Program-made: the position numbers and the translations under genes
The notes under the pieces: model-generated
The model's input: the letters and a program-made list of their open reading frames with translations, nothing else
Database searches by the model: none
Told to the model about the DNA's origin: nothing
DNA from: an uncultured Myxococcales bacterium
GTDB taxonomy: Bacteria; Myxococcota_A; UBA9042; DTJE01
Assembly: GCA_903936705.1 (NCBI GenBank)
Contig: CAIZWN010000031.1
Coordinates: 1 to 37,594 of the forward strand
Length of the DNA stretch: 37,594 bases
Direction of reading: 5' to 3'
Part shown: one piece after another, positions 1 to 37,594 of the stretch
Numbering within the stretch: the first letter of the stretch is position 1
Layout of the letters: each line of letters begins with the position of its first letter

Positions 1-1194
1 ACCGGGCTGTCGAAGTGCAGCCCGCTGACCGGCGAGTGCGTGACGGCCATCGTGTCCCTGGGCGCCTACCTGGGCTCGGTGGGCGTGCTGAACGGCGTGG
101 CGCTGGGCATCGAGGGGGGCATCCTCGCGATGCAGCACGAGATTTCCGAAACGGAACTGGACTCGGCGAAGTGGCAGACCGAGTCCCAGTGCGACGCCGC
201 GCTGATCGATTCCAACGCCCGCACGGCGACGATGCTGCTGCAGGTCAAGAACCTGCAACTGGACGCCCTGCAGGCCGAGCACCAGGTCCAACTGGCCGTG
301 GGCGACATCCAGGCCCAGGTGAACCAGTCGAAGCGCCTGCAGGACCAGTTGGCCGAGGCCGAGCAGTTGTCCATCGACGTCCATGCCGCCCGCGATGATC
401 CGAACGTCCGCATCTACAAGGACGACGCCATCGTGAACGCCGACGAGACGTTCCACGCCGCGTTGCAGGGGGTGTACCGGGCGACGCGGGTCTTCGAGTA
501 CTACACCAGCCAGAGCTATGCCGACCTGGAGAAGCTGTTCCTGGTCCGGACGGTGCAGTACGGGGACTACAACCTCGAGATGTACCTGAGGAACCTGGAG
601 GACGCGTACTACGACTTCGAGGAGGCCTACGGCATTCCTTCCACCCGGGTCGCCATCCTGTCCCTGCGGGACGACATCCTGCGGATCCCCCGGCTGGCCG
701 ACGACGGGACCGCCATCGCCCAGACGGACCGCATCGACCGGATGCGGGCGCGATTGAGGGACCCGTCGCTGCTGGACGGGAACGGGTACCTGACGATCCC
801 CTTCTCGACGTCGATCGCGGACCTTTCGCCGGTGACGCGGGATCACAAGATCGCCTGGCTGGAAGCCGAGGTCATCGGGTCCGCGGTGGGCGACACCCTG
901 GGTCGCATCTACGTCCGGCAGGACGGCACCAGCACGGTGTCGAGCCTGTCGGGCGACCGGCTGTACTACCGGTTCCCCGAGCGCCTGGCCGTCGTGAACC
1001 CGTTCTTCAACGGCAACCGCGTCCTGGCACAAGACGTGTACAAGAACCAGGATTTCCGTGACCGGCCTTACCTGAACACCGCCTGGGAACTGGTCATCAA
1101 CCAGCGGGACGAAAAGGTCAACCAGGATCTGGACCTGCAGTCCCTGACCGACGTGAGGCTCTATGTCTACTACACCGACTTCGTCGGCTACTGA
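1..1194 (+). CDS. Unknown coiled-coil protein, 5'-truncated by the window edge
   Basis: The frame is open from base 1 through the first internal GTG at 40, so the true start lies upstream and about 397 residues are visible. I do not recognise the family. The first ~40 residues are Gly/Ala/Val-rich and could be a membrane or amphipathic segment. Residues ~70-140 are rich in Gln, Glu, Leu and Ala with heptad spacing and look coiled-coil. The remainder is acidic and mixed, with many Tyr in short repeats (EYY, VYYTDF). There is no signal peptide in the visible part. The stop at 1192-1194 is followed within 14 bases by the ATG of the Cys-rich lipoprotein, and the GAGGAGGAGG run that starts in the stop codon serves as that gene's ribosome site. 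The two genes are therefore probably co-transcribed and may form one envelope or secreted assembly. The function is unknown. Confidence 0.6.
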   Translation, partial: TGLSKCSPLTGECVTAIVSLGAYLGSVGVLNGVALGIEGGILAMQHEISETELDSAKWQTESQCDAALIDSNARTATMLLQVKNLQLDALQAEHQVQLAVGDIQAQVNQSKRLQDQLAEAEQLSIDVHAARDDPNVRIYKDDAIVNADETFHAALQGVYRATRVFEYYTSQSYADLEKLFLVRTVQYGDYNLEMYLRNLEDAYYDFEEAYGIPSTRVAILSLRDDILRIPRLADDGTAIAQTDRIDRMRARLRDPSLLDGNGYLTIPFSTSIADLSPVTRDHKIAWLEAEVIGSAVGDTLGRIYVRQDGTSTVSSLSGDRLYYRFPERLAVVNPFFNGNRVLAQDVYKNQDFRDRPYLNTAWELVINQRDEKVNQDLDLQSLTDVRLYVYYTDFVGY

Positions 1195-1207
1195 GGAGGA
1201 GGGCACC

Positions 1208-4200
1208 ATGCGTTCACGCTTCGTGCGACCTGCGGCCCTAGCCTTGCTGGGCCTGCTGTTCGCGGCCTGTTCGGGGGGCGGCCCGTCGGGGCAGGACGCC
1301 TGCACCGGGTCGGGCTGTGGAACGGATGCCTGCGTGACGGGGGGCGTCGGGTGTGCGTGCCTGCCCGAGTCCACCTGCACGGCGGGCGAATGCGTACTTG
1401 GGACGTGCACCGACTGCCAGCGCGGCCAGTCGGGGTGCGTCTGCCTGAAGAACGGCACGTGCGATTCCGGGCAGCGGTGCGGCGACGACGGGCTTTGCAC
1501 GGCCTGCACCGACGGGGTCAAGACCTGTCCCTGCCGGGCGGACCGCACCTGTGACGGCGACCTGGAGTGCCAGGACGGCACCTGCCTGGTGCCGCCGTGC
1601 CCGAAGGGAACCGACGGGTGCCCCTGCGGGGACACGGATCCGCGGTGCGGCGACACGCTGTACTGCACCGGCGGTGCCCTGTGCGCGCAGTGCACGAACG
1701 ACGTCGAAGGCTGCCCCTGCCAGGACGGCGCCTGCGACGGGGGCCTCGTGTGTGACGAGGCGGGGGACACCTGCCGCAAGGCGAAGACCTGCTTCGAGGT
1801 GGCGTGCGTCGCGCACCAGTCCTGCCAGGCGGACGCCGGTGACGACGCGCTGTGCCTGGCTACCTGCGAGGGCGGCTGGACGTGGGACGCCGGGTCGGGG
1901 ACCTGCCTGGTCACCCCGGTGGCGAATTGCCAGGCCGGGCGGGCCGGCAGCATCCGCGCTGACTGCGACGCGAAGCACCGGCAGTGTGTCGATGACGCCG
2001 GTGGAGCCCACTGCGATGCCTGCCTGCCGTACTTCCTGGCGGCGGACGCCGACTGCCGCGCGGCCAGAACCTGCCTGGACCTGGGCTGCGAAGGGTCCCA
2101 CCGGGCCTGCGCGGTCGAAACGGCGACCTCGGACGCGGCCTGCGGGGACTGCCTGCCGGGGTACCTGGTCGACGGCGCCGCGTGCCTGACGCCTCCGGCC
2201 CACTGCTCCGCCGGCCTGCCCGGCAGCATCGTCGAAACGTGTGCCGCCCTGAACCGCGGCTGCGTGACGCCCAGTGGGGGAGGGGTCGCCGAGTGCGGCG
2301 CCTGCCTGGACGGGTTCGCCGAGGACGGCACGGGGGCCTGCCTTGCCATGCAGACCTGCGACGAGCTGGGCTGCCACGACCTTGGCCGCCAGTGCGTGGG
2401 CGAAGTCCCCTTACAGTCCTGCGGCGCCTGCGACGCCGGGCTGGCGACGTCCGCCGACAACCCCGACGCCTGCGTTCCGCCCCTGTCGTGCAGGGATCTG
2501 ACCTGCCCCCCGGACCGGTTCTGCCAGGACGGCGCTGCGGGCCAGGACGCCCAGTGTGCCCTGGCGCTGTGCCCCGCCGGGAAGGCCTGGCGCGCTGACC
2601 AGCAGAAGTGCATCGACTGCTATGCCAGTTGCAACGCCAGCGATCCCGGCGAGACGGGCCGCACCTGGCCCTTCACCCTGTTCCAGAACGACACCTGCAT
2701 CTGCGAAACGCTTTTGGGCTGGTACTGGGACGACGGCGAGCGGGCGGCGAAGCCCTGCGATTCAGACGGGGACGGGTGGGTGCGGACGCCGGCCCGGACC
2801 TACCTGGAATCGGCCGACGACACGCTGCGCCAGAACGCGCGCTGCCAGTTGCGGCGTATCGACCGGTTCACGCTGCAGAACGAGTACGCCCAGCGGCTGG
2901 ACCTGTACCTGTGCCAGGGGATCCCGGCCGTCCGGCGCCAGGACCAGGGCTACTGCGCCACCTTCGCGCCGCTGCCGCTGTACGAAACGGTCCGCAACGA
3001 CGACCAGGCCGAGCTGGGCCTGGATCCCCTGCTGCCGTCGTACGCGGCGGGCGGAAACGGGCGGAAGCCCCGGGCGGCCGAGCTGAACGGGCTGACGCGC
3101 CTGTGCACGGCCGGCGGGGACGCGAACCAGAACGGGGTGTCGGACCTCAGCGAGTGGCACGGCATGCCCCCCGGGGGCATGACCGCGGACCAGGCGGTCC
3201 TGTCGCGGTTCGGCTTCTACCTGGAACTGGACCGGGGGTGGTACGAGGCGGGGGCAGGACAGCTCTACGGCCGGTATGTCATCGCCGAGCGGTCCCGCTG
3301 CGACCTGGCGGGCTTTCCGCTGCACTACGCCGACACCGACGGCTCGTACTGGCGGCAGTGCACCCGCAGTCGCGACACGGCGTACGACGCTACGGACGGC
3401 CCGGCGACCCCCGACTTCGGCATGGAGTTCGCCCAGTGGTCGTGCCCGGCCGCATTCGGCGGCTGCGCCATCCCGCCGCCTCCGACCCCGGTGACTCCCG
3501 ACGGGGCCCAGGCGCCGGCCCACGGCCTGTGCGAGGTCGACCTGCCGCCTCCCGCGAACGAGTGCGAGGAGGGGGATCCCTTCCCGTGCCTGCACGGCCA
3601 GGTCTGGCGCGGCATGTCCCACCACAGCCAGTTCCGGTGCGTCGTCCTGAACGCCGATACCTCGACCGCCGAGCCCCGGGCGGCCCCGCTGGACGTATAC
3701 GGGGGGCAGTTGCGCTGGAACCAGTGCCACGTGGCCTGCCCCGATGGCGATCCTGCCTGCGCAGCCGACTGCGCAGGCGACCTGTGCGCGGTGTCCTCCA
3801 CACGCCCGGCTGCGGGCACCGCTAACCCCTCGGACCCGCGCCTGATCTGCGACGTGGTCGCGACCCCGGCGTCGGGGGACGTGGGCTGGGTCCTGGCCTC
3901 CTTCGCGGGCGGCCTTCCCTATGTCCGTGGTTGCATCGACGAGTGGACCCCCGACACGATCCACGGAAACCTGAACGGCTCGGACGACCCGGTCGTGTCG
4001 ACCTGGCGCAACCTGTGTCCGGGGTGGGTGCGGCAGCCCGATTCGGCCACCGGCGAGGGCGACGCCGACGATTTCGGCCGCCTGCAGTGCGGCTGCGGGA
4101 ACCACTACGGCGGACCCACCTGCGAGGTTGGCTGCCCGACGAACGGGCTGCACGTGGACCCGTCCTACGACGCCGCGCTGCGGCTGGGATACTGGATGTG

Positions 4201-4387
4201 CGCCTGGCCCCGGGTGGCCGGATTTGCGGCGAACCTGCCCGACGCCGGACCGGCGCTGGCGGGCACCGATGCGGACGGAGGCACCTGGGTGATGCGGGGC
4301 AACGTGCCCCTGACCCCGACGGACGGCCAGCCCCTGTGCCAGGACCCGGAGGGTTGTGTCAGCGGATTCGTGCTGGTGGCCGAGTGA
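1208..4387 (+). CDS. Large cysteine-rich secreted lipoprotein
   Basis: This encodes 1059 residues. ATG 1208 is chosen because GGAGGAGG lies 8-15 bases upstream and the protein then opens with a lipoprotein signal peptide: basic MRSRF, a hydrophobic stretch, then an FAAC lipobox. A more upstream in-frame start would bury this signal. Residues ~20-200 are short Cys-rich repeats (C-x-C-L, GTC, GxxCDxG). Residues ~200-470 are longer EGF-like or VWC-like repeats with recurring GACL and CGACLPGY motifs. Around residue 518 an Asp-rich DSDGDG looks like a calcium loop. The C-terminal half has fewer repeats and ends with a CGCGNHYGGPTC EGF-like knot. Such proteins are common on myxobacterial surfaces and are usually of unknown role. 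It sits between the unknown coiled-coil gene and a secreted repeat protein on the same strand. An exported, disulphide-rich surface protein is inferred; no enzymatic domain is recognised. Confidence 0.75.
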   Translation: MRSRFVRPAALALLGLLFAACSGGGPSGQDACTGSGCGTDACVTGGVGCACLPESTCTAGECVLGTCTDCQRGQSGCVCLKNGTCDSGQRCGDDGLCTACTDGVKTCPCRADRTCDGDLECQDGTCLVPPCPKGTDGCPCGDTDPRCGDTLYCTGGALCAQCTNDVEGCPCQDGACDGGLVCDEAGDTCRKAKTCFEVACVAHQSCQADAGDDALCLATCEGGWTWDAGSGTCLVTPVANCQAGRAGSIRADCDAKHRQCVDDAGGAHCDACLPYFLAADADCRAARTCLDLGCEGSHRACAVETATSDAACGDCLPGYLVDGAACLTPPAHCSAGLPGSIVETCAALNRGCVTPSGGGVAECGACLDGFAEDGTGACLAMQTCDELGCHDLGRQCVGEVPLQSCGACDAGLATSADNPDACVPPLSCRDLTCPPDRFCQDGAAGQDAQCALALCPAGKAWRADQQKCIDCYASCNASDPGETGRTWPFTLFQNDTCICETLLGWYWDDGERAAKPCDSDGDGWVRTPARTYLESADDTLRQNARCQLRRIDRFTLQNEYAQRLDLYLCQGIPAVRRQDQGYCATFAPLPLYETVRNDDQAELGLDPLLPSYAAGGNGRKPRAAELNGLTRLCTAGGDANQNGVSDLSEWHGMPPGGMTADQAVLSRFGFYLELDRGWYEAGAGQLYGRYVIAERSRCDLAGFPLHYADTDGSYWRQCTRSRDTAYDATDGPATPDFGMEFAQWSCPAAFGGCAIPPPPTPVTPDGAQAPAHGLCEVDLPPPANECEEGDPFPCLHGQVWRGMSHHSQFRCVVLNADTSTAEPRAAPLDVYGGQLRWNQCHVACPDGDPACAADCAGDLCAVSSTRPAAGTANPSDPRLICDVVATPASGDVGWVLASFAGGLPYVRGCIDEWTPDTIHGNLNGSDDPVVSTWRNLCPGWVRQPDSATGEGDADDFGRLQCGCGNHYGGPTCEVGCPTNGLHVDPSYDAALRLGYWMCAWPRVAGFAANLPDAGPALAGTDADGGTWVMRGNVPLTPTDGQPLCQDPEGCVSGFVLVAE

Positions 4388-4402
4388 TCGGGTTGTGAAA
4401 GG

Positions 4403-4420
4403 ACGCCCCCCTGGGGGGCG
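4403..4420. repeat. GC hairpin between two co-directional genes
   Basis: The arms CGCCCCC and GGGGGCG are separated by a few bases, directly before the GGAGG ribosome site of the next gene. There is no T-run, so it is not a classical terminator. It could stabilise a processed mRNA end or modulate translation of the downstream gene. Confidence 0.35.
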
Positions 4421-4434
4421 CTGGAGGATGGACG

Positions 4435-5469
4435 ATGAGCGATTCGAAGAAGACGTTCCTGGCGGCGCTGGCTGGCGGTTTCGTGGCGATGGTCTTTGCG
4501 TCGGGGATGACGGCGTGGGCCGACGGCAACCCGGGCACGGACGGGGTGCCGCGGGTGATCCCTTACCAGGGCACGCTGGAAAAGGACGGCGCGGGCGTGA
4601 CCGGCCAGGTCCAGATGACGTTCCGGATCTTCGACGGGGCCGGCGCCTCGACGGCCGCCTGGACCGAGGTGCTGCCGGTCGAGATCTACGCAGGGCGCTT
4701 CCAGGCCCTCCTGGGATCGACGTCGACCACCAGCGGCACGAACCTGGCCAAGGCGATCAACAACGCGGACGACCTGTACCTCGGCGTGTCGGTGACCACC
4801 GGGACCGGCGAGGTGCCCCTGTCCAACCGGCAGCGCTTCCTGCCGGTGCCCTACGCCATGTGGAGCACGGCCGCGACGGACTTCAAGGTCGGGAAGAACC
4901 TGACGGTCGACGGCACCGCGGGCGTTTCCGGCGCGTTGACGGTGGGCGGCACCGCGGGTGTCACGGGTGCGCTGAAGGTGGGCGGCAGTCTCAACACGAC
5001 CATCACGAACCAGGCGATCGAGGGCAGCCCGGCGCTGCTGTTGAACAGCACCAACAAGGCCGACGTGGTCACCGGTGGCAAGCTCCGGGTGATGGGCTAC
5101 GACTTCGAATTCGACCCCTTGGACGACAGCGTTCGGGGCGATGGAGGCCGGGCGCTGGTCCTGAACGGCGGGGAGGTCCTGACGCTGAACTTCGAAGGGG
5201 ATTTCTCCGGAGGCACCCGCGTGCAGGGCGACATCCTGGTGGTCGACGGGCGCATCGAAAGCGGCAACATGGGCTGCCGGGGCGGCTGCGCGAACGTGTC
5301 CTGGGTGGAGGCGCCGGGCGGCGGCGCCTTTGGTTCGTGGCGGGGCCGGGCCTACTGCCCCGCCAAGACCTACGTCTGCGGCCTCGAGCAGAAGGTCGAG
5401 GGCGACCAGGGGAGCGGCGGGGACGACACCGCCGCGAACAGCATCGCGATGCTCTGCTGCCCGTTCTGA
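4435..5469 (+). CDS. Secreted repeat protein with beta-structured repeats
   Basis: This encodes 344 residues. ATG 4435 follows GGAGG at 4423-4427. Residues 1-29 form a signal peptide ending near AWA. Residues ~35-125 contain a QGTLEKDGAGVTGQ...MTFRIFD segment followed by LPVEIYAGRFQALLG and NRQRFLPVPYA. I associate that arrangement with a module found in many secreted proteins of Myxococcota and Bacteroidota, where it precedes tail-fibre-like repeats. Residues ~150-190 hold a near-perfect ~12-residue repeat (TVDGTAGVSGAL, TVGGTAGVTGAL, KVGGSL), as expected for a beta-helix or trimeric stalk. The C-terminus carries several Cys (CRGGC, CPAKTYVC, CCPF). It follows the large Cys-rich lipoprotein by 47 bases and is probably in the same transcription unit. 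A structural surface or appendage role is inferred; no enzyme motif is seen. Confidence 0.7.
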   Translation: MSDSKKTFLAALAGGFVAMVFASGMTAWADGNPGTDGVPRVIPYQGTLEKDGAGVTGQVQMTFRIFDGAGASTAAWTEVLPVEIYAGRFQALLGSTSTTSGTNLAKAINNADDLYLGVSVTTGTGEVPLSNRQRFLPVPYAMWSTAATDFKVGKNLTVDGTAGVSGALTVGGTAGVTGALKVGGSLNTTITNQAIEGSPALLLNSTNKADVVTGGKLRVMGYDFEFDPLDDSVRGDGGRALVLNGGEVLTLNFEGDFSGGTRVQGDILVVDGRIESGNMGCRGGCANVSWVEAPGGGAFGSWRGRAYCPAKTYVCGLEQKVEGDQGSGGDDTAANSIAMLCCPF

Positions 5470-5887
5470 ACCCGGGCGGGTCGTCCTGGCCCGTGACCGG
5501 GGCGACTCGTCGCCCATCATCGTGGACGGCGGCGTCCTGTTCGCATCCGGGAAGCGGATGGTGTTCCTGGGTTTCCCAACAAAGCCGTAGAGGATGCACC
5601 CGCCGGACAGGCGGCGGGACACACTGTAGACAACCTGCAATGTGGTGTAGCGCCACCTCGCTGACGTCGAAAACAGCCAGAAAGGTTACGGGACCCGTGA
5701 AACGCCGTTTTCGATAGGGTTTTTAGGGGGGTAAATGGCACTATCTTGTAAAAACCGTCCCCAGACCGTCCCTACGCCAGGCAATCCCGGGGATGGGCCT
5801 TCGAGCAACAAATGGTTCTTGCGCAGGTCACTCCTGCAACTTTCTCCGGACCGCACCCTCGATTGCCTTTTGAGTCGGCGAAGGCGG
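5470..5887. other. Gene-free stretch with an integrase-tail scar
   Basis: I see no complete gene in these 418 bases. Bases 5618-5772 are copy 1 of the integrase-tail/CCGTCCCC repeat (separate entry). Upstream, the + strand reads about 37 open codons to a TAG at 5590 with a protein-like look (IIVDGGVLFASGKR) but no credible start. It may be a fragment of a lost gene. Between 5773 and 5887 I see nothing interpretable. Confidence 0.4.
5618..5772 (+). repeat. Integrase-tail / CCGTCCCC repeat, copy 1
   Basis: This aligns by eye with 18260-18430 and 11756-11953. Shared blocks in order are: GACAC-CTGT, CCTGCAATG-GG, AGCG-CAC-TCG, ACAGCCAG-AAGG, a GGGGGGTAAATGG block, and AAAACCGTCCCCAGACCGTCCC. The coding part still reads ...TARKVTG... 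to a TAG at about 5715-5717, like the C-terminal end of the recombinase in copy 3. The upstream part of the gene, including the catalytic residues, is gone. Confidence 0.55.
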
Positions 5888-6325
5888 TCATTCGGCGTGG
5901 TCCATGGCGACGTGCAGGGGTTCCCGGGCGTCGGCGGCGGACAGGTTCTTCAACTTCTGCTCCAGCAGTTCCAGCAGGTTGTCGGCCTGGCCGATCTTCG
6001 CCGCCATCCAGACCCTCAGCAGCACTTCGGTGTTGTAGTCCATCCCGGCCGGGTCGTCCTCTCGGGACTCCCACTGGGACACGACCGAGTGGTTCGCCAT
6101 GTTCAGGGTGCTGGCGAGGTCCGCCTGCCGCATCCGCAGGTGCTTGCGGATGAAGCGTACCTCGGCCCCGGTCAGGCGGCAGGGCTTGACCACCAGCAGG
6201 GCGAAGACCGCTTCCTGAAGCACGTGCAGGTTCACGTCGGGCACGCGCTCGCCGCGTACCTCGACCATCCTGGGATTCACGAGCAGGACCGGGAAGCCCA
6301 GTTCCATGTAAAGGATGTCAGCCAT
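5888..6325 (-). CDS. HTH regulator, antitoxin-like (XRE/MqsA-type)
   Basis: This encodes 145 residues. ATG at 6325 is preceded by GGAGGG. Residues ~52-90 form a clear helix-turn-helix (LTGAEVRFIRKHL, RMRQADLASTL, SVVSQWESRE). The TGAEVRFIRK...WE pattern is typical of YgiT/MqsA-like antitoxin C-terminal domains and related stand-alone regulators. The N-terminal ~50 residues are not a CxxC zinc domain here, but a hydrophobic strand-rich segment with VRGERVPDVN. The C-terminal ~40 residues are helical and may dimerise. It is expected to be a cytoplasmic DNA-binding repressor. I see no partner toxin: the upstream neighbour is a divergent transporter and downstream is an integrase scar, so it may be an orphan left by a mobile element. 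Confidence 0.7.
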   Translation of the reverse strand: MADILYMELGFPVLLVNPRMVEVRGERVPDVNLHVLQEAVFALLVVKPCRLTGAEVRFIRKHLRMRQADLASTLNMANHSVVSQWESREDDPAGMDYNTEVLLRVWMAAKIGQADNLLELLEQKLKNLSAADAREPLHVAMDHAE

Positions 6326-6365
6326 GGTTCAACCCTCCGGTTCTTCACGGTCCAGTCCGCCTGTA

Positions 6366-6418
6366 GACCGGACATCTACTCCCGCTTATGACCCGGACAT
6401 CTCGTCCGCTTCTTACAG
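6366..6418. repeat. Two tandem ~25-bp repeats (GACC-GGACATCT)
   Basis: The first unit is at about 6366-6389 and the second at 6390-6418. Both contain CCGGACATCT followed by TCCGCTT or CCCGCTTA, and a weaker third match lies at 6349-6365. They sit in the divergent spacer between the HTH regulator (-) and the symporter (+). They could be operator half-sites for the adjacent HTH protein, or transposase-binding repeats from a lost insertion-sequence end. Confidence 0.4.
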
Positions 6419-6540
6419 GGAGTGTGGGCGTTCTTGCCGGATTCCCTTCCTGCCACTAGACTCGGATTTCCTGGGGTTGCGGGGCGAAACGGTTCGGCCT
6501 GGAACGACCCGGGACCGGCTAATTGGGGAACGGGGGCTCG

Positions 6541-7401
6541 ATGGAATCTGGAATCCTGGCAACCTTGGTGCTGCCCGTGGCATTGGGAGTCATCATGCTG
6601 GGTCTGGGCCTGTCCCTGACCGCGGCGGACTTCAAGCGCCTGCTGGTGGTTCCCAGGGCGATCATCGGCTCGATCGTCCTGATGTTCGTGATTCTGCCTG
6701 CAATCGCTTACGGCATTGCCCGGGGATTCGGCCTGGCCCCGGAAATGGCAGTGGGGCTGATGCTTCTGGCCGCGACCCCGTCGGGAGGCACTGCCACCCT
6801 GTTCACGCATCTGGCCCGGGGCGACACGGCCCTGGCCCTGACCCTGACCGCATTCAGCAACCTGCTGGGCCTCTTCGCGATTACGATGTTCGCCCAGTGG
6901 GCAATGGGACAGTTCCTGGGCCAGGAAAAGACAGTGCCACTGCAACTGGGTGCAATCCTCGGCGTCCTGGCGGTCATCCTGGTCCCGGCAGTCATCGGCA
7001 TGTTCATCCGGTCGCAGAAGCCCGGTCTGGCAGTCAGGATGGACAAGCCCGTGCGCCTGCTTTCCCTGGTGTTCCTGGTGCTGGTCATCGTTGCCCTGGT
7101 CATCAAGGAACGGGCGATCCTGGGCGCGTCCTTCCAGGAAGTCGGCCTGGCTGCCCTGGCCTTCAACGCGGTTGGAATGGGCCTGGGCTACCTGCTCTGC
7201 TGGATGCTGAAGGTCCCCCGCCACCAGGCAACCGCCGTGGCAATGGGCCTGGGAGTGCGCAACGGCACCCTGACCATCACAGTGGCAGGGACCGCACTGG
7301 GCAGCATGGCTATGGCAATCCCCGCAGCCGTCTACAGCCTGCTGATGTTCGGCACGGCCGCCGTCGCCGGAATCGCATTCCGCCCGAAGAAGCAGAGCTG
7401 A
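6541..7401 (+). CDS. Bile acid:sodium symporter family (BASS) carrier
   Basis: This encodes 286 residues. ATG 6541 is preferred over an in-frame TTG at 6523 because the purine-rich AACGGGGGC lies just upstream of it and the protein then begins in the first membrane helix. The protein is almost entirely hydrophobic, with about nine membrane segments. Family hallmarks are the GLGLSLTAADFKRLL opening, ATPSGGTATLFTHLARGDTALALTLTAFSNLLGLF in the middle, and a C-terminal LGVRNGTLTITVAGTALG. BASS proteins are sodium-coupled importers in the inner membrane for organic anions such as bile acids, pyruvate or pantothenate. The substrate cannot be read from the sequence. It stands alone: upstream is the divergent HTH gene and downstream a gene-poor stretch before the convergent hflC. 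Confidence 0.85.
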   Translation: MESGILATLVLPVALGVIMLGLGLSLTAADFKRLLVVPRAIIGSIVLMFVILPAIAYGIARGFGLAPEMAVGLMLLAATPSGGTATLFTHLARGDTALALTLTAFSNLLGLFAITMFAQWAMGQFLGQEKTVPLQLGAILGVLAVILVPAVIGMFIRSQKPGLAVRMDKPVRLLSLVFLVLVIVALVIKERAILGASFQEVGLAALAFNAVGMGLGYLLCWMLKVPRHQATAVAMGLGVRNGTLTITVAGTALGSMAMAIPAAVYSLLMFGTAAVAGIAFRPKKQS

Positions 7402-7625
7402 ACGCCACAGCTTTGACCTCCTTGAGATGCGGTCCACGGAGAGCCGACTCCTTGTCCAGCACCGTGAGGACCTGCCGGGGGGGCAGGTTCACGCCAAACT
7501 CCCAGCCCCGTGCCAGCCCGGCGTGAGCGCACTGATGGGACCACCTCGCTCCCGATGCAACTTGTCGAGGAGATCGCCCGCCAGGAGTCCAACGAGAAGG
7601 CGTTACGCAGCCTCCAGACGGCCTT
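7402..7625. other. Gene-poor spacer between convergent genes
   Basis: I support no complete gene here. A + strand ATG near 7554 opens about 30 codons of protein-like sequence (LVEEIARQESNEKALRSLQ) that run into the 3' end of hflC. I cannot assign it and treat it as a possible coding fragment. No T-run terminator is visible for either flanking gene. Confidence 0.3.
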
Positions 7626-8561
7626 CTACTTGACCCGCTGCAGGTAGCGGTAGAAGTCCGAGTCGGTGGAAACGACCAGGCGGGTGTTCGCCTGGATCGC
7701 CTTGCGGTACGACTCCAGCGTCCGAACGAACCCGTAGAAATCCGGGTCCTTGCTGAAGGCCTCGGCATAGATCCGGGCGGCCTCCGCGTCGGCCTCGCCG
7801 CGGATCTGGACCGATTCCCGGTAGGCGTCCGAAGAGATGCGCTTCAATTCCTTCTGCATCTGGCCCAGGATGTTGGCTTTCTCGCCCTCGCCCTCGGACC
7901 GGAACTGCGACGCCACCTTCTTCCGCTCGCTGATCATCCGCTCGTACACGCGCAGAAGGACCTGCTCGACGTAGTTGATCCGCTTGATCTGGATGTCGAC
8001 CAGTTCGATGCCGTACTCGGGCATGGCCTTCCGGGCCTCGACCTGGATGGCCGCCATGATCTCCTCGCGCCCCACCAGGTTCTCGGGAATGATTTCGCGG
8101 CCGTCGAAGTCCATGACCTCCTCGGTGCCATCCGGGGCCTTGTAGTCCTTGCCCCGGACCAGTTCCACCAGGAGGTGGCCCGACACCGCGTCGCGGACGA
8201 CCGAGTCCAGGATGTCGTCCAGCCGGCTCAGGGCCCCTTGCTCGGTGGCCACGGTGGTGTAGAACTTCAGCGGGTCCTCGATGCGCCAGCGGGCCGTGGT
8301 GTCCACCCAGATGTAGCGCTTGTCCTTGGTCGGGATCTGGTTGGGATCCCCGTCCCACATCAGGATCCGGCGGTCGAAGCGCCGGACCTGCTGGGTCATC
8401 GGGATCTTGAAGTGCAGGCCGGCCTCCCGGACGCCTCCCACGGGCGCGCCGAACTCCGTGACGATGGCACGCTGGCTCTCGTCCACGACGAACACCGAAT
8501 CGAAGGCCAGTGCGACGGCGATGACGAGGACGAGCCCGACTCCCAGTACCTTCCACATCAT
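7626..8561 (-). CDS. hflC: HflC, SPFH/prohibitin membrane protein
   Basis: This encodes 311 residues, close to the usual HflC length. The start is the double ATG at 8561/8558, and the TGA of hflK lies inside it, so translation is coupled. One N-terminal membrane helix (residues ~3-22) is followed by the SPFH/band-7 domain: VVDESQRAIVTEFG, the GLHFKIPMTQQVRRFDRR strand pair, and DPLKFYTTV. A long helical tail is rich in Glu, Ala and Arg (EGEGEKANILGQMQKELKRI, GEADAEAARIYAEAF). HflC assembles with HflK into a large ring-like complex on the periplasmic face of the inner membrane that surrounds and restrains FtsH. It follows hflK and a membrane J-domain gene in a three-gene unit. Identification is confident from length, domain order and the partner gene. 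Confidence 0.93.
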   Translation of the reverse strand: MMWKVLGVGLVLVIAVALAFDSVFVVDESQRAIVTEFGAPVGGVREAGLHFKIPMTQQVRRFDRRILMWDGDPNQIPTKDKRYIWVDTTARWRIEDPLKFYTTVATEQGALSRLDDILDSVVRDAVSGHLLVELVRGKDYKAPDGTEEVMDFDGREIIPENLVGREEIMAAIQVEARKAMPEYGIELVDIQIKRINYVEQVLLRVYERMISERKKVASQFRSEGEGEKANILGQMQKELKRISSDAYRESVQIRGEADAEAARIYAEAFSKDPDFYGFVRTLESYRKAIQANTRLVVSTDSDFYRYLQRVK

Positions 8562-9613
8562 GGCTTCACCTCCTTCGTCCGCCCGCGCAGCTCCAGCAGT
8601 GGAAGCGCCGATGGCGCCTTGCCGTCCATCGCGTAGATCTGATCGATCTGCGGCAGCACCTCCTCCAGGGTTTCCAGGTGCAGGCGTTGCCGGGTGACCA
8701 GCGGGGCCTTGCTGTACTCGGCCAGCAGGGCCAGGAAGCGCGCCGTCTCGCCCTTCGCGCGGTTCAGCCGTTCGACCGCGTAGCCCTCGGCCTCGAGGAT
8801 CGTCGACTTGGCCACGCCCGCGGACTTGGGGACCTCGCGGTTGTACTGTTCCCGCGCCTGGAAGATCAGGCTCTCCTTCTCCTGCTGGGCCTCGTTGACC
8901 TCGTTGAAGGCCGCCTTGACGGGTTCGGGCGGGTTCACGTCCTGGAACTTCACCGTCACGATCCGCACGCCGATGTCGTAGCCGTTCAGGATCGTCTGGA
9001 GGTTCTTCTGGATTTCCGTGGCCAGCATCGCCCGCTCGGTGGTCAGGACCTCGGTGACGTTGGAGTTGCCCACGGCCATGCGCACGGCCGCCTCCGCGAC
9101 CATCCGGATCGCTTCTTCGGGGTCCTTGATGCGGAACAGGTACTTGAAGGGGTCGGCGACCTGGTACTGGACGATCCACTCCAGGTCGCTGACGTTGAGG
9201 TCCCCGGTCAGGGTCAGGGATTCCGCCTCGAAGCCCTTCGTGGCGTACTCCGTCTTGACGTCGGCCCGGACCGTCCGGAACCCGAATTCCAACTTCAGGA
9301 CGCGTCCCGTGGCCACCTGGTAGACCCGGTCGATGCCGAAGGGCAACCGGAAGTGCAGGCCCGGGTCGGCGAAGGTCGTGAAGCGTCCGAAGCGCAGCAC
9401 CACGCCGGTTTCCTCGGTCCCGACCTGGTAGAAGCTGCTGAGCCCGCCCCAAATCGCCAGGGCGGCGGCTGCGACGGCCAGCAGCCATCGGGCGATCCGC
9501 CTGCCGTCAGGTCGCGGCCCATTCGGGCCCGCCGCGGCGCGTGTGCGTTGCGCGAACTTCTCGAATCCCTTGCGGATCGCCTCGAATGGATCCTCGTCTT
9601 GACCGTTGTACAT
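8558..9613 (-). CDS. hflK: HflK, SPFH/prohibitin membrane protein
   Basis: This encodes 351 residues. ATG at 9613 has AGGAGGC just upstream; earlier in-frame starts would run back over the J-domain gene and are rejected. The N-terminus is short and polar (DEDPFEAIRKGFEKFAQR) and lacks the long Gly-rich leader of the E. coli protein. One membrane helix covers residues ~52-70. The SPFH core follows (GTEETGVVLRFGRF, DPGLHFRLPFGIDRVYQV, DLNVSDLEWIVQYQVADPFKYLF), then NGYDIGVRIVTVKFQDVNPPEPVKAAFNEVNEAQQEKE, which is diagnostic of HflK. It partners HflC in the FtsH-regulating complex. The stop overlaps the hflC start, and the J-domain gene ends 8 bases upstream. Confidence 0.93.
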   Translation of the reverse strand: MYNGQDEDPFEAIRKGFEKFAQRTRAAAGPNGPRPDGRRIARWLLAVAAAALAIWGGLSSFYQVGTEETGVVLRFGRFTTFADPGLHFRLPFGIDRVYQVATGRVLKLEFGFRTVRADVKTEYATKGFEAESLTLTGDLNVSDLEWIVQYQVADPFKYLFRIKDPEEAIRMVAEAAVRMAVGNSNVTEVLTTERAMLATEIQKNLQTILNGYDIGVRIVTVKFQDVNPPEPVKAAFNEVNEAQQEKESLIFQAREQYNREVPKSAGVAKSTILEAEGYAVERLNRAKGETARFLALLAEYSKAPLVTRQRLHLETLEEVLPQIDQIYAMDGKAPSALPLLELRGRTKEVKP

Positions 9614-9621
9614 CGTGCCTC

Positions 9622-10005
9622 CTACCGCCGGTATGAGCGAGCCACCCGAATCACAACCCAGGCCACCAGCCAGGCCGCCAGGAACAGGATCCCCAGGCGG
9701 GGGCGGAAGCGGAACAGCAGCAGGCCGGTCGCCGCCAGCAGCACGGTCCACAGCCATGCAAGGCTGCGGCGCCGCGGGGGTCGTGCGTTTCCGGGGCCCC
9801 GGGTCGCGTCATAGCGGGTGCGGCGTTCGGGGTCGGACAGCACGTCGTAGGCCGCGTTGATCTGCTTCATGCGTTCCGCGGCGCCGGCCGAGGGGTTCAC
9901 GTCCGGGTGGTACATGCGCGACAGCCGATTCCGGGCCGCCTCGATCACCTCGGGTTCCGCAAGGGGGTCCACCTGGAGGATCCGGTAGTAGTCGGTCGCT
10001 TCCAT
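9622..10005 (-). CDS. Membrane-anchored J-domain protein
   Basis: This encodes 127 residues starting from ATG 10005. Residues 4-67 form a J-domain: DYYRILQVDPLAEPEVIEAARNRL, the essential HPD at 33-35, and INAAYDVLSDPERRTRYD. A short basic linker (PRRRS) leads to two hydrophobic stretches (residues ~77-96 and ~100-118) and a basic end. The protein thus tethers a DnaK-stimulating domain to the inner membrane and lacks the Gly/Phe and zinc regions of DnaJ. It lies 8 bases upstream of hflK on the same strand, so it probably belongs to one operon that combines a chaperone-recruiting factor with the FtsH-regulating complex. A membrane-quality-control role is inferred from that context. The promoter region has been reshaped by the tRNA-Gly repeat at 10076-10118. 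Confidence 0.85.
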   Translation of the reverse strand: MEATDYYRILQVDPLAEPEVIEAARNRLSRMYHPDVNPSAGAAERMKQINAAYDVLSDPERRTRYDATRGPGNARPPRRRSLAWLWTVLLAATGLLLFRFRPRLGILFLAAWLVAWVVIRVARSYRR

Positions 10006-10048
10006 GGTGCGGAGTGTAGCGCAAACCGGCGACTTGCGGGATCTCGGC

Positions 10049-10070
10049 GCCCCGGCATCACCGGGGCTTT
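10049..10070. terminator. Hairpin next to the displaced tRNA-Gly half
   Basis: GCCCCGG-CATCA-CCGGGGC is a 7-bp perfect stem, followed on the + strand by CTTTCTTC. It lies directly 3' of the displaced tRNA-Gly half (tRNA on the - strand). It probably terminated the tRNA before the 8.4 kb segment separated them. The T-rich side is on the + strand, so the direction of action is uncertain. Confidence 0.4.
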
Positions 10071-10075
10071 CTTCA

Positions 10076-10118
10076 GAGCGGGAAACGGGAGTCGAACCCG
10101 CGACCTACAGCTTGGGAA
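10076..10118 (-). repeat. Displaced 3' half of tRNA-Gly: left attachment-type repeat
   Basis: These 43 bases are identical to 18482-18524, which is the 3' half of the intact tRNA-Gly(CCC) gene from the anticodon loop to the discriminator. The match stops at 10119 (A instead of G). The 5' half is absent, so it is not a functional tRNA. It has the expected form of the displaced attL/attR copy left when an element integrates in the 3' part of a tRNA gene. Confidence 0.85.
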
Positions 10119-10464
10119 ACAAGAACAGCCCCCGAAATCTCGGGGATGACTTCTTGATGGATCAACGGGTTGGGCATCACCCCCCGATTTGTCGGGGGTA
10201 CCCGAACGGCCGGTGGTGTGACCCGGTGAGGGCAAAATCCCTGATTTCGGACGTGACCGCTTTCGCTGGGCAGACCAACAAGTTCGAGGACGTGTTCGAG
10301 CAACAGAACGTGGACACGGGGCTGGTCCTCAAGGCCAGGAGGACAGGGTCGGTAAACCGAAGTACCGTCAATAACAATAGTTTCTTCCTCCCGACCAGAG
10401 TACAGTGGTCGAACTACCGAGTTTCCCGCCACATTCGGCTGCTCTTCCAGAGCGGGGATGGACG
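10119..10464. other. Spacer with two matching hairpins inside the left end of the island
   Basis: No gene is supported. Two similar palindromes occur: CCCCGA-AATC-TCGGGG at 10130-10145 and CCCCCGA-TTTG-TCGGGGG at 10181-10198. Further on, the + strand is open and protein-like between about 10247 and 10350 (QTNKFEDVFEQQNVDTGLV) but has no start, so it may be a gene fragment. Confidence 0.4.
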
Positions 10465-11755
10465 ATGACCATGCGATCCACCTGGATCACGTTCGCCGGA
10501 GTGTTTGTACTCGCCTGCGGGATTGTCGCGGGGGGCTACGCTTACTACTCCCACGAACGGGCCGCTATCCGTGACTCCAGGCTGGCCGACCTGAAGACCA
10601 TCGCCGAGTCGAGGTCCCAGGAGATCACCCGATGGCGCGAAGAACGTCTCAAGGAGGCGCGCCTCTACTCCCGGACCGTGTTGCGTCACCCTGTCCTCAT
10701 CTGGAAGAGTGCAAGCGACCCGGAACGCGAAAGGACTGAGTTGCTCGCCAGGATGAGGGTGCTCCAGGAGAACGAGGGCTACCAGGACGTCATCCTGACC
10801 GATCTCGACGGGACGGTCCGGCTCGCGGTGGATCCGCGTGTCGCCGAACTCCCGCCGGAGGAACTTAGGCTGTTGGCCCGGTCCGAGGCTGCGCGTGACG
10901 CCGTCTTCGGGGAGCCCTTCCGCTGCTCGATCTGCAACCACCTTCACCTCGACGTGGCGGCCCCGATTCTGGACGACCAGGAGCGCCCGGTTGCCGTTCT
11001 GATCCTGCGGACGGATCCCGAGGCCACCGTGTTCCCGCTGGTCCAGTCCTGGCCTTCCGCCAGCACGACCGCCGAGACCCTGCTGGTCCGGAGGGACGGT
11101 GGCGAAGCCTTGCTGCTGAACGTGCTGCGCCACAAGAAAGACCCGGCCCTGACGATCCGGTTCCCCTTGTCGCAAACGGAGGTTCCCGCGGTCCAGGCCG
11201 TCACCGGCCACACCGGGGTGTTCGAAGGCCGCGACTACCGGGACATTTCCGTCGTGGCCGAGCTTCTGTCTGTGAAGGGCTCGTCGTGGTTCATGGTGTC
11301 GAAGATCGACCGGGCGGAGATCTTCGCGGAGGTCCACTCGAAGGCGCAGTTCGTGCTCGTCCTTGGTTTCCTGGCCATCATCCTGGTTGCATCTGCTGGC
11401 GCCCTCATGTCCAGCCGCCGCAGGCTGGGCCTTCAGGATTCGCTGCTGCGGTCGGAACGGGAGCGTCGGGAGGCCGCCGAGGAGGCCCACGTCACCCTGT
11501 ACAGCATCGGCGACGGTGTGATCTCGACAGACGTGGCGGGCCGCGTTACGCGCATGAACCCGGTGGCCGAGACCCTGACCGGCTGGACCGAGGCGTCGGC
11601 CTTGGGTCAACCGATTGCGGCGGTCTTTCGGGTCATCAACGAGGAAACCCGTGCTCCCGTCGAGAACCCCGTCGAGCACGTTCTGCGGGCCGGGGTTGTC
11701 GTCGGGCTTGCGAACCACTCGGTGCTCATATCCCGCGACGGCACCGAGTACCCGG
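10465..11755 (+). pseudogene. Truncated membrane sensor (extracellular sensor + PAS), kinase part lost
   Basis: ATG 10465 follows GGGGATGG. The protein has a membrane helix (residues ~5-27) and a periplasmic sensor of ~270 residues with Cache-like features ([59 protein letters not shown]). A second membrane helix (~residues 295-314) and a PAS domain follow ([41 protein letters not shown]). In intact relatives the PAS domain continues and leads to a histidine kinase or GGDEF module. Here the homology stops near 11755 and the frame runs on without meaning to a stop at 12018, across a tyrosine-recombinase tail in another frame. The gene was therefore cut by insertion or deletion. It could still make a membrane sensor without output. 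Confidence 0.75.
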
Positions 11756-11911
11756 GTCACCGAGTTGTACTCGCACCTGCTGCCAAACGCCCTGGCAGCT
11801 GCCCGCACGGCGGTCAGCTTCACCTCGCCGGTCAGTGCGGCCGAAGCCACGGCCAGGAAGGCCTGGGGTACCAAGGGGCCAGTCGTCCAGAAGACCGGAA
11901 CGAAGGGGTGA
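11756..11911 (+). pseudogene. C-terminal tail of a tyrosine recombinase (integrase copy 3)
   Basis: Frame 2 reads [20 protein letters not shown] and on to a TGA at 11909-11911. The T-E-x-YSHLLP block is the hallmark C-terminal box of phage-type integrases, with the Tyr as the nucleophile. Everything upstream, including the Arg and His-x-x-Arg boxes, is missing and replaced by the truncated sensor gene. It is immediately followed by the CCGTCCCC palindrome. The gene cannot make an active recombinase. Confidence 0.8.
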
Positions 11912-11933
11912 AAAGAAGTGGTTTTCGACGAAA

Positions 11934-11976
11934 CCGTCCCCAGGACCGTCCCCACGCGGGGCGTTCCTGGGGACGG
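11934..11976. repeat. Perfect 12-bp CCGTCCCCAGGA palindrome after the integrase tail
   Basis: CCGTCCCCAGGA (11934-11945) pairs with TCCTGGGGACGG (11965-11976). An inner CCCC/GGGG pair sits between them. The same CCGTCCCC-type sequence follows the integrase tails at 5618 and 18260. It may be a REP-like element or the former terminator of the integrase gene. There is no T-run. Confidence 0.6.
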
Positions 11977-12257
11977 GAATCGTGCAACATCTTGTTATGT
12001 TGGCCTGTTGGCGGTTGAAGGAGCACGGTTGACTTACAGCTTTGTAGAATGGTTGTCGATTTTTGGAGCCCTTCCATCCACCCTCTGGACCGTCCCCGGG
12101 CCACCCTCTGACCGTCAGCAGTTTTCGTCCTGAAGCTCGATCAGGAGCCCTGCGGATTTCGCCGATCCCGATTCTTGCGGTCAGGTCCGATGGGTGGTAT
12201 TACCCGGCAGACATTCGTAACACCGGGGCGGCTTGTCCCCGGAAGGGAGGCGACGGG
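11977..12257. other. Upstream region of the nickel operon
   Basis: This spacer holds a further ACCGTCCCCGGGC motif near 12089 and then the NikR-controlled promoter (separate entry, 12175-12223). No complete gene is supported between the palindrome and ATG 12258. Confidence 0.5.
12175..12223 (+). promoter_or_regulatory. Nickel-operon promoter overlapped by a NikR box
   Basis: The operator is GTATTAC (12197-12203), 13 bases, GTAACAC (12217-12223). Extended by one base each side, the arms are GGTATTAC and GTAACACC, with one mismatch to a perfect inverted repeat. From memory, delta-proteobacterial NikR sites are GTGTTAC-N13/14-GTAACAC, which this matches closely. A -35 TTGCGG (12175-12180) and -10 TATTAC (12198-12203) are 17 bases apart, so bound NikR would cover the -10. 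The first gene of the operon starts 34 bases downstream and nikR ends the cluster. Confidence 0.8.
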
Positions 12258-12734
12258 ATGGATTACAGGAAGGGCTGGCCGGCGTTGGTGATCGTGGTCC
12301 AGGCCCTGGCGTGTGGCGGAGGAAGCGGGTCCGCGACCGTCAGCATCAAGAACGACTTCGGGGCCATGCCCCCCTGGACGATCTGCCACGCGAACTACCT
12401 GGACGTGGAGTTCGGGAAGATCGCCATCGGCGCATCCTCCGACCCGCAGAAGGTCCCGCCGGGCCTGGACTTCGTGCTGATGGTTGCCGCCTGGAACGAC
12501 CCCGACTGTGCACCAGAGCACTGCCTGCCCATCGCGACCTCGACCGAGGAGGAGGTCGTGGACGGGCAGACGCGGACCATCACCGTCGCGATGGCGAACC
12601 ACCAGGGCCCGTGCCCGCCCGAAGGGGTCGCGCCCATCCCGCAGGCCCAGTACGACCGGATCCTCCAGTTGTACCCGGAGTACGGATTCAAGCCGTACGC
12701 CGACAGGGCCCTGAACCCGCAGTGCGCCCAGTGA
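12258..12734 (+). CDS. Small lipoprotein, first gene of the NikR-controlled operon
   Basis: This encodes 158 residues. ATG 12258 follows GGGAGG, and the protein opens with a signal peptide ending in an ALAC lipobox. The mature part begins GGGSGSATVSIKNDFG and looks beta-rich. It contains five spaced Cys (TICH, DCAPEHC, GPCP, PQC) that may form disulphides or bind metal. I do not recognise the family. Its GTGA stop/start overlap with the next lipoprotein gene, and its position directly behind the NikR box, tie both to nickel uptake. They could be periplasmic metal or chelate handling proteins or accessory subunits of the TonB receptor. That role is inferred from context only. Confidence 0.75.
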   Translation: MDYRKGWPALVIVVQALACGGGSGSATVSIKNDFGAMPPWTICHANYLDVEFGKIAIGASSDPQKVPPGLDFVLMVAAWNDPDCAPEHCLPIATSTEEEVVDGQTRTITVAMANHQGPCPPEGVAPIPQAQYDRILQLYPEYGFKPYADRALNPQCAQ

Positions 12735-13168
12735 CGTTCCACTGTCGCAGACGGGCCGGCTCATGGCGAGCGGTCCTCGTCGCCTTCCTGGTCGTGCCCG
12801 CCACGCTGGCGACGGGCTGCGATCTGGACTACCCCGAGGTCGTCGTCGTCAACCGTATCGCGGCGGACGTGGTGATCCGGGACCCGAGCTTCAACGGGTG
12901 CCGGTGGAACGTCACCCTGAACTTCGGGGACACCACGATCCCGAAGCGCTGCCTGCCCGGGGATGACCGCGTCCACTTCCAGAAGCTCGACCTCGGGAAG
13001 TACGCCGACGACCTGGCTGCAGCGGGGACCGACGTCCCGGAACCGATGTGGTTCAACTACCAGACGGTCAGCGTGAAGAGGGTCGGCGAGGGGGACTTCC
13101 GAGTGTTCGACGTCACGGCGGATGACCTGGAGCAGGACTTTTCGATCCCGGGGCCCTACGGGCACTGA
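12731..13168 (+). CDS. Second small lipoprotein of the nickel operon
   Basis: This encodes 145 residues and starts at GTG 12731, which shares GTGA with the stop of the preceding gene. The N-terminus is basic and then hydrophobic, ending in an ATGC lipobox at about residue 31. The mature protein is acidic and strand-rich (PEVVVVNRIAADVVIRD, RWNVTLNFGDTTIPKRC, MWFNYQTVSVKRV) with two further Cys. No known domain is recognised. Like its neighbour, it starts its mature part with a short strand that could be a common fold, but they do not align convincingly by eye. The TonB receptor starts 12 bases downstream, so the lipoproteins and receptor are probably made together at the outer membrane. Confidence 0.75.
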   Translation: MTFHCRRRAGSWRAVLVAFLVVPATLATGCDLDYPEVVVVNRIAADVVIRDPSFNGCRWNVTLNFGDTTIPKRCLPGDDRVHFQKLDLGKYADDLAAAGTDVPEPMWFNYQTVSVKRVGEGDFRVFDVTADDLEQDFSIPGPYGH

Positions 13169-13179
13169 CAGGGGGGCGG

Positions 13180-15108
13180 GTGCATCGGTTGCTGCCCACG
13201 GTGGTCCTGGCGTTGGCGGTGTGCTCGATTGCGCAGGCACAGACGACCGAGCCGCCGCTGCCCGAGCCCCTTGCGTCCGGCAGCGAAGCGGTGCCCTCCG
13301 ATGTCCGGCCCGGGGAAGCGCCTCCGGTCAACGAGACCGTGATCAAGGCGCCTCGCCCCGTCTCGCCCGACCGCACCCAGGACCAGTTGGTAATCCCGGG
13401 CGACCGGCTGCGGGAAAGTCCCAAGCCGAACCTGTTCGAGGCCCTCGCCCAGGAGTCCGCCTCGATCCACGTGACCCGGCGCGGCGTGGGACCGGGAGGG
13501 GTGTCCTCGGGTGCCTCCGGGGGCCTGACAATCCGGGGCCTCGGCGGCAGTCCCAACACGCAGGTCGTGGTGGTCGAGGACGGGGTGCCGGACGTGCAGG
13601 GCATCTTCGGCCACCCGCTGCCCGACGCCTACGTGCCGGACCTGATCGACGAGGTCGTCGTCGTGGAAGGCGGCGATTCGGTGCTGTACGGGACCAACGC
13701 GATGGGTGCCGCGATCCTGCTGCGCAGCCGCTGGAGGGACTTCGACGGCTGGGAGGTCGGGTCGGACACGTCTTACGGCAGCTACACCACTCTGGGCGAA
13801 ACGGCGACGGCGCTGGTGCGTCATGGAGGGTGGGACGGCGCCTTCGCGCTGCACGCGTTGCGGACCGATGGCCACCGGGATGGGGCTGGAGGGGCGGATC
13901 TGGTCCTCCAGAGCGCGGGCCGGTACCGGTTCGACAGCGGCTGGAGCATCGCCCTTCGGAACAAGGCAGTCCATGTCACAGGTGGCGACCCGGGAACGGT
14001 CGAGCACCCCTACACCGACCACACGTTCGACGTCTGGCGGGACAACATGTCTGCGACCGTCGAATACAATCGCCCCGGCCTGCGCGTGACCCTGCTGCCC
14101 TATGCGAACGTCGGGCGCCACCAGTTGTACGACGGCTTCCAGTCGAAGGACTGGACGGTGGGCGGGAACGTCGAGGCGTCGATCCGGCTGCACCGGGACG
14201 TGGACCTGCTGCTGGGCCTGAACGCCCAGGAAGTGGACGGGACCATCGACAACCGGATCCAGGGCGCGTCCCAGGCCATCGACGCGACGGTGGACTTCGC
14301 GCACTACAACCAGTTGACCTGGCGGCCGGTGAAGGGCCTGTCCTTCGTGGCGGGGACGCGGGAACTGTACAGCCTGAAGTACGGCTTCGTGTTCCTGGGC
14401 AAGGCCGGGTTCCGGTGGAACTTCTGGGACGGGCTGTACGTGCGATCCCGCGTGACCCGGAACTTCCGTCAGCCGACGATCCGTGAACTGTACCTGCCGT
14501 ACCCCGTGGCCAACCCGGACCTGAAGCCCGAGACCTCGTTGAACTGGGACGCCACGATCGGCTACAGCGACTACCGCCACGTCGAGGTCTCGGTCACGGG
14601 CTTCAGGACGCAGGCGAAGGATCTGATCAAGTATTTCGGCGCCTGGCCCGCGGCCGAGGTGGTCAACATCGACTCCATCGTGGTCTGGGGCGTGGAAGGG
14701 CGCGTGGCCGTCCGCGATCTCGGGCCGTTCGGGGCGTCCCTGTCGGGGATGTGGCAGGACGTGGGCCGCTACACCCGCCAGAACCCGAACGCGAAAATGG
14801 ACTTCACGCTGTCCCTGGCGCACGAGTTCGGCAGCCACCGGATCGCTGGGAGCGTCACGGGAGAGTGGGACCACGGGCTGTACATGGCCGATTACGGCCG
14901 GAAGCCTTTGCCGGACGCCTTCTTCGTGGACGTCGACGTGCGATACCGGTTCTCGGATCCGGGTAAGGGGTGGGCGGTCGAGCCGTACCTGGTCCTGCGC
15001 AACGTCCTGAACCGGAAGTACGAATTCATCCAGGGCTACCAGATGCCCGGGTTCAACGCGCTGGTCGGCCTGAAGGTCGCCCTGGACGGGAAATGGCCGA
15101 CACCCTGA
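13180..15108 (+). CDS. TonB-dependent outer-membrane receptor, probably for a nickel species
   Basis: This encodes 642 residues, starting at GTG 13180 after GGGGGGC. A signal peptide is cleaved near residue 20 (AQAQ). A TonB-box-like ETVIKA lies at residues 52-57. The plug domain shows LFEALAQESASIHVTRRG, GGLTIRGLGGSPNTQVVVVEDGVPD and VEVVEGGDSVLYGTNAMGAAI-type motifs. The rest is an alternating beta-barrel ending RNVLNRKYEFIQGYQMPGFNALVGLKVAL. The length is typical of small cobalamin/metallophore-type receptors. These proteins use TonB energy to import chelated metals. The substrate is assigned by context: the operon has a NikR box, an ECF transporter and nikR. A cobamide receptor is the main alternative. 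Confidence 0.88.
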   Translation: MHRLLPTVVLALAVCSIAQAQTTEPPLPEPLASGSEAVPSDVRPGEAPPVNETVIKAPRPVSPDRTQDQLVIPGDRLRESPKPNLFEALAQESASIHVTRRGVGPGGVSSGASGGLTIRGLGGSPNTQVVVVEDGVPDVQGIFGHPLPDAYVPDLIDEVVVVEGGDSVLYGTNAMGAAILLRSRWRDFDGWEVGSDTSYGSYTTLGETATALVRHGGWDGAFALHALRTDGHRDGAGGADLVLQSAGRYRFDSGWSIALRNKAVHVTGGDPGTVEHPYTDHTFDVWRDNMSATVEYNRPGLRVTLLPYANVGRHQLYDGFQSKDWTVGGNVEASIRLHRDVDLLLGLNAQEVDGTIDNRIQGASQAIDATVDFAHYNQLTWRPVKGLSFVAGTRELYSLKYGFVFLGKAGFRWNFWDGLYVRSRVTRNFRQPTIRELYLPYPVANPDLKPETSLNWDATIGYSDYRHVEVSVTGFRTQAKDLIKYFGAWPAAEVVNIDSIVVWGVEGRVAVRDLGPFGASLSGMWQDVGRYTRQNPNAKMDFTLSLAHEFGSHRIAGSVTGEWDHGLYMADYGRKPLPDAFFVDVDVRYRFSDPGKGWAVEPYLVLRNVLNRKYEFIQGYQMPGFNALVGLKVALDGKWPTP

Positions 15109-15126
15109 AACCGAACGGGAGGCTCG

Positions 15127-15645
15127 ATGAGACCACGGGACCTCGCGTACTGTGGATCGTTCGGGGCGGCGGCCCTGCTGATGCCCGCGCTGTTCCACGT
15201 AGTGCACCTGGGCCACGTCTTCCTCCCGATGTTCCTGCCGCTGGTCGCCCTGGCCTTCCTGGTCGGGCCGGGGCCGGCCGTGCTGACCGCATGCACCGTG
15301 CCGCTGCTTTCCGGCGTGTTGACCGGGATGCCGCCGTTCTGGCCTCCAGTCGGTCCCTTCATGGCGGTCGAACTCGCGGCCACCTGCGGCGTGATCGCGC
15401 TGGCCCGGCGATGGAGGCCGCGCTGGATCGAATGGATGGTCCTCGTGCCCGCCCTGCTCATCGGGCGCGTCACCTACCTTGGATTGGTGTACGTGTTCGC
15501 GCAGTGGGTCGACCTTCCGGCCGGGTTCCTGGCGGGGATCTCATTCCTGGTCGGGTGGCCGGGCATGGTCCTGATGCTCGTGGTCGTGCCGCCGGTCGTG
15601 CGTCGGATCGGGAGCCGGCAGGCAACGTCGGAAAGGAGGGAGTGA
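15127..15645 (+). CDS. ECF transporter substrate-binding (S) component, not NikM-type
   Basis: This encodes 172 residues. ATG 15127 follows GGGAGG. The protein has about five or six membrane helices. The N-terminal half shows FHVVHLGHVFLPMFLPLVALAFLVGPG and PLLSGVLTGMPPFWPP, a pattern I know from ECF S components of unassigned substrate. It lacks the MHIPDG metal-binding N-terminus of CbiM/NikM. Three His (two in FHVVH and one in LGH) could contact a metal or chelate. With the T and A components downstream it should form an inner-membrane importer. NikR control suggests nickel or a nickel chelate. The missing NikM signature makes the substrate the most open question of the locus. Confidence 0.7.
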   Translation: MRPRDLAYCGSFGAAALLMPALFHVVHLGHVFLPMFLPLVALAFLVGPGPAVLTACTVPLLSGVLTGMPPFWPPVGPFMAVELAATCGVIALARRWRPRWIEWMVLVPALLIGRVTYLGLVYVFAQWVDLPAGFLAGISFLVGWPGMVLMLVVVPPVVRRIGSRQATSERRE

Positions 15646-15649
15646 CGAG

Positions 15650-16273
15650 ATGGACAGTACGAGGCTCGAAGTGCGACGCGCCTTCTTCGACGGCATTTCG
15701 TCGAAGTGGGATGGCTGGGAGGATCTGGCGCGGCTGCAGCAACGCCTTGCGGCGGGGCTCGACGAGTTCGGGCTGGAACCGGATGAGACGGTGCTCGACG
15801 TCGGGTGCGGCACCGGGAACCTGACCCTGGCGCTGACCCGCAAACTCTCGAACCGCGGTCGCGTGGTCGCCCTGGACCTGTCCCCCGGGATGATCGAACA
15901 GGCGCGGCGCAAGGTCCCGGATGCCCGGGTCGCGTGGCATGTCGGAACCGCGGACAGCGTTCCCCTGCCTGACGGGAGCGCGGACCGGGCAATCCTGTAC
16001 TCGGTATGGCCCCATCTGGAGCACCGCGAGCGCGTCGTCGCCGAACTGGCGCGCATCCTGCGACCTGCCCGGCCCGCGCATGTGTGGCACCTTTCGTCCC
16101 GTCATCGGATCAACGAGATTCACGCGGGCGCCGGGGAAGCCGTGCGCCACGACGTCCTGCCCGTGGCGGCGGAAACGGCCCGGGTGTTCGCTGCCGCCGG
16201 GTTCGTGGTGACGTCCACCGTGGACGACGACGATCGGTACCTCGTGACCGCCGTTTCCCCGGGAAAGGAGTAG
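15650..16273 (+). CDS. Class I SAM-dependent methyltransferase within the nickel operon
   Basis: This encodes 207 residues. ATG 15650 lies five bases after the stop of the S component, with AAAGGAGG upstream. The N-terminus is RRAFFDGISSKWDGW, as in UbiE/menaquinone-type methyltransferases. Motif I is VLDVGCGTGN at 48-57, followed by VVALDLSPGMIEQARRK and a motif IV region (DGSADRAILYSVWPHL). The C-terminal third is short and has several His and Asp. The enzyme transfers a methyl group from SAM to a small molecule. Its position between ECF subunits suggests it modifies or processes the imported metal ligand, but the substrate cannot be read from the sequence. Confidence 0.8.
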   Translation: MDSTRLEVRRAFFDGISSKWDGWEDLARLQQRLAAGLDEFGLEPDETVLDVGCGTGNLTLALTRKLSNRGRVVALDLSPGMIEQARRKVPDARVAWHVGTADSVPLPDGSADRAILYSVWPHLEHRERVVAELARILRPARPAHVWHLSSRHRINEIHAGAGEAVRHDVLPVAAETARVFAAAGFVVTSTVDDDDRYLVTAVSPGKE

Positions 16274-16276
16274 CCG

Positions 16277-17017
16277 GTGGGCGCGTTCCTTGCGGAGATT
16301 CCGGGCAGCGCCAAGGGGGTGTTGACACGCCGCTCCCCGTCGGCCCGCATCGCCTGCGGGGCCGGCGTGTTCGTCGCGTGCCTGGCCTCGCCCGCGACCA
16401 CGCTTGCCGGGAGCGCGTTCCTGCTGTGCACGACGGCGGTGTGGGCGAGCCTGTGCGGCCTGCCCCTCCGCATCGCGGTCCGCGTCCTCGGGTTGCTGGC
16501 GGCGGTTCTGCTGCCGCTGATCCTTCTGGCCCTGCTGCCGGTCGGGGACGGGTGGAACCTCGCCGAAGCCCTCCGGGTGTCCTGGGCGCTGGTGGCCCGT
16601 GGCCTGGCCTCCACGCTGGTGGCCGTCGCGACCGTCGCCGCGCTCGCCCCCTGGGAACTCCACGAGGGCCTGGAGGCGCTGCCGCTGCCCCGTGTCGTCG
16701 TCGCCGTGCTGTCCCAGGTTGTCCGTCAGGCGGACACGCTGGCCCGGGAGACGGCATCCATGACGACCGCCATTCGGTTGCGCGGCGGCGCGGGCGGGTT
16801 CCGGGCGGCGGTGGTGGTGGCAAGGGCGCTTCCCGAGGTGTGGCTGCCCCGGGTCGGGGACCGGGCGGAACGGACGGCCCGTGCGATGGAGATGCGGGAC
16901 TTCGACGGCGGCTCGTTGCAGAGGACGGCGACATGGTCGTCCGGGGATGCCGGTCTCGCCGCTGCAACGATGGCGTGGACCGCACTCGGCCTGGTCCTGC
17001 GGTTCTGGAGTGCATGA
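16277..17017 (+). CDS. ECF transporter T component (CbiQ-type)
   Basis: This encodes 246 residues, starting at GTG 16277, three bases after the methyltransferase stop, with AAAGGAG upstream. It has about four membrane helices in the first half. The cytoplasmic coupling region carries two Ala-Arg-x-type helices (ETASMTTAIRLRGG and ERTARAMEMRDFDGG). These correspond to the AMxARG-like motifs of CbiQ/EcfT, which link the ATPases to the S component. The C-terminal helix is hydrophobic (AATMAWTALGLVLRF). The stop overlaps the start of the ATPase gene (ATGA), as expected for subunits of one complex. It belongs to the inner-membrane nickel-type ECF importer. Confidence 0.82.
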   Translation: MGAFLAEIPGSAKGVLTRRSPSARIACGAGVFVACLASPATTLAGSAFLLCTTAVWASLCGLPLRIAVRVLGLLAAVLLPLILLALLPVGDGWNLAEALRVSWALVARGLASTLVAVATVAALAPWELHEGLEALPLPRVVVAVLSQVVRQADTLARETASMTTAIRLRGGAGGFRAAVVVARALPEVWLPRVGDRAERTARAMEMRDFDGGSLQRTATWSSGDAGLAAATMAWTALGLVLRFWSA

Positions 17018-17718
17018 TGGAAGCGGCCCTGGAGTTCCGTGGACTCGTCGTGCGCTACGGCGATGGTGTCCCGGTCCTCGACCGCCTGGACCTGCGGATC
17101 GACCCCGGCGAACGCGTCGCACTGCTGGGGCTCAACGGTTCGGGCAAGACGACGTTGCTGATGGCCGCCGTGGGGCTGGTCGCCTGTGACGGCATCGTCC
17201 GTGTCCTGGGAGAGACCCTTTCCGACCGGACCGTCGGCGCCATCCGGCGACGGACAGGCATGCTCTTCAACGTTCCGGAGGACCAGATCCTGCTGCCCCG
17301 GGTGGTGGACGACGTGGCGTTCGGGCCGACGCGGCGCGGGGTGTCTACGGCCCGGGCGCGCAGCGACGCGCTGGCGACGCTGGCCTCCCTGGGCATCGAC
17401 GAGGCAGTTGCGGCCGGCTCGGTCCACGCCCTGTCGCACGGCCAGAAGCAGCGGGTCGCCCTGGCCGGCGCCCTGGTGACCCGGCCCGATCTGCTGCTGC
17501 TTGACGAACCTTCCGCCGGCCTCGACCCGCCGGGACGGACTGCGTTGGCCCGCCTGCTGGCGGGCATCGACGTCACCCTGTTGGTGGCGACGCACGACAC
17601 CGAGTTCGCCCGGCGGACCTGCAGCCGTTTCATCCTGCTCGAAGGAGGACGGGTCGCCTGGGATGGAGCCGACCTTGCCGGAATCACGAGTCGATGGGAT
17701 GCCGGCGGTCCTGGGTGA
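17014..17718 (+). CDS. ECF transporter ATPase (CbiO-type)
   Basis: This encodes 234 residues. ATG 17014 overlaps the T-component stop. It has Walker A GLNGSGKTT (39-47), a Q-loop Gln in NVPEDQI (91), the signature LSHGQKQRV (140-148), Walker B LLLLDEPSAGLD (160-171) and a switch His in VATHD (194). The NVPEDQ segment is typical of ECF A subunits. At 234 residues it is a single-domain ATPase, and only one A gene is present, so a homodimer is expected. It powers the importer formed with the preceding T and S components. Earlier in-frame starts would extend through the T gene and are rejected. Confidence 0.9.
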   Translation: MMEAALEFRGLVVRYGDGVPVLDRLDLRIDPGERVALLGLNGSGKTTLLMAAVGLVACDGIVRVLGETLSDRTVGAIRRRTGMLFNVPEDQILLPRVVDDVAFGPTRRGVSTARARSDALATLASLGIDEAVAAGSVHALSHGQKQRVALAGALVTRPDLLLLDEPSAGLDPPGRTALARLLAGIDVTLLVATHDTEFARRTCSRFILLEGGRVAWDGADLAGITSRWDAGGPG

Positions 17719-17722
17719 GGCG

Positions 17723-18139
17723 CTACTTCAACCGCTTCCCGGTCGTGGTCGCTGTGAGCCTGCCGTGCTTCACGCCCCGCGTGCCCACCAGGGCGTCCGC
17801 GATGGGCTGCACCACCGAGGCTCGCCCCTGCACCGCGATGACCTCCAGGCAGTTGTCGTGATCCAGGTGGACGTGCAGGGCCGACAGGATCACATCGTGG
17901 TGGTCGTGCTGCAGGTGGGTCAGCCGGTCGGACAGTTCCCGTACGTGGTGGTCGTAGACCAGCGTGACGGTGCCGACGATCTCCTGGTTCCCGTCCCATT
18001 CCTCGCGGACCAGCGAGTCGCGGATCAGGTCCCGGAGGGCCTCGGAGCGGTTCGAGTAGCCCCGGCGTCTGGTGGCCTCCTCGAATTGTTCCAGCAGGTC
18101 GGCATCGAGCGAGGCGCTGAACCGCACGACGTTGCCCAT
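17723..18139 (-). CDS. nikR: NikR nickel-responsive repressor
   Basis: This encodes 138 residues. ATG 18139 is preceded by GGAGGG; longer frames run into non-coding sequence. The N-terminus is a ribbon-helix-helix ([40 protein letters not shown]). The C-terminal ACT-like domain carries the nickel ligands: His78 (equivalent to E. coli His76) and the [10 protein letters not shown] motif with His89, His91 and Cys97. The protein binds nickel and then DNA to shut off nickel uptake. It converges on the uptake operon, ending 4 bases from the CbiO stop. Its probable target box is at 12197-12223. I see no equally good box upstream of nikR itself. Confidence 0.95.
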
Positions 18140-18481
18140 GGGCACCCTCCCGGTCTTCGGACTTCGGCCGCCCGACGATAGCCCATCAAGTCGCTGGTGG
18201 CGAGTCGGGTACGCCTTCTGAACTGTCCCCAGGGCACGATGGCTTCCCGAACTGGTCGTCGTACCTGCCTTGGGACACCCTGTCCTCAGCCTGCAATGCG
18301 GGTCAGCGTCACTTCGGCTGGGCATTGAAACAGCCAGGAAGGCCTTCGGACGCCTGGAACCCAGTTCTGGATGCCAAAAATGGGGGGTAAATGGGTGTTT
18401 TTGATCAAAACCGTCCCCCAGACCGTCCCCAAGGTGAAAAACCCCGGGTGGGGGAGCCGTCTAACTGCTTGTAATCGTTTG
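18140..18481. other. Spacer between nikR and tRNA-Gly carrying integrase-tail copy 2
   Basis: This is the upstream side of nikR and the right inner end of the island. Bases 18260-18430 are repeat copy 2. No gene is supported. A + strand reading that gives RETGVEPATYSLGS simply translates the tRNA-Gly sequence. Confidence 0.5.
18260..18430 (+). repeat. Integrase-tail / CCGTCCCC repeat, copy 2
   Basis: It aligns with 11756-11953 from CGTACCTGC through GGTCAGCGTCAC-TCG and ACAGCCAGGAAGGCC to AAAACCGTCCCCCAGACCGTCCCC. One frame keeps ETARKAF, matching ATARKAW in copy 3. The tail points at the intact tRNA-Gly 52 bases away, the classic layout of an integrase gene ending beside its own attachment site. 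Confidence 0.6.
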
Positions 18482-18524
18482 GAGCGGGAAACGGGAGTCG
18501 AACCCGCGACCTACAGCTTGGGAA
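18482..18524 (-). repeat. Right attachment-type repeat inside tRNA-Gly
   Basis: These 43 bases are the 3' half of the intact tRNA-Gly and match 10076-10118 without mismatch. In the integration model this half was supplied by the element and restored the tRNA gene. Confidence 0.85.
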
Positions 18525-18554
18525 GCTGTCACTCTACCACTGAGTTATTCCCGC
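18483..18554 (-). tRNA. tRNA-Gly(CCC)
   Basis: This 72-nt gene folds as a standard cloverleaf: acceptor GCGGGAA/TTCCCGC, D-stem ACTC/GAGT, anticodon stem ACAGC/GCTGT with loop TTCCCAA (anticodon CCC), and T-arm with TTCGACT. CCA is not encoded. Its 3' half is repeated at 10076-10118. Confidence 0.93.
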
Positions 18555-18599
18555 GTCGGATAAGGCGATGGCAAGTCTAGCGTTGAGGCCCGGGAACTG

Positions 18600-19109
18600 T
18601 CAAGAGGCCCTGGACCGGGCTTTCCTGGGGCGGGGCGGCGGGCGGGTCGGACCATTGGCGCCACGTTCCTGGCAGGCTGCGCACAAACCGTAGATTTCCA
18701 TCCGGTGGCTGTTCATCAAGAAACCGTGGCGCTGGCTGGCCTTGTGCTGAAGAATTTCGATGTCGTCGTCCTCAAACTCCAGGATCGTGCCGCATGACGT
18801 GCACACCAGATGATCATGGTGCTGCCTGGCCTCGGCTGCCTCGTACCGGGAAAATCCTTCGCCGAACTGGCGAGCCTCGATCAGCCCAGCCTCGCCCAGC
18901 AGGTGCAGGGTGCGGTAGACCGTCGCGCTGCCGATACCAGGCCAGCGCCGATGTACCGCCTTGGCAACTTCCTCCACACCGGGATGCCCCTCCATTGCAA
19001 AGAAGACCTCGGCAATGCGCAAACGCGGCCCGGTGATCCGCCCGCCGTTATCCCTGATGTGGGCGGTCAGGCGGTCCTTCCAGCCCTTGTGTTCGCTGCA
19101 CGCGCTCAA
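18600..19109 (-). CDS. Fur-family metal-dependent regulator
   Basis: This encodes 169 residues. The winged-helix domain covers residues ~10-85 (GGRITGPRLRIAEVFFAMEGHPGVEEVAKAV, SATVYRTLHLLGEAGLIEARQFG). The dimerisation half carries HHDHLVCTSCG (97-107), a second metal region HRMEIYGLCAACQ with paired Cys, and a basic, Pro-rich tail. Two CxxC pairs indicate the structural zinc site. The start is a TTG at 19109 overlapping the stop of the upstream lipoprotein gene (TTGA). This implies translational coupling, although an in-frame alternative cannot be excluded. Whether it senses iron, zinc or another metal cannot be decided. It is the last gene of a three-gene operon behind two secreted lipoproteins, an unusual place for Fur. 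Confidence 0.9.
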   Translation of the reverse strand: MSACSEHKGWKDRLTAHIRDNGGRITGPRLRIAEVFFAMEGHPGVEEVAKAVHRRWPGIGSATVYRTLHLLGEAGLIEARQFGEGFSRYEAAEARQHHDHLVCTSCGTILEFEDDDIEILQHKASQRHGFLMNSHRMEIYGLCAACQERGANGPTRPPPRPRKARSRAS

Positions 19110-20095
19110 TCTTCCGGGTCCTTCAAACGTAATTCCGACGACAAGACGGTGGTTTGCTCCAGTACCTGCGGGCGTGCCCCGTTTGCCATTTCAAACAGAA
19201 GGTGTGTGGCCTCGGATGCTTCGGCCTGAACCGTCACGCCGGTGTCAGGCTGGACCAGATATGCGGCCTGGCCACTGCCTTCGCCCAGGGTAACGATCCC
19301 CTTTCGGCCACCAAGCACTCCTCCGCCTTCAATGCGAACCTTCCATGATGCTTCCAGCAGCAGCAGGTCACGTTCATCCTGGCGGACGATCCCGGCGAAT
19401 CGCACCGTCCCGTCCCTGTCCAGCTTTGCCGAAGCACCCTGGTCCAGCATACGCATCGAAACGGACTTGAACGGCCAGGTCTCGCCAGGATTGACATTGC
19501 GATCCGGCAAGGGGGCGATGAGTCGGCTCATCGTATCAATGACTTCTCTCGAAGGTCCGTCAACCGGGTCGCCTTTTGCCACACCGGTTCCGTCCAGGGA
19601 ACGTTTTACAACCACGCCTTCGAGGTCCTCCTCGATGGCCGGCCCGGTCTCGTCGCCTGCCGGGTCCACGGTCACGTCGGCCGATCCCACCGTCCAGGTC
19701 ACGGTGGCGCGACCATCCGGGAGATCTTCCTTCTCGGCAACCTCGAATTCTTCGCGCAACGAGATGGCCACCGGAGACTGGCCGCGCCCGCGTACTTTAA
19801 CCTCGTGCTCGATAGCTATGGCGTAGGTTCTGCCGGCTTCGGCAACAAGGACGCGGTGCAGTTCGAGGCTTCCGGAAGGCGGCACCGAAGTCACCAATCC
19901 TTCCGCCAGCGGCAGGGCCGGGACCTCCGGAACAACCCAGGACTCGGCTGATTTTCGGGTGCACCCAGAAGTTGCAAACAGCACCAGGACCATGATCGGC
20001 CAGCAGCGGTGGCGCCACCATGCGTCAGGAACAACGGCGCCCGCAACCCCATGAAAACCTTTAATTCCAGTTTGGCAGCACTGGTCAATTGTCAC
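19106..20095 (-). CDS. Lipoprotein of unknown function, between MopE-repeat gene and fur
   Basis: The longest credible start is a GTG at 20095 that overlaps the stop of the upstream gene (GTGA), giving 329 residues. A hydrophobic stretch ending in an ATSGC lipobox then lies at residues ~35-45. A later ATG at 19993 would leave too short a signal. The mature protein is acidic and beta-rich: paired regions such as SLELHRVLVAEAGRTYAIAIEHEVKV, GRATVTWTVGSADVTVD, DRNVNPGETWPFKSV and ERDLLLLEASWKVRIEGG. This resembles DUF-type lipoproteins of Myxococcota that test a polymer or peptidoglycan-type ligand, but no function is known. The tail overlaps the fur start. Confidence 0.7.
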   Translation of the reverse strand: MTIDQCCQTGIKGFHGVAGAVVPDAWWRHRCWPIMVLVLFATSGCTRKSAESWVVPEVPALPLAEGLVTSVPPSGSLELHRVLVAEAGRTYAIAIEHEVKVRGRGQSPVAISLREEFEVAEKEDLPDGRATVTWTVGSADVTVDPAGDETGPAIEEDLEGVVVKRSLDGTGVAKGDPVDGPSREVIDTMSRLIAPLPDRNVNPGETWPFKSVSMRMLDQGASAKLDRDGTVRFAGIVRQDERDLLLLEASWKVRIEGGGVLGGRKGIVTLGEGSGQAAYLVQPDTGVTVQAEASEATHLLFEMANGARPQVLEQTTVLSSELRLKDPED

Positions 20096-22342
20096 TGGCA
20101 GATGTACTCCGTTTCAACAAAAACGCACTTAGCCGTGCCGGTGCAGGCGGCCCCTATCCCGCACTGGCAGATGCCGTCAACCGTGCACTCGCTGGCGATG
20201 TCGGCAGTGCATGCAACCGACGGCGTTCCGCAGACGCAACTGTCGGCGACGGTAGATACCCCCGAAACATTGCACGTGGAATTGGCCGCACAATCGACGT
20301 GGCCAACACACGCCAATTCCGTCTTCGATTCACTGCAACCCAGCGTGCCCGTCTTGCAAGGTATCGGCGAGACAGGGTCGATGTCGCAGGCGAGCCCCAG
20401 GTCCGTAAACGGGTCGTCCGTGACCCCGTTGCAGTCGTTGTCGAGGCCGTCGCAAAGCTCGATTGTTGGCGGGCTTGGCGGGTCAGGCTCGTTAACGCAC
20501 TCGACGCCCCAGGCCGTCGGCGGTGCAGGTGTACGTCCCCTGCAAACATGAATCAGTATCAAGCCCGTCGCACAATTCGCGCGCCGGGAAATCTTCGTCG
20601 ATCATGTCATCGCAGTCGTCATCCTTACCGTTGCAGGTTTCGCGAATATCTGTGACCGTCTCGACCCCGCACGTGACTCCTCGTCCGTTGGCGCTGCACT
20701 CGAAAATGCCGTTCTTGCAGCGATCCGTGTCCAGCCCGTCGCACGCCTCACCAAACGGGAACTGCCCATCGACGACGCCGTCGCAATCGCTGTCGATGCC
20801 GTCGCACAGGGTCTCGGCCACCTCGAATCCCGGAATCCCCGAATAGTTGCAGACCCAGGCGCCCCTGACGCACGAGGCTGGAACGGTCTTTCCCGCACAG
20901 ATTCCCTTTCTGAGGCAATCAAATGACGATGCCTTCACCCCGTTGTCAACGTGGCCATCGCAGTCGTTGTCCAGGCCATCGCAGATTTCGGGCTGTGCCT
21001 GAGGGGACGATCCGTCAGGGTTCGACGAGCAGACCGCCAGCCCCGAGGGCATATTGCATTCCACCGTGCCCGGACCGCAGGTGCCGGCGCCCAGGCACAG
21101 AGCGCCAACCGGCAGGCCGGCATACAACATCCCGTTATCCGTCTGTCCGTCACAGTCGTTGTCCAGTCCGTCACACGTTTCAGGGATTGCCTGCGACTCG
21201 GCACCGTCGAAATTGGTGCTGCAAGTCGCGCGGCTGCCGTCGATGCTGCACTGCACCCGTCCGGCTGTGCACTGGCCGTCGCCCACGCACTCGGCACCCA
21301 TGCCAAGCCCATGGTAGGCAAAGCCCTCATCGGTTGGGCCGTCGCAGTCGTCGTCCTCCTTGTTGCACCGTTCGACCGATGGGACCCGCGACGAGCAGGC
21401 CGACCACTGCCCTGACGCGTTGCAAAGACGTACGCCATTGCAGGTGCCGGACTGGTTGCTGATCTCGCATGGGAATGCCATGTCCTTCAGTTCTGCGGTG
21501 CATGCGCAATCGCCCAGGTTCGGCAGGCACTGGTTCTTCTGGTCCTCGGGCAATCCCTGGATGTCCAGCAGCGTGCATGTGAAGCCGATCAGGCACGATC
21601 CGGTCGGGCAAGGCGTGGAGCAATAGCGACCGCCCCCAGGCATGTCCAGGCACTGGCTTCCAGCAGTCGGGCAGTCCGACGGCACCTGGCACGCCGCGCA
21701 CAGGCCACCTGGGATCGGCATGCACATCGCGACGCCGGCATCGCCCGAAGCCAGGCACTGCAGGCCGGCAGGACAGCCGCCATCGCATGGACCGATGCAG
21801 ACTTTCGCTGATTCGGGGTCGTTTGCAATCCAGGGCAGGCAGGCGCCTCCCACGCAGTCGGCATCGTTCAAGCAGGTGCCTCCAACTGCGACCAAGGGAA
21901 TGTCCGCGGCAGTGGCGTCATGAATGTCGTGGTTGACGTCGGAACCGACGTCCGTCAGGTCCGGCAGTTGAACGTCGTCACGGATATCTGGCGTGGCGTC
22001 GGCAACATCCATGACATCCTGCACGTGCACTGTGTCTTCAATGTCGTTCGCAGGATCCGACGACGGATCCGTCGTCGAATCGCCGCTGGTTTCGAATACG
22101 TCGATGTCGGACATATCGTTCGGAACGTCCGGTACCGGAATGTCCAGGCCGGGTTCGGCATCGGGGCTTGAATCGACTGACAGATCCGTTGGCAGTTCAC
22201 CTGAAGGGTCCGTTCCCGAAAAATCCGGCGCATCGCCGCAGTCACCGTTGGCACAAGACGCGGGCTGCGCCTGGAAACGGGTACACCCGGCCACAGCCAA
22301 CGAGAACAGCAACACGAACGACAGCGGCCAGATTGCTCGCAT
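20092..22342 (-). pseudogene. MopE-repeat Cys-rich lipoprotein, broken by a one-base frameshift
   Basis: ATG 22342 starts a lipoprotein signal (SLAVAGC lipobox near residue 20). An Asp/Ser/Pro-rich spacer of ~120 residues follows (repeated DVPN, DVTD, DPSS), then Cys-rich segments, then at least eight calcium-binding-type repeats of the form CDGLDNDCDGxxD. The frame hits a stop after ADGLGRRVR. Removing one G from a GGGG run on this strand (CCCC at 20507-20510) restores ADGLGVECVNEPD and continues through another CDGLDNDCNG repeat to the TGA at 20092. Such repeats occur in MopE/SACCP-type copper-binding and myxobacterial surface proteins. The lesion may be a true mutation, a low-level slippage switch or an assembly error. 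Confidence 0.75.
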
Positions 22343-22378
22343 CGGGGCGACTCCCGAAAGGCCTTGAAGGCTCGGCCG

Positions 22379-22430
22379 ATTCTATCAGAAAGCCACTCGC
22401 GATGCAGACCTCCTTCGCGAATGGTATCCT
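22379..22430. promoter_or_regulatory. Divergent promoters between the MopE-repeat operon and mnmE
   Basis: On the minus strand a TAGAAT -10 lies at 22379-22384, 36 bases before ATG 22342. On the plus strand TATCCT at 22425-22430 is placed 8 bases before ATG 22438 with no ribosome site between, which would give a leaderless mnmE mRNA. The -35 elements are weak, so both calls are tentative. Confidence 0.35.
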
Positions 22431-22437
22431 CGCGCCC

Positions 22438-23796
22438 ATGAAGACCGCAGACGTCATTGTCGCTCTGGCAACCGGCGCGGGCAGTGCCGCAATCGGCGTG
22501 GTTCGCCTGTCCGGGCCAGGGGCGTGGAACATTGCCCTGACCTTGTGTCGCGATCGCAACGAACCTCCCCCCGAGCGTCGGCTGGTGATGGAATGGCTGT
22601 CTGACCCGTCGACGGGGCGTGTTCTTGATCAGGCGCTGGTGGCCTTTTTTTGTGCCGGGGCATCCTACACCGGCGAGGAAGCGGTCGAGCTTTACTGCCA
22701 CGGAGGGCCGGCTGTTCTTGATCGGGTCCTGATGGCCTGCCTGCGGACGGGTGCCCGTTCCGCCAGACCCGGCGAATTTACGCGAAGGGCAGTGGTGGCT
22801 GGCCGCATGGACCTGTTGCAGGCCGAGGGCGTGGCTCTGCTGGCCATGGCCGGGACCGAGGCCGCCGTCGATGTGGGGCTTGGTGCACTGTCAGGCCGGC
22901 CATCGGCCCAGATTCAAATGGCAAGGGAATCGCTGCTGGACCTGCTGGCCGATGTCGAGGCGGCGCTGGATCATTCCGAGGAGGACGGTGTCGTGGTGGA
23001 CCTTGAAGCCGTCGCCGAACGGCTTGGTGACCAGGCCAATCGCCTGGCTGGCTGGCTTCAGGACGCCCGTATGTTGCGCCCTGCCGTTTCGGGGGTTCGT
23101 ATCGCGCTGGTCGGCGTTCCGAATGCGGGTAAATCCAGTCTGTTCAATGCGCTGCTGGGACGCAGCCGAGCGATAGTTCATGCCGACCCGGGCACCACTC
23201 GCGACGTTGTTGGAGAACAGTTGCCGCTGGCGGGAATTTGCTGCCAGTTGCTGGATACGGCCGGCCTGAGGGATGCAGGGGCCGATGAGGTCGAGGCCGA
23301 GGGCATGTCGAGGGCCGCCGATGCCGCACGGGAGGCGGATATTGTCGTTCTGGTGGTCGATGGCGCGCTGCCGCAATGTCCGGATGTCCTGCCTGCGAAG
23401 GTGGACGTAGTTGTGGTTACCAAGGCGGACCTGCCCCAGTCTGAGGCGTCCTGGCTGGATGCCATGCCGGAAACGCAGATCCTTCGAACCTCCTGCATAT
23501 CTGGCGAGGGCTTGAATGAATTGCGTTCGATGCTTGCCGAAAAGGCATCGGAAGTGGCTCGCCGAGGCGATGCACTGAAGGCTGTGGTCGCTGGCCAGCG
23601 CCAGATCGATTCGTTGACCAGCGCATTGCGTTCCATCGAGACTGCCGGGCACGAATGGGCCGTCGATGACGCACCGCTAGAGGCTGTGGCCTCCGGGATT
23701 CGACGGGCAGTCGAGTTCCTGGGAGAGGTGGACGGATCCCGGGTTACGGAAGAAGTCCTGGACCGGGTATTCCAGCGCTTCTGCGTGGGGAAATGA
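22438..23796 (+). CDS. mnmE: MnmE (TrmE), tRNA modification GTPase
   Basis: This encodes 452 residues, the usual MnmE length. ATG 22438 gives the family start MKTADVIVALATGAGSAAIGVVRLSG. An upstream in-frame ATG at 22402 adds only an unconserved leader. The N-terminal formyl-THF domain includes SYTGEEAVELYCHGG. The G domain has G1 GVPNAGKSS (226-234), GTTRD (252-256) and DTAG (273-276). The G4 box is TKAD in place of the usual NKxD. The C-terminus is FCVGK, whose Cys is catalytic. MnmE works with MnmG on U34 of several tRNAs and binds potassium for GTP hydrolysis. The gene stands alone here, with the PilZ gene convergent. Confidence 0.95.
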   Translation: MKTADVIVALATGAGSAAIGVVRLSGPGAWNIALTLCRDRNEPPPERRLVMEWLSDPSTGRVLDQALVAFFCAGASYTGEEAVELYCHGGPAVLDRVLMACLRTGARSARPGEFTRRAVVAGRMDLLQAEGVALLAMAGTEAAVDVGLGALSGRPSAQIQMARESLLDLLADVEAALDHSEEDGVVVDLEAVAERLGDQANRLAGWLQDARMLRPAVSGVRIALVGVPNAGKSSLFNALLGRSRAIVHADPGTTRDVVGEQLPLAGICCQLLDTAGLRDAGADEVEAEGMSRAADAAREADIVVLVVDGALPQCPDVLPAKVDVVVVTKADLPQSEASWLDAMPETQILRTSCISGEGLNELRSMLAEKASEVARRGDALKAVVAGQRQIDSLTSALRSIETAGHEWAVDDAPLEAVASGIRRAVEFLGEVDGSRVTEEVLDRVFQRFCVGK

Positions 23797-23818
23797 CCCG
23801 GCGCGCCGACCTTGGTAG

Positions 23819-24178
23819 CTAGGCGAAAAGGTCAGCCTCGATCAGGCCGGCCAGGAACTCCTTGAATTGGGCCAGTTCTCCCGGGGTCATCTGGGTGAAC
23901 TTAACCCCCATGCCGGCTTCCTTGTCCCCGCCAGTTGAACGGGACCAGACCACTTCGCCGGCGAATGACAGTGGCTGGCCAGCCGGATCCAGGAATATTC
24001 GCAACATGACGGGCTGTCCGGAGGGTACCGGGGTCTCGGTCTTGATGAATGCCCCGCCAAGACTCAGGTTCAACATCATCATTTCGGTCTTGTCCAGGTC
24101 GAGATCGTGACCGAAGATGCCAAAAACCCTGGTCGAACAACGGGCGGAAGTGCGCTTGTTGGGACGGGACAAGGTCAT
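23819..24178 (-). CDS. PilZ-domain protein
   Basis: This encodes 119 residues. ATG 24178 follows AAGGGGG. It is a single PilZ domain with N-terminal basic residues (RPNKRTSARCSTRV) where c-di-GMP is normally contacted, and the NLSLGGAFIKT box matching the conserved (D/N)xSxxG motif. VVWSRSTGGDKEAGMGVKFTQM follows. The spacing of the Arg residues is close to, but not exactly, RxxxR, so c-di-GMP binding is possible but unproven. These small PilZ proteins are common in Myxococcota. It is convergent with mnmE, 22 bases apart. Confidence 0.85.
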   Translation of the reverse strand: MTLSRPNKRTSARCSTRVFGIFGHDLDLDKTEMMMLNLSLGGAFIKTETPVPSGQPVMLRIFLDPAGQPLSFAGEVVWSRSTGGDKEAGMGVKFTQMTPGELAQFKEFLAGLIEADLFA

Positions 24179-24218
24179 GAAGGCCCCCTTTCCCAGGATC
24201 GGGAATTCGAACCAGGCA

Positions 24219-24428
24219 TCAATCCGTGCAACCGATCCGAGCCGGCTTCGGCTCCGATGTCAAGGAATTCGGGAAAACCAGCGAGGTGTTTCGTCGGCAA
24301 GCGAGGTTGTCCCCAAGGGGCAGGTCGTGCAGGAATCTCCGGATATCGTCCTCGGCGGTCGATTGTTCCAGAGGTCTTTGGAAAATACCCATTAGGGAAT
24401 CCAGGCTGTCTGATACCGCCCGGCCCAC
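24219..24428 (-). CDS. Possible small protein, unassigned
   Basis: From GTG 24428 there are 69 codons that look like protein rather than random sequence (SLDSLMGIFQRPLEQSTAEDDIRRFLHDLPLG), beginning 7 bases after the methyltransferase stop on the same strand. There is no good ribosome site, and no family is recognised. An ATG 12 codons further in is an alternative start. It could be a short regulator, a fragment, or non-coding. Confidence 0.3.
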   Translation of the reverse strand: MGRAVSDSLDSLMGIFQRPLEQSTAEDDIRRFLHDLPLGDNLACRRNTSLVFPNSLTSEPKPARIGCTD

Positions 24429-24435
24429 ATTCAGG

Positions 24436-25164
24436 TCATCGCGCCACGACCAGCATGCTTAGACCAAACGGCAGGTCGTGCTTTCTGACAAGAGAACGTT
24501 CGGCCTCGAACACCCTGGTCAGCAGATGATTCATCGGTCCAACCTTTGCAGCGGCATCACTTGGCCTGTCGGGCTGGTTCATCCATAACAAGCGGGAGGC
24601 CAGCCTATGGGCTGCAACCGCTGGGAACAGAAGGCTGTTGGTCCAGGTAGCCCGCTCGATCGTGAACCCGGCATTCTCCAGCAAGGCTATGAATTGCAGG
24701 CGTTTGTACCGCCTGACATGGTGCAACGCCTTGTCGTGCCCGGAATACAGGGCCGGATGACACGGTACGGTCGCTATCAGCGGTCCTCCCGGTTTCAACA
24801 CGCGGCGAATCTCGCGCACTGCCGCAGCGTCGTCCTCGATGTGTTCCAGTACGTCCAGCGCAGTGACTCCATCGAAGGCGTCATCGTCAAAAGGCATGGC
24901 CGTGGCGTTGCCTATGACCACCGGATTTCCGGATTTGACGCGAGCCATCTCGGCCGCCTTGGGGTTCGCATCCAGTCCTGTGAATCGGCCCAGGCCACTC
25001 AAGGCCGCCATCATCCCGCCGGTGGCGCAGCCCACATCCAGCACACGCGAGTCATGATCCAGCCCCGCAGCAATGTAGGCGTCCAGGATCATCCCGCGGA
25101 TGCCGACGAACCAGAAGTGGCGGTCCTCGACGGCCGCCATGCATTCGTATTCGCGATCTTCCAT
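24436..25164 (-). CDS. Class I SAM-dependent methyltransferase
   Basis: This encodes 242 residues from ATG 25164. Motif I is VLDVGCATGG (41-50), then FTGLDANPKAAEMAR and a motif IV region (DDDAFDGVTALDVLEHI). VREIRRVLKPGGPLIATVPCHPALYSGHDKALHHVRRY is typical of the family that includes glycan- and lipid-linked methyltransferases near polysaccharide genes. The N-terminal FWFVGIRGMIL segment supports that. The substrate is unknown. It diverges from tRNA-Sec, about 135 bases away, and may share a transcript with the small reading frame at 24219-24428. Confidence 0.82.
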   Translation of the reverse strand: MEDREYECMAAVEDRHFWFVGIRGMILDAYIAAGLDHDSRVLDVGCATGGMMAALSGLGRFTGLDANPKAAEMARVKSGNPVVIGNATAMPFDDDAFDGVTALDVLEHIEDDAAAVREIRRVLKPGGPLIATVPCHPALYSGHDKALHHVRRYKRLQFIALLENAGFTIERATWTNSLLFPAVAAHRLASRLLWMNQPDRPSDAAAKVGPMNHLLTRVFEAERSLVRKHDLPFGLSMLVVAR

Positions 25165-25263
25165 CTAGAAACTTCCTGCCCGCTGGCCCCGCAAGGATAT
25201 CACGGTGGCGAATCGAATCACCAAGGACACAACCCCTGACACAACCAGGCCAGTGCCCGTCCC

Positions 25264-25292
25264 TTCCAGCGCCTGTCGGATCCCCGTACAAT
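25264..25292 (+). promoter_or_regulatory. Promoter of tRNA-Sec
   Basis: A TTCCAG -35 (25264-25269) and TACAAT -10 (25287-25292) are 17 bases apart. The -10 ends 7 bases before the first base of the tRNA, the expected distance for transcription from the mature 5' end. Confidence 0.55.
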
Positions 25293-25298
25293 CACGAC

Positions 25299-25393
25299 GG
25301 AAGCACCCGGGCCCTGGTGGGTTCCTCAGTCTTCAAAACTGGTGTGGGGCGCTGAGAGGCGTCCCGGGCGGGTTCGATTCCCGTGTGCTTCCG
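25299..25393 (+). tRNA. selC: tRNA-Sec(UCA), selenocysteine tRNA
   Basis: This 95-nt gene is followed by encoded CCA at 25394-25396. It has the long 8-bp acceptor GGAAGCAC/GTGCTTCC, a long variable arm (TGTGGGGCGCTGAGAGGCGTCCCGG region), a TTCGATT T-loop and anticodon TCA in the loop CTTCAAA. These features are specific to tRNA-Sec. It implies that the organism makes selenoproteins and encodes SelA, SelB and SelD elsewhere. Confidence 0.93.
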
Positions 25394-25520
25394 CCACGGC
25401 CAATAGTTACAGTAGGTTAGCCTCTGTTTGAGGGGGCGCTGCCAACGTCCTGCCAACATCGGGGCCTTGCACGCGCGACCGGTCCTCTTTGGTATAGATC
25501 GGCGAAGCGGGCGAGGGGAC

Positions 25521-25815
25521 ATGGCGTGGAGATGGACGCCCTACACCAACTTCAGCAGGTGCCGGATCATCTGAGCGACGTTCTGGGCATCATCGACCTC
25601 GACCCGGCAACCTGCGTGGTCGCCAACAGGACCGTGCAGGCGGCAACCTGCTGCACCCTGAACGACGACGGCCTGTTCCGAGACTGGAACAGCGAGAAGG
25701 GCTGCTGCAACCCGCCCGTCGGGCGCGACACGGACAAGTGGGTCGAGAAGGCCATCGAGGAGTACCGGGCCGGGCAAGCGGTGAATCGTCTGGCGGGCCG
25801 GGCCTTGACCTTGGT
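25521..25815 (+). pseudogene. Remnant of a phage DNA adenine methyltransferase
   Basis: The reading from GTG 25526 gives DVLGIIDLDPAT, TLNDDGLFRDWNS, NPPVGRDTDKWVEKAIEEYRAGQ and LAGRALTLVHW. This follows the phage Dam family pattern (VLGxIDLDPAS, DDGLxxxW, NPPYxRDxxKWVEK, NATDTRWF). The catalytic motif has lost its aromatic (NPPV instead of NPPY), and Cys pairs replace aromatic residues elsewhere. A WTPYTNF reading in another frame from ATG 25521 suggests an early frameshift as well. The similarity stops where the convergent lipoprotein gene ends. It is a decayed phage gene about 125 bases from tRNA-Sec. Confidence 0.7.
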
Positions 25816-26940
25816 TCACTGGGTCGGGACCACCGTGCATGCGGTCGGGTGGTGGTCGAACCACGGGCCCGGGGCGGCCGGGGCGCCCTCGGTGACGCCC
25901 GCGGTCCAACAGGTCCCATCCAGGAAATCCGCGATCACGTGGTCGATCGTCACGAATCCCCCGTAGGTCGGCAGGCCGTCCGGGTCCGCGTCGGTCAGGA
26001 AATGGAACCGGGTCCCGGGGCCGACCTGCGACGCCAGGTACGCGGCGCTCGGGTCCCCTTCGGCCAGCCTCGCCGGGTCCGTGTTGAAGTCGCCCAGCAC
26101 CAGGTTCCGGACACCGTTCGCGGCGGGTGCCCCGTCGCCCAGGTCCACGAAGATCTGCCGGAACTGTTTTCCCCGGCAGTCCTGGTCCCCAGCCGCGATG
26201 CCCGAGGATCCGTGGACGTTGACCAGGTTCAGCGCGCCTCCGCCCACGAGGTCGATGACGCCGCGACCCACGCGAGCGCCCTTGCCGCAGCCCTCGATGG
26301 TGCTGCCCGCCAGGCCGTCCAGGCACAGGTCCCCGTCGCATCCCCGGAACGTTCCGAAGCGTCGGTTCACGCCCGCGCACTTGTCATGCTTCAGCCAGTT
26401 GCAGGCGACCTGCCATCCCGGACCCAGTACCGCCTGGGCCACGATCGGCTCGCCGGGCTGCCAGGTCTCGCAGACAAAGCCCGGGCGAGCCTCGACCGGG
26501 ATGTCGACGCAGGATTCAGACGGGAAGATCTCCTGGAACACCACCACGTCCGGGTCAAATGCCGCCAGGAAGATGCGGGCGGCGTCGACCGCCGGAAGCC
26601 AGGCGAGGCCGTTCCCGTAAAGCTTGTCAGCCGCCTCGGCCTGGGCCGGGGTCATGCTTCCCGGGCTGCCGTCCGGGGCCATGGATATGCCGGTGTTGAA
26701 GGTGACGACCAGGAAGGGGCGGGGTGCCTGGGCGTCGGGGGAGAAATCTGACGTGAGGTCCGCGGGGGGTACGGCGTCGATGTTGCCGAAGGTTTCGCCG
26801 ACCAGGTCGCCGGGGGCGTCGACGGGAACGGTCGAGTCGGGCGGGACATCGAGGGCCGGGTGAGCAACCGACGAGCAGCCCGCGAGGGCGAACGCAAGCA
26901 GGGCGGCCACTGGCCAGGGGCGGCAGCTAACGTCGGTCAT
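25816..26940 (-). CDS. Secreted endonuclease/exonuclease/phosphatase-family lipoprotein
   Basis: This encodes 374 residues. ATG 26940 is chosen over an upstream in-frame codon because GAGG lies 8-12 bases upstream and a signal peptide with FALAGC lipobox then starts correctly. After a Pro/Asp-rich spacer the catalytic fold shows VVTFNTG, DVVVFQEIFP (metal-binding Gln-Glu), LNLVNVHGSSG, NLVLGDFNTDP (Asp-Phe-Asn), IDHVI and FDHHPTACT (catalytic Asp-His). These are the motifs of the EEP superfamily. Members cut nucleic acids or phosphodiesters such as sphingomyelin or phosphoinositides; this lipid-anchored form probably acts outside the cell. The substrate is open. Its 3' end abuts the Dam remnant exactly. 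Confidence 0.85.
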   Translation of the reverse strand: MTDVSCRPWPVAALLAFALAGCSSVAHPALDVPPDSTVPVDAPGDLVGETFGNIDAVPPADLTSDFSPDAQAPRPFLVVTFNTGISMAPDGSPGSMTPAQAEAADKLYGNGLAWLPAVDAARIFLAAFDPDVVVFQEIFPSESCVDIPVEARPGFVCETWQPGEPIVAQAVLGPGWQVACNWLKHDKCAGVNRRFGTFRGCDGDLCLDGLAGSTIEGCGKGARVGRGVIDLVGGGALNLVNVHGSSGIAAGDQDCRGKQFRQIFVDLGDGAPAANGVRNLVLGDFNTDPARLAEGDPSAAYLASQVGPGTRFHFLTDADPDGLPTYGGFVTIDHVIADFLDGTCWTAGVTEGAPAAPGPWFDHHPTACTVVPTQ

Positions 26941-27000
26941 CTCGTGCCTCGTCCCTCGTTCCCGCAAGGATACCACCGACCCGCGTGCTACACTCCCCCC

Positions 27001-27047
27001 GGAAGCGCCTCTGTCCGGGTGGGCGGCCTGGTCTTCAAAACCAGAGT
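27001..27047 (+). pseudogene. Broken second tRNA-Sec (5' half only)
   Basis: The acceptor strand GGAAGCGC, D-arm, and anticodon stem-loop CTGGT-CTTCAAA-ACCAG (anticodon TCA) are intact. After base 27047 the variable arm and T-arm are replaced by AGTAGGTCGATAAAAACGTCCCCC. No matching 3' acceptor strand follows in normal distance. A TACACT -10 lies 7 bases upstream, as in the intact gene at 25299. The AAAAACGTCCCCC resembles the repeat that follows the integrase tails. Confidence 0.65.
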
Positions 27048-27158
27048 AGGTCGATAAAAACGTCCCCCGGGGGGGCGCTTTGCCCGTCGCCCTGCGTCAG
27101 GCTGGAGAACGCCACGATTTCAGTGCGAACCAAAATAAGGCCAAGCACAGGCCGATCG

Positions 27159-27187
27159 TTGACCCTTCGCCGTGGCACGTTGATACT
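27159..27187 (+). promoter_or_regulatory. Promoter of the acyltransferase gene
   Basis: A TTGACC -35 (27159-27164) and GATACT -10 (27182-27187) are separated by 17 bases, about 70 bases upstream of ATG 27256. No operator is recognised. Confidence 0.5.
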
Positions 27188-27255
27188 TGGCGCGCTTGCG
27201 GGATTCGATTTCGGGAATTCGGAGACATGACTGATTCGCTGGTGCCGGAGGCCGA

Positions 27256-28311
27256 ATGGGTCGTTATCTTGCACAGTTGGACGGCATTCGGTTCCTGGCG
27301 ATCATCCCGGTTCTGATGTTCCACCTGCCGCTTCCAGGATTCAGTCTGGGGTGGTCGGGGGTGCAACTGTTTTTCGTGCTGTCCGGCTTTCTGATTTCGG
27401 GCATCCTGCTGGACAGTCGCGAGGACCCTCACTATTTCCGGAACTTCTATGCCCGCCGAGCCCTGCGTATCTTCCCGATCTACTACCTGGGCCTTGGGGT
27501 ACTGGTCGTCGGTGGCCTTGCGACAGGGCAGGCGGTTTCGGATGCTCCCTGGTACCTTTTCTACCTGCAAAATCATCTGCTGGGCCAGACCAATTTTTCG
27601 CCTGACTTCCCGCTGCTGTTCAACCACACCTGGTCCCTGGCCATCGAGGAGCAATTCTATTTTCTGTGGCCCCTGGCCGTCCGCCTGTTGCCGCGCCGCG
27701 CTCTGACGGCGACGGCATTCGCGCTGCTTGCGGTCGGGGCGATATCACGGATGGCGTTCCTGGCTGGTACCGGGTCCACCGCCATGACCTTCACGTCCCT
27801 GCCGACCGAGGTTGACGCCTTGGCCGCAGGGGCGCTGCTGGCGATCCTGCAGCGATCGGGATTGCCGGCAACCGCGATGCAACGAGTGGCGGCGGGTTGC
27901 CTGGTGATCGGCGGCGCGGGCATCGGGGCCTTCGTGGCCCGCAGTGGAATCCGGGCCTTCTGGGCCCCCTCGGGGTGGCTGTTTGCGGCGACGGATACCT
28001 TGTTGTGGTCGGCCCTTGCCGTCTTTTTTACTGGCGGGCTGGCTCATGTCCTGGCCTGGCCATCGGGGCGCATCGCCGGCATCCTCCGGTGGCGACCCTT
28101 GGTGCACGTGGGGAAAATCAGCTACGGGTTGTACCTGTACCACTTCCCGGTGTTCCTGCTGGTGAACAATGGGATGGCAGCTGGAGTTCTGCCCGATCTG
28201 CCTCGTCCGGCCCATGTCGCCCTGAAGCTGGTCTTGACCTACGCAGTCGCCCTGGCGTCCTTTCGATGGATCGAGTCGCGCTTCCTGGCCCTGAAGGACC
28301 GCTTCATTTAG
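27256..28311 (+). CDS. Acyltransferase 3 (OafA/YrhL-type) membrane enzyme
   Basis: This encodes 351 residues. ATG 27256 follows GGAGG. About ten membrane helices are visible. The family start LDGIRFLAIIPVLMFHLP carries the proposed catalytic His (23), then FFVLSGFLISGILL, FYARRALRIFPIYYLGLG, WSLAIEEQFYFLWPL and, near the end, GKISYGLYLYHFPVFLL. There is no fused SGNH domain. Such proteins transfer acetyl or other acyl groups across the inner membrane to glycans such as O-antigen, exopolysaccharide or peptidoglycan. The acceptor is unknown; no sugar-assembly genes are in the window. It converges on the WYL regulator, 20 bases between the stops. Confidence 0.9.
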   Translation: MGRYLAQLDGIRFLAIIPVLMFHLPLPGFSLGWSGVQLFFVLSGFLISGILLDSREDPHYFRNFYARRALRIFPIYYLGLGVLVVGGLATGQAVSDAPWYLFYLQNHLLGQTNFSPDFPLLFNHTWSLAIEEQFYFLWPLAVRLLPRRALTATAFALLAVGAISRMAFLAGTGSTAMTFTSLPTEVDALAAGALLAILQRSGLPATAMQRVAAGCLVIGGAGIGAFVARSGIRAFWAPSGWLFAATDTLLWSALAVFFTGGLAHVLAWPSGRIAGILRWRPLVHVGKISYGLYLYHFPVFLLVNNGMAAGVLPDLPRPAHVALKLVLTYAVALASFRWIESRFLALKDRFI

Positions 28312-28331
28312 GGATTTTGGGTGGTTTCGGA

Positions 28332-29333
28332 CTACCGGCCGTCCACCGGCTTCACGACTTCCACGACATCACCAAACCCGCGAATCCAGGTCCAGACGTC
28401 GGACATCGACTGCGCGGTGAACGTCATACGCATCCGCCCGTCGGGCAGGTCCTCGAATTGCTGGGTCGGGTGCCAGCGCCGCTCGCGCACATACATCTTC
28501 AACCAGCGTTCGTCGGCGAAGATCAATTCAACCTTCCGCGGCCGCGCCCCTGGTTCGCGATAGATTCCGAACGACCCGTCCAGCAGTTCATCAGGCGCGT
28601 ATTCCGCGGGCGGCGGATACCGGAACGTCTCGCCCGTCCGCTCGACATCCTGCATTCTGTCGATGGCCAGGTAGTAGATCTTCTTGTTGCCCTTGAACCG
28701 CACGACCAGGTACAAGGCGCTGCGCCAGACCATCAGCGTCAGCGGTTCGATCAAGCGCGGACCCGAGGCGTCGCGGGCACCGTCGTAACTGGCCCGAATA
28801 CGCTTGCAGAACATCAGGCAATGCAGCACGGCCGCGATCTTCCGGTCCTGGCCCGTGTAGTCCTTTGGGGCATCGGGGGCCACCAGCACCTTGCGGTCCA
28901 GGTCCCGCAGCAACTGGCGAAAGACGAACGTGCGTTCATCAATCCGGTCCAGGAATTCCTGCCGGAAGGCACTCATGTCCTCGCCGATGCCGGTTGGCGC
29001 CAGAAAGGCGAAGGCCTGCCGTGCCATTTCGAGGGCCGCAACGCGTGCCAGGAAGTGCGGGTGGTCCTCGACGGGTTCCTCGCTGTCCCGCAAGCGAAGG
29101 TACCGAGCGTCGCCCTCGCGGGCCTCGACCACCAACGACCCCTTCGTGTCCACCAGGTAGTCGAAATGTTCCTGCAGCAGTGCCCGGTATTTGCGGTACG
29201 TGCGGTCCTTGATGCCCAGCTTGGCCTGGAGTTCATCAACGCGCCAGCCACGCGGATCGGTGATCAGTTTCAGCAGGATCTTGGCGAGGTTCAAGGCCAG
29301 CGGGGATTCGGGGCGGTCGGTCGTGGCATTCAT
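28332..29333 (-). CDS. WYL-domain transcriptional regulator
   Basis: This encodes 333 residues from ATG 29333. The N-terminal ~70 residues form an HTH-type domain (DELQAKLGIKDRTYRKYRALL). The middle is helical (residues ~100-170). A WYL domain is at ~170-250: RIRASYDGARDASGPRLIEPLTLMVWRSALYLVVRFKGNKKIYYLAIDRM, where the W/Y/L positions read as W-R-S-A-L-Y-L. The WCX-type C-terminal extension runs to EVVKPVDG. WYL proteins sense nucleic-acid or nucleotide ligands and often control phage-defence operons (BrxR, CapW). It lies downstream of, and on the same strand as, the AAA/SWIM/MoxR/VWA operon, with 112 bases and its own promoter between. Confidence 0.85.
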   Translation of the reverse strand: MNATTDRPESPLALNLAKILLKLITDPRGWRVDELQAKLGIKDRTYRKYRALLQEHFDYLVDTKGSLVVEAREGDARYLRLRDSEEPVEDHPHFLARVAALEMARQAFAFLAPTGIGEDMSAFRQEFLDRIDERTFVFRQLLRDLDRKVLVAPDAPKDYTGQDRKIAAVLHCLMFCKRIRASYDGARDASGPRLIEPLTLMVWRSALYLVVRFKGNKKIYYLAIDRMQDVERTGETFRYPPPAEYAPDELLDGSFGIYREPGARPRKVELIFADERWLKMYVRERRWHPTQQFEDLPDGRMRMTFTAQSMSDVWTWIRGFGDVVEVVKPVDGR

Positions 29334-29363
29334 CGGGGCCTCGTCAAACAGGAGGTTGATGAC

Positions 29364-29406
29364 GGTACGTATCGTGCCATATCCTGGGTCATCATGACAC
29401 TATCAA
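29364..29406 (-). promoter_or_regulatory. Promoter of the WYL gene with a candidate operator
   Basis: On the minus strand, TTGATA (29401-29406) and GATATG (29378-29383) are 17 bases apart. An inverted repeat, GGCACG-ATA-CGTACC (29364-29378), lies immediately downstream of the -10, where a repressor would block initiation. Autoregulation is inferred; one mismatch is present in the repeat. Confidence 0.4.
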
Positions 29407-29445
29407 AAAACCTACGGACTGATTCGCTACCCCCGACATCTCCCC

Positions 29446-30789
29446 TCAAATCGGCATCACGTCCACACGCAAGCCCCATGGAACCTTGTGCTGCCACGCG
29501 CGCAGCGGCACTACCCAGATGCAGGGCCAGTTCGGGGCGTGGTTGGGGAAGTACGATTCAAGGTCGGTCATGCCGATGAAGACGTCGGGTTCCAGGCCTT
29601 CGCGGGCCAGCCATTCGAAGACCGGCCGGTGGTCGGTTCCACCTCCGCCCTTTGCGTAGCCGGCCGCCAGCCACTTCAGGATGTCGGTTGTGCCGCGCAC
29701 GATTTCCTGGATCGCCGCGTCGTGGACTACCAGGATGGCTTCTTCGGCCACTTTCAACAGGGGGCGAATCTCGCGACCGACGGCGGCCAGGTCCGACAGT
29801 CGCATGCTGGCCGAGGTGTCCAAGGCGACAACCACGTCTCCTGGACGGTCGGATCGCAGCGAGGGCATGACGAGGTCGTAGGGCATCCATCGGCGGTTGG
29901 GCCTGGCTCGCGAAAAATCGTCCCGCTTGATGGAACGCCCCAGATGCTCGCGCAGCAGTTCCCACCAGGGCACCTCCTCGCTGCCCTTCGATTGCATCGC
30001 GCGCAGCACGTCGCCGGGTACGTCGCCAGCGTGGCCCAATGACGTCGCGTGATCGATGGCCCGGCGCACCCGTTCCTTCGCCAGATCCCCGAAATCGTCG
30101 CGAGCCTCATCGCCCGCGCCATCGCCGTCCGCGGGCGCCAGGGCCTGGGGCGGAACGTGCAGGTCCAATCGACCCACGTCCTCGGACAAACGTACCAGGC
30201 GCCCCATCCGCCGATCGGGTGCGGCAGGCTGAGGCAGCCCCAAACTGCCGTCTTCGCCGTATTCCAGGTCGAGGTCGGCATGAGGCCAGTCAGCCGGATG
30301 GTCCTCGCCCAGGGACTCGTAGATGGCTTCCGCAGTCATGCCGTCGTAATAGTCGTCCAGCGGCGGACGCAGGTCGCCCAGGCCAGGTATGTGGCGTCGC
30401 GGGATCTTGTACATGGGCCTTAGACACGCCCCCGGTTCCAGAATCGACGCCACCATCCGGTTGATCGCATGGTCGGTTGCCAGATTCCAGCGCCCCAGGT
30501 CGCGGTCGCGCCGGCGCTGCAGGCTTTCCAGCACCACGTGGCCGACTTCGTGGGCCAGCACGAAACCCAGTTCGCGGTATGGCAGGTATCGTGTGTAACG
30601 CGGGTTGTACCAGATGTGCCTGACGCCATCGGTGGCCGCCAGTGACGGAAGGTCGGGCGAAGGGCGGAACTGGGCATCCATCAGCAGATATCCCCAGAAA
30701 GGGTGGTGTTGCAACAGTTGCATCCGGACCGTCGCGATGCGCCGGTGCTCGCGCTGAAAGTCCTTCTGTTCATCACGAACGCGCTTCAT
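29446..30789 (-). CDS. VWA-domain protein with HExxH metallopeptidase-like domain (DUF2201-like)
   Basis: This encodes 447 residues. ATG 30789 follows GGGAGG and overlaps the MoxR stop by four bases. The N-terminal domain contains HEVGH at 80-84 (zinc metallopeptidase-type HExxH) preceded by GFVLA, and WNLATDHAIN, as in the putative metallopeptidase domain of DUF2201 proteins. The C-terminal VWA domain has a MIDAS motif DTSAS (324-328), GGGGTD (a downstream MIDAS Thr) and IGMTDLES. VWA proteins of this kind pair with MoxR ATPases, which remodel or load them with metal. A free peptidase activity is uncertain. It is the last gene of the four-gene operon. Confidence 0.88.
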   Translation of the reverse strand: MKRVRDEQKDFQREHRRIATVRMQLLQHHPFWGYLLMDAQFRPSPDLPSLAATDGVRHIWYNPRYTRYLPYRELGFVLAHEVGHVVLESLQRRRDRDLGRWNLATDHAINRMVASILEPGACLRPMYKIPRRHIPGLGDLRPPLDDYYDGMTAEAIYESLGEDHPADWPHADLDLEYGEDGSLGLPQPAAPDRRMGRLVRLSEDVGRLDLHVPPQALAPADGDGAGDEARDDFGDLAKERVRRAIDHATSLGHAGDVPGDVLRAMQSKGSEEVPWWELLREHLGRSIKRDDFSRARPNRRWMPYDLVMPSLRSDRPGDVVVALDTSASMRLSDLAAVGREIRPLLKVAEEAILVVHDAAIQEIVRGTTDILKWLAAGYAKGGGGTDHRPVFEWLAREGLEPDVFIGMTDLESYFPNHAPNWPCIWVVPLRAWQHKVPWGLRVDVMPI

Positions 30790-31937
30790 GCGGCCTCCCT
30801 GCTTTCCAGGCCAACGTGCACCGCGCAGATCGCCGCCGCCAGTTCGCGGTACTCGGGCAACGCCCGCAGGCGAACCAGCAGATTCCCCCGCCCCTTCAGG
30901 CGCCGCAGGAACATGAATGTGAACTCGATGTCCAGTCCGGGCGACCGCAAAAAGCGCACTACGTTCGGCAGGAAGGCGTCGTCGATTTCGCCATGTCGAG
31001 CGATCCACGACGACACCGTATGCACACAGGCCTGTGCAAAAGACGGATCCATCGAGTCCTGGGCCGTGAAATCCATCGCGTCCCCCCGCTGGACAATGCC
31101 CTGCGGGTCAACCCGCTCGTACAGCATCAGGAAGGAAAAAAAGCGCTCGGCAGCCCTGGTCCCCACACACGCTGCCACCACCCGCCGCCGGTCCTCGGGC
31201 CGTGCCGTCGCCAGCGCCCGGCTGGTCATTTCCCACGACCGCGGAGTCGGGAATGGCCCGTCCCCAGGCGCCTCGTACAACGCCGATTCCCCCTCCCGTG
31301 CGATGAAGGCCACCACAGCCTCGTGCAACTGGGCCTTGTTCGCCCAACGCACCCACGCGTCGGCATCGGCCCGCAAGGACAGGTGAGCAAAGCGGTTCGA
31401 CAATGCCGACGACATCGGCGACACGATGGCGTGGTCCTCCTCCAGGTTGCCCGCGGCCATCACCACTGTGCCCGGGTGGAAGGCGAACGGCCCCACGCGC
31501 CGCTCCAGCACGATCTGGTATGCCGCGGCCTGGTGCAGCTTGGTCACGGCGGCGTTGATTTCGTCCAGGAACACGAAGGCAGGAGCCGCGCACGCCGTCT
31601 GGACCCAGTCGGGCGGCAACAAATCAAGCACGCGCCGTTCGCGGTCGGGGAAGTACACGCCGCCAATCTCGGCAGGGTCCCGCTGGGCCAAACGGATGTC
31701 CACCAGGGGCAGGCCCATGGCCGCCGCGATTTCACGAGCCAGCGTGGACTTGCCCACGCCTGGGTGCCCGCGGACCAGCACCGACAGGCCAGCGGCCAGC
31801 AGGGACTCGGCCAGCGGCCTGGCTTCGTCGTACGCATAGCCCTCGGCCAGCACGGGCAGGCCCGTGGCCACAGCACGAAGGGCCGCGGCCTTGGGCACGG
31901 GTTTCGGCTTTACAGCAACACGTCTAGCAACTGGCAT
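30786..31937 (-). CDS. MoxR-family AAA+ ATPase
   Basis: This encodes 383 residues. ATG 31937 has AGGAGG 6-11 bases upstream; earlier in-frame starts lack it. Walker A is GHPGVGKST (57-65), Walker B FVFLDEI (121-127), then AAGNLEEDHAIVSPMSSALSNRFAHL, with the sensor 1 Asn and Arg finger region typical of MoxR/RavA ATPases. A helical lid follows (SWEMTSRALATARPEDRRR) and a C-terminal helical part. MoxR ATPases act with VWA partners as chaperone or metal-loading machines. The stop overlaps the VWA gene start, and the start lies inside the 3' end of the SWIM gene (28 bases), so expression is coupled. Confidence 0.9.
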   Translation of the reverse strand: MPVARRVAVKPKPVPKAAALRAVATGLPVLAEGYAYDEARPLAESLLAAGLSVLVRGHPGVGKSTLAREIAAAMGLPLVDIRLAQRDPAEIGGVYFPDRERRVLDLLPPDWVQTACAAPAFVFLDEINAAVTKLHQAAAYQIVLERRVGPFAFHPGTVVMAAGNLEEDHAIVSPMSSALSNRFAHLSLRADADAWVRWANKAQLHEAVVAFIAREGESALYEAPGDGPFPTPRSWEMTSRALATARPEDRRRVVAACVGTRAAERFFSFLMLYERVDPQGIVQRGDAMDFTAQDSMDPSFAQACVHTVSSWIARHGEIDDAFLPNVVRFLRSPGLDIEFTFMFLRRLKGRGNLLVRLRALPEYRELAAAICAVHVGLESREAA

Positions 31938-32236
31938 CGCAAATCCTCCTCCCGGACCAGCACCGCCACGATGTGCGGACACAGGTCGGTGCCTTTGAAC
32001 TGGTTATTCACATACTGCTGCATGCACGTGCAGGTCGGCCTCTTCACCCATGCAGGGTCGGCGGTGACGGTTTCCATCTTGCCGCCCCGGTCGGTCACGC
32101 AGAACTTCTTCACCCCGTCGGCAGCCGGTTTCTGGGCCTCGATGTGCCCGCGCCGCAATACCTCGCGGGCGGCCCGCAGCGCCTTGGTTTCGCCCGGCCG
32201 AATGTCCACCTTCGCGTCGTTTCCCGCTGCAGCCAT
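31910..32236 (-). CDS. SWIM-type zinc-finger protein
   Basis: This encodes 108 residues. ATG 32236 is chosen over GTG 32239 for its spacing from GGAGG; both overlap the stop of the upstream AAA gene. The core is TCTCMQQYVNNQFKGTDLCPHIVAVL, which fits CxCx(n)CxH, the SWIM zinc-finger pattern, here at about residues 69-94. Upstream is a basic helix-strand segment (EVLRRGHIEAQK, KKFCVTDRGGK). SWIM domains bind DNA or protein and occur in transposases, in kinases and next to MoxR/VWA genes. It may be the targeting subunit of the operon. This cannot be shown from sequence. Confidence 0.8.
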   Translation of the reverse strand: MAAAGNDAKVDIRPGETKALRAAREVLRRGHIEAQKPAADGVKKFCVTDRGGKMETVTADPAWVKRPTCTCMQQYVNNQFKGTDLCPHIVAVLVREEDLRCQLLDVLL

Positions 32237-34479
32237 CACGCCACCTCCGACGCGAATCCCACGCGTCCCTTGCCGTTGCCGCCCATGGCGACAATCTCTT
32301 CTTCTGCCGCAATTTCCAGCGCCTGCATCGATACCACCTCGTTGCGACTTGCAACCCGGAAGGCCGCCTTGAACACCGCGTTGCGGATGCGCCCGCCCGA
32401 CAGCGCATAGCGGCGACCCAGACGCACGACGTCCACGGTCCCGTCCATCGGCACCGTGTCAGGCAGCAGCCCGCGCCAGATGGCTGCCCGTCCAGCGGCA
32501 TCGGGCATCGGGAAGGCCAGCCGGTAGGCGATTCGCCGCGACAACGCCCGGTCCAGCACCACTTCCCGGTTTGTTGCCAGCAGCACCAGCCCGTCATGAC
32601 GCTCGACCAGGCGCAGCAGCACGTTGACCGCCCGGTCGTCGTGATGCGCGCTGCCGCCAGGGGTTTCGCCGCCCCGTTCGCCCAGTAACGAATCACATTC
32701 GTCCAGGAACAGAACCGCCGAATGGGCCTTCGCGTCCCGGAACATCTGCGCCAGGTTGCGCTCGGTCTCGCCCACCCACTTGGATACCAGCGACGGGATG
32801 GACGCCTCCAGCAGCGGCCGCCCCAGCTCGCCCGCAACCGCCTGCGCGCACAGCGTTTTGCCGGTTCCCGGCTCGCCCACGAACAGGGCAGCCAGGCCCT
32901 TGCCGCCCCCGACGTGCCCGGCGATTCGCCAGCGCTCCAGCACCGTGCGCCGCCCCCTCGCCGCCGCCACCAGTTCTTCCACCTGGGCCTTCATCACCGG
33001 CGGCAGCACCACGTCGGCCAGCAGCGCCTTGGGATTGGTCAGTTCCAGGTGTTCGTCCGACGCCCGGTGCCCCTGGTTGCGCGCGGCGTTTTCCAGGTGC
33101 GCCATCGTGATCCACAACTTGTCGCCGCCGGTCGCAACCGCCTCGGCAACCGCCTCCAGCACGGCGTTCTTGATGTACCCCCCTGCCAGTTCATGCCTGT
33201 CGGCCAGGGCGTCCAGGTCCACATCCGCGGCCAGCGGAGCACCAGCCGGCAGATGCCGTCGCCACAACGCCCGCCTTGCCTCGCGGTCCGGCGCCGGAAA
33301 GCGCACCTTCACCAGAATTCGCCGGTCCAAAGCCTCGTCCAGCGCCGCGGGCAGGTTGGTGGCAAGGATCGCCACGCCCTCGAAACGCTCCAGTTCAGTC
33401 AGCAGGACCGTCATCAGCGCGTTGCCGTAACGCCGGTCCGCGAACAGGCCCTCGCACTCGTCGAAAAACAACACCGCGTTGCGCAGGCGCGCCTCCCGGA
33501 ACAATGCCGGCAGGAATCGCCCGGACTCGCGATTTTCCAGGAAGGTCGGGATGTCCACGTTCAGCACGCGTCGGCCCAGTTCCTTTGCCACGGCGTGGGC
33601 CGTCAGAGTCTTGCCCGTGCCTGGCGCCCCGTGGAACAGCATCACCAAACCGCGCCCGTAGGTGATGACCTCGTCGAAACCCCACTCGCGCCGACACTCC
33701 AGATACCGGTCGTGGTGCTGCAGAACCGCCAGGATGCGCCGCTTGTCCTCGGGTTCCATGACTACCGCGTCAAAGCCCGCCAGTGGCGCCTCGATGCGCG
33801 AAAATCCCAGGAATGCGTCGTCCAGTCGCGGGTCGCCGACAACGTGATTGAAAGCCTGCGACGTGATGCGCAGCGCAGCGCCCAGCAGGTCGTCGGGCCA
33901 CAGCATGCCGCCCGTCAGGTCCACCGTAACCAGGTCGTTGCGCACCAGCGGCGCCACGCACCCGAAAGTCGCCCGGCGCGGCACCGTTTCCGCGAAGGAC
34001 ATTCCCGCGAACGTGAACGCCACGTCGGGGGTCAGATTGGTCCCATAGCCGCGGTCGGCCAGGTCCGCGAACAGTTGGCCAAAGCGGTTTGAAAAACACG
34101 CCGCGACGGCCAGCAGCATGACCGTGCGCTCGAACGCGTCCAGCCCAGCCTCGTTTGCCAGCCGGTCGAAGGCCGTGGGCCCGTGCGCCGCCCGCCACTT
34201 TGCCAGGCGCAGGTCGATTGACGACCGCAGATCCTGTTCCTTTTTTCGCAACCGCCGCAGGGTTGCTGCGCCATTGTCGGTTCGTTCGTCATCGTCCTGT
34301 TCGCCCCCGCGCCGCCGCCCGCCACGGCGTGCCTCGGTCGCCGCTTCGCGAACGCGATCCGCCGTGATGCGCCGCAGCCGCGTTTCCACCCAACGCAGTT
34401 CCTCGTCCAGCCACTCCAGTTCCGTCGCGTAGGGTCCCTTCAATGAATCCATCGAACCCGAAATCCGTGCCCTGGGCAT
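32236..34479 (-). CDS. Tandem AAA+ ATPase (two ATPase domains) with unknown N-terminal domain
   Basis: This encodes 747 residues. ATG 34479 follows GAGGAGG. The N-terminal ~240 residues are helical with a basic, low-complexity stretch (RRGGRRRGGEQDDDERTDNG). AAA domain 1 has Walker A GAPGTGKT (284-291), Walker B VLFFDE (336-341) and DRR (385-387). Domain 2 has GEPGTGKT (535-542), a pore-type SKWVGETERN (566-575) and VLFLDECDS (589-597). AAA proteins of this Cdc48-like design form hexamers that unfold proteins or remodel complexes. It leads the operon and is followed by SWIM, MoxR and VWA genes in 1-28-base overlaps. The role is unknown. Confidence 0.88.
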   Translation of the reverse strand: MPRARISGSMDSLKGPYATELEWLDEELRWVETRLRRITADRVREAATEARRGGRRRGGEQDDDERTDNGAATLRRLRKKEQDLRSSIDLRLAKWRAAHGPTAFDRLANEAGLDAFERTVMLLAVAACFSNRFGQLFADLADRGYGTNLTPDVAFTFAGMSFAETVPRRATFGCVAPLVRNDLVTVDLTGGMLWPDDLLGAALRITSQAFNHVVGDPRLDDAFLGFSRIEAPLAGFDAVVMEPEDKRRILAVLQHHDRYLECRREWGFDEVITYGRGLVMLFHGAPGTGKTLTAHAVAKELGRRVLNVDIPTFLENRESGRFLPALFREARLRNAVLFFDECEGLFADRRYGNALMTVLLTELERFEGVAILATNLPAALDEALDRRILVKVRFPAPDREARRALWRRHLPAGAPLAADVDLDALADRHELAGGYIKNAVLEAVAEAVATGGDKLWITMAHLENAARNQGHRASDEHLELTNPKALLADVVLPPVMKAQVEELVAAARGRRTVLERWRIAGHVGGGKGLAALFVGEPGTGKTLCAQAVAGELGRPLLEASIPSLVSKWVGETERNLAQMFRDAKAHSAVLFLDECDSLLGERGGETPGGSAHHDDRAVNVLLRLVERHDGLVLLATNREVVLDRALSRRIAYRLAFPMPDAAGRAAIWRGLLPDTVPMDGTVDVVRLGRRYALSGGRIRNAVFKAAFRVASRNEVVSMQALEIAAEEEIVAMGGNGKGRVGFASEVA

Positions 34480-34780
34480 CTGCCACCTCCTCGCCTTTAC
34501 AACCCGTGAAGAGCGGGGACTAAACCCTGAAACCGCGACATCGCGATCAACTCGCCCTTCCCTGTAACTACCCGCGAGAATTCGGAATTAAGCCCACTGG
34601 AACGGCTTTAGTCACGGCGCGGCACGTTGCGTGCCGGTTTGTTGCAGATTCCATATTTTCCGGGGTAGGTTCGCGATCGGCAGGGTGCCGCAGCACGTTC
34701 AGCTCGATGGGCACGTTCCGGTCACTGGCCAACCGTAAGTACTGCGGGAAGTCATGCAGGTTCGTCGCCGTCCAAAGTCA
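34480..34780. other. Spacer upstream of the AAA operon with a decayed coding stretch
   Basis: This contains the leader and promoter of the AAA operon; no strong -35/-10 pair is certain. It also contains the reading described at 34591-34784. I see nothing else. Confidence 0.35.
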
Positions 34781-34784
34781 TCAC
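34591..34784 (-). pseudogene. Possible remnant of a gene overlapping the XRE stop
   Basis: An ATG in GTGATGACT overlaps the XRE-gene stop (the usual place for a toxin in an antitoxin-first pair) and reads MTLDGDEPA before a stop. Allowing a one-base shift, the strand stays open and protein-like: HDFPQYLRLASDRNVPIELNVL, then RHPADREPTPENM. I do not recognise it. It could be a frameshifted or truncated partner of the XRE regulator. Confidence 0.35.
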
Positions 34785-35299
34785 AGGTACTCGGCAAGGG
34801 CCGCACGGGCAATCCGGTACAGTTTGATGACCCGCCCCTCCGGTGCCGGCGTCGTCAGCTTCCACGCCAACGAACCGCGGGAGAAACGCGCCGCGAAAAA
34901 GCCTGGGAAGTGCAGTCGCAGCGCCAGCAAAAGGGCCTGGATCGCCTCTGCTTCCCGGCTGTCCACCGCCACCGTGCCCCGCGACAAGCCAGCCAGCGCG
35001 GGCGCCAGTTCCCGGATCAACCGGTCCCCGCTTTTCGGCACTTTCCTGGAGGCGCTGGCCGCCGACATCGGCAACCCCAGTTCGCACAACGCGTCCCAGT
35101 CCGGTTCCACGGCCTGACAGCCATGGGTCAGAGCCAGTTCACGCATGACCTTCGTCAGCGTCGAAAACGCCGGATTCGCACATCCCGCCTCGATGTTCTG
35201 AATGCTAGCCAGACTGACGCCGGATCGACGCGCCACTTCGGCCTGAGTGAATCCAAGTTCAAGGCGCTGCCGACCGATCGCCGGTCCCAAAGTCTTCAT
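34781..35299 (-). CDS. XRE-family HTH regulator
   Basis: This encodes 172 residues from ATG 35299. Residues ~5-60 form an HTH_3/XRE domain (IGRQRLELGFTQAEVARRSGVSLASIQNIEAGCANPAFSTLTKVMREL). The remainder is helical (PKSGDRLIRELAPALAG, KLYRIARAALAEYL), similar to antitoxins or to regulators of defence loci. It diverges from the ATPase/nuclease pair at 35436, sharing a 136-base spacer. A strong promoter lies only 7 bases before its ATG, so its mRNA is probably leaderless. It likely represses itself and perhaps the divergent genes. Confidence 0.85.
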   Translation of the reverse strand: MKTLGPAIGRQRLELGFTQAEVARRSGVSLASIQNIEAGCANPAFSTLTKVMRELALTHGCQAVEPDWDALCELGLPMSAASASRKVPKSGDRLIRELAPALAGLSRGTVAVDSREAEAIQALLLALRLHFPGFFAARFSRGSLAWKLTTPAPEGRVIKLYRIARAALAEYL

Positions 35300-35306
35300 A
35301 CCTAGA

Positions 35307-35335
35307 ATATTATGGGTCGCGACGCGGGTTGGCAA
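35307..35335 (-). promoter_or_regulatory. Promoter of the XRE gene, apparently leaderless
   Basis: The -35 TTGCCA (35330-35335) and -10 TAATAT (35307-35312) on the minus strand have 17-base spacing. ATG 35299 begins 7 bases after the -10, so transcription and translation would start at nearly the same base. Confidence 0.6.
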
Positions 35336-35380
35336 GCGGTCGCATTCGACTGCCAGCCCTGGCCGGAAGTCGGCGTCTCG

Positions 35381-35409
35381 TGGACTCGCCTCGGCTTTCC
35401 TGTTAGATT
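35381..35409 (+). promoter_or_regulatory. Promoter of the ATPase/nuclease pair
   Basis: TGGACT (35381-35386) and TAGATT (35404-35409) are 17 bases apart, 26 bases before ATG 35436. The divergent XRE promoter lies 45 bases away, so a repressor at one could affect both. Confidence 0.4.
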
Positions 35410-35435
35410 CGGCGTGCCCTGCGGAAGAGGCGCTG

Positions 35436-36476
35436 ATGATCAAGTCGTTGACAGTTAAGGATTTCACGGTCTTCAGCGAGGCCCGGTTCGACCTGGGTGC
35501 CCTGAACATAATTCACGGCGAGAACGGCGCTGGTAAGACACACCTTCTGAAACTTGCGTATTCGGTCTGGTCCACCTTGAGGCCCGAGACATCGGCCGGA
35601 GCCCCGGAACGGCCGACGAAGAAGTGGCTGGAACCCGAACTGGGGCGGAAGCTGACCGCTGTCTTCCGACCCGACAAACTCGGGCGATTGGCCCGCAGGA
35701 TGCCGGGGACGGCGAAGGCGTCCGTGAACGTGCGCTTCGACGACAAGTCGCTGAACACGAAGTTCGAGTTCCACACGCGCAGTTCTTCGGATGTGACGGT
35801 CAAGAGTCTGCCCGAAGCGTGGGCCGAACTGGCACCCGTCTACCTCCCGACGCGCGAAGCCCTGTCGGTTTTCCCCGGTTTCGTATCACTGTACGAGGGG
35901 ACTCGACTCCCGTTCGACGAAACCTGGCGCGACCTTTGCCAGCAACTGGACGCAAGGCTACTCCAGGGGCCGCGGCCAGCGGCGGTGCAGCACATGCTTG
36001 ATCCACTTAGCCTGGCGCTCGGGGGGGAACTCCGCCTCGAAAAGGATCGCTTCTATCTTTACCTCCCTAGCGGTCGCATGGAGATCGACCTGGTGGCTGA
36101 GGGGGTGCGTAAGCTGGCCATGCTGGCATGGTTGGTCGCCACACAGAAGTTGCAAAGCAAGGGCGCGCTGTTCTGGGATGAGCCGGAAGCCAACCTCAAC
36201 CCAAAGTTGGTGAAACTGGTTGCGCCGGTACTTATTGGCTTGGCGCGCAGCGGTGTCCAGGTCTTTGCCGCTACCCACAGCCTTTTCCTGATGCGCGAAC
36301 TGCACGTCCTGCTGCAGGGGGCCGATAAGGGAGTGAAGACCCGATTCATCGGCCTCCATTTGAACGATGGTGAGGTCACGGTCGATCAGGGGGACACTCT
36401 GGACGACTCCGGCGAAATTTCGACGCTGGACGAAACACTGGAGCAGTCGGAACGATACCTAGCCCTGGAGGGCTAG
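35436..36476 (+). CDS. ABC-type (RecF/OLD-like) ATPase, candidate defence protein
   Basis: This encodes 346 residues from ATG 35436. Walker A is GENGAGKT (28-35), with the opening MIKSLTVKDFTVFSEARFDLG typical of RecF/OLD-type ATPases. A signature-like AEGVRKLAMLAWL lies at 221-233, Walker B FWDEPEANLNP at 246-256, and ATHS carries the switch His (281). Only ~110 residues separate the lobes, so no long coiled coil is present, and no TOPRIM domain follows. Such ATPases pair with nucleases in phage-defence systems (Septu PtuA, Gabija GajA, PARIS AriA). Here the partner is the nuclease-like gene two bases downstream. No member of a named system is confidently recognised. Confidence 0.85.
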   Translation: MIKSLTVKDFTVFSEARFDLGALNIIHGENGAGKTHLLKLAYSVWSTLRPETSAGAPERPTKKWLEPELGRKLTAVFRPDKLGRLARRMPGTAKASVNVRFDDKSLNTKFEFHTRSSSDVTVKSLPEAWAELAPVYLPTREALSVFPGFVSLYEGTRLPFDETWRDLCQQLDARLLQGPRPAAVQHMLDPLSLALGGELRLEKDRFYLYLPSGRMEIDLVAEGVRKLAMLAWLVATQKLQSKGALFWDEPEANLNPKLVKLVAPVLIGLARSGVQVFAATHSLFLMRELHVLLQGADKGVKTRFIGLHLNDGEVTVDQGDTLDDSGEISTLDETLEQSERYLALEG

Positions 36477-36478
36477 CC

Positions 36479-37009
36479 ATGAGGCTTCGTGAGGGGAACG
36501 TCGAGTGGACCTTCCCGGATGGCTGGACCGCCTCGAAGTACGACGAATGGACATTCTACCGCAAGCAGTTCCAGCGAACCGCTGACCGTGGCGCCAAGGC
36601 TGCCGACTTCGTTGCGATCACTCCCGAGGGCGACACCCTCTGGTTGATTGAGGCGAAAGACTACACCTTTGAACCCCGAGGCGATTCAAAGGAGTCGCTG
36701 GGCATCGAGGTCGCACGAAAGGCTCGGGATACGCTGGCTGGGCTGTTCGCCGCTGCCGTCAATGGCGGGGGGGACGAGCAGGTAGTTGCCGGCAGGGCCT
36801 TGGGCGCGCGCCGGATCCGAGTCGTGCTGCACCTTGAGCAGCCCACCACGAAGACCCGGATCTACCCAACAATCCTGGACCGGGCTGACGTTTTGCAAAA
36901 GCTGAAACAGGTGCTCAAGGCCATCGACCCGCACCCGATGGTGATGGACACGACCCACGCGGGAGGGGTGCCCTGGGCCGTCGCCTGGAAGCCCGACATG
37001 CCTTCCTGA
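36479..37009 (+). CDS. Small PD-(D/E)XK-like nuclease, partner of the ATPase
   Basis: This encodes 176 residues. ATG 36479 lies two bases after the ATPase stop. Residues 41-62 read AADFVAITPEGDTLWLIEAKDY: Asp43, 14 residues, Glu58-Ala-Lys60, which is the D-(E)xK active site of the PD-(D/E)XK nuclease fold, with a hydrophobic strand between. RIRVVLHLEQP follows as a core strand. No DNA-binding domain is visible. As the second gene of a two-gene unit it is expected to be the effector. Nuclease activity is inferred from the motif. Confidence 0.65.
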   Translation: MRLREGNVEWTFPDGWTASKYDEWTFYRKQFQRTADRGAKAADFVAITPEGDTLWLIEAKDYTFEPRGDSKESLGIEVARKARDTLAGLFAAAVNGGGDEQVVAGRALGARRIRVVLHLEQPTTKTRIYPTILDRADVLQKLKQVLKAIDPHPMVMDTTHAGGVPWAVAWKPDMPS

Positions 37010-37145
37010 TCCATCGGCGCATCTGGTGTCGGTTTGACGCTCCCGATCATCACGAGGTTCGATAGCCGTCGCCCCCCTTTGCCCTGGCCGGCCCCATCTG
37101 CTAACTTGCAAAAGCCAAGGGATGGCCATCGTTGACGGAGGCTCC

Positions 37146-37594
37146 ATGGCCACAATGCACCCGAGCTCGTTGCCCGATGAGGTCCGGGACGACCCGCGTC
37201 GATCGGCCGAGATCCGCACCTTCCACGCGCTGGATACGCTGGACGACGACTTTCACGTCTTTTATGGCGTGACCTGGCAATCGCGCAGCGGCGGGCGCGC
37301 CCGGGATGGCGAGGCGGATTTCCTTGTGGCCCACCCCGACCTGGGCCTGCTGGTGCTGGAGGTGAAGGGCGGCGGCATAGCCCGCGGTCCCCAAGGCTGG
37401 ACCAGCACGGACCGCACCGGTACCGCTTACGGCATTCGAGACCCAGGCCAGCAGGCTCGGGAAAACCACTACCTGCTGCTGGACAAGATCCACGAGTTCC
37501 CGGGCTGGAGTCACCGCCACGTTCGCGCCGGTCATGGCGTCGTGTTTCCCGATTGCTGCATCGACGGGGCTTTGGCACTGGACCTGCCACGGGA
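37146..37594 (+). CDS. NERD-domain protein, 3'-truncated by the window edge
   Basis: ATG 37146 follows GGAGG, and the frame is open to the end (149 codons). It carries a NERD nuclease-related domain: EIRTFHALDTLDDDFHVFYGVTW, GEADFLVAHPDLGLLVLEVKGG (Asp-Glu-x-Lys active-site type) and a later LLLDKIHEFPGW. NERD domains often precede helicase or kinase domains in defence or DNA-processing proteins. The downstream architecture lies outside the window. Together with the ATPase/nuclease pair it suggests a continuing accessory island. Confidence 0.8.
   Translation, partial: MATMHPSSLPDEVRDDPRRSAEIRTFHALDTLDDDFHVFYGVTWQSRSGGRARDGEADFLVAHPDLGLLVLEVKGGGIARGPQGWTSTDRTGTAYGIRDPGQQARENHYLLLDKIHEFPGWSHRHVRAGHGVVFPDCCIDGALALDLPR

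Follow-up and report, generated by a model that had tools for sequence, protein, structure and literature searches.

What might a bacterium do with a Cdc48-like ATPase, a SWIM zinc finger, a MoxR ATPase and a metallopeptidase-like VWA protein encoded in one operon beside a WYL regulator? The window analysed here, a stretch of 37,594 nucleotides that is one whole contig of a 4.85-Mb genome, carries such a set. We propose, as a reading whose chances we judge to be evenly balanced, that the operon specifies an AAA+/zinc-metallopeptidase machine that is inducible and works alongside DNA-end nucleases (RecBCD/AddAB, SbcCD). We infer that this WYL-controlled machine proteolyses DNA-bound proteins, in repair, in anti-phage defence or in both.

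The operon and its products

On the minus strand the genes follow one another in the order AAA2, SWIM, MoxR and VWA-HExxH, and then WYL. The first-pass annotation had described a four-gene operon with a WYL regulator, and overlaps, domains and conserved motifs agree that it is real. The same annotation held that all junctions overlap. This is correct for the four operon genes (AAA2/SWIM by 1 nt; SWIM/MoxR by 28 nt, given a MoxR start at 31937; MoxR/VWA by 4 nt), but not for the WYL gene, which lies 112 bp downstream of the VWA gene and is preceded by a palindromic site of its own. The gene calls come from a home-made caller, and most of the loci compared are contigs of metagenome-assembled genomes with cut ends. 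The genome holds a second copy of the operon at 86-89% DNA identity, split over two contigs (C14 and C59).

AAA2 (32236..34479, 747 aa) consists of a winged-helix variant (PF22977) and two AAA+ domains (PF00004, 3e-52 in Pfam) in a Cdc48-like architecture. Alignment indicates that both sets of Walker A and B motifs are intact and conserved, and Cdc48/p97 are the solved relatives. The AAA similarity is nonetheless generic, and IetAS, CDC48 and TRIP13 were all rejected as family names: AAA2 scores 148.3 bits against the CDC48 model TIGR01243, whose cut-off is 802.65, and its N-domain is a winged helix; it reaches 174.7 bits against a curated IetA cut-off of 510, and the operon contains no subtilase. 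The anti-phage system IetAS does resemble the operon in its logic of an AAA ATPase plus a protease, with AAA2 matching IetA models at 2e-50, but its protease belongs to a different class.

The SWIM-type protein (31910..32236, 108 aa) has no Pfam match and was identified through its motif, CxC-x14-CxH, whose zinc ligands are invariant across 18 homologues. Its AlphaFold model has a pLDDT of 83 and retrieved no PDB match with Foldseek; DNA binding is for this reason an assumption, and we regard the protein as a putative targeting or DNA-binding adaptor. The MoxR-family AAA+ ATPase (30786..31937, 383 aa, starting at 31937 or about 31898) has a Walker A (GHPGVGKS) and a Walker B (FLDEIN) that are kept in homologues.

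The last product of the operon (29446..30789, 447 aa) is a DUF2201_N zinc-metallopeptidase domain fused to a VWA domain, with matches to PF13203 (DUF2201_N, ‘putative metallopeptidase’, 4e-26) and PF09967 (DUF2201, 2e-18). Its metallopeptidase motifs, HEVGH and, downstream, WNLATD, comprise the HExxH and an invariant Asp (WNxAxD), and are conserved beyond chance. The same applies to the DxSxS/T/D residues of the VWA MIDAS, which is intact (DTSAS, GGGTD, TDLE). In profile comparisons the metallopeptidase segment matches the metallopeptidase-like MJ1213 (2.7e-4) and the VWA domain matches Ro60. With the protein model (pLDDT 82), Foldseek against the PDB returned generic VWA domains only, Ro60 first. 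PADLOC has no model covering the SWIM or VWA protein, and a literature search on DUF2201 yielded nothing relevant.

Relation to known MoxR–VWA systems

Part of the set has been seen before. Group 2.2 jumbo phages carry a MoxR and metallopeptidase-vWA pair for which a role in virion assembly has been proposed (Iyer et al. 2021, PMC7824862). As in the operon, where the PF13203+PF09967 protein adjoins MoxR with its motifs conserved, the phage MoxR has as its neighbour a VWA protein whose N-terminus carries a zincin-like metallopeptidase; unlike the operon, the phage loci lack SWIM, AAA2 and WYL. Could the operon be a domesticated virion-assembly protease, that is, a pair from a jumbo or N4-like phage captured with extra genes? 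Homologous sequences occur in 389 phage records and 20 viral contigs; these, strong viral structural matches and the role proposed for the pair are compatible with such an origin. We nevertheless consider it very improbable, since the viral relatives are only 22-37% identical, SWIM and AAA2 occur in none of the viral loci, and the surroundings of the bacterial loci showed no recognisable phage structural genes; the contig itself belongs to a bacterial genome, with no virion genes recognised beside the operon.

The vWA-MoxR-VMAP ternary conflict systems (Kaur et al. 2020, PMC7159879) are similar in combining MoxR with VWA in an accessory, conflict-rich setting. They differ from the operon, none of whose five genes showed a VMAP or effector domain in a domain search, and the paper does not mention SWIM. 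Escherichia coli yehLMPQ (MoxR, YehM, VWA, SWIM) offers the same list of domain names as the operon but was rejected as the same system by pairwise and profile comparison (YehL, E=0.03; YehQ, hhalign probability 0.7%), and YehP matches the VWA domain only, without the metallopeptidase.

Pairs of MoxR and VWA whose function is known act mostly by remodelling partner enzymes (PMC9976466, PMC13036017), and no part of the set is more widespread than the MoxR-VWA core. These two points speak for a chaperone like NorQD, CbbQO and RavA-ViaA that matures one specific enzyme or loads it with metal, the HExxH being structural or a processing peptidase. Such a role appears improbable, because the operon lacks a conserved client enzyme, the HExxH and third ligand are invariant or nearly so even in the viral relatives, and the repeated links to recBCD, sbcCD and WYL described below sit ill with a metabolic client.

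The first-pass annotation did not recognise the combination with a tandem AAA ATPase, and we too found no paper describing the set. What we did not find described is the five-part set and its operator, while the MoxR/metallopeptidase-VWA pair was already known from jumbo phages.

Regulator, operator and genomic neighbourhood

The WYL regulator (28332..29333, 333 aa) has an N-terminal HTH-like region followed by WYL (PF13280) and WCX (PF25583) domains, both above the Pfam cut-off. Phage defence had been suggested at first from the presence of this regulator, a conclusion that came too quickly. The closest solved relatives are DriD (1e-10, aligned over residues 147-329) and PafC (2e-4), whereas the phage-defence regulators BrxR and CapW gave no match even at E up to 10. 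DriD and PafC/PafBC are the nearest solved relatives for three divergent WYL proteins. DriD and PafC are ssDNA-sensing activators of DNA-damage responses. DriD and PafBC share with the window's regulator the WYL-WCX architecture and a link to DNA-end processing, although the similarity is distant and the operator different. A paralogue in the same genome, WYL2, is 91% identical and adjoins sbcCD, its gene being convergent with sbcC. WYL proteins adjoining other loci of the SWIM-MoxR-VWA trio are only 25-30% identical to that of the window, which rules out WYL as an orthologous member of the set; it is therefore a recurring role rather than one gene.

Operator-like palindromes lie 31 bp upstream of the WYL start (GGTACG-TAT-CGTGCC, 29364..29378) and 142 bp upstream of the AAA2 start (GGCACG-TTG-CGTGCC, 34621..34635). 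Sites of the form GGYACG-N3-CGTRCC are also found in the AAA2 promoter of the second copy (L160:3348-3362), at the same distance from AAA2 as in the first, and before WYL2. The genome has only six perfect sites: the four intergenic ones precede WYL1, AAA2-1, AAA2-2 and WYL2, and two are inside genes; the background frequency is ~0.7 site per Mb. The palindrome was first spotted by eye, and the independent tests are the promoters of other genomes. It stands at the head of a WYL-recC-recB-recD operon in one of these (G065) and before both WYL and recC in another (G110); sites with one mismatch precede two WYL genes and sbcD in a third (G060), and it is absent from the WYL promoter of a fourth (G206). 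An independent lineage has another palindrome, GCGACA-N5-TGTCGC, positioned between WYL and SWIM as well as ahead of neighbouring units, with 5/7 (G153) and 7/12 (G045) of the genomic sites on the operon contig. We propose that the WYL protein acts at GGYACG-N3-CGTRCC sites.

How is the set distributed? SWIM, MoxR and VWA form a co-conserved, patchy trio, present in 16/52 genomes of the class, and searching the whole class with the VWA protein brought in essentially no further genomes. AAA2 and the trio co-occur in 16/22 genomes versus 23/262. The set is thus accessory and co-conserved; neither the ubiquity nor the lack of co-conservation that, according to the first-pass annotation, would refute the observation was found. 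AAA2 is mostly found as a solo gene, is absent from some trio loci and was added to the trio in two gene orders, in more than one event; the operon-linked AAA2s are not a single clade. These observations weaken the case for one obligate complex including AAA2, and the idea that the four products act in one complex is uncertain.

The neighbourhood survey found defence genes to be frequent near trio loci, unlike in random regions. Next to the operon in the window are a NERD gene and a candidate defence pair, HEC-02A/B, and neighbours at other trio loci match HEC-02, DpdE, ZorD/DrmD-type helicases, SoFic and PDC-S02, a count that is a lower bound from a small sample. Solo-AAA2 neighbourhoods carry BREX-type and other matches and are not neutral, so random regions served as the control; their 97 proteins matched Ser/Thr-kinase models only. 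Additionally, recBCD or a RecB/AddA-type helicase-nuclease lies within ~6-9 kb at five trio loci (~4 lineages) and three solo-AAA2 loci, and at none of the other MoxR-VWA loci or random regions. This adjacency could partly reflect shared island hotspots, as defence genes cluster nearby too.

Together with the patchy distribution, the second copy in the genome and a Sphaerotilus plasmid bearing the cluster WYL-tandem AAA-Sir2-macrodomain-phosphatase-unknown-MoxR-DUF2201, these defence neighbours make it possible, though on the unlikely side, that the operon is a dedicated anti-phage or anti-plasmid system, in which the complex is directed against proteins of the phage or brings about the death of the infected cell, WYL represses it until infection and repair plays no part. 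This reading is at odds with an operon that has no toxin or nuclease effector, with a regulator family and operator common to recBCD and a close WYL paralogue beside sbcCD, and with the DNA-damage activators that are the closest relatives of WYL. DNA-end processing, serving repair and defence alike, is the better supported interpretation of the regulator.

A model for protein clearance at DNA ends

Given that the control site and regulator family are common to the operon and RecBCD, the machine probably removes or cleaves proteins on DNA that is broken or foreign. By analogy with DriD and PafC, WYL would sense ssDNA produced by damage or by an element that is replicating or invading. It would then act at the palindromes in its own promoter and in that of AAA2-SWIM-MoxR-VWA, sites located by comparison; sister genomes have this site before recCBD or recC, and a near-copy of it before sbcD. 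SWIM and the VWA MIDAS domain may recruit a DNA-bound target, which MoxR, probably hexameric, would unfold or extract together with the Cdc48-like AAA2 at loci that have it. The HExxH domain, as its intact motifs suggest, would clip this protein and so clear the DNA for nucleases. Directed at proteins bound to phage DNA, the same activity would act in defence.

This scheme resembles the eukaryotic repair of DNA-protein crosslinks by Wss1/SPRTN with Cdc48/p97, which likewise pairs an HExxH metallopeptidase with a tandem-AAA, Cdc48-type unfoldase; Wss1 is a minigluzincin-like protease and Cdc48 its partner (PMC4559962). The likeness is one of working only: the operon has no SUMO or ubiquitin parts, no orthology links the two, and the operon adds a MoxR-VWA module. 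In E. coli, crosslink repair is dependent on RecBCD (PMC7779557). In its most specific form our proposal is a doubtful one: a bacterial machine for clearing DNA-protein crosslinks, or phage DNA-bound proteins, that combines a MoxR-VWA metallopeptidase with a Cdc48-like unfoldase and a SWIM adaptor. Induction would run through a WYL regulon that senses ssDNA and has RecBCD and SbcCD under its control as well, making up an SOS-independent response to DNA ends.

If the model is correct, an ATP-driven zinc protease would be wired to the regulator family and control site of RecBCD, with a paralogue of its regulator adjoining SbcCD. In its logic the operon would then parallel, in bacteria, the Wss1/SPRTN-Cdc48 route, and the widespread, uncharacterised MoxR/DUF2201 pair, which many phages carry as well, would gain a function.

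Layout and conserved motifs of the operon

The operon is read from the minus strand in the order tandem AAA ATPase (AAA2; 34479-32236), SWIM zinc finger protein (32236-31910), MoxR ATPase (31937-30786), HExxH metallopeptidase-VWA protein (DUF2201; 30789-29446) and WYL regulator (29333-28332). The first-pass annotation had every junction overlapping; this holds for the first four genes (1, 28 and 4 nt), but the WYL gene starts 112 bp past the VWA gene. The products may form one complex. Pfam recognizes a winged helix (PF22977) and a pair of AAA domains in AAA2, PF13203 ('putative metallopeptidase') and PF09967 in the VWA protein, and WYL and WCX domains in the regulator. The SWIM protein has no Pfam match; its CxC...CxH ligands are unchanged in 18 homologues. 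Across 41 VWA homologues, viral ones included, there is little or no variation in the HExxH, a downstream Asp and the MIDAS residues, and in AAA2 each AAA domain keeps its P-loop and acidic Walker B motif. AlphaFold models are reasonable (pLDDT 82 for VWA, 83 for SWIM). The VWA profile reaches Ro60 at the VWA domain and, at the HExxH segment, the small solved protein MJ1213, the minigluzincin-group metallopeptidase 'selecase'; the VWA protein is a putative protease.

An accessory gene run with an ATPase partner in two positions

DUF2201_N is present in 68 of the 284 genomes of the phylum. A close VWA homologue occurs in 16/52 genomes of the class, so that it is accessory and not ubiquitous in the clade. 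In the scan with named taxa the SWIM clade consists mainly of Myxococcota MAGs, with members also labelled Armatimonadota, Acidobacteriota, Verrucomicrobia and Planctomycetota. SWIM, MoxR and VWA are co-conserved, a trio consistently found as one gene run; AAA2 adjoins about half of the trio loci. It comes first in the run in the window, L098 and L117, last in L100, L102, L106, L108, L114 and L118, and stands alone elsewhere in the phylum. By maximum likelihood, AAA2s linked to the operon do not group as a single clade, and the starred branches require at least two changes per arrangement. Of the 22 genomes with the trio, 16 have an AAA2 orthologue, versus 23 of the 262 without it (Fisher p = 3e-11, with no correction for phylogeny); when linked cases are left out, 5/11 trio genomes retain one (p = 0.002), and in at least one of these, G147, linkage across a contig break is possible.

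The window's own genome holds a second operon copy, spread over contigs C14 and C59 at 86-89% DNA identity, and a NERD gene adjoins both copies. In copy 2 (locus L160) AAA2 and SWIM are separated by a further gene of 119 aa (L160:607-966, minus strand), which is missing from the window copy and has no Pfam match. Its NERD gene (L160:3936-4736) is apparently frameshifted relative to that of the window (37122-37594, cut by the contig end).

Palindromes beside WYL genes

On reading the promoters, we noticed that WYL and AAA2 are preceded, at distances of 31 and 142 bp respectively, by a palindrome, GGYACG-N3-CGTRCC; the window has no further match even with one mismatch allowed. The own genome has six perfect sites. 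Two lie inside coding genes, one reading as mutS, and four are intergenic, preceding the window WYL, AAA2 of both operon copies and a second WYL gene elsewhere in the genome, with the 142-bp spacing repeated at the second AAA2. Sites occur at a background frequency of about 0.7 per Mb (nine genomes); chance figures for the palindrome are indicative only, because the calculation assumed independent promoters and a motif fixed beforehand. The independent tests are promoters of other genomes. In G065 a WYL homologue (48% identity) with a site 24 bp ahead of it is the first gene of a WYL-recC-recB-recD operon; G110 has sites upstream of a WYL homologue (59%) and of recC, and another within an apparent imuB-dnaE2 cassette, named by reading of the sequence; G060 has single-mismatch sites upstream of two WYL genes and in the gap separating WYL from sbcD. 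No match occurs in the G206 WYL promoter. In the own genome the second WYL (91% identical to the window WYL) and sbcC are convergent, and sbcD and a dnaE-type gene lie next to them. An HMM and tblastn against annotated recC genes identified recC; sbcC, sbcD, recD, dnaE and mutS were named by sequence reading and mutual similarity rather than family search. At L255 (own genome, C77:28000-45509) a pair of WYL genes, sharing 49% and 91% identity with the window WYL, encloses the dnaE-type gene and sbcD-sbcC.

In a second lineage, G153 and G045, another WYL accompanies the trio and shares about 27-30% identity with that of the window. In both, a different palindrome, GCGACA-N5-TGTCGC, occupies the gap separating WYL from the divergently transcribed SWIM gene; it also occurs twice ahead of a second tandem-AAA gene and again upstream of two small genes. 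The operon contig holds 5/7 genomic sites in G153 and 7/12 in G045. This pattern suggests that the operon and its neighbours are again under a WYL-adjacent palindrome, here with a distant WYL and a site that looks unrelated, and we regard both palindromes as putative operators to which WYL would bind. A small family of about 165-184 aa recurs near the trio (L102:4121-4675, L106:6036-6557, L003:2349-2876, L114:1198-1695). In L102 and L106 its gene is preceded by a palindromic site, and the L003 member has no Pfam match; the family is possibly an extra component.

Neighbours and a proposed role at DNA ends

Genes for recBCD, recBC or a RecB/AddA-type helicase-nuclease are close neighbours of the trio in five loci (L098, L099, L102, L106, L111), and solo AAA2 has such neighbours in L173, L179 and L184; random regions and the surroundings of the remaining MoxR-VWA loci yielded no example. 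Defence genes, too, are enriched near the trio: excluding Ser/Thr kinases, at least 8 of 105 trio neighbours, a lower bound taken from the family list, match PADLOC at 1e-20 versus 0/97 random-region proteins (Fisher p about 0.005). In the window a HEC-02A/B candidate defence pair (35436-37009, plus strand; PADLOC 3e-115 and 4e-49) is divergent from the operon, between AAA2 and NERD, and is missing at that place in copy 2. An XRE-type HTH gene (34650-35340, minus strand) has a downstream partner that looks decayed; L256:4150-5186 carries a two-gene version (HTH of 172 aa, partner of 173 aa) with 87% DNA identity to the window HTH part. On the far side of the operon lie tRNA-SeC (anticodon TCA; 25299-25396, plus strand) and tRNA-Gly (18480-18554, minus strand); selC is a common island integration site. 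REase-ARP (PF22558) nuclease genes (L102:12866-13765, L093:2099-4543) and Fic proteins (L114:5874-6791) recur beside the trio. On a Sphaerotilus plasmid (L149, NZ_CP035707.1) the run reads WYL, tandem AAA, Sir2, MavL-like macrodomain, dual-specificity phosphatase, unknown, MoxR and DUF2201, a distant variant that may carry NAD/ADP-ribose effectors.

What might the operon do? The nearest solved relatives of the window WYL are DriD and PafC, and WYLs of other loci have DriD or PafBC as top match; BrxR and CapW gave no match to the window WYL even at E up to 10. In G036 (L234) a WYL homologue (31%) is upstream of an apparent Cas4-Cas1 fusion, and on the other side lies a MoxR-like gene. For DriD and PafBC the activating signal is ssDNA (PMC12340889; PMC11804915), which the window WYL may likewise sense. 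Crosslink repair in E. coli requires RecBCD (PMC7779557, whose reference list includes a report on SbcCD processing of protein-bound DNA ends), and Cdc48 is the partner of Wss1, a minigluzincin-like protease (PMC4559962). Together, the DriD/PafC kinship, ssDNA activation and the RecBCD/SbcCD and Wss1-Cdc48 precedents argue for a machine clearing DNA ends of bound proteins. A MoxR and metallopeptidase-vWA pair of jumbo phages has been assigned a role in virion assembly (PMC7824862). That pair is already known; the five-part set with its operator was found neither in the literature searched nor in PADLOC, and the gene combination had not been recognized at first reading. On the reading favoured here, the operon would encode a machine stripping proteins off DNA ends, and the benefit may be repair, phage defence or both.
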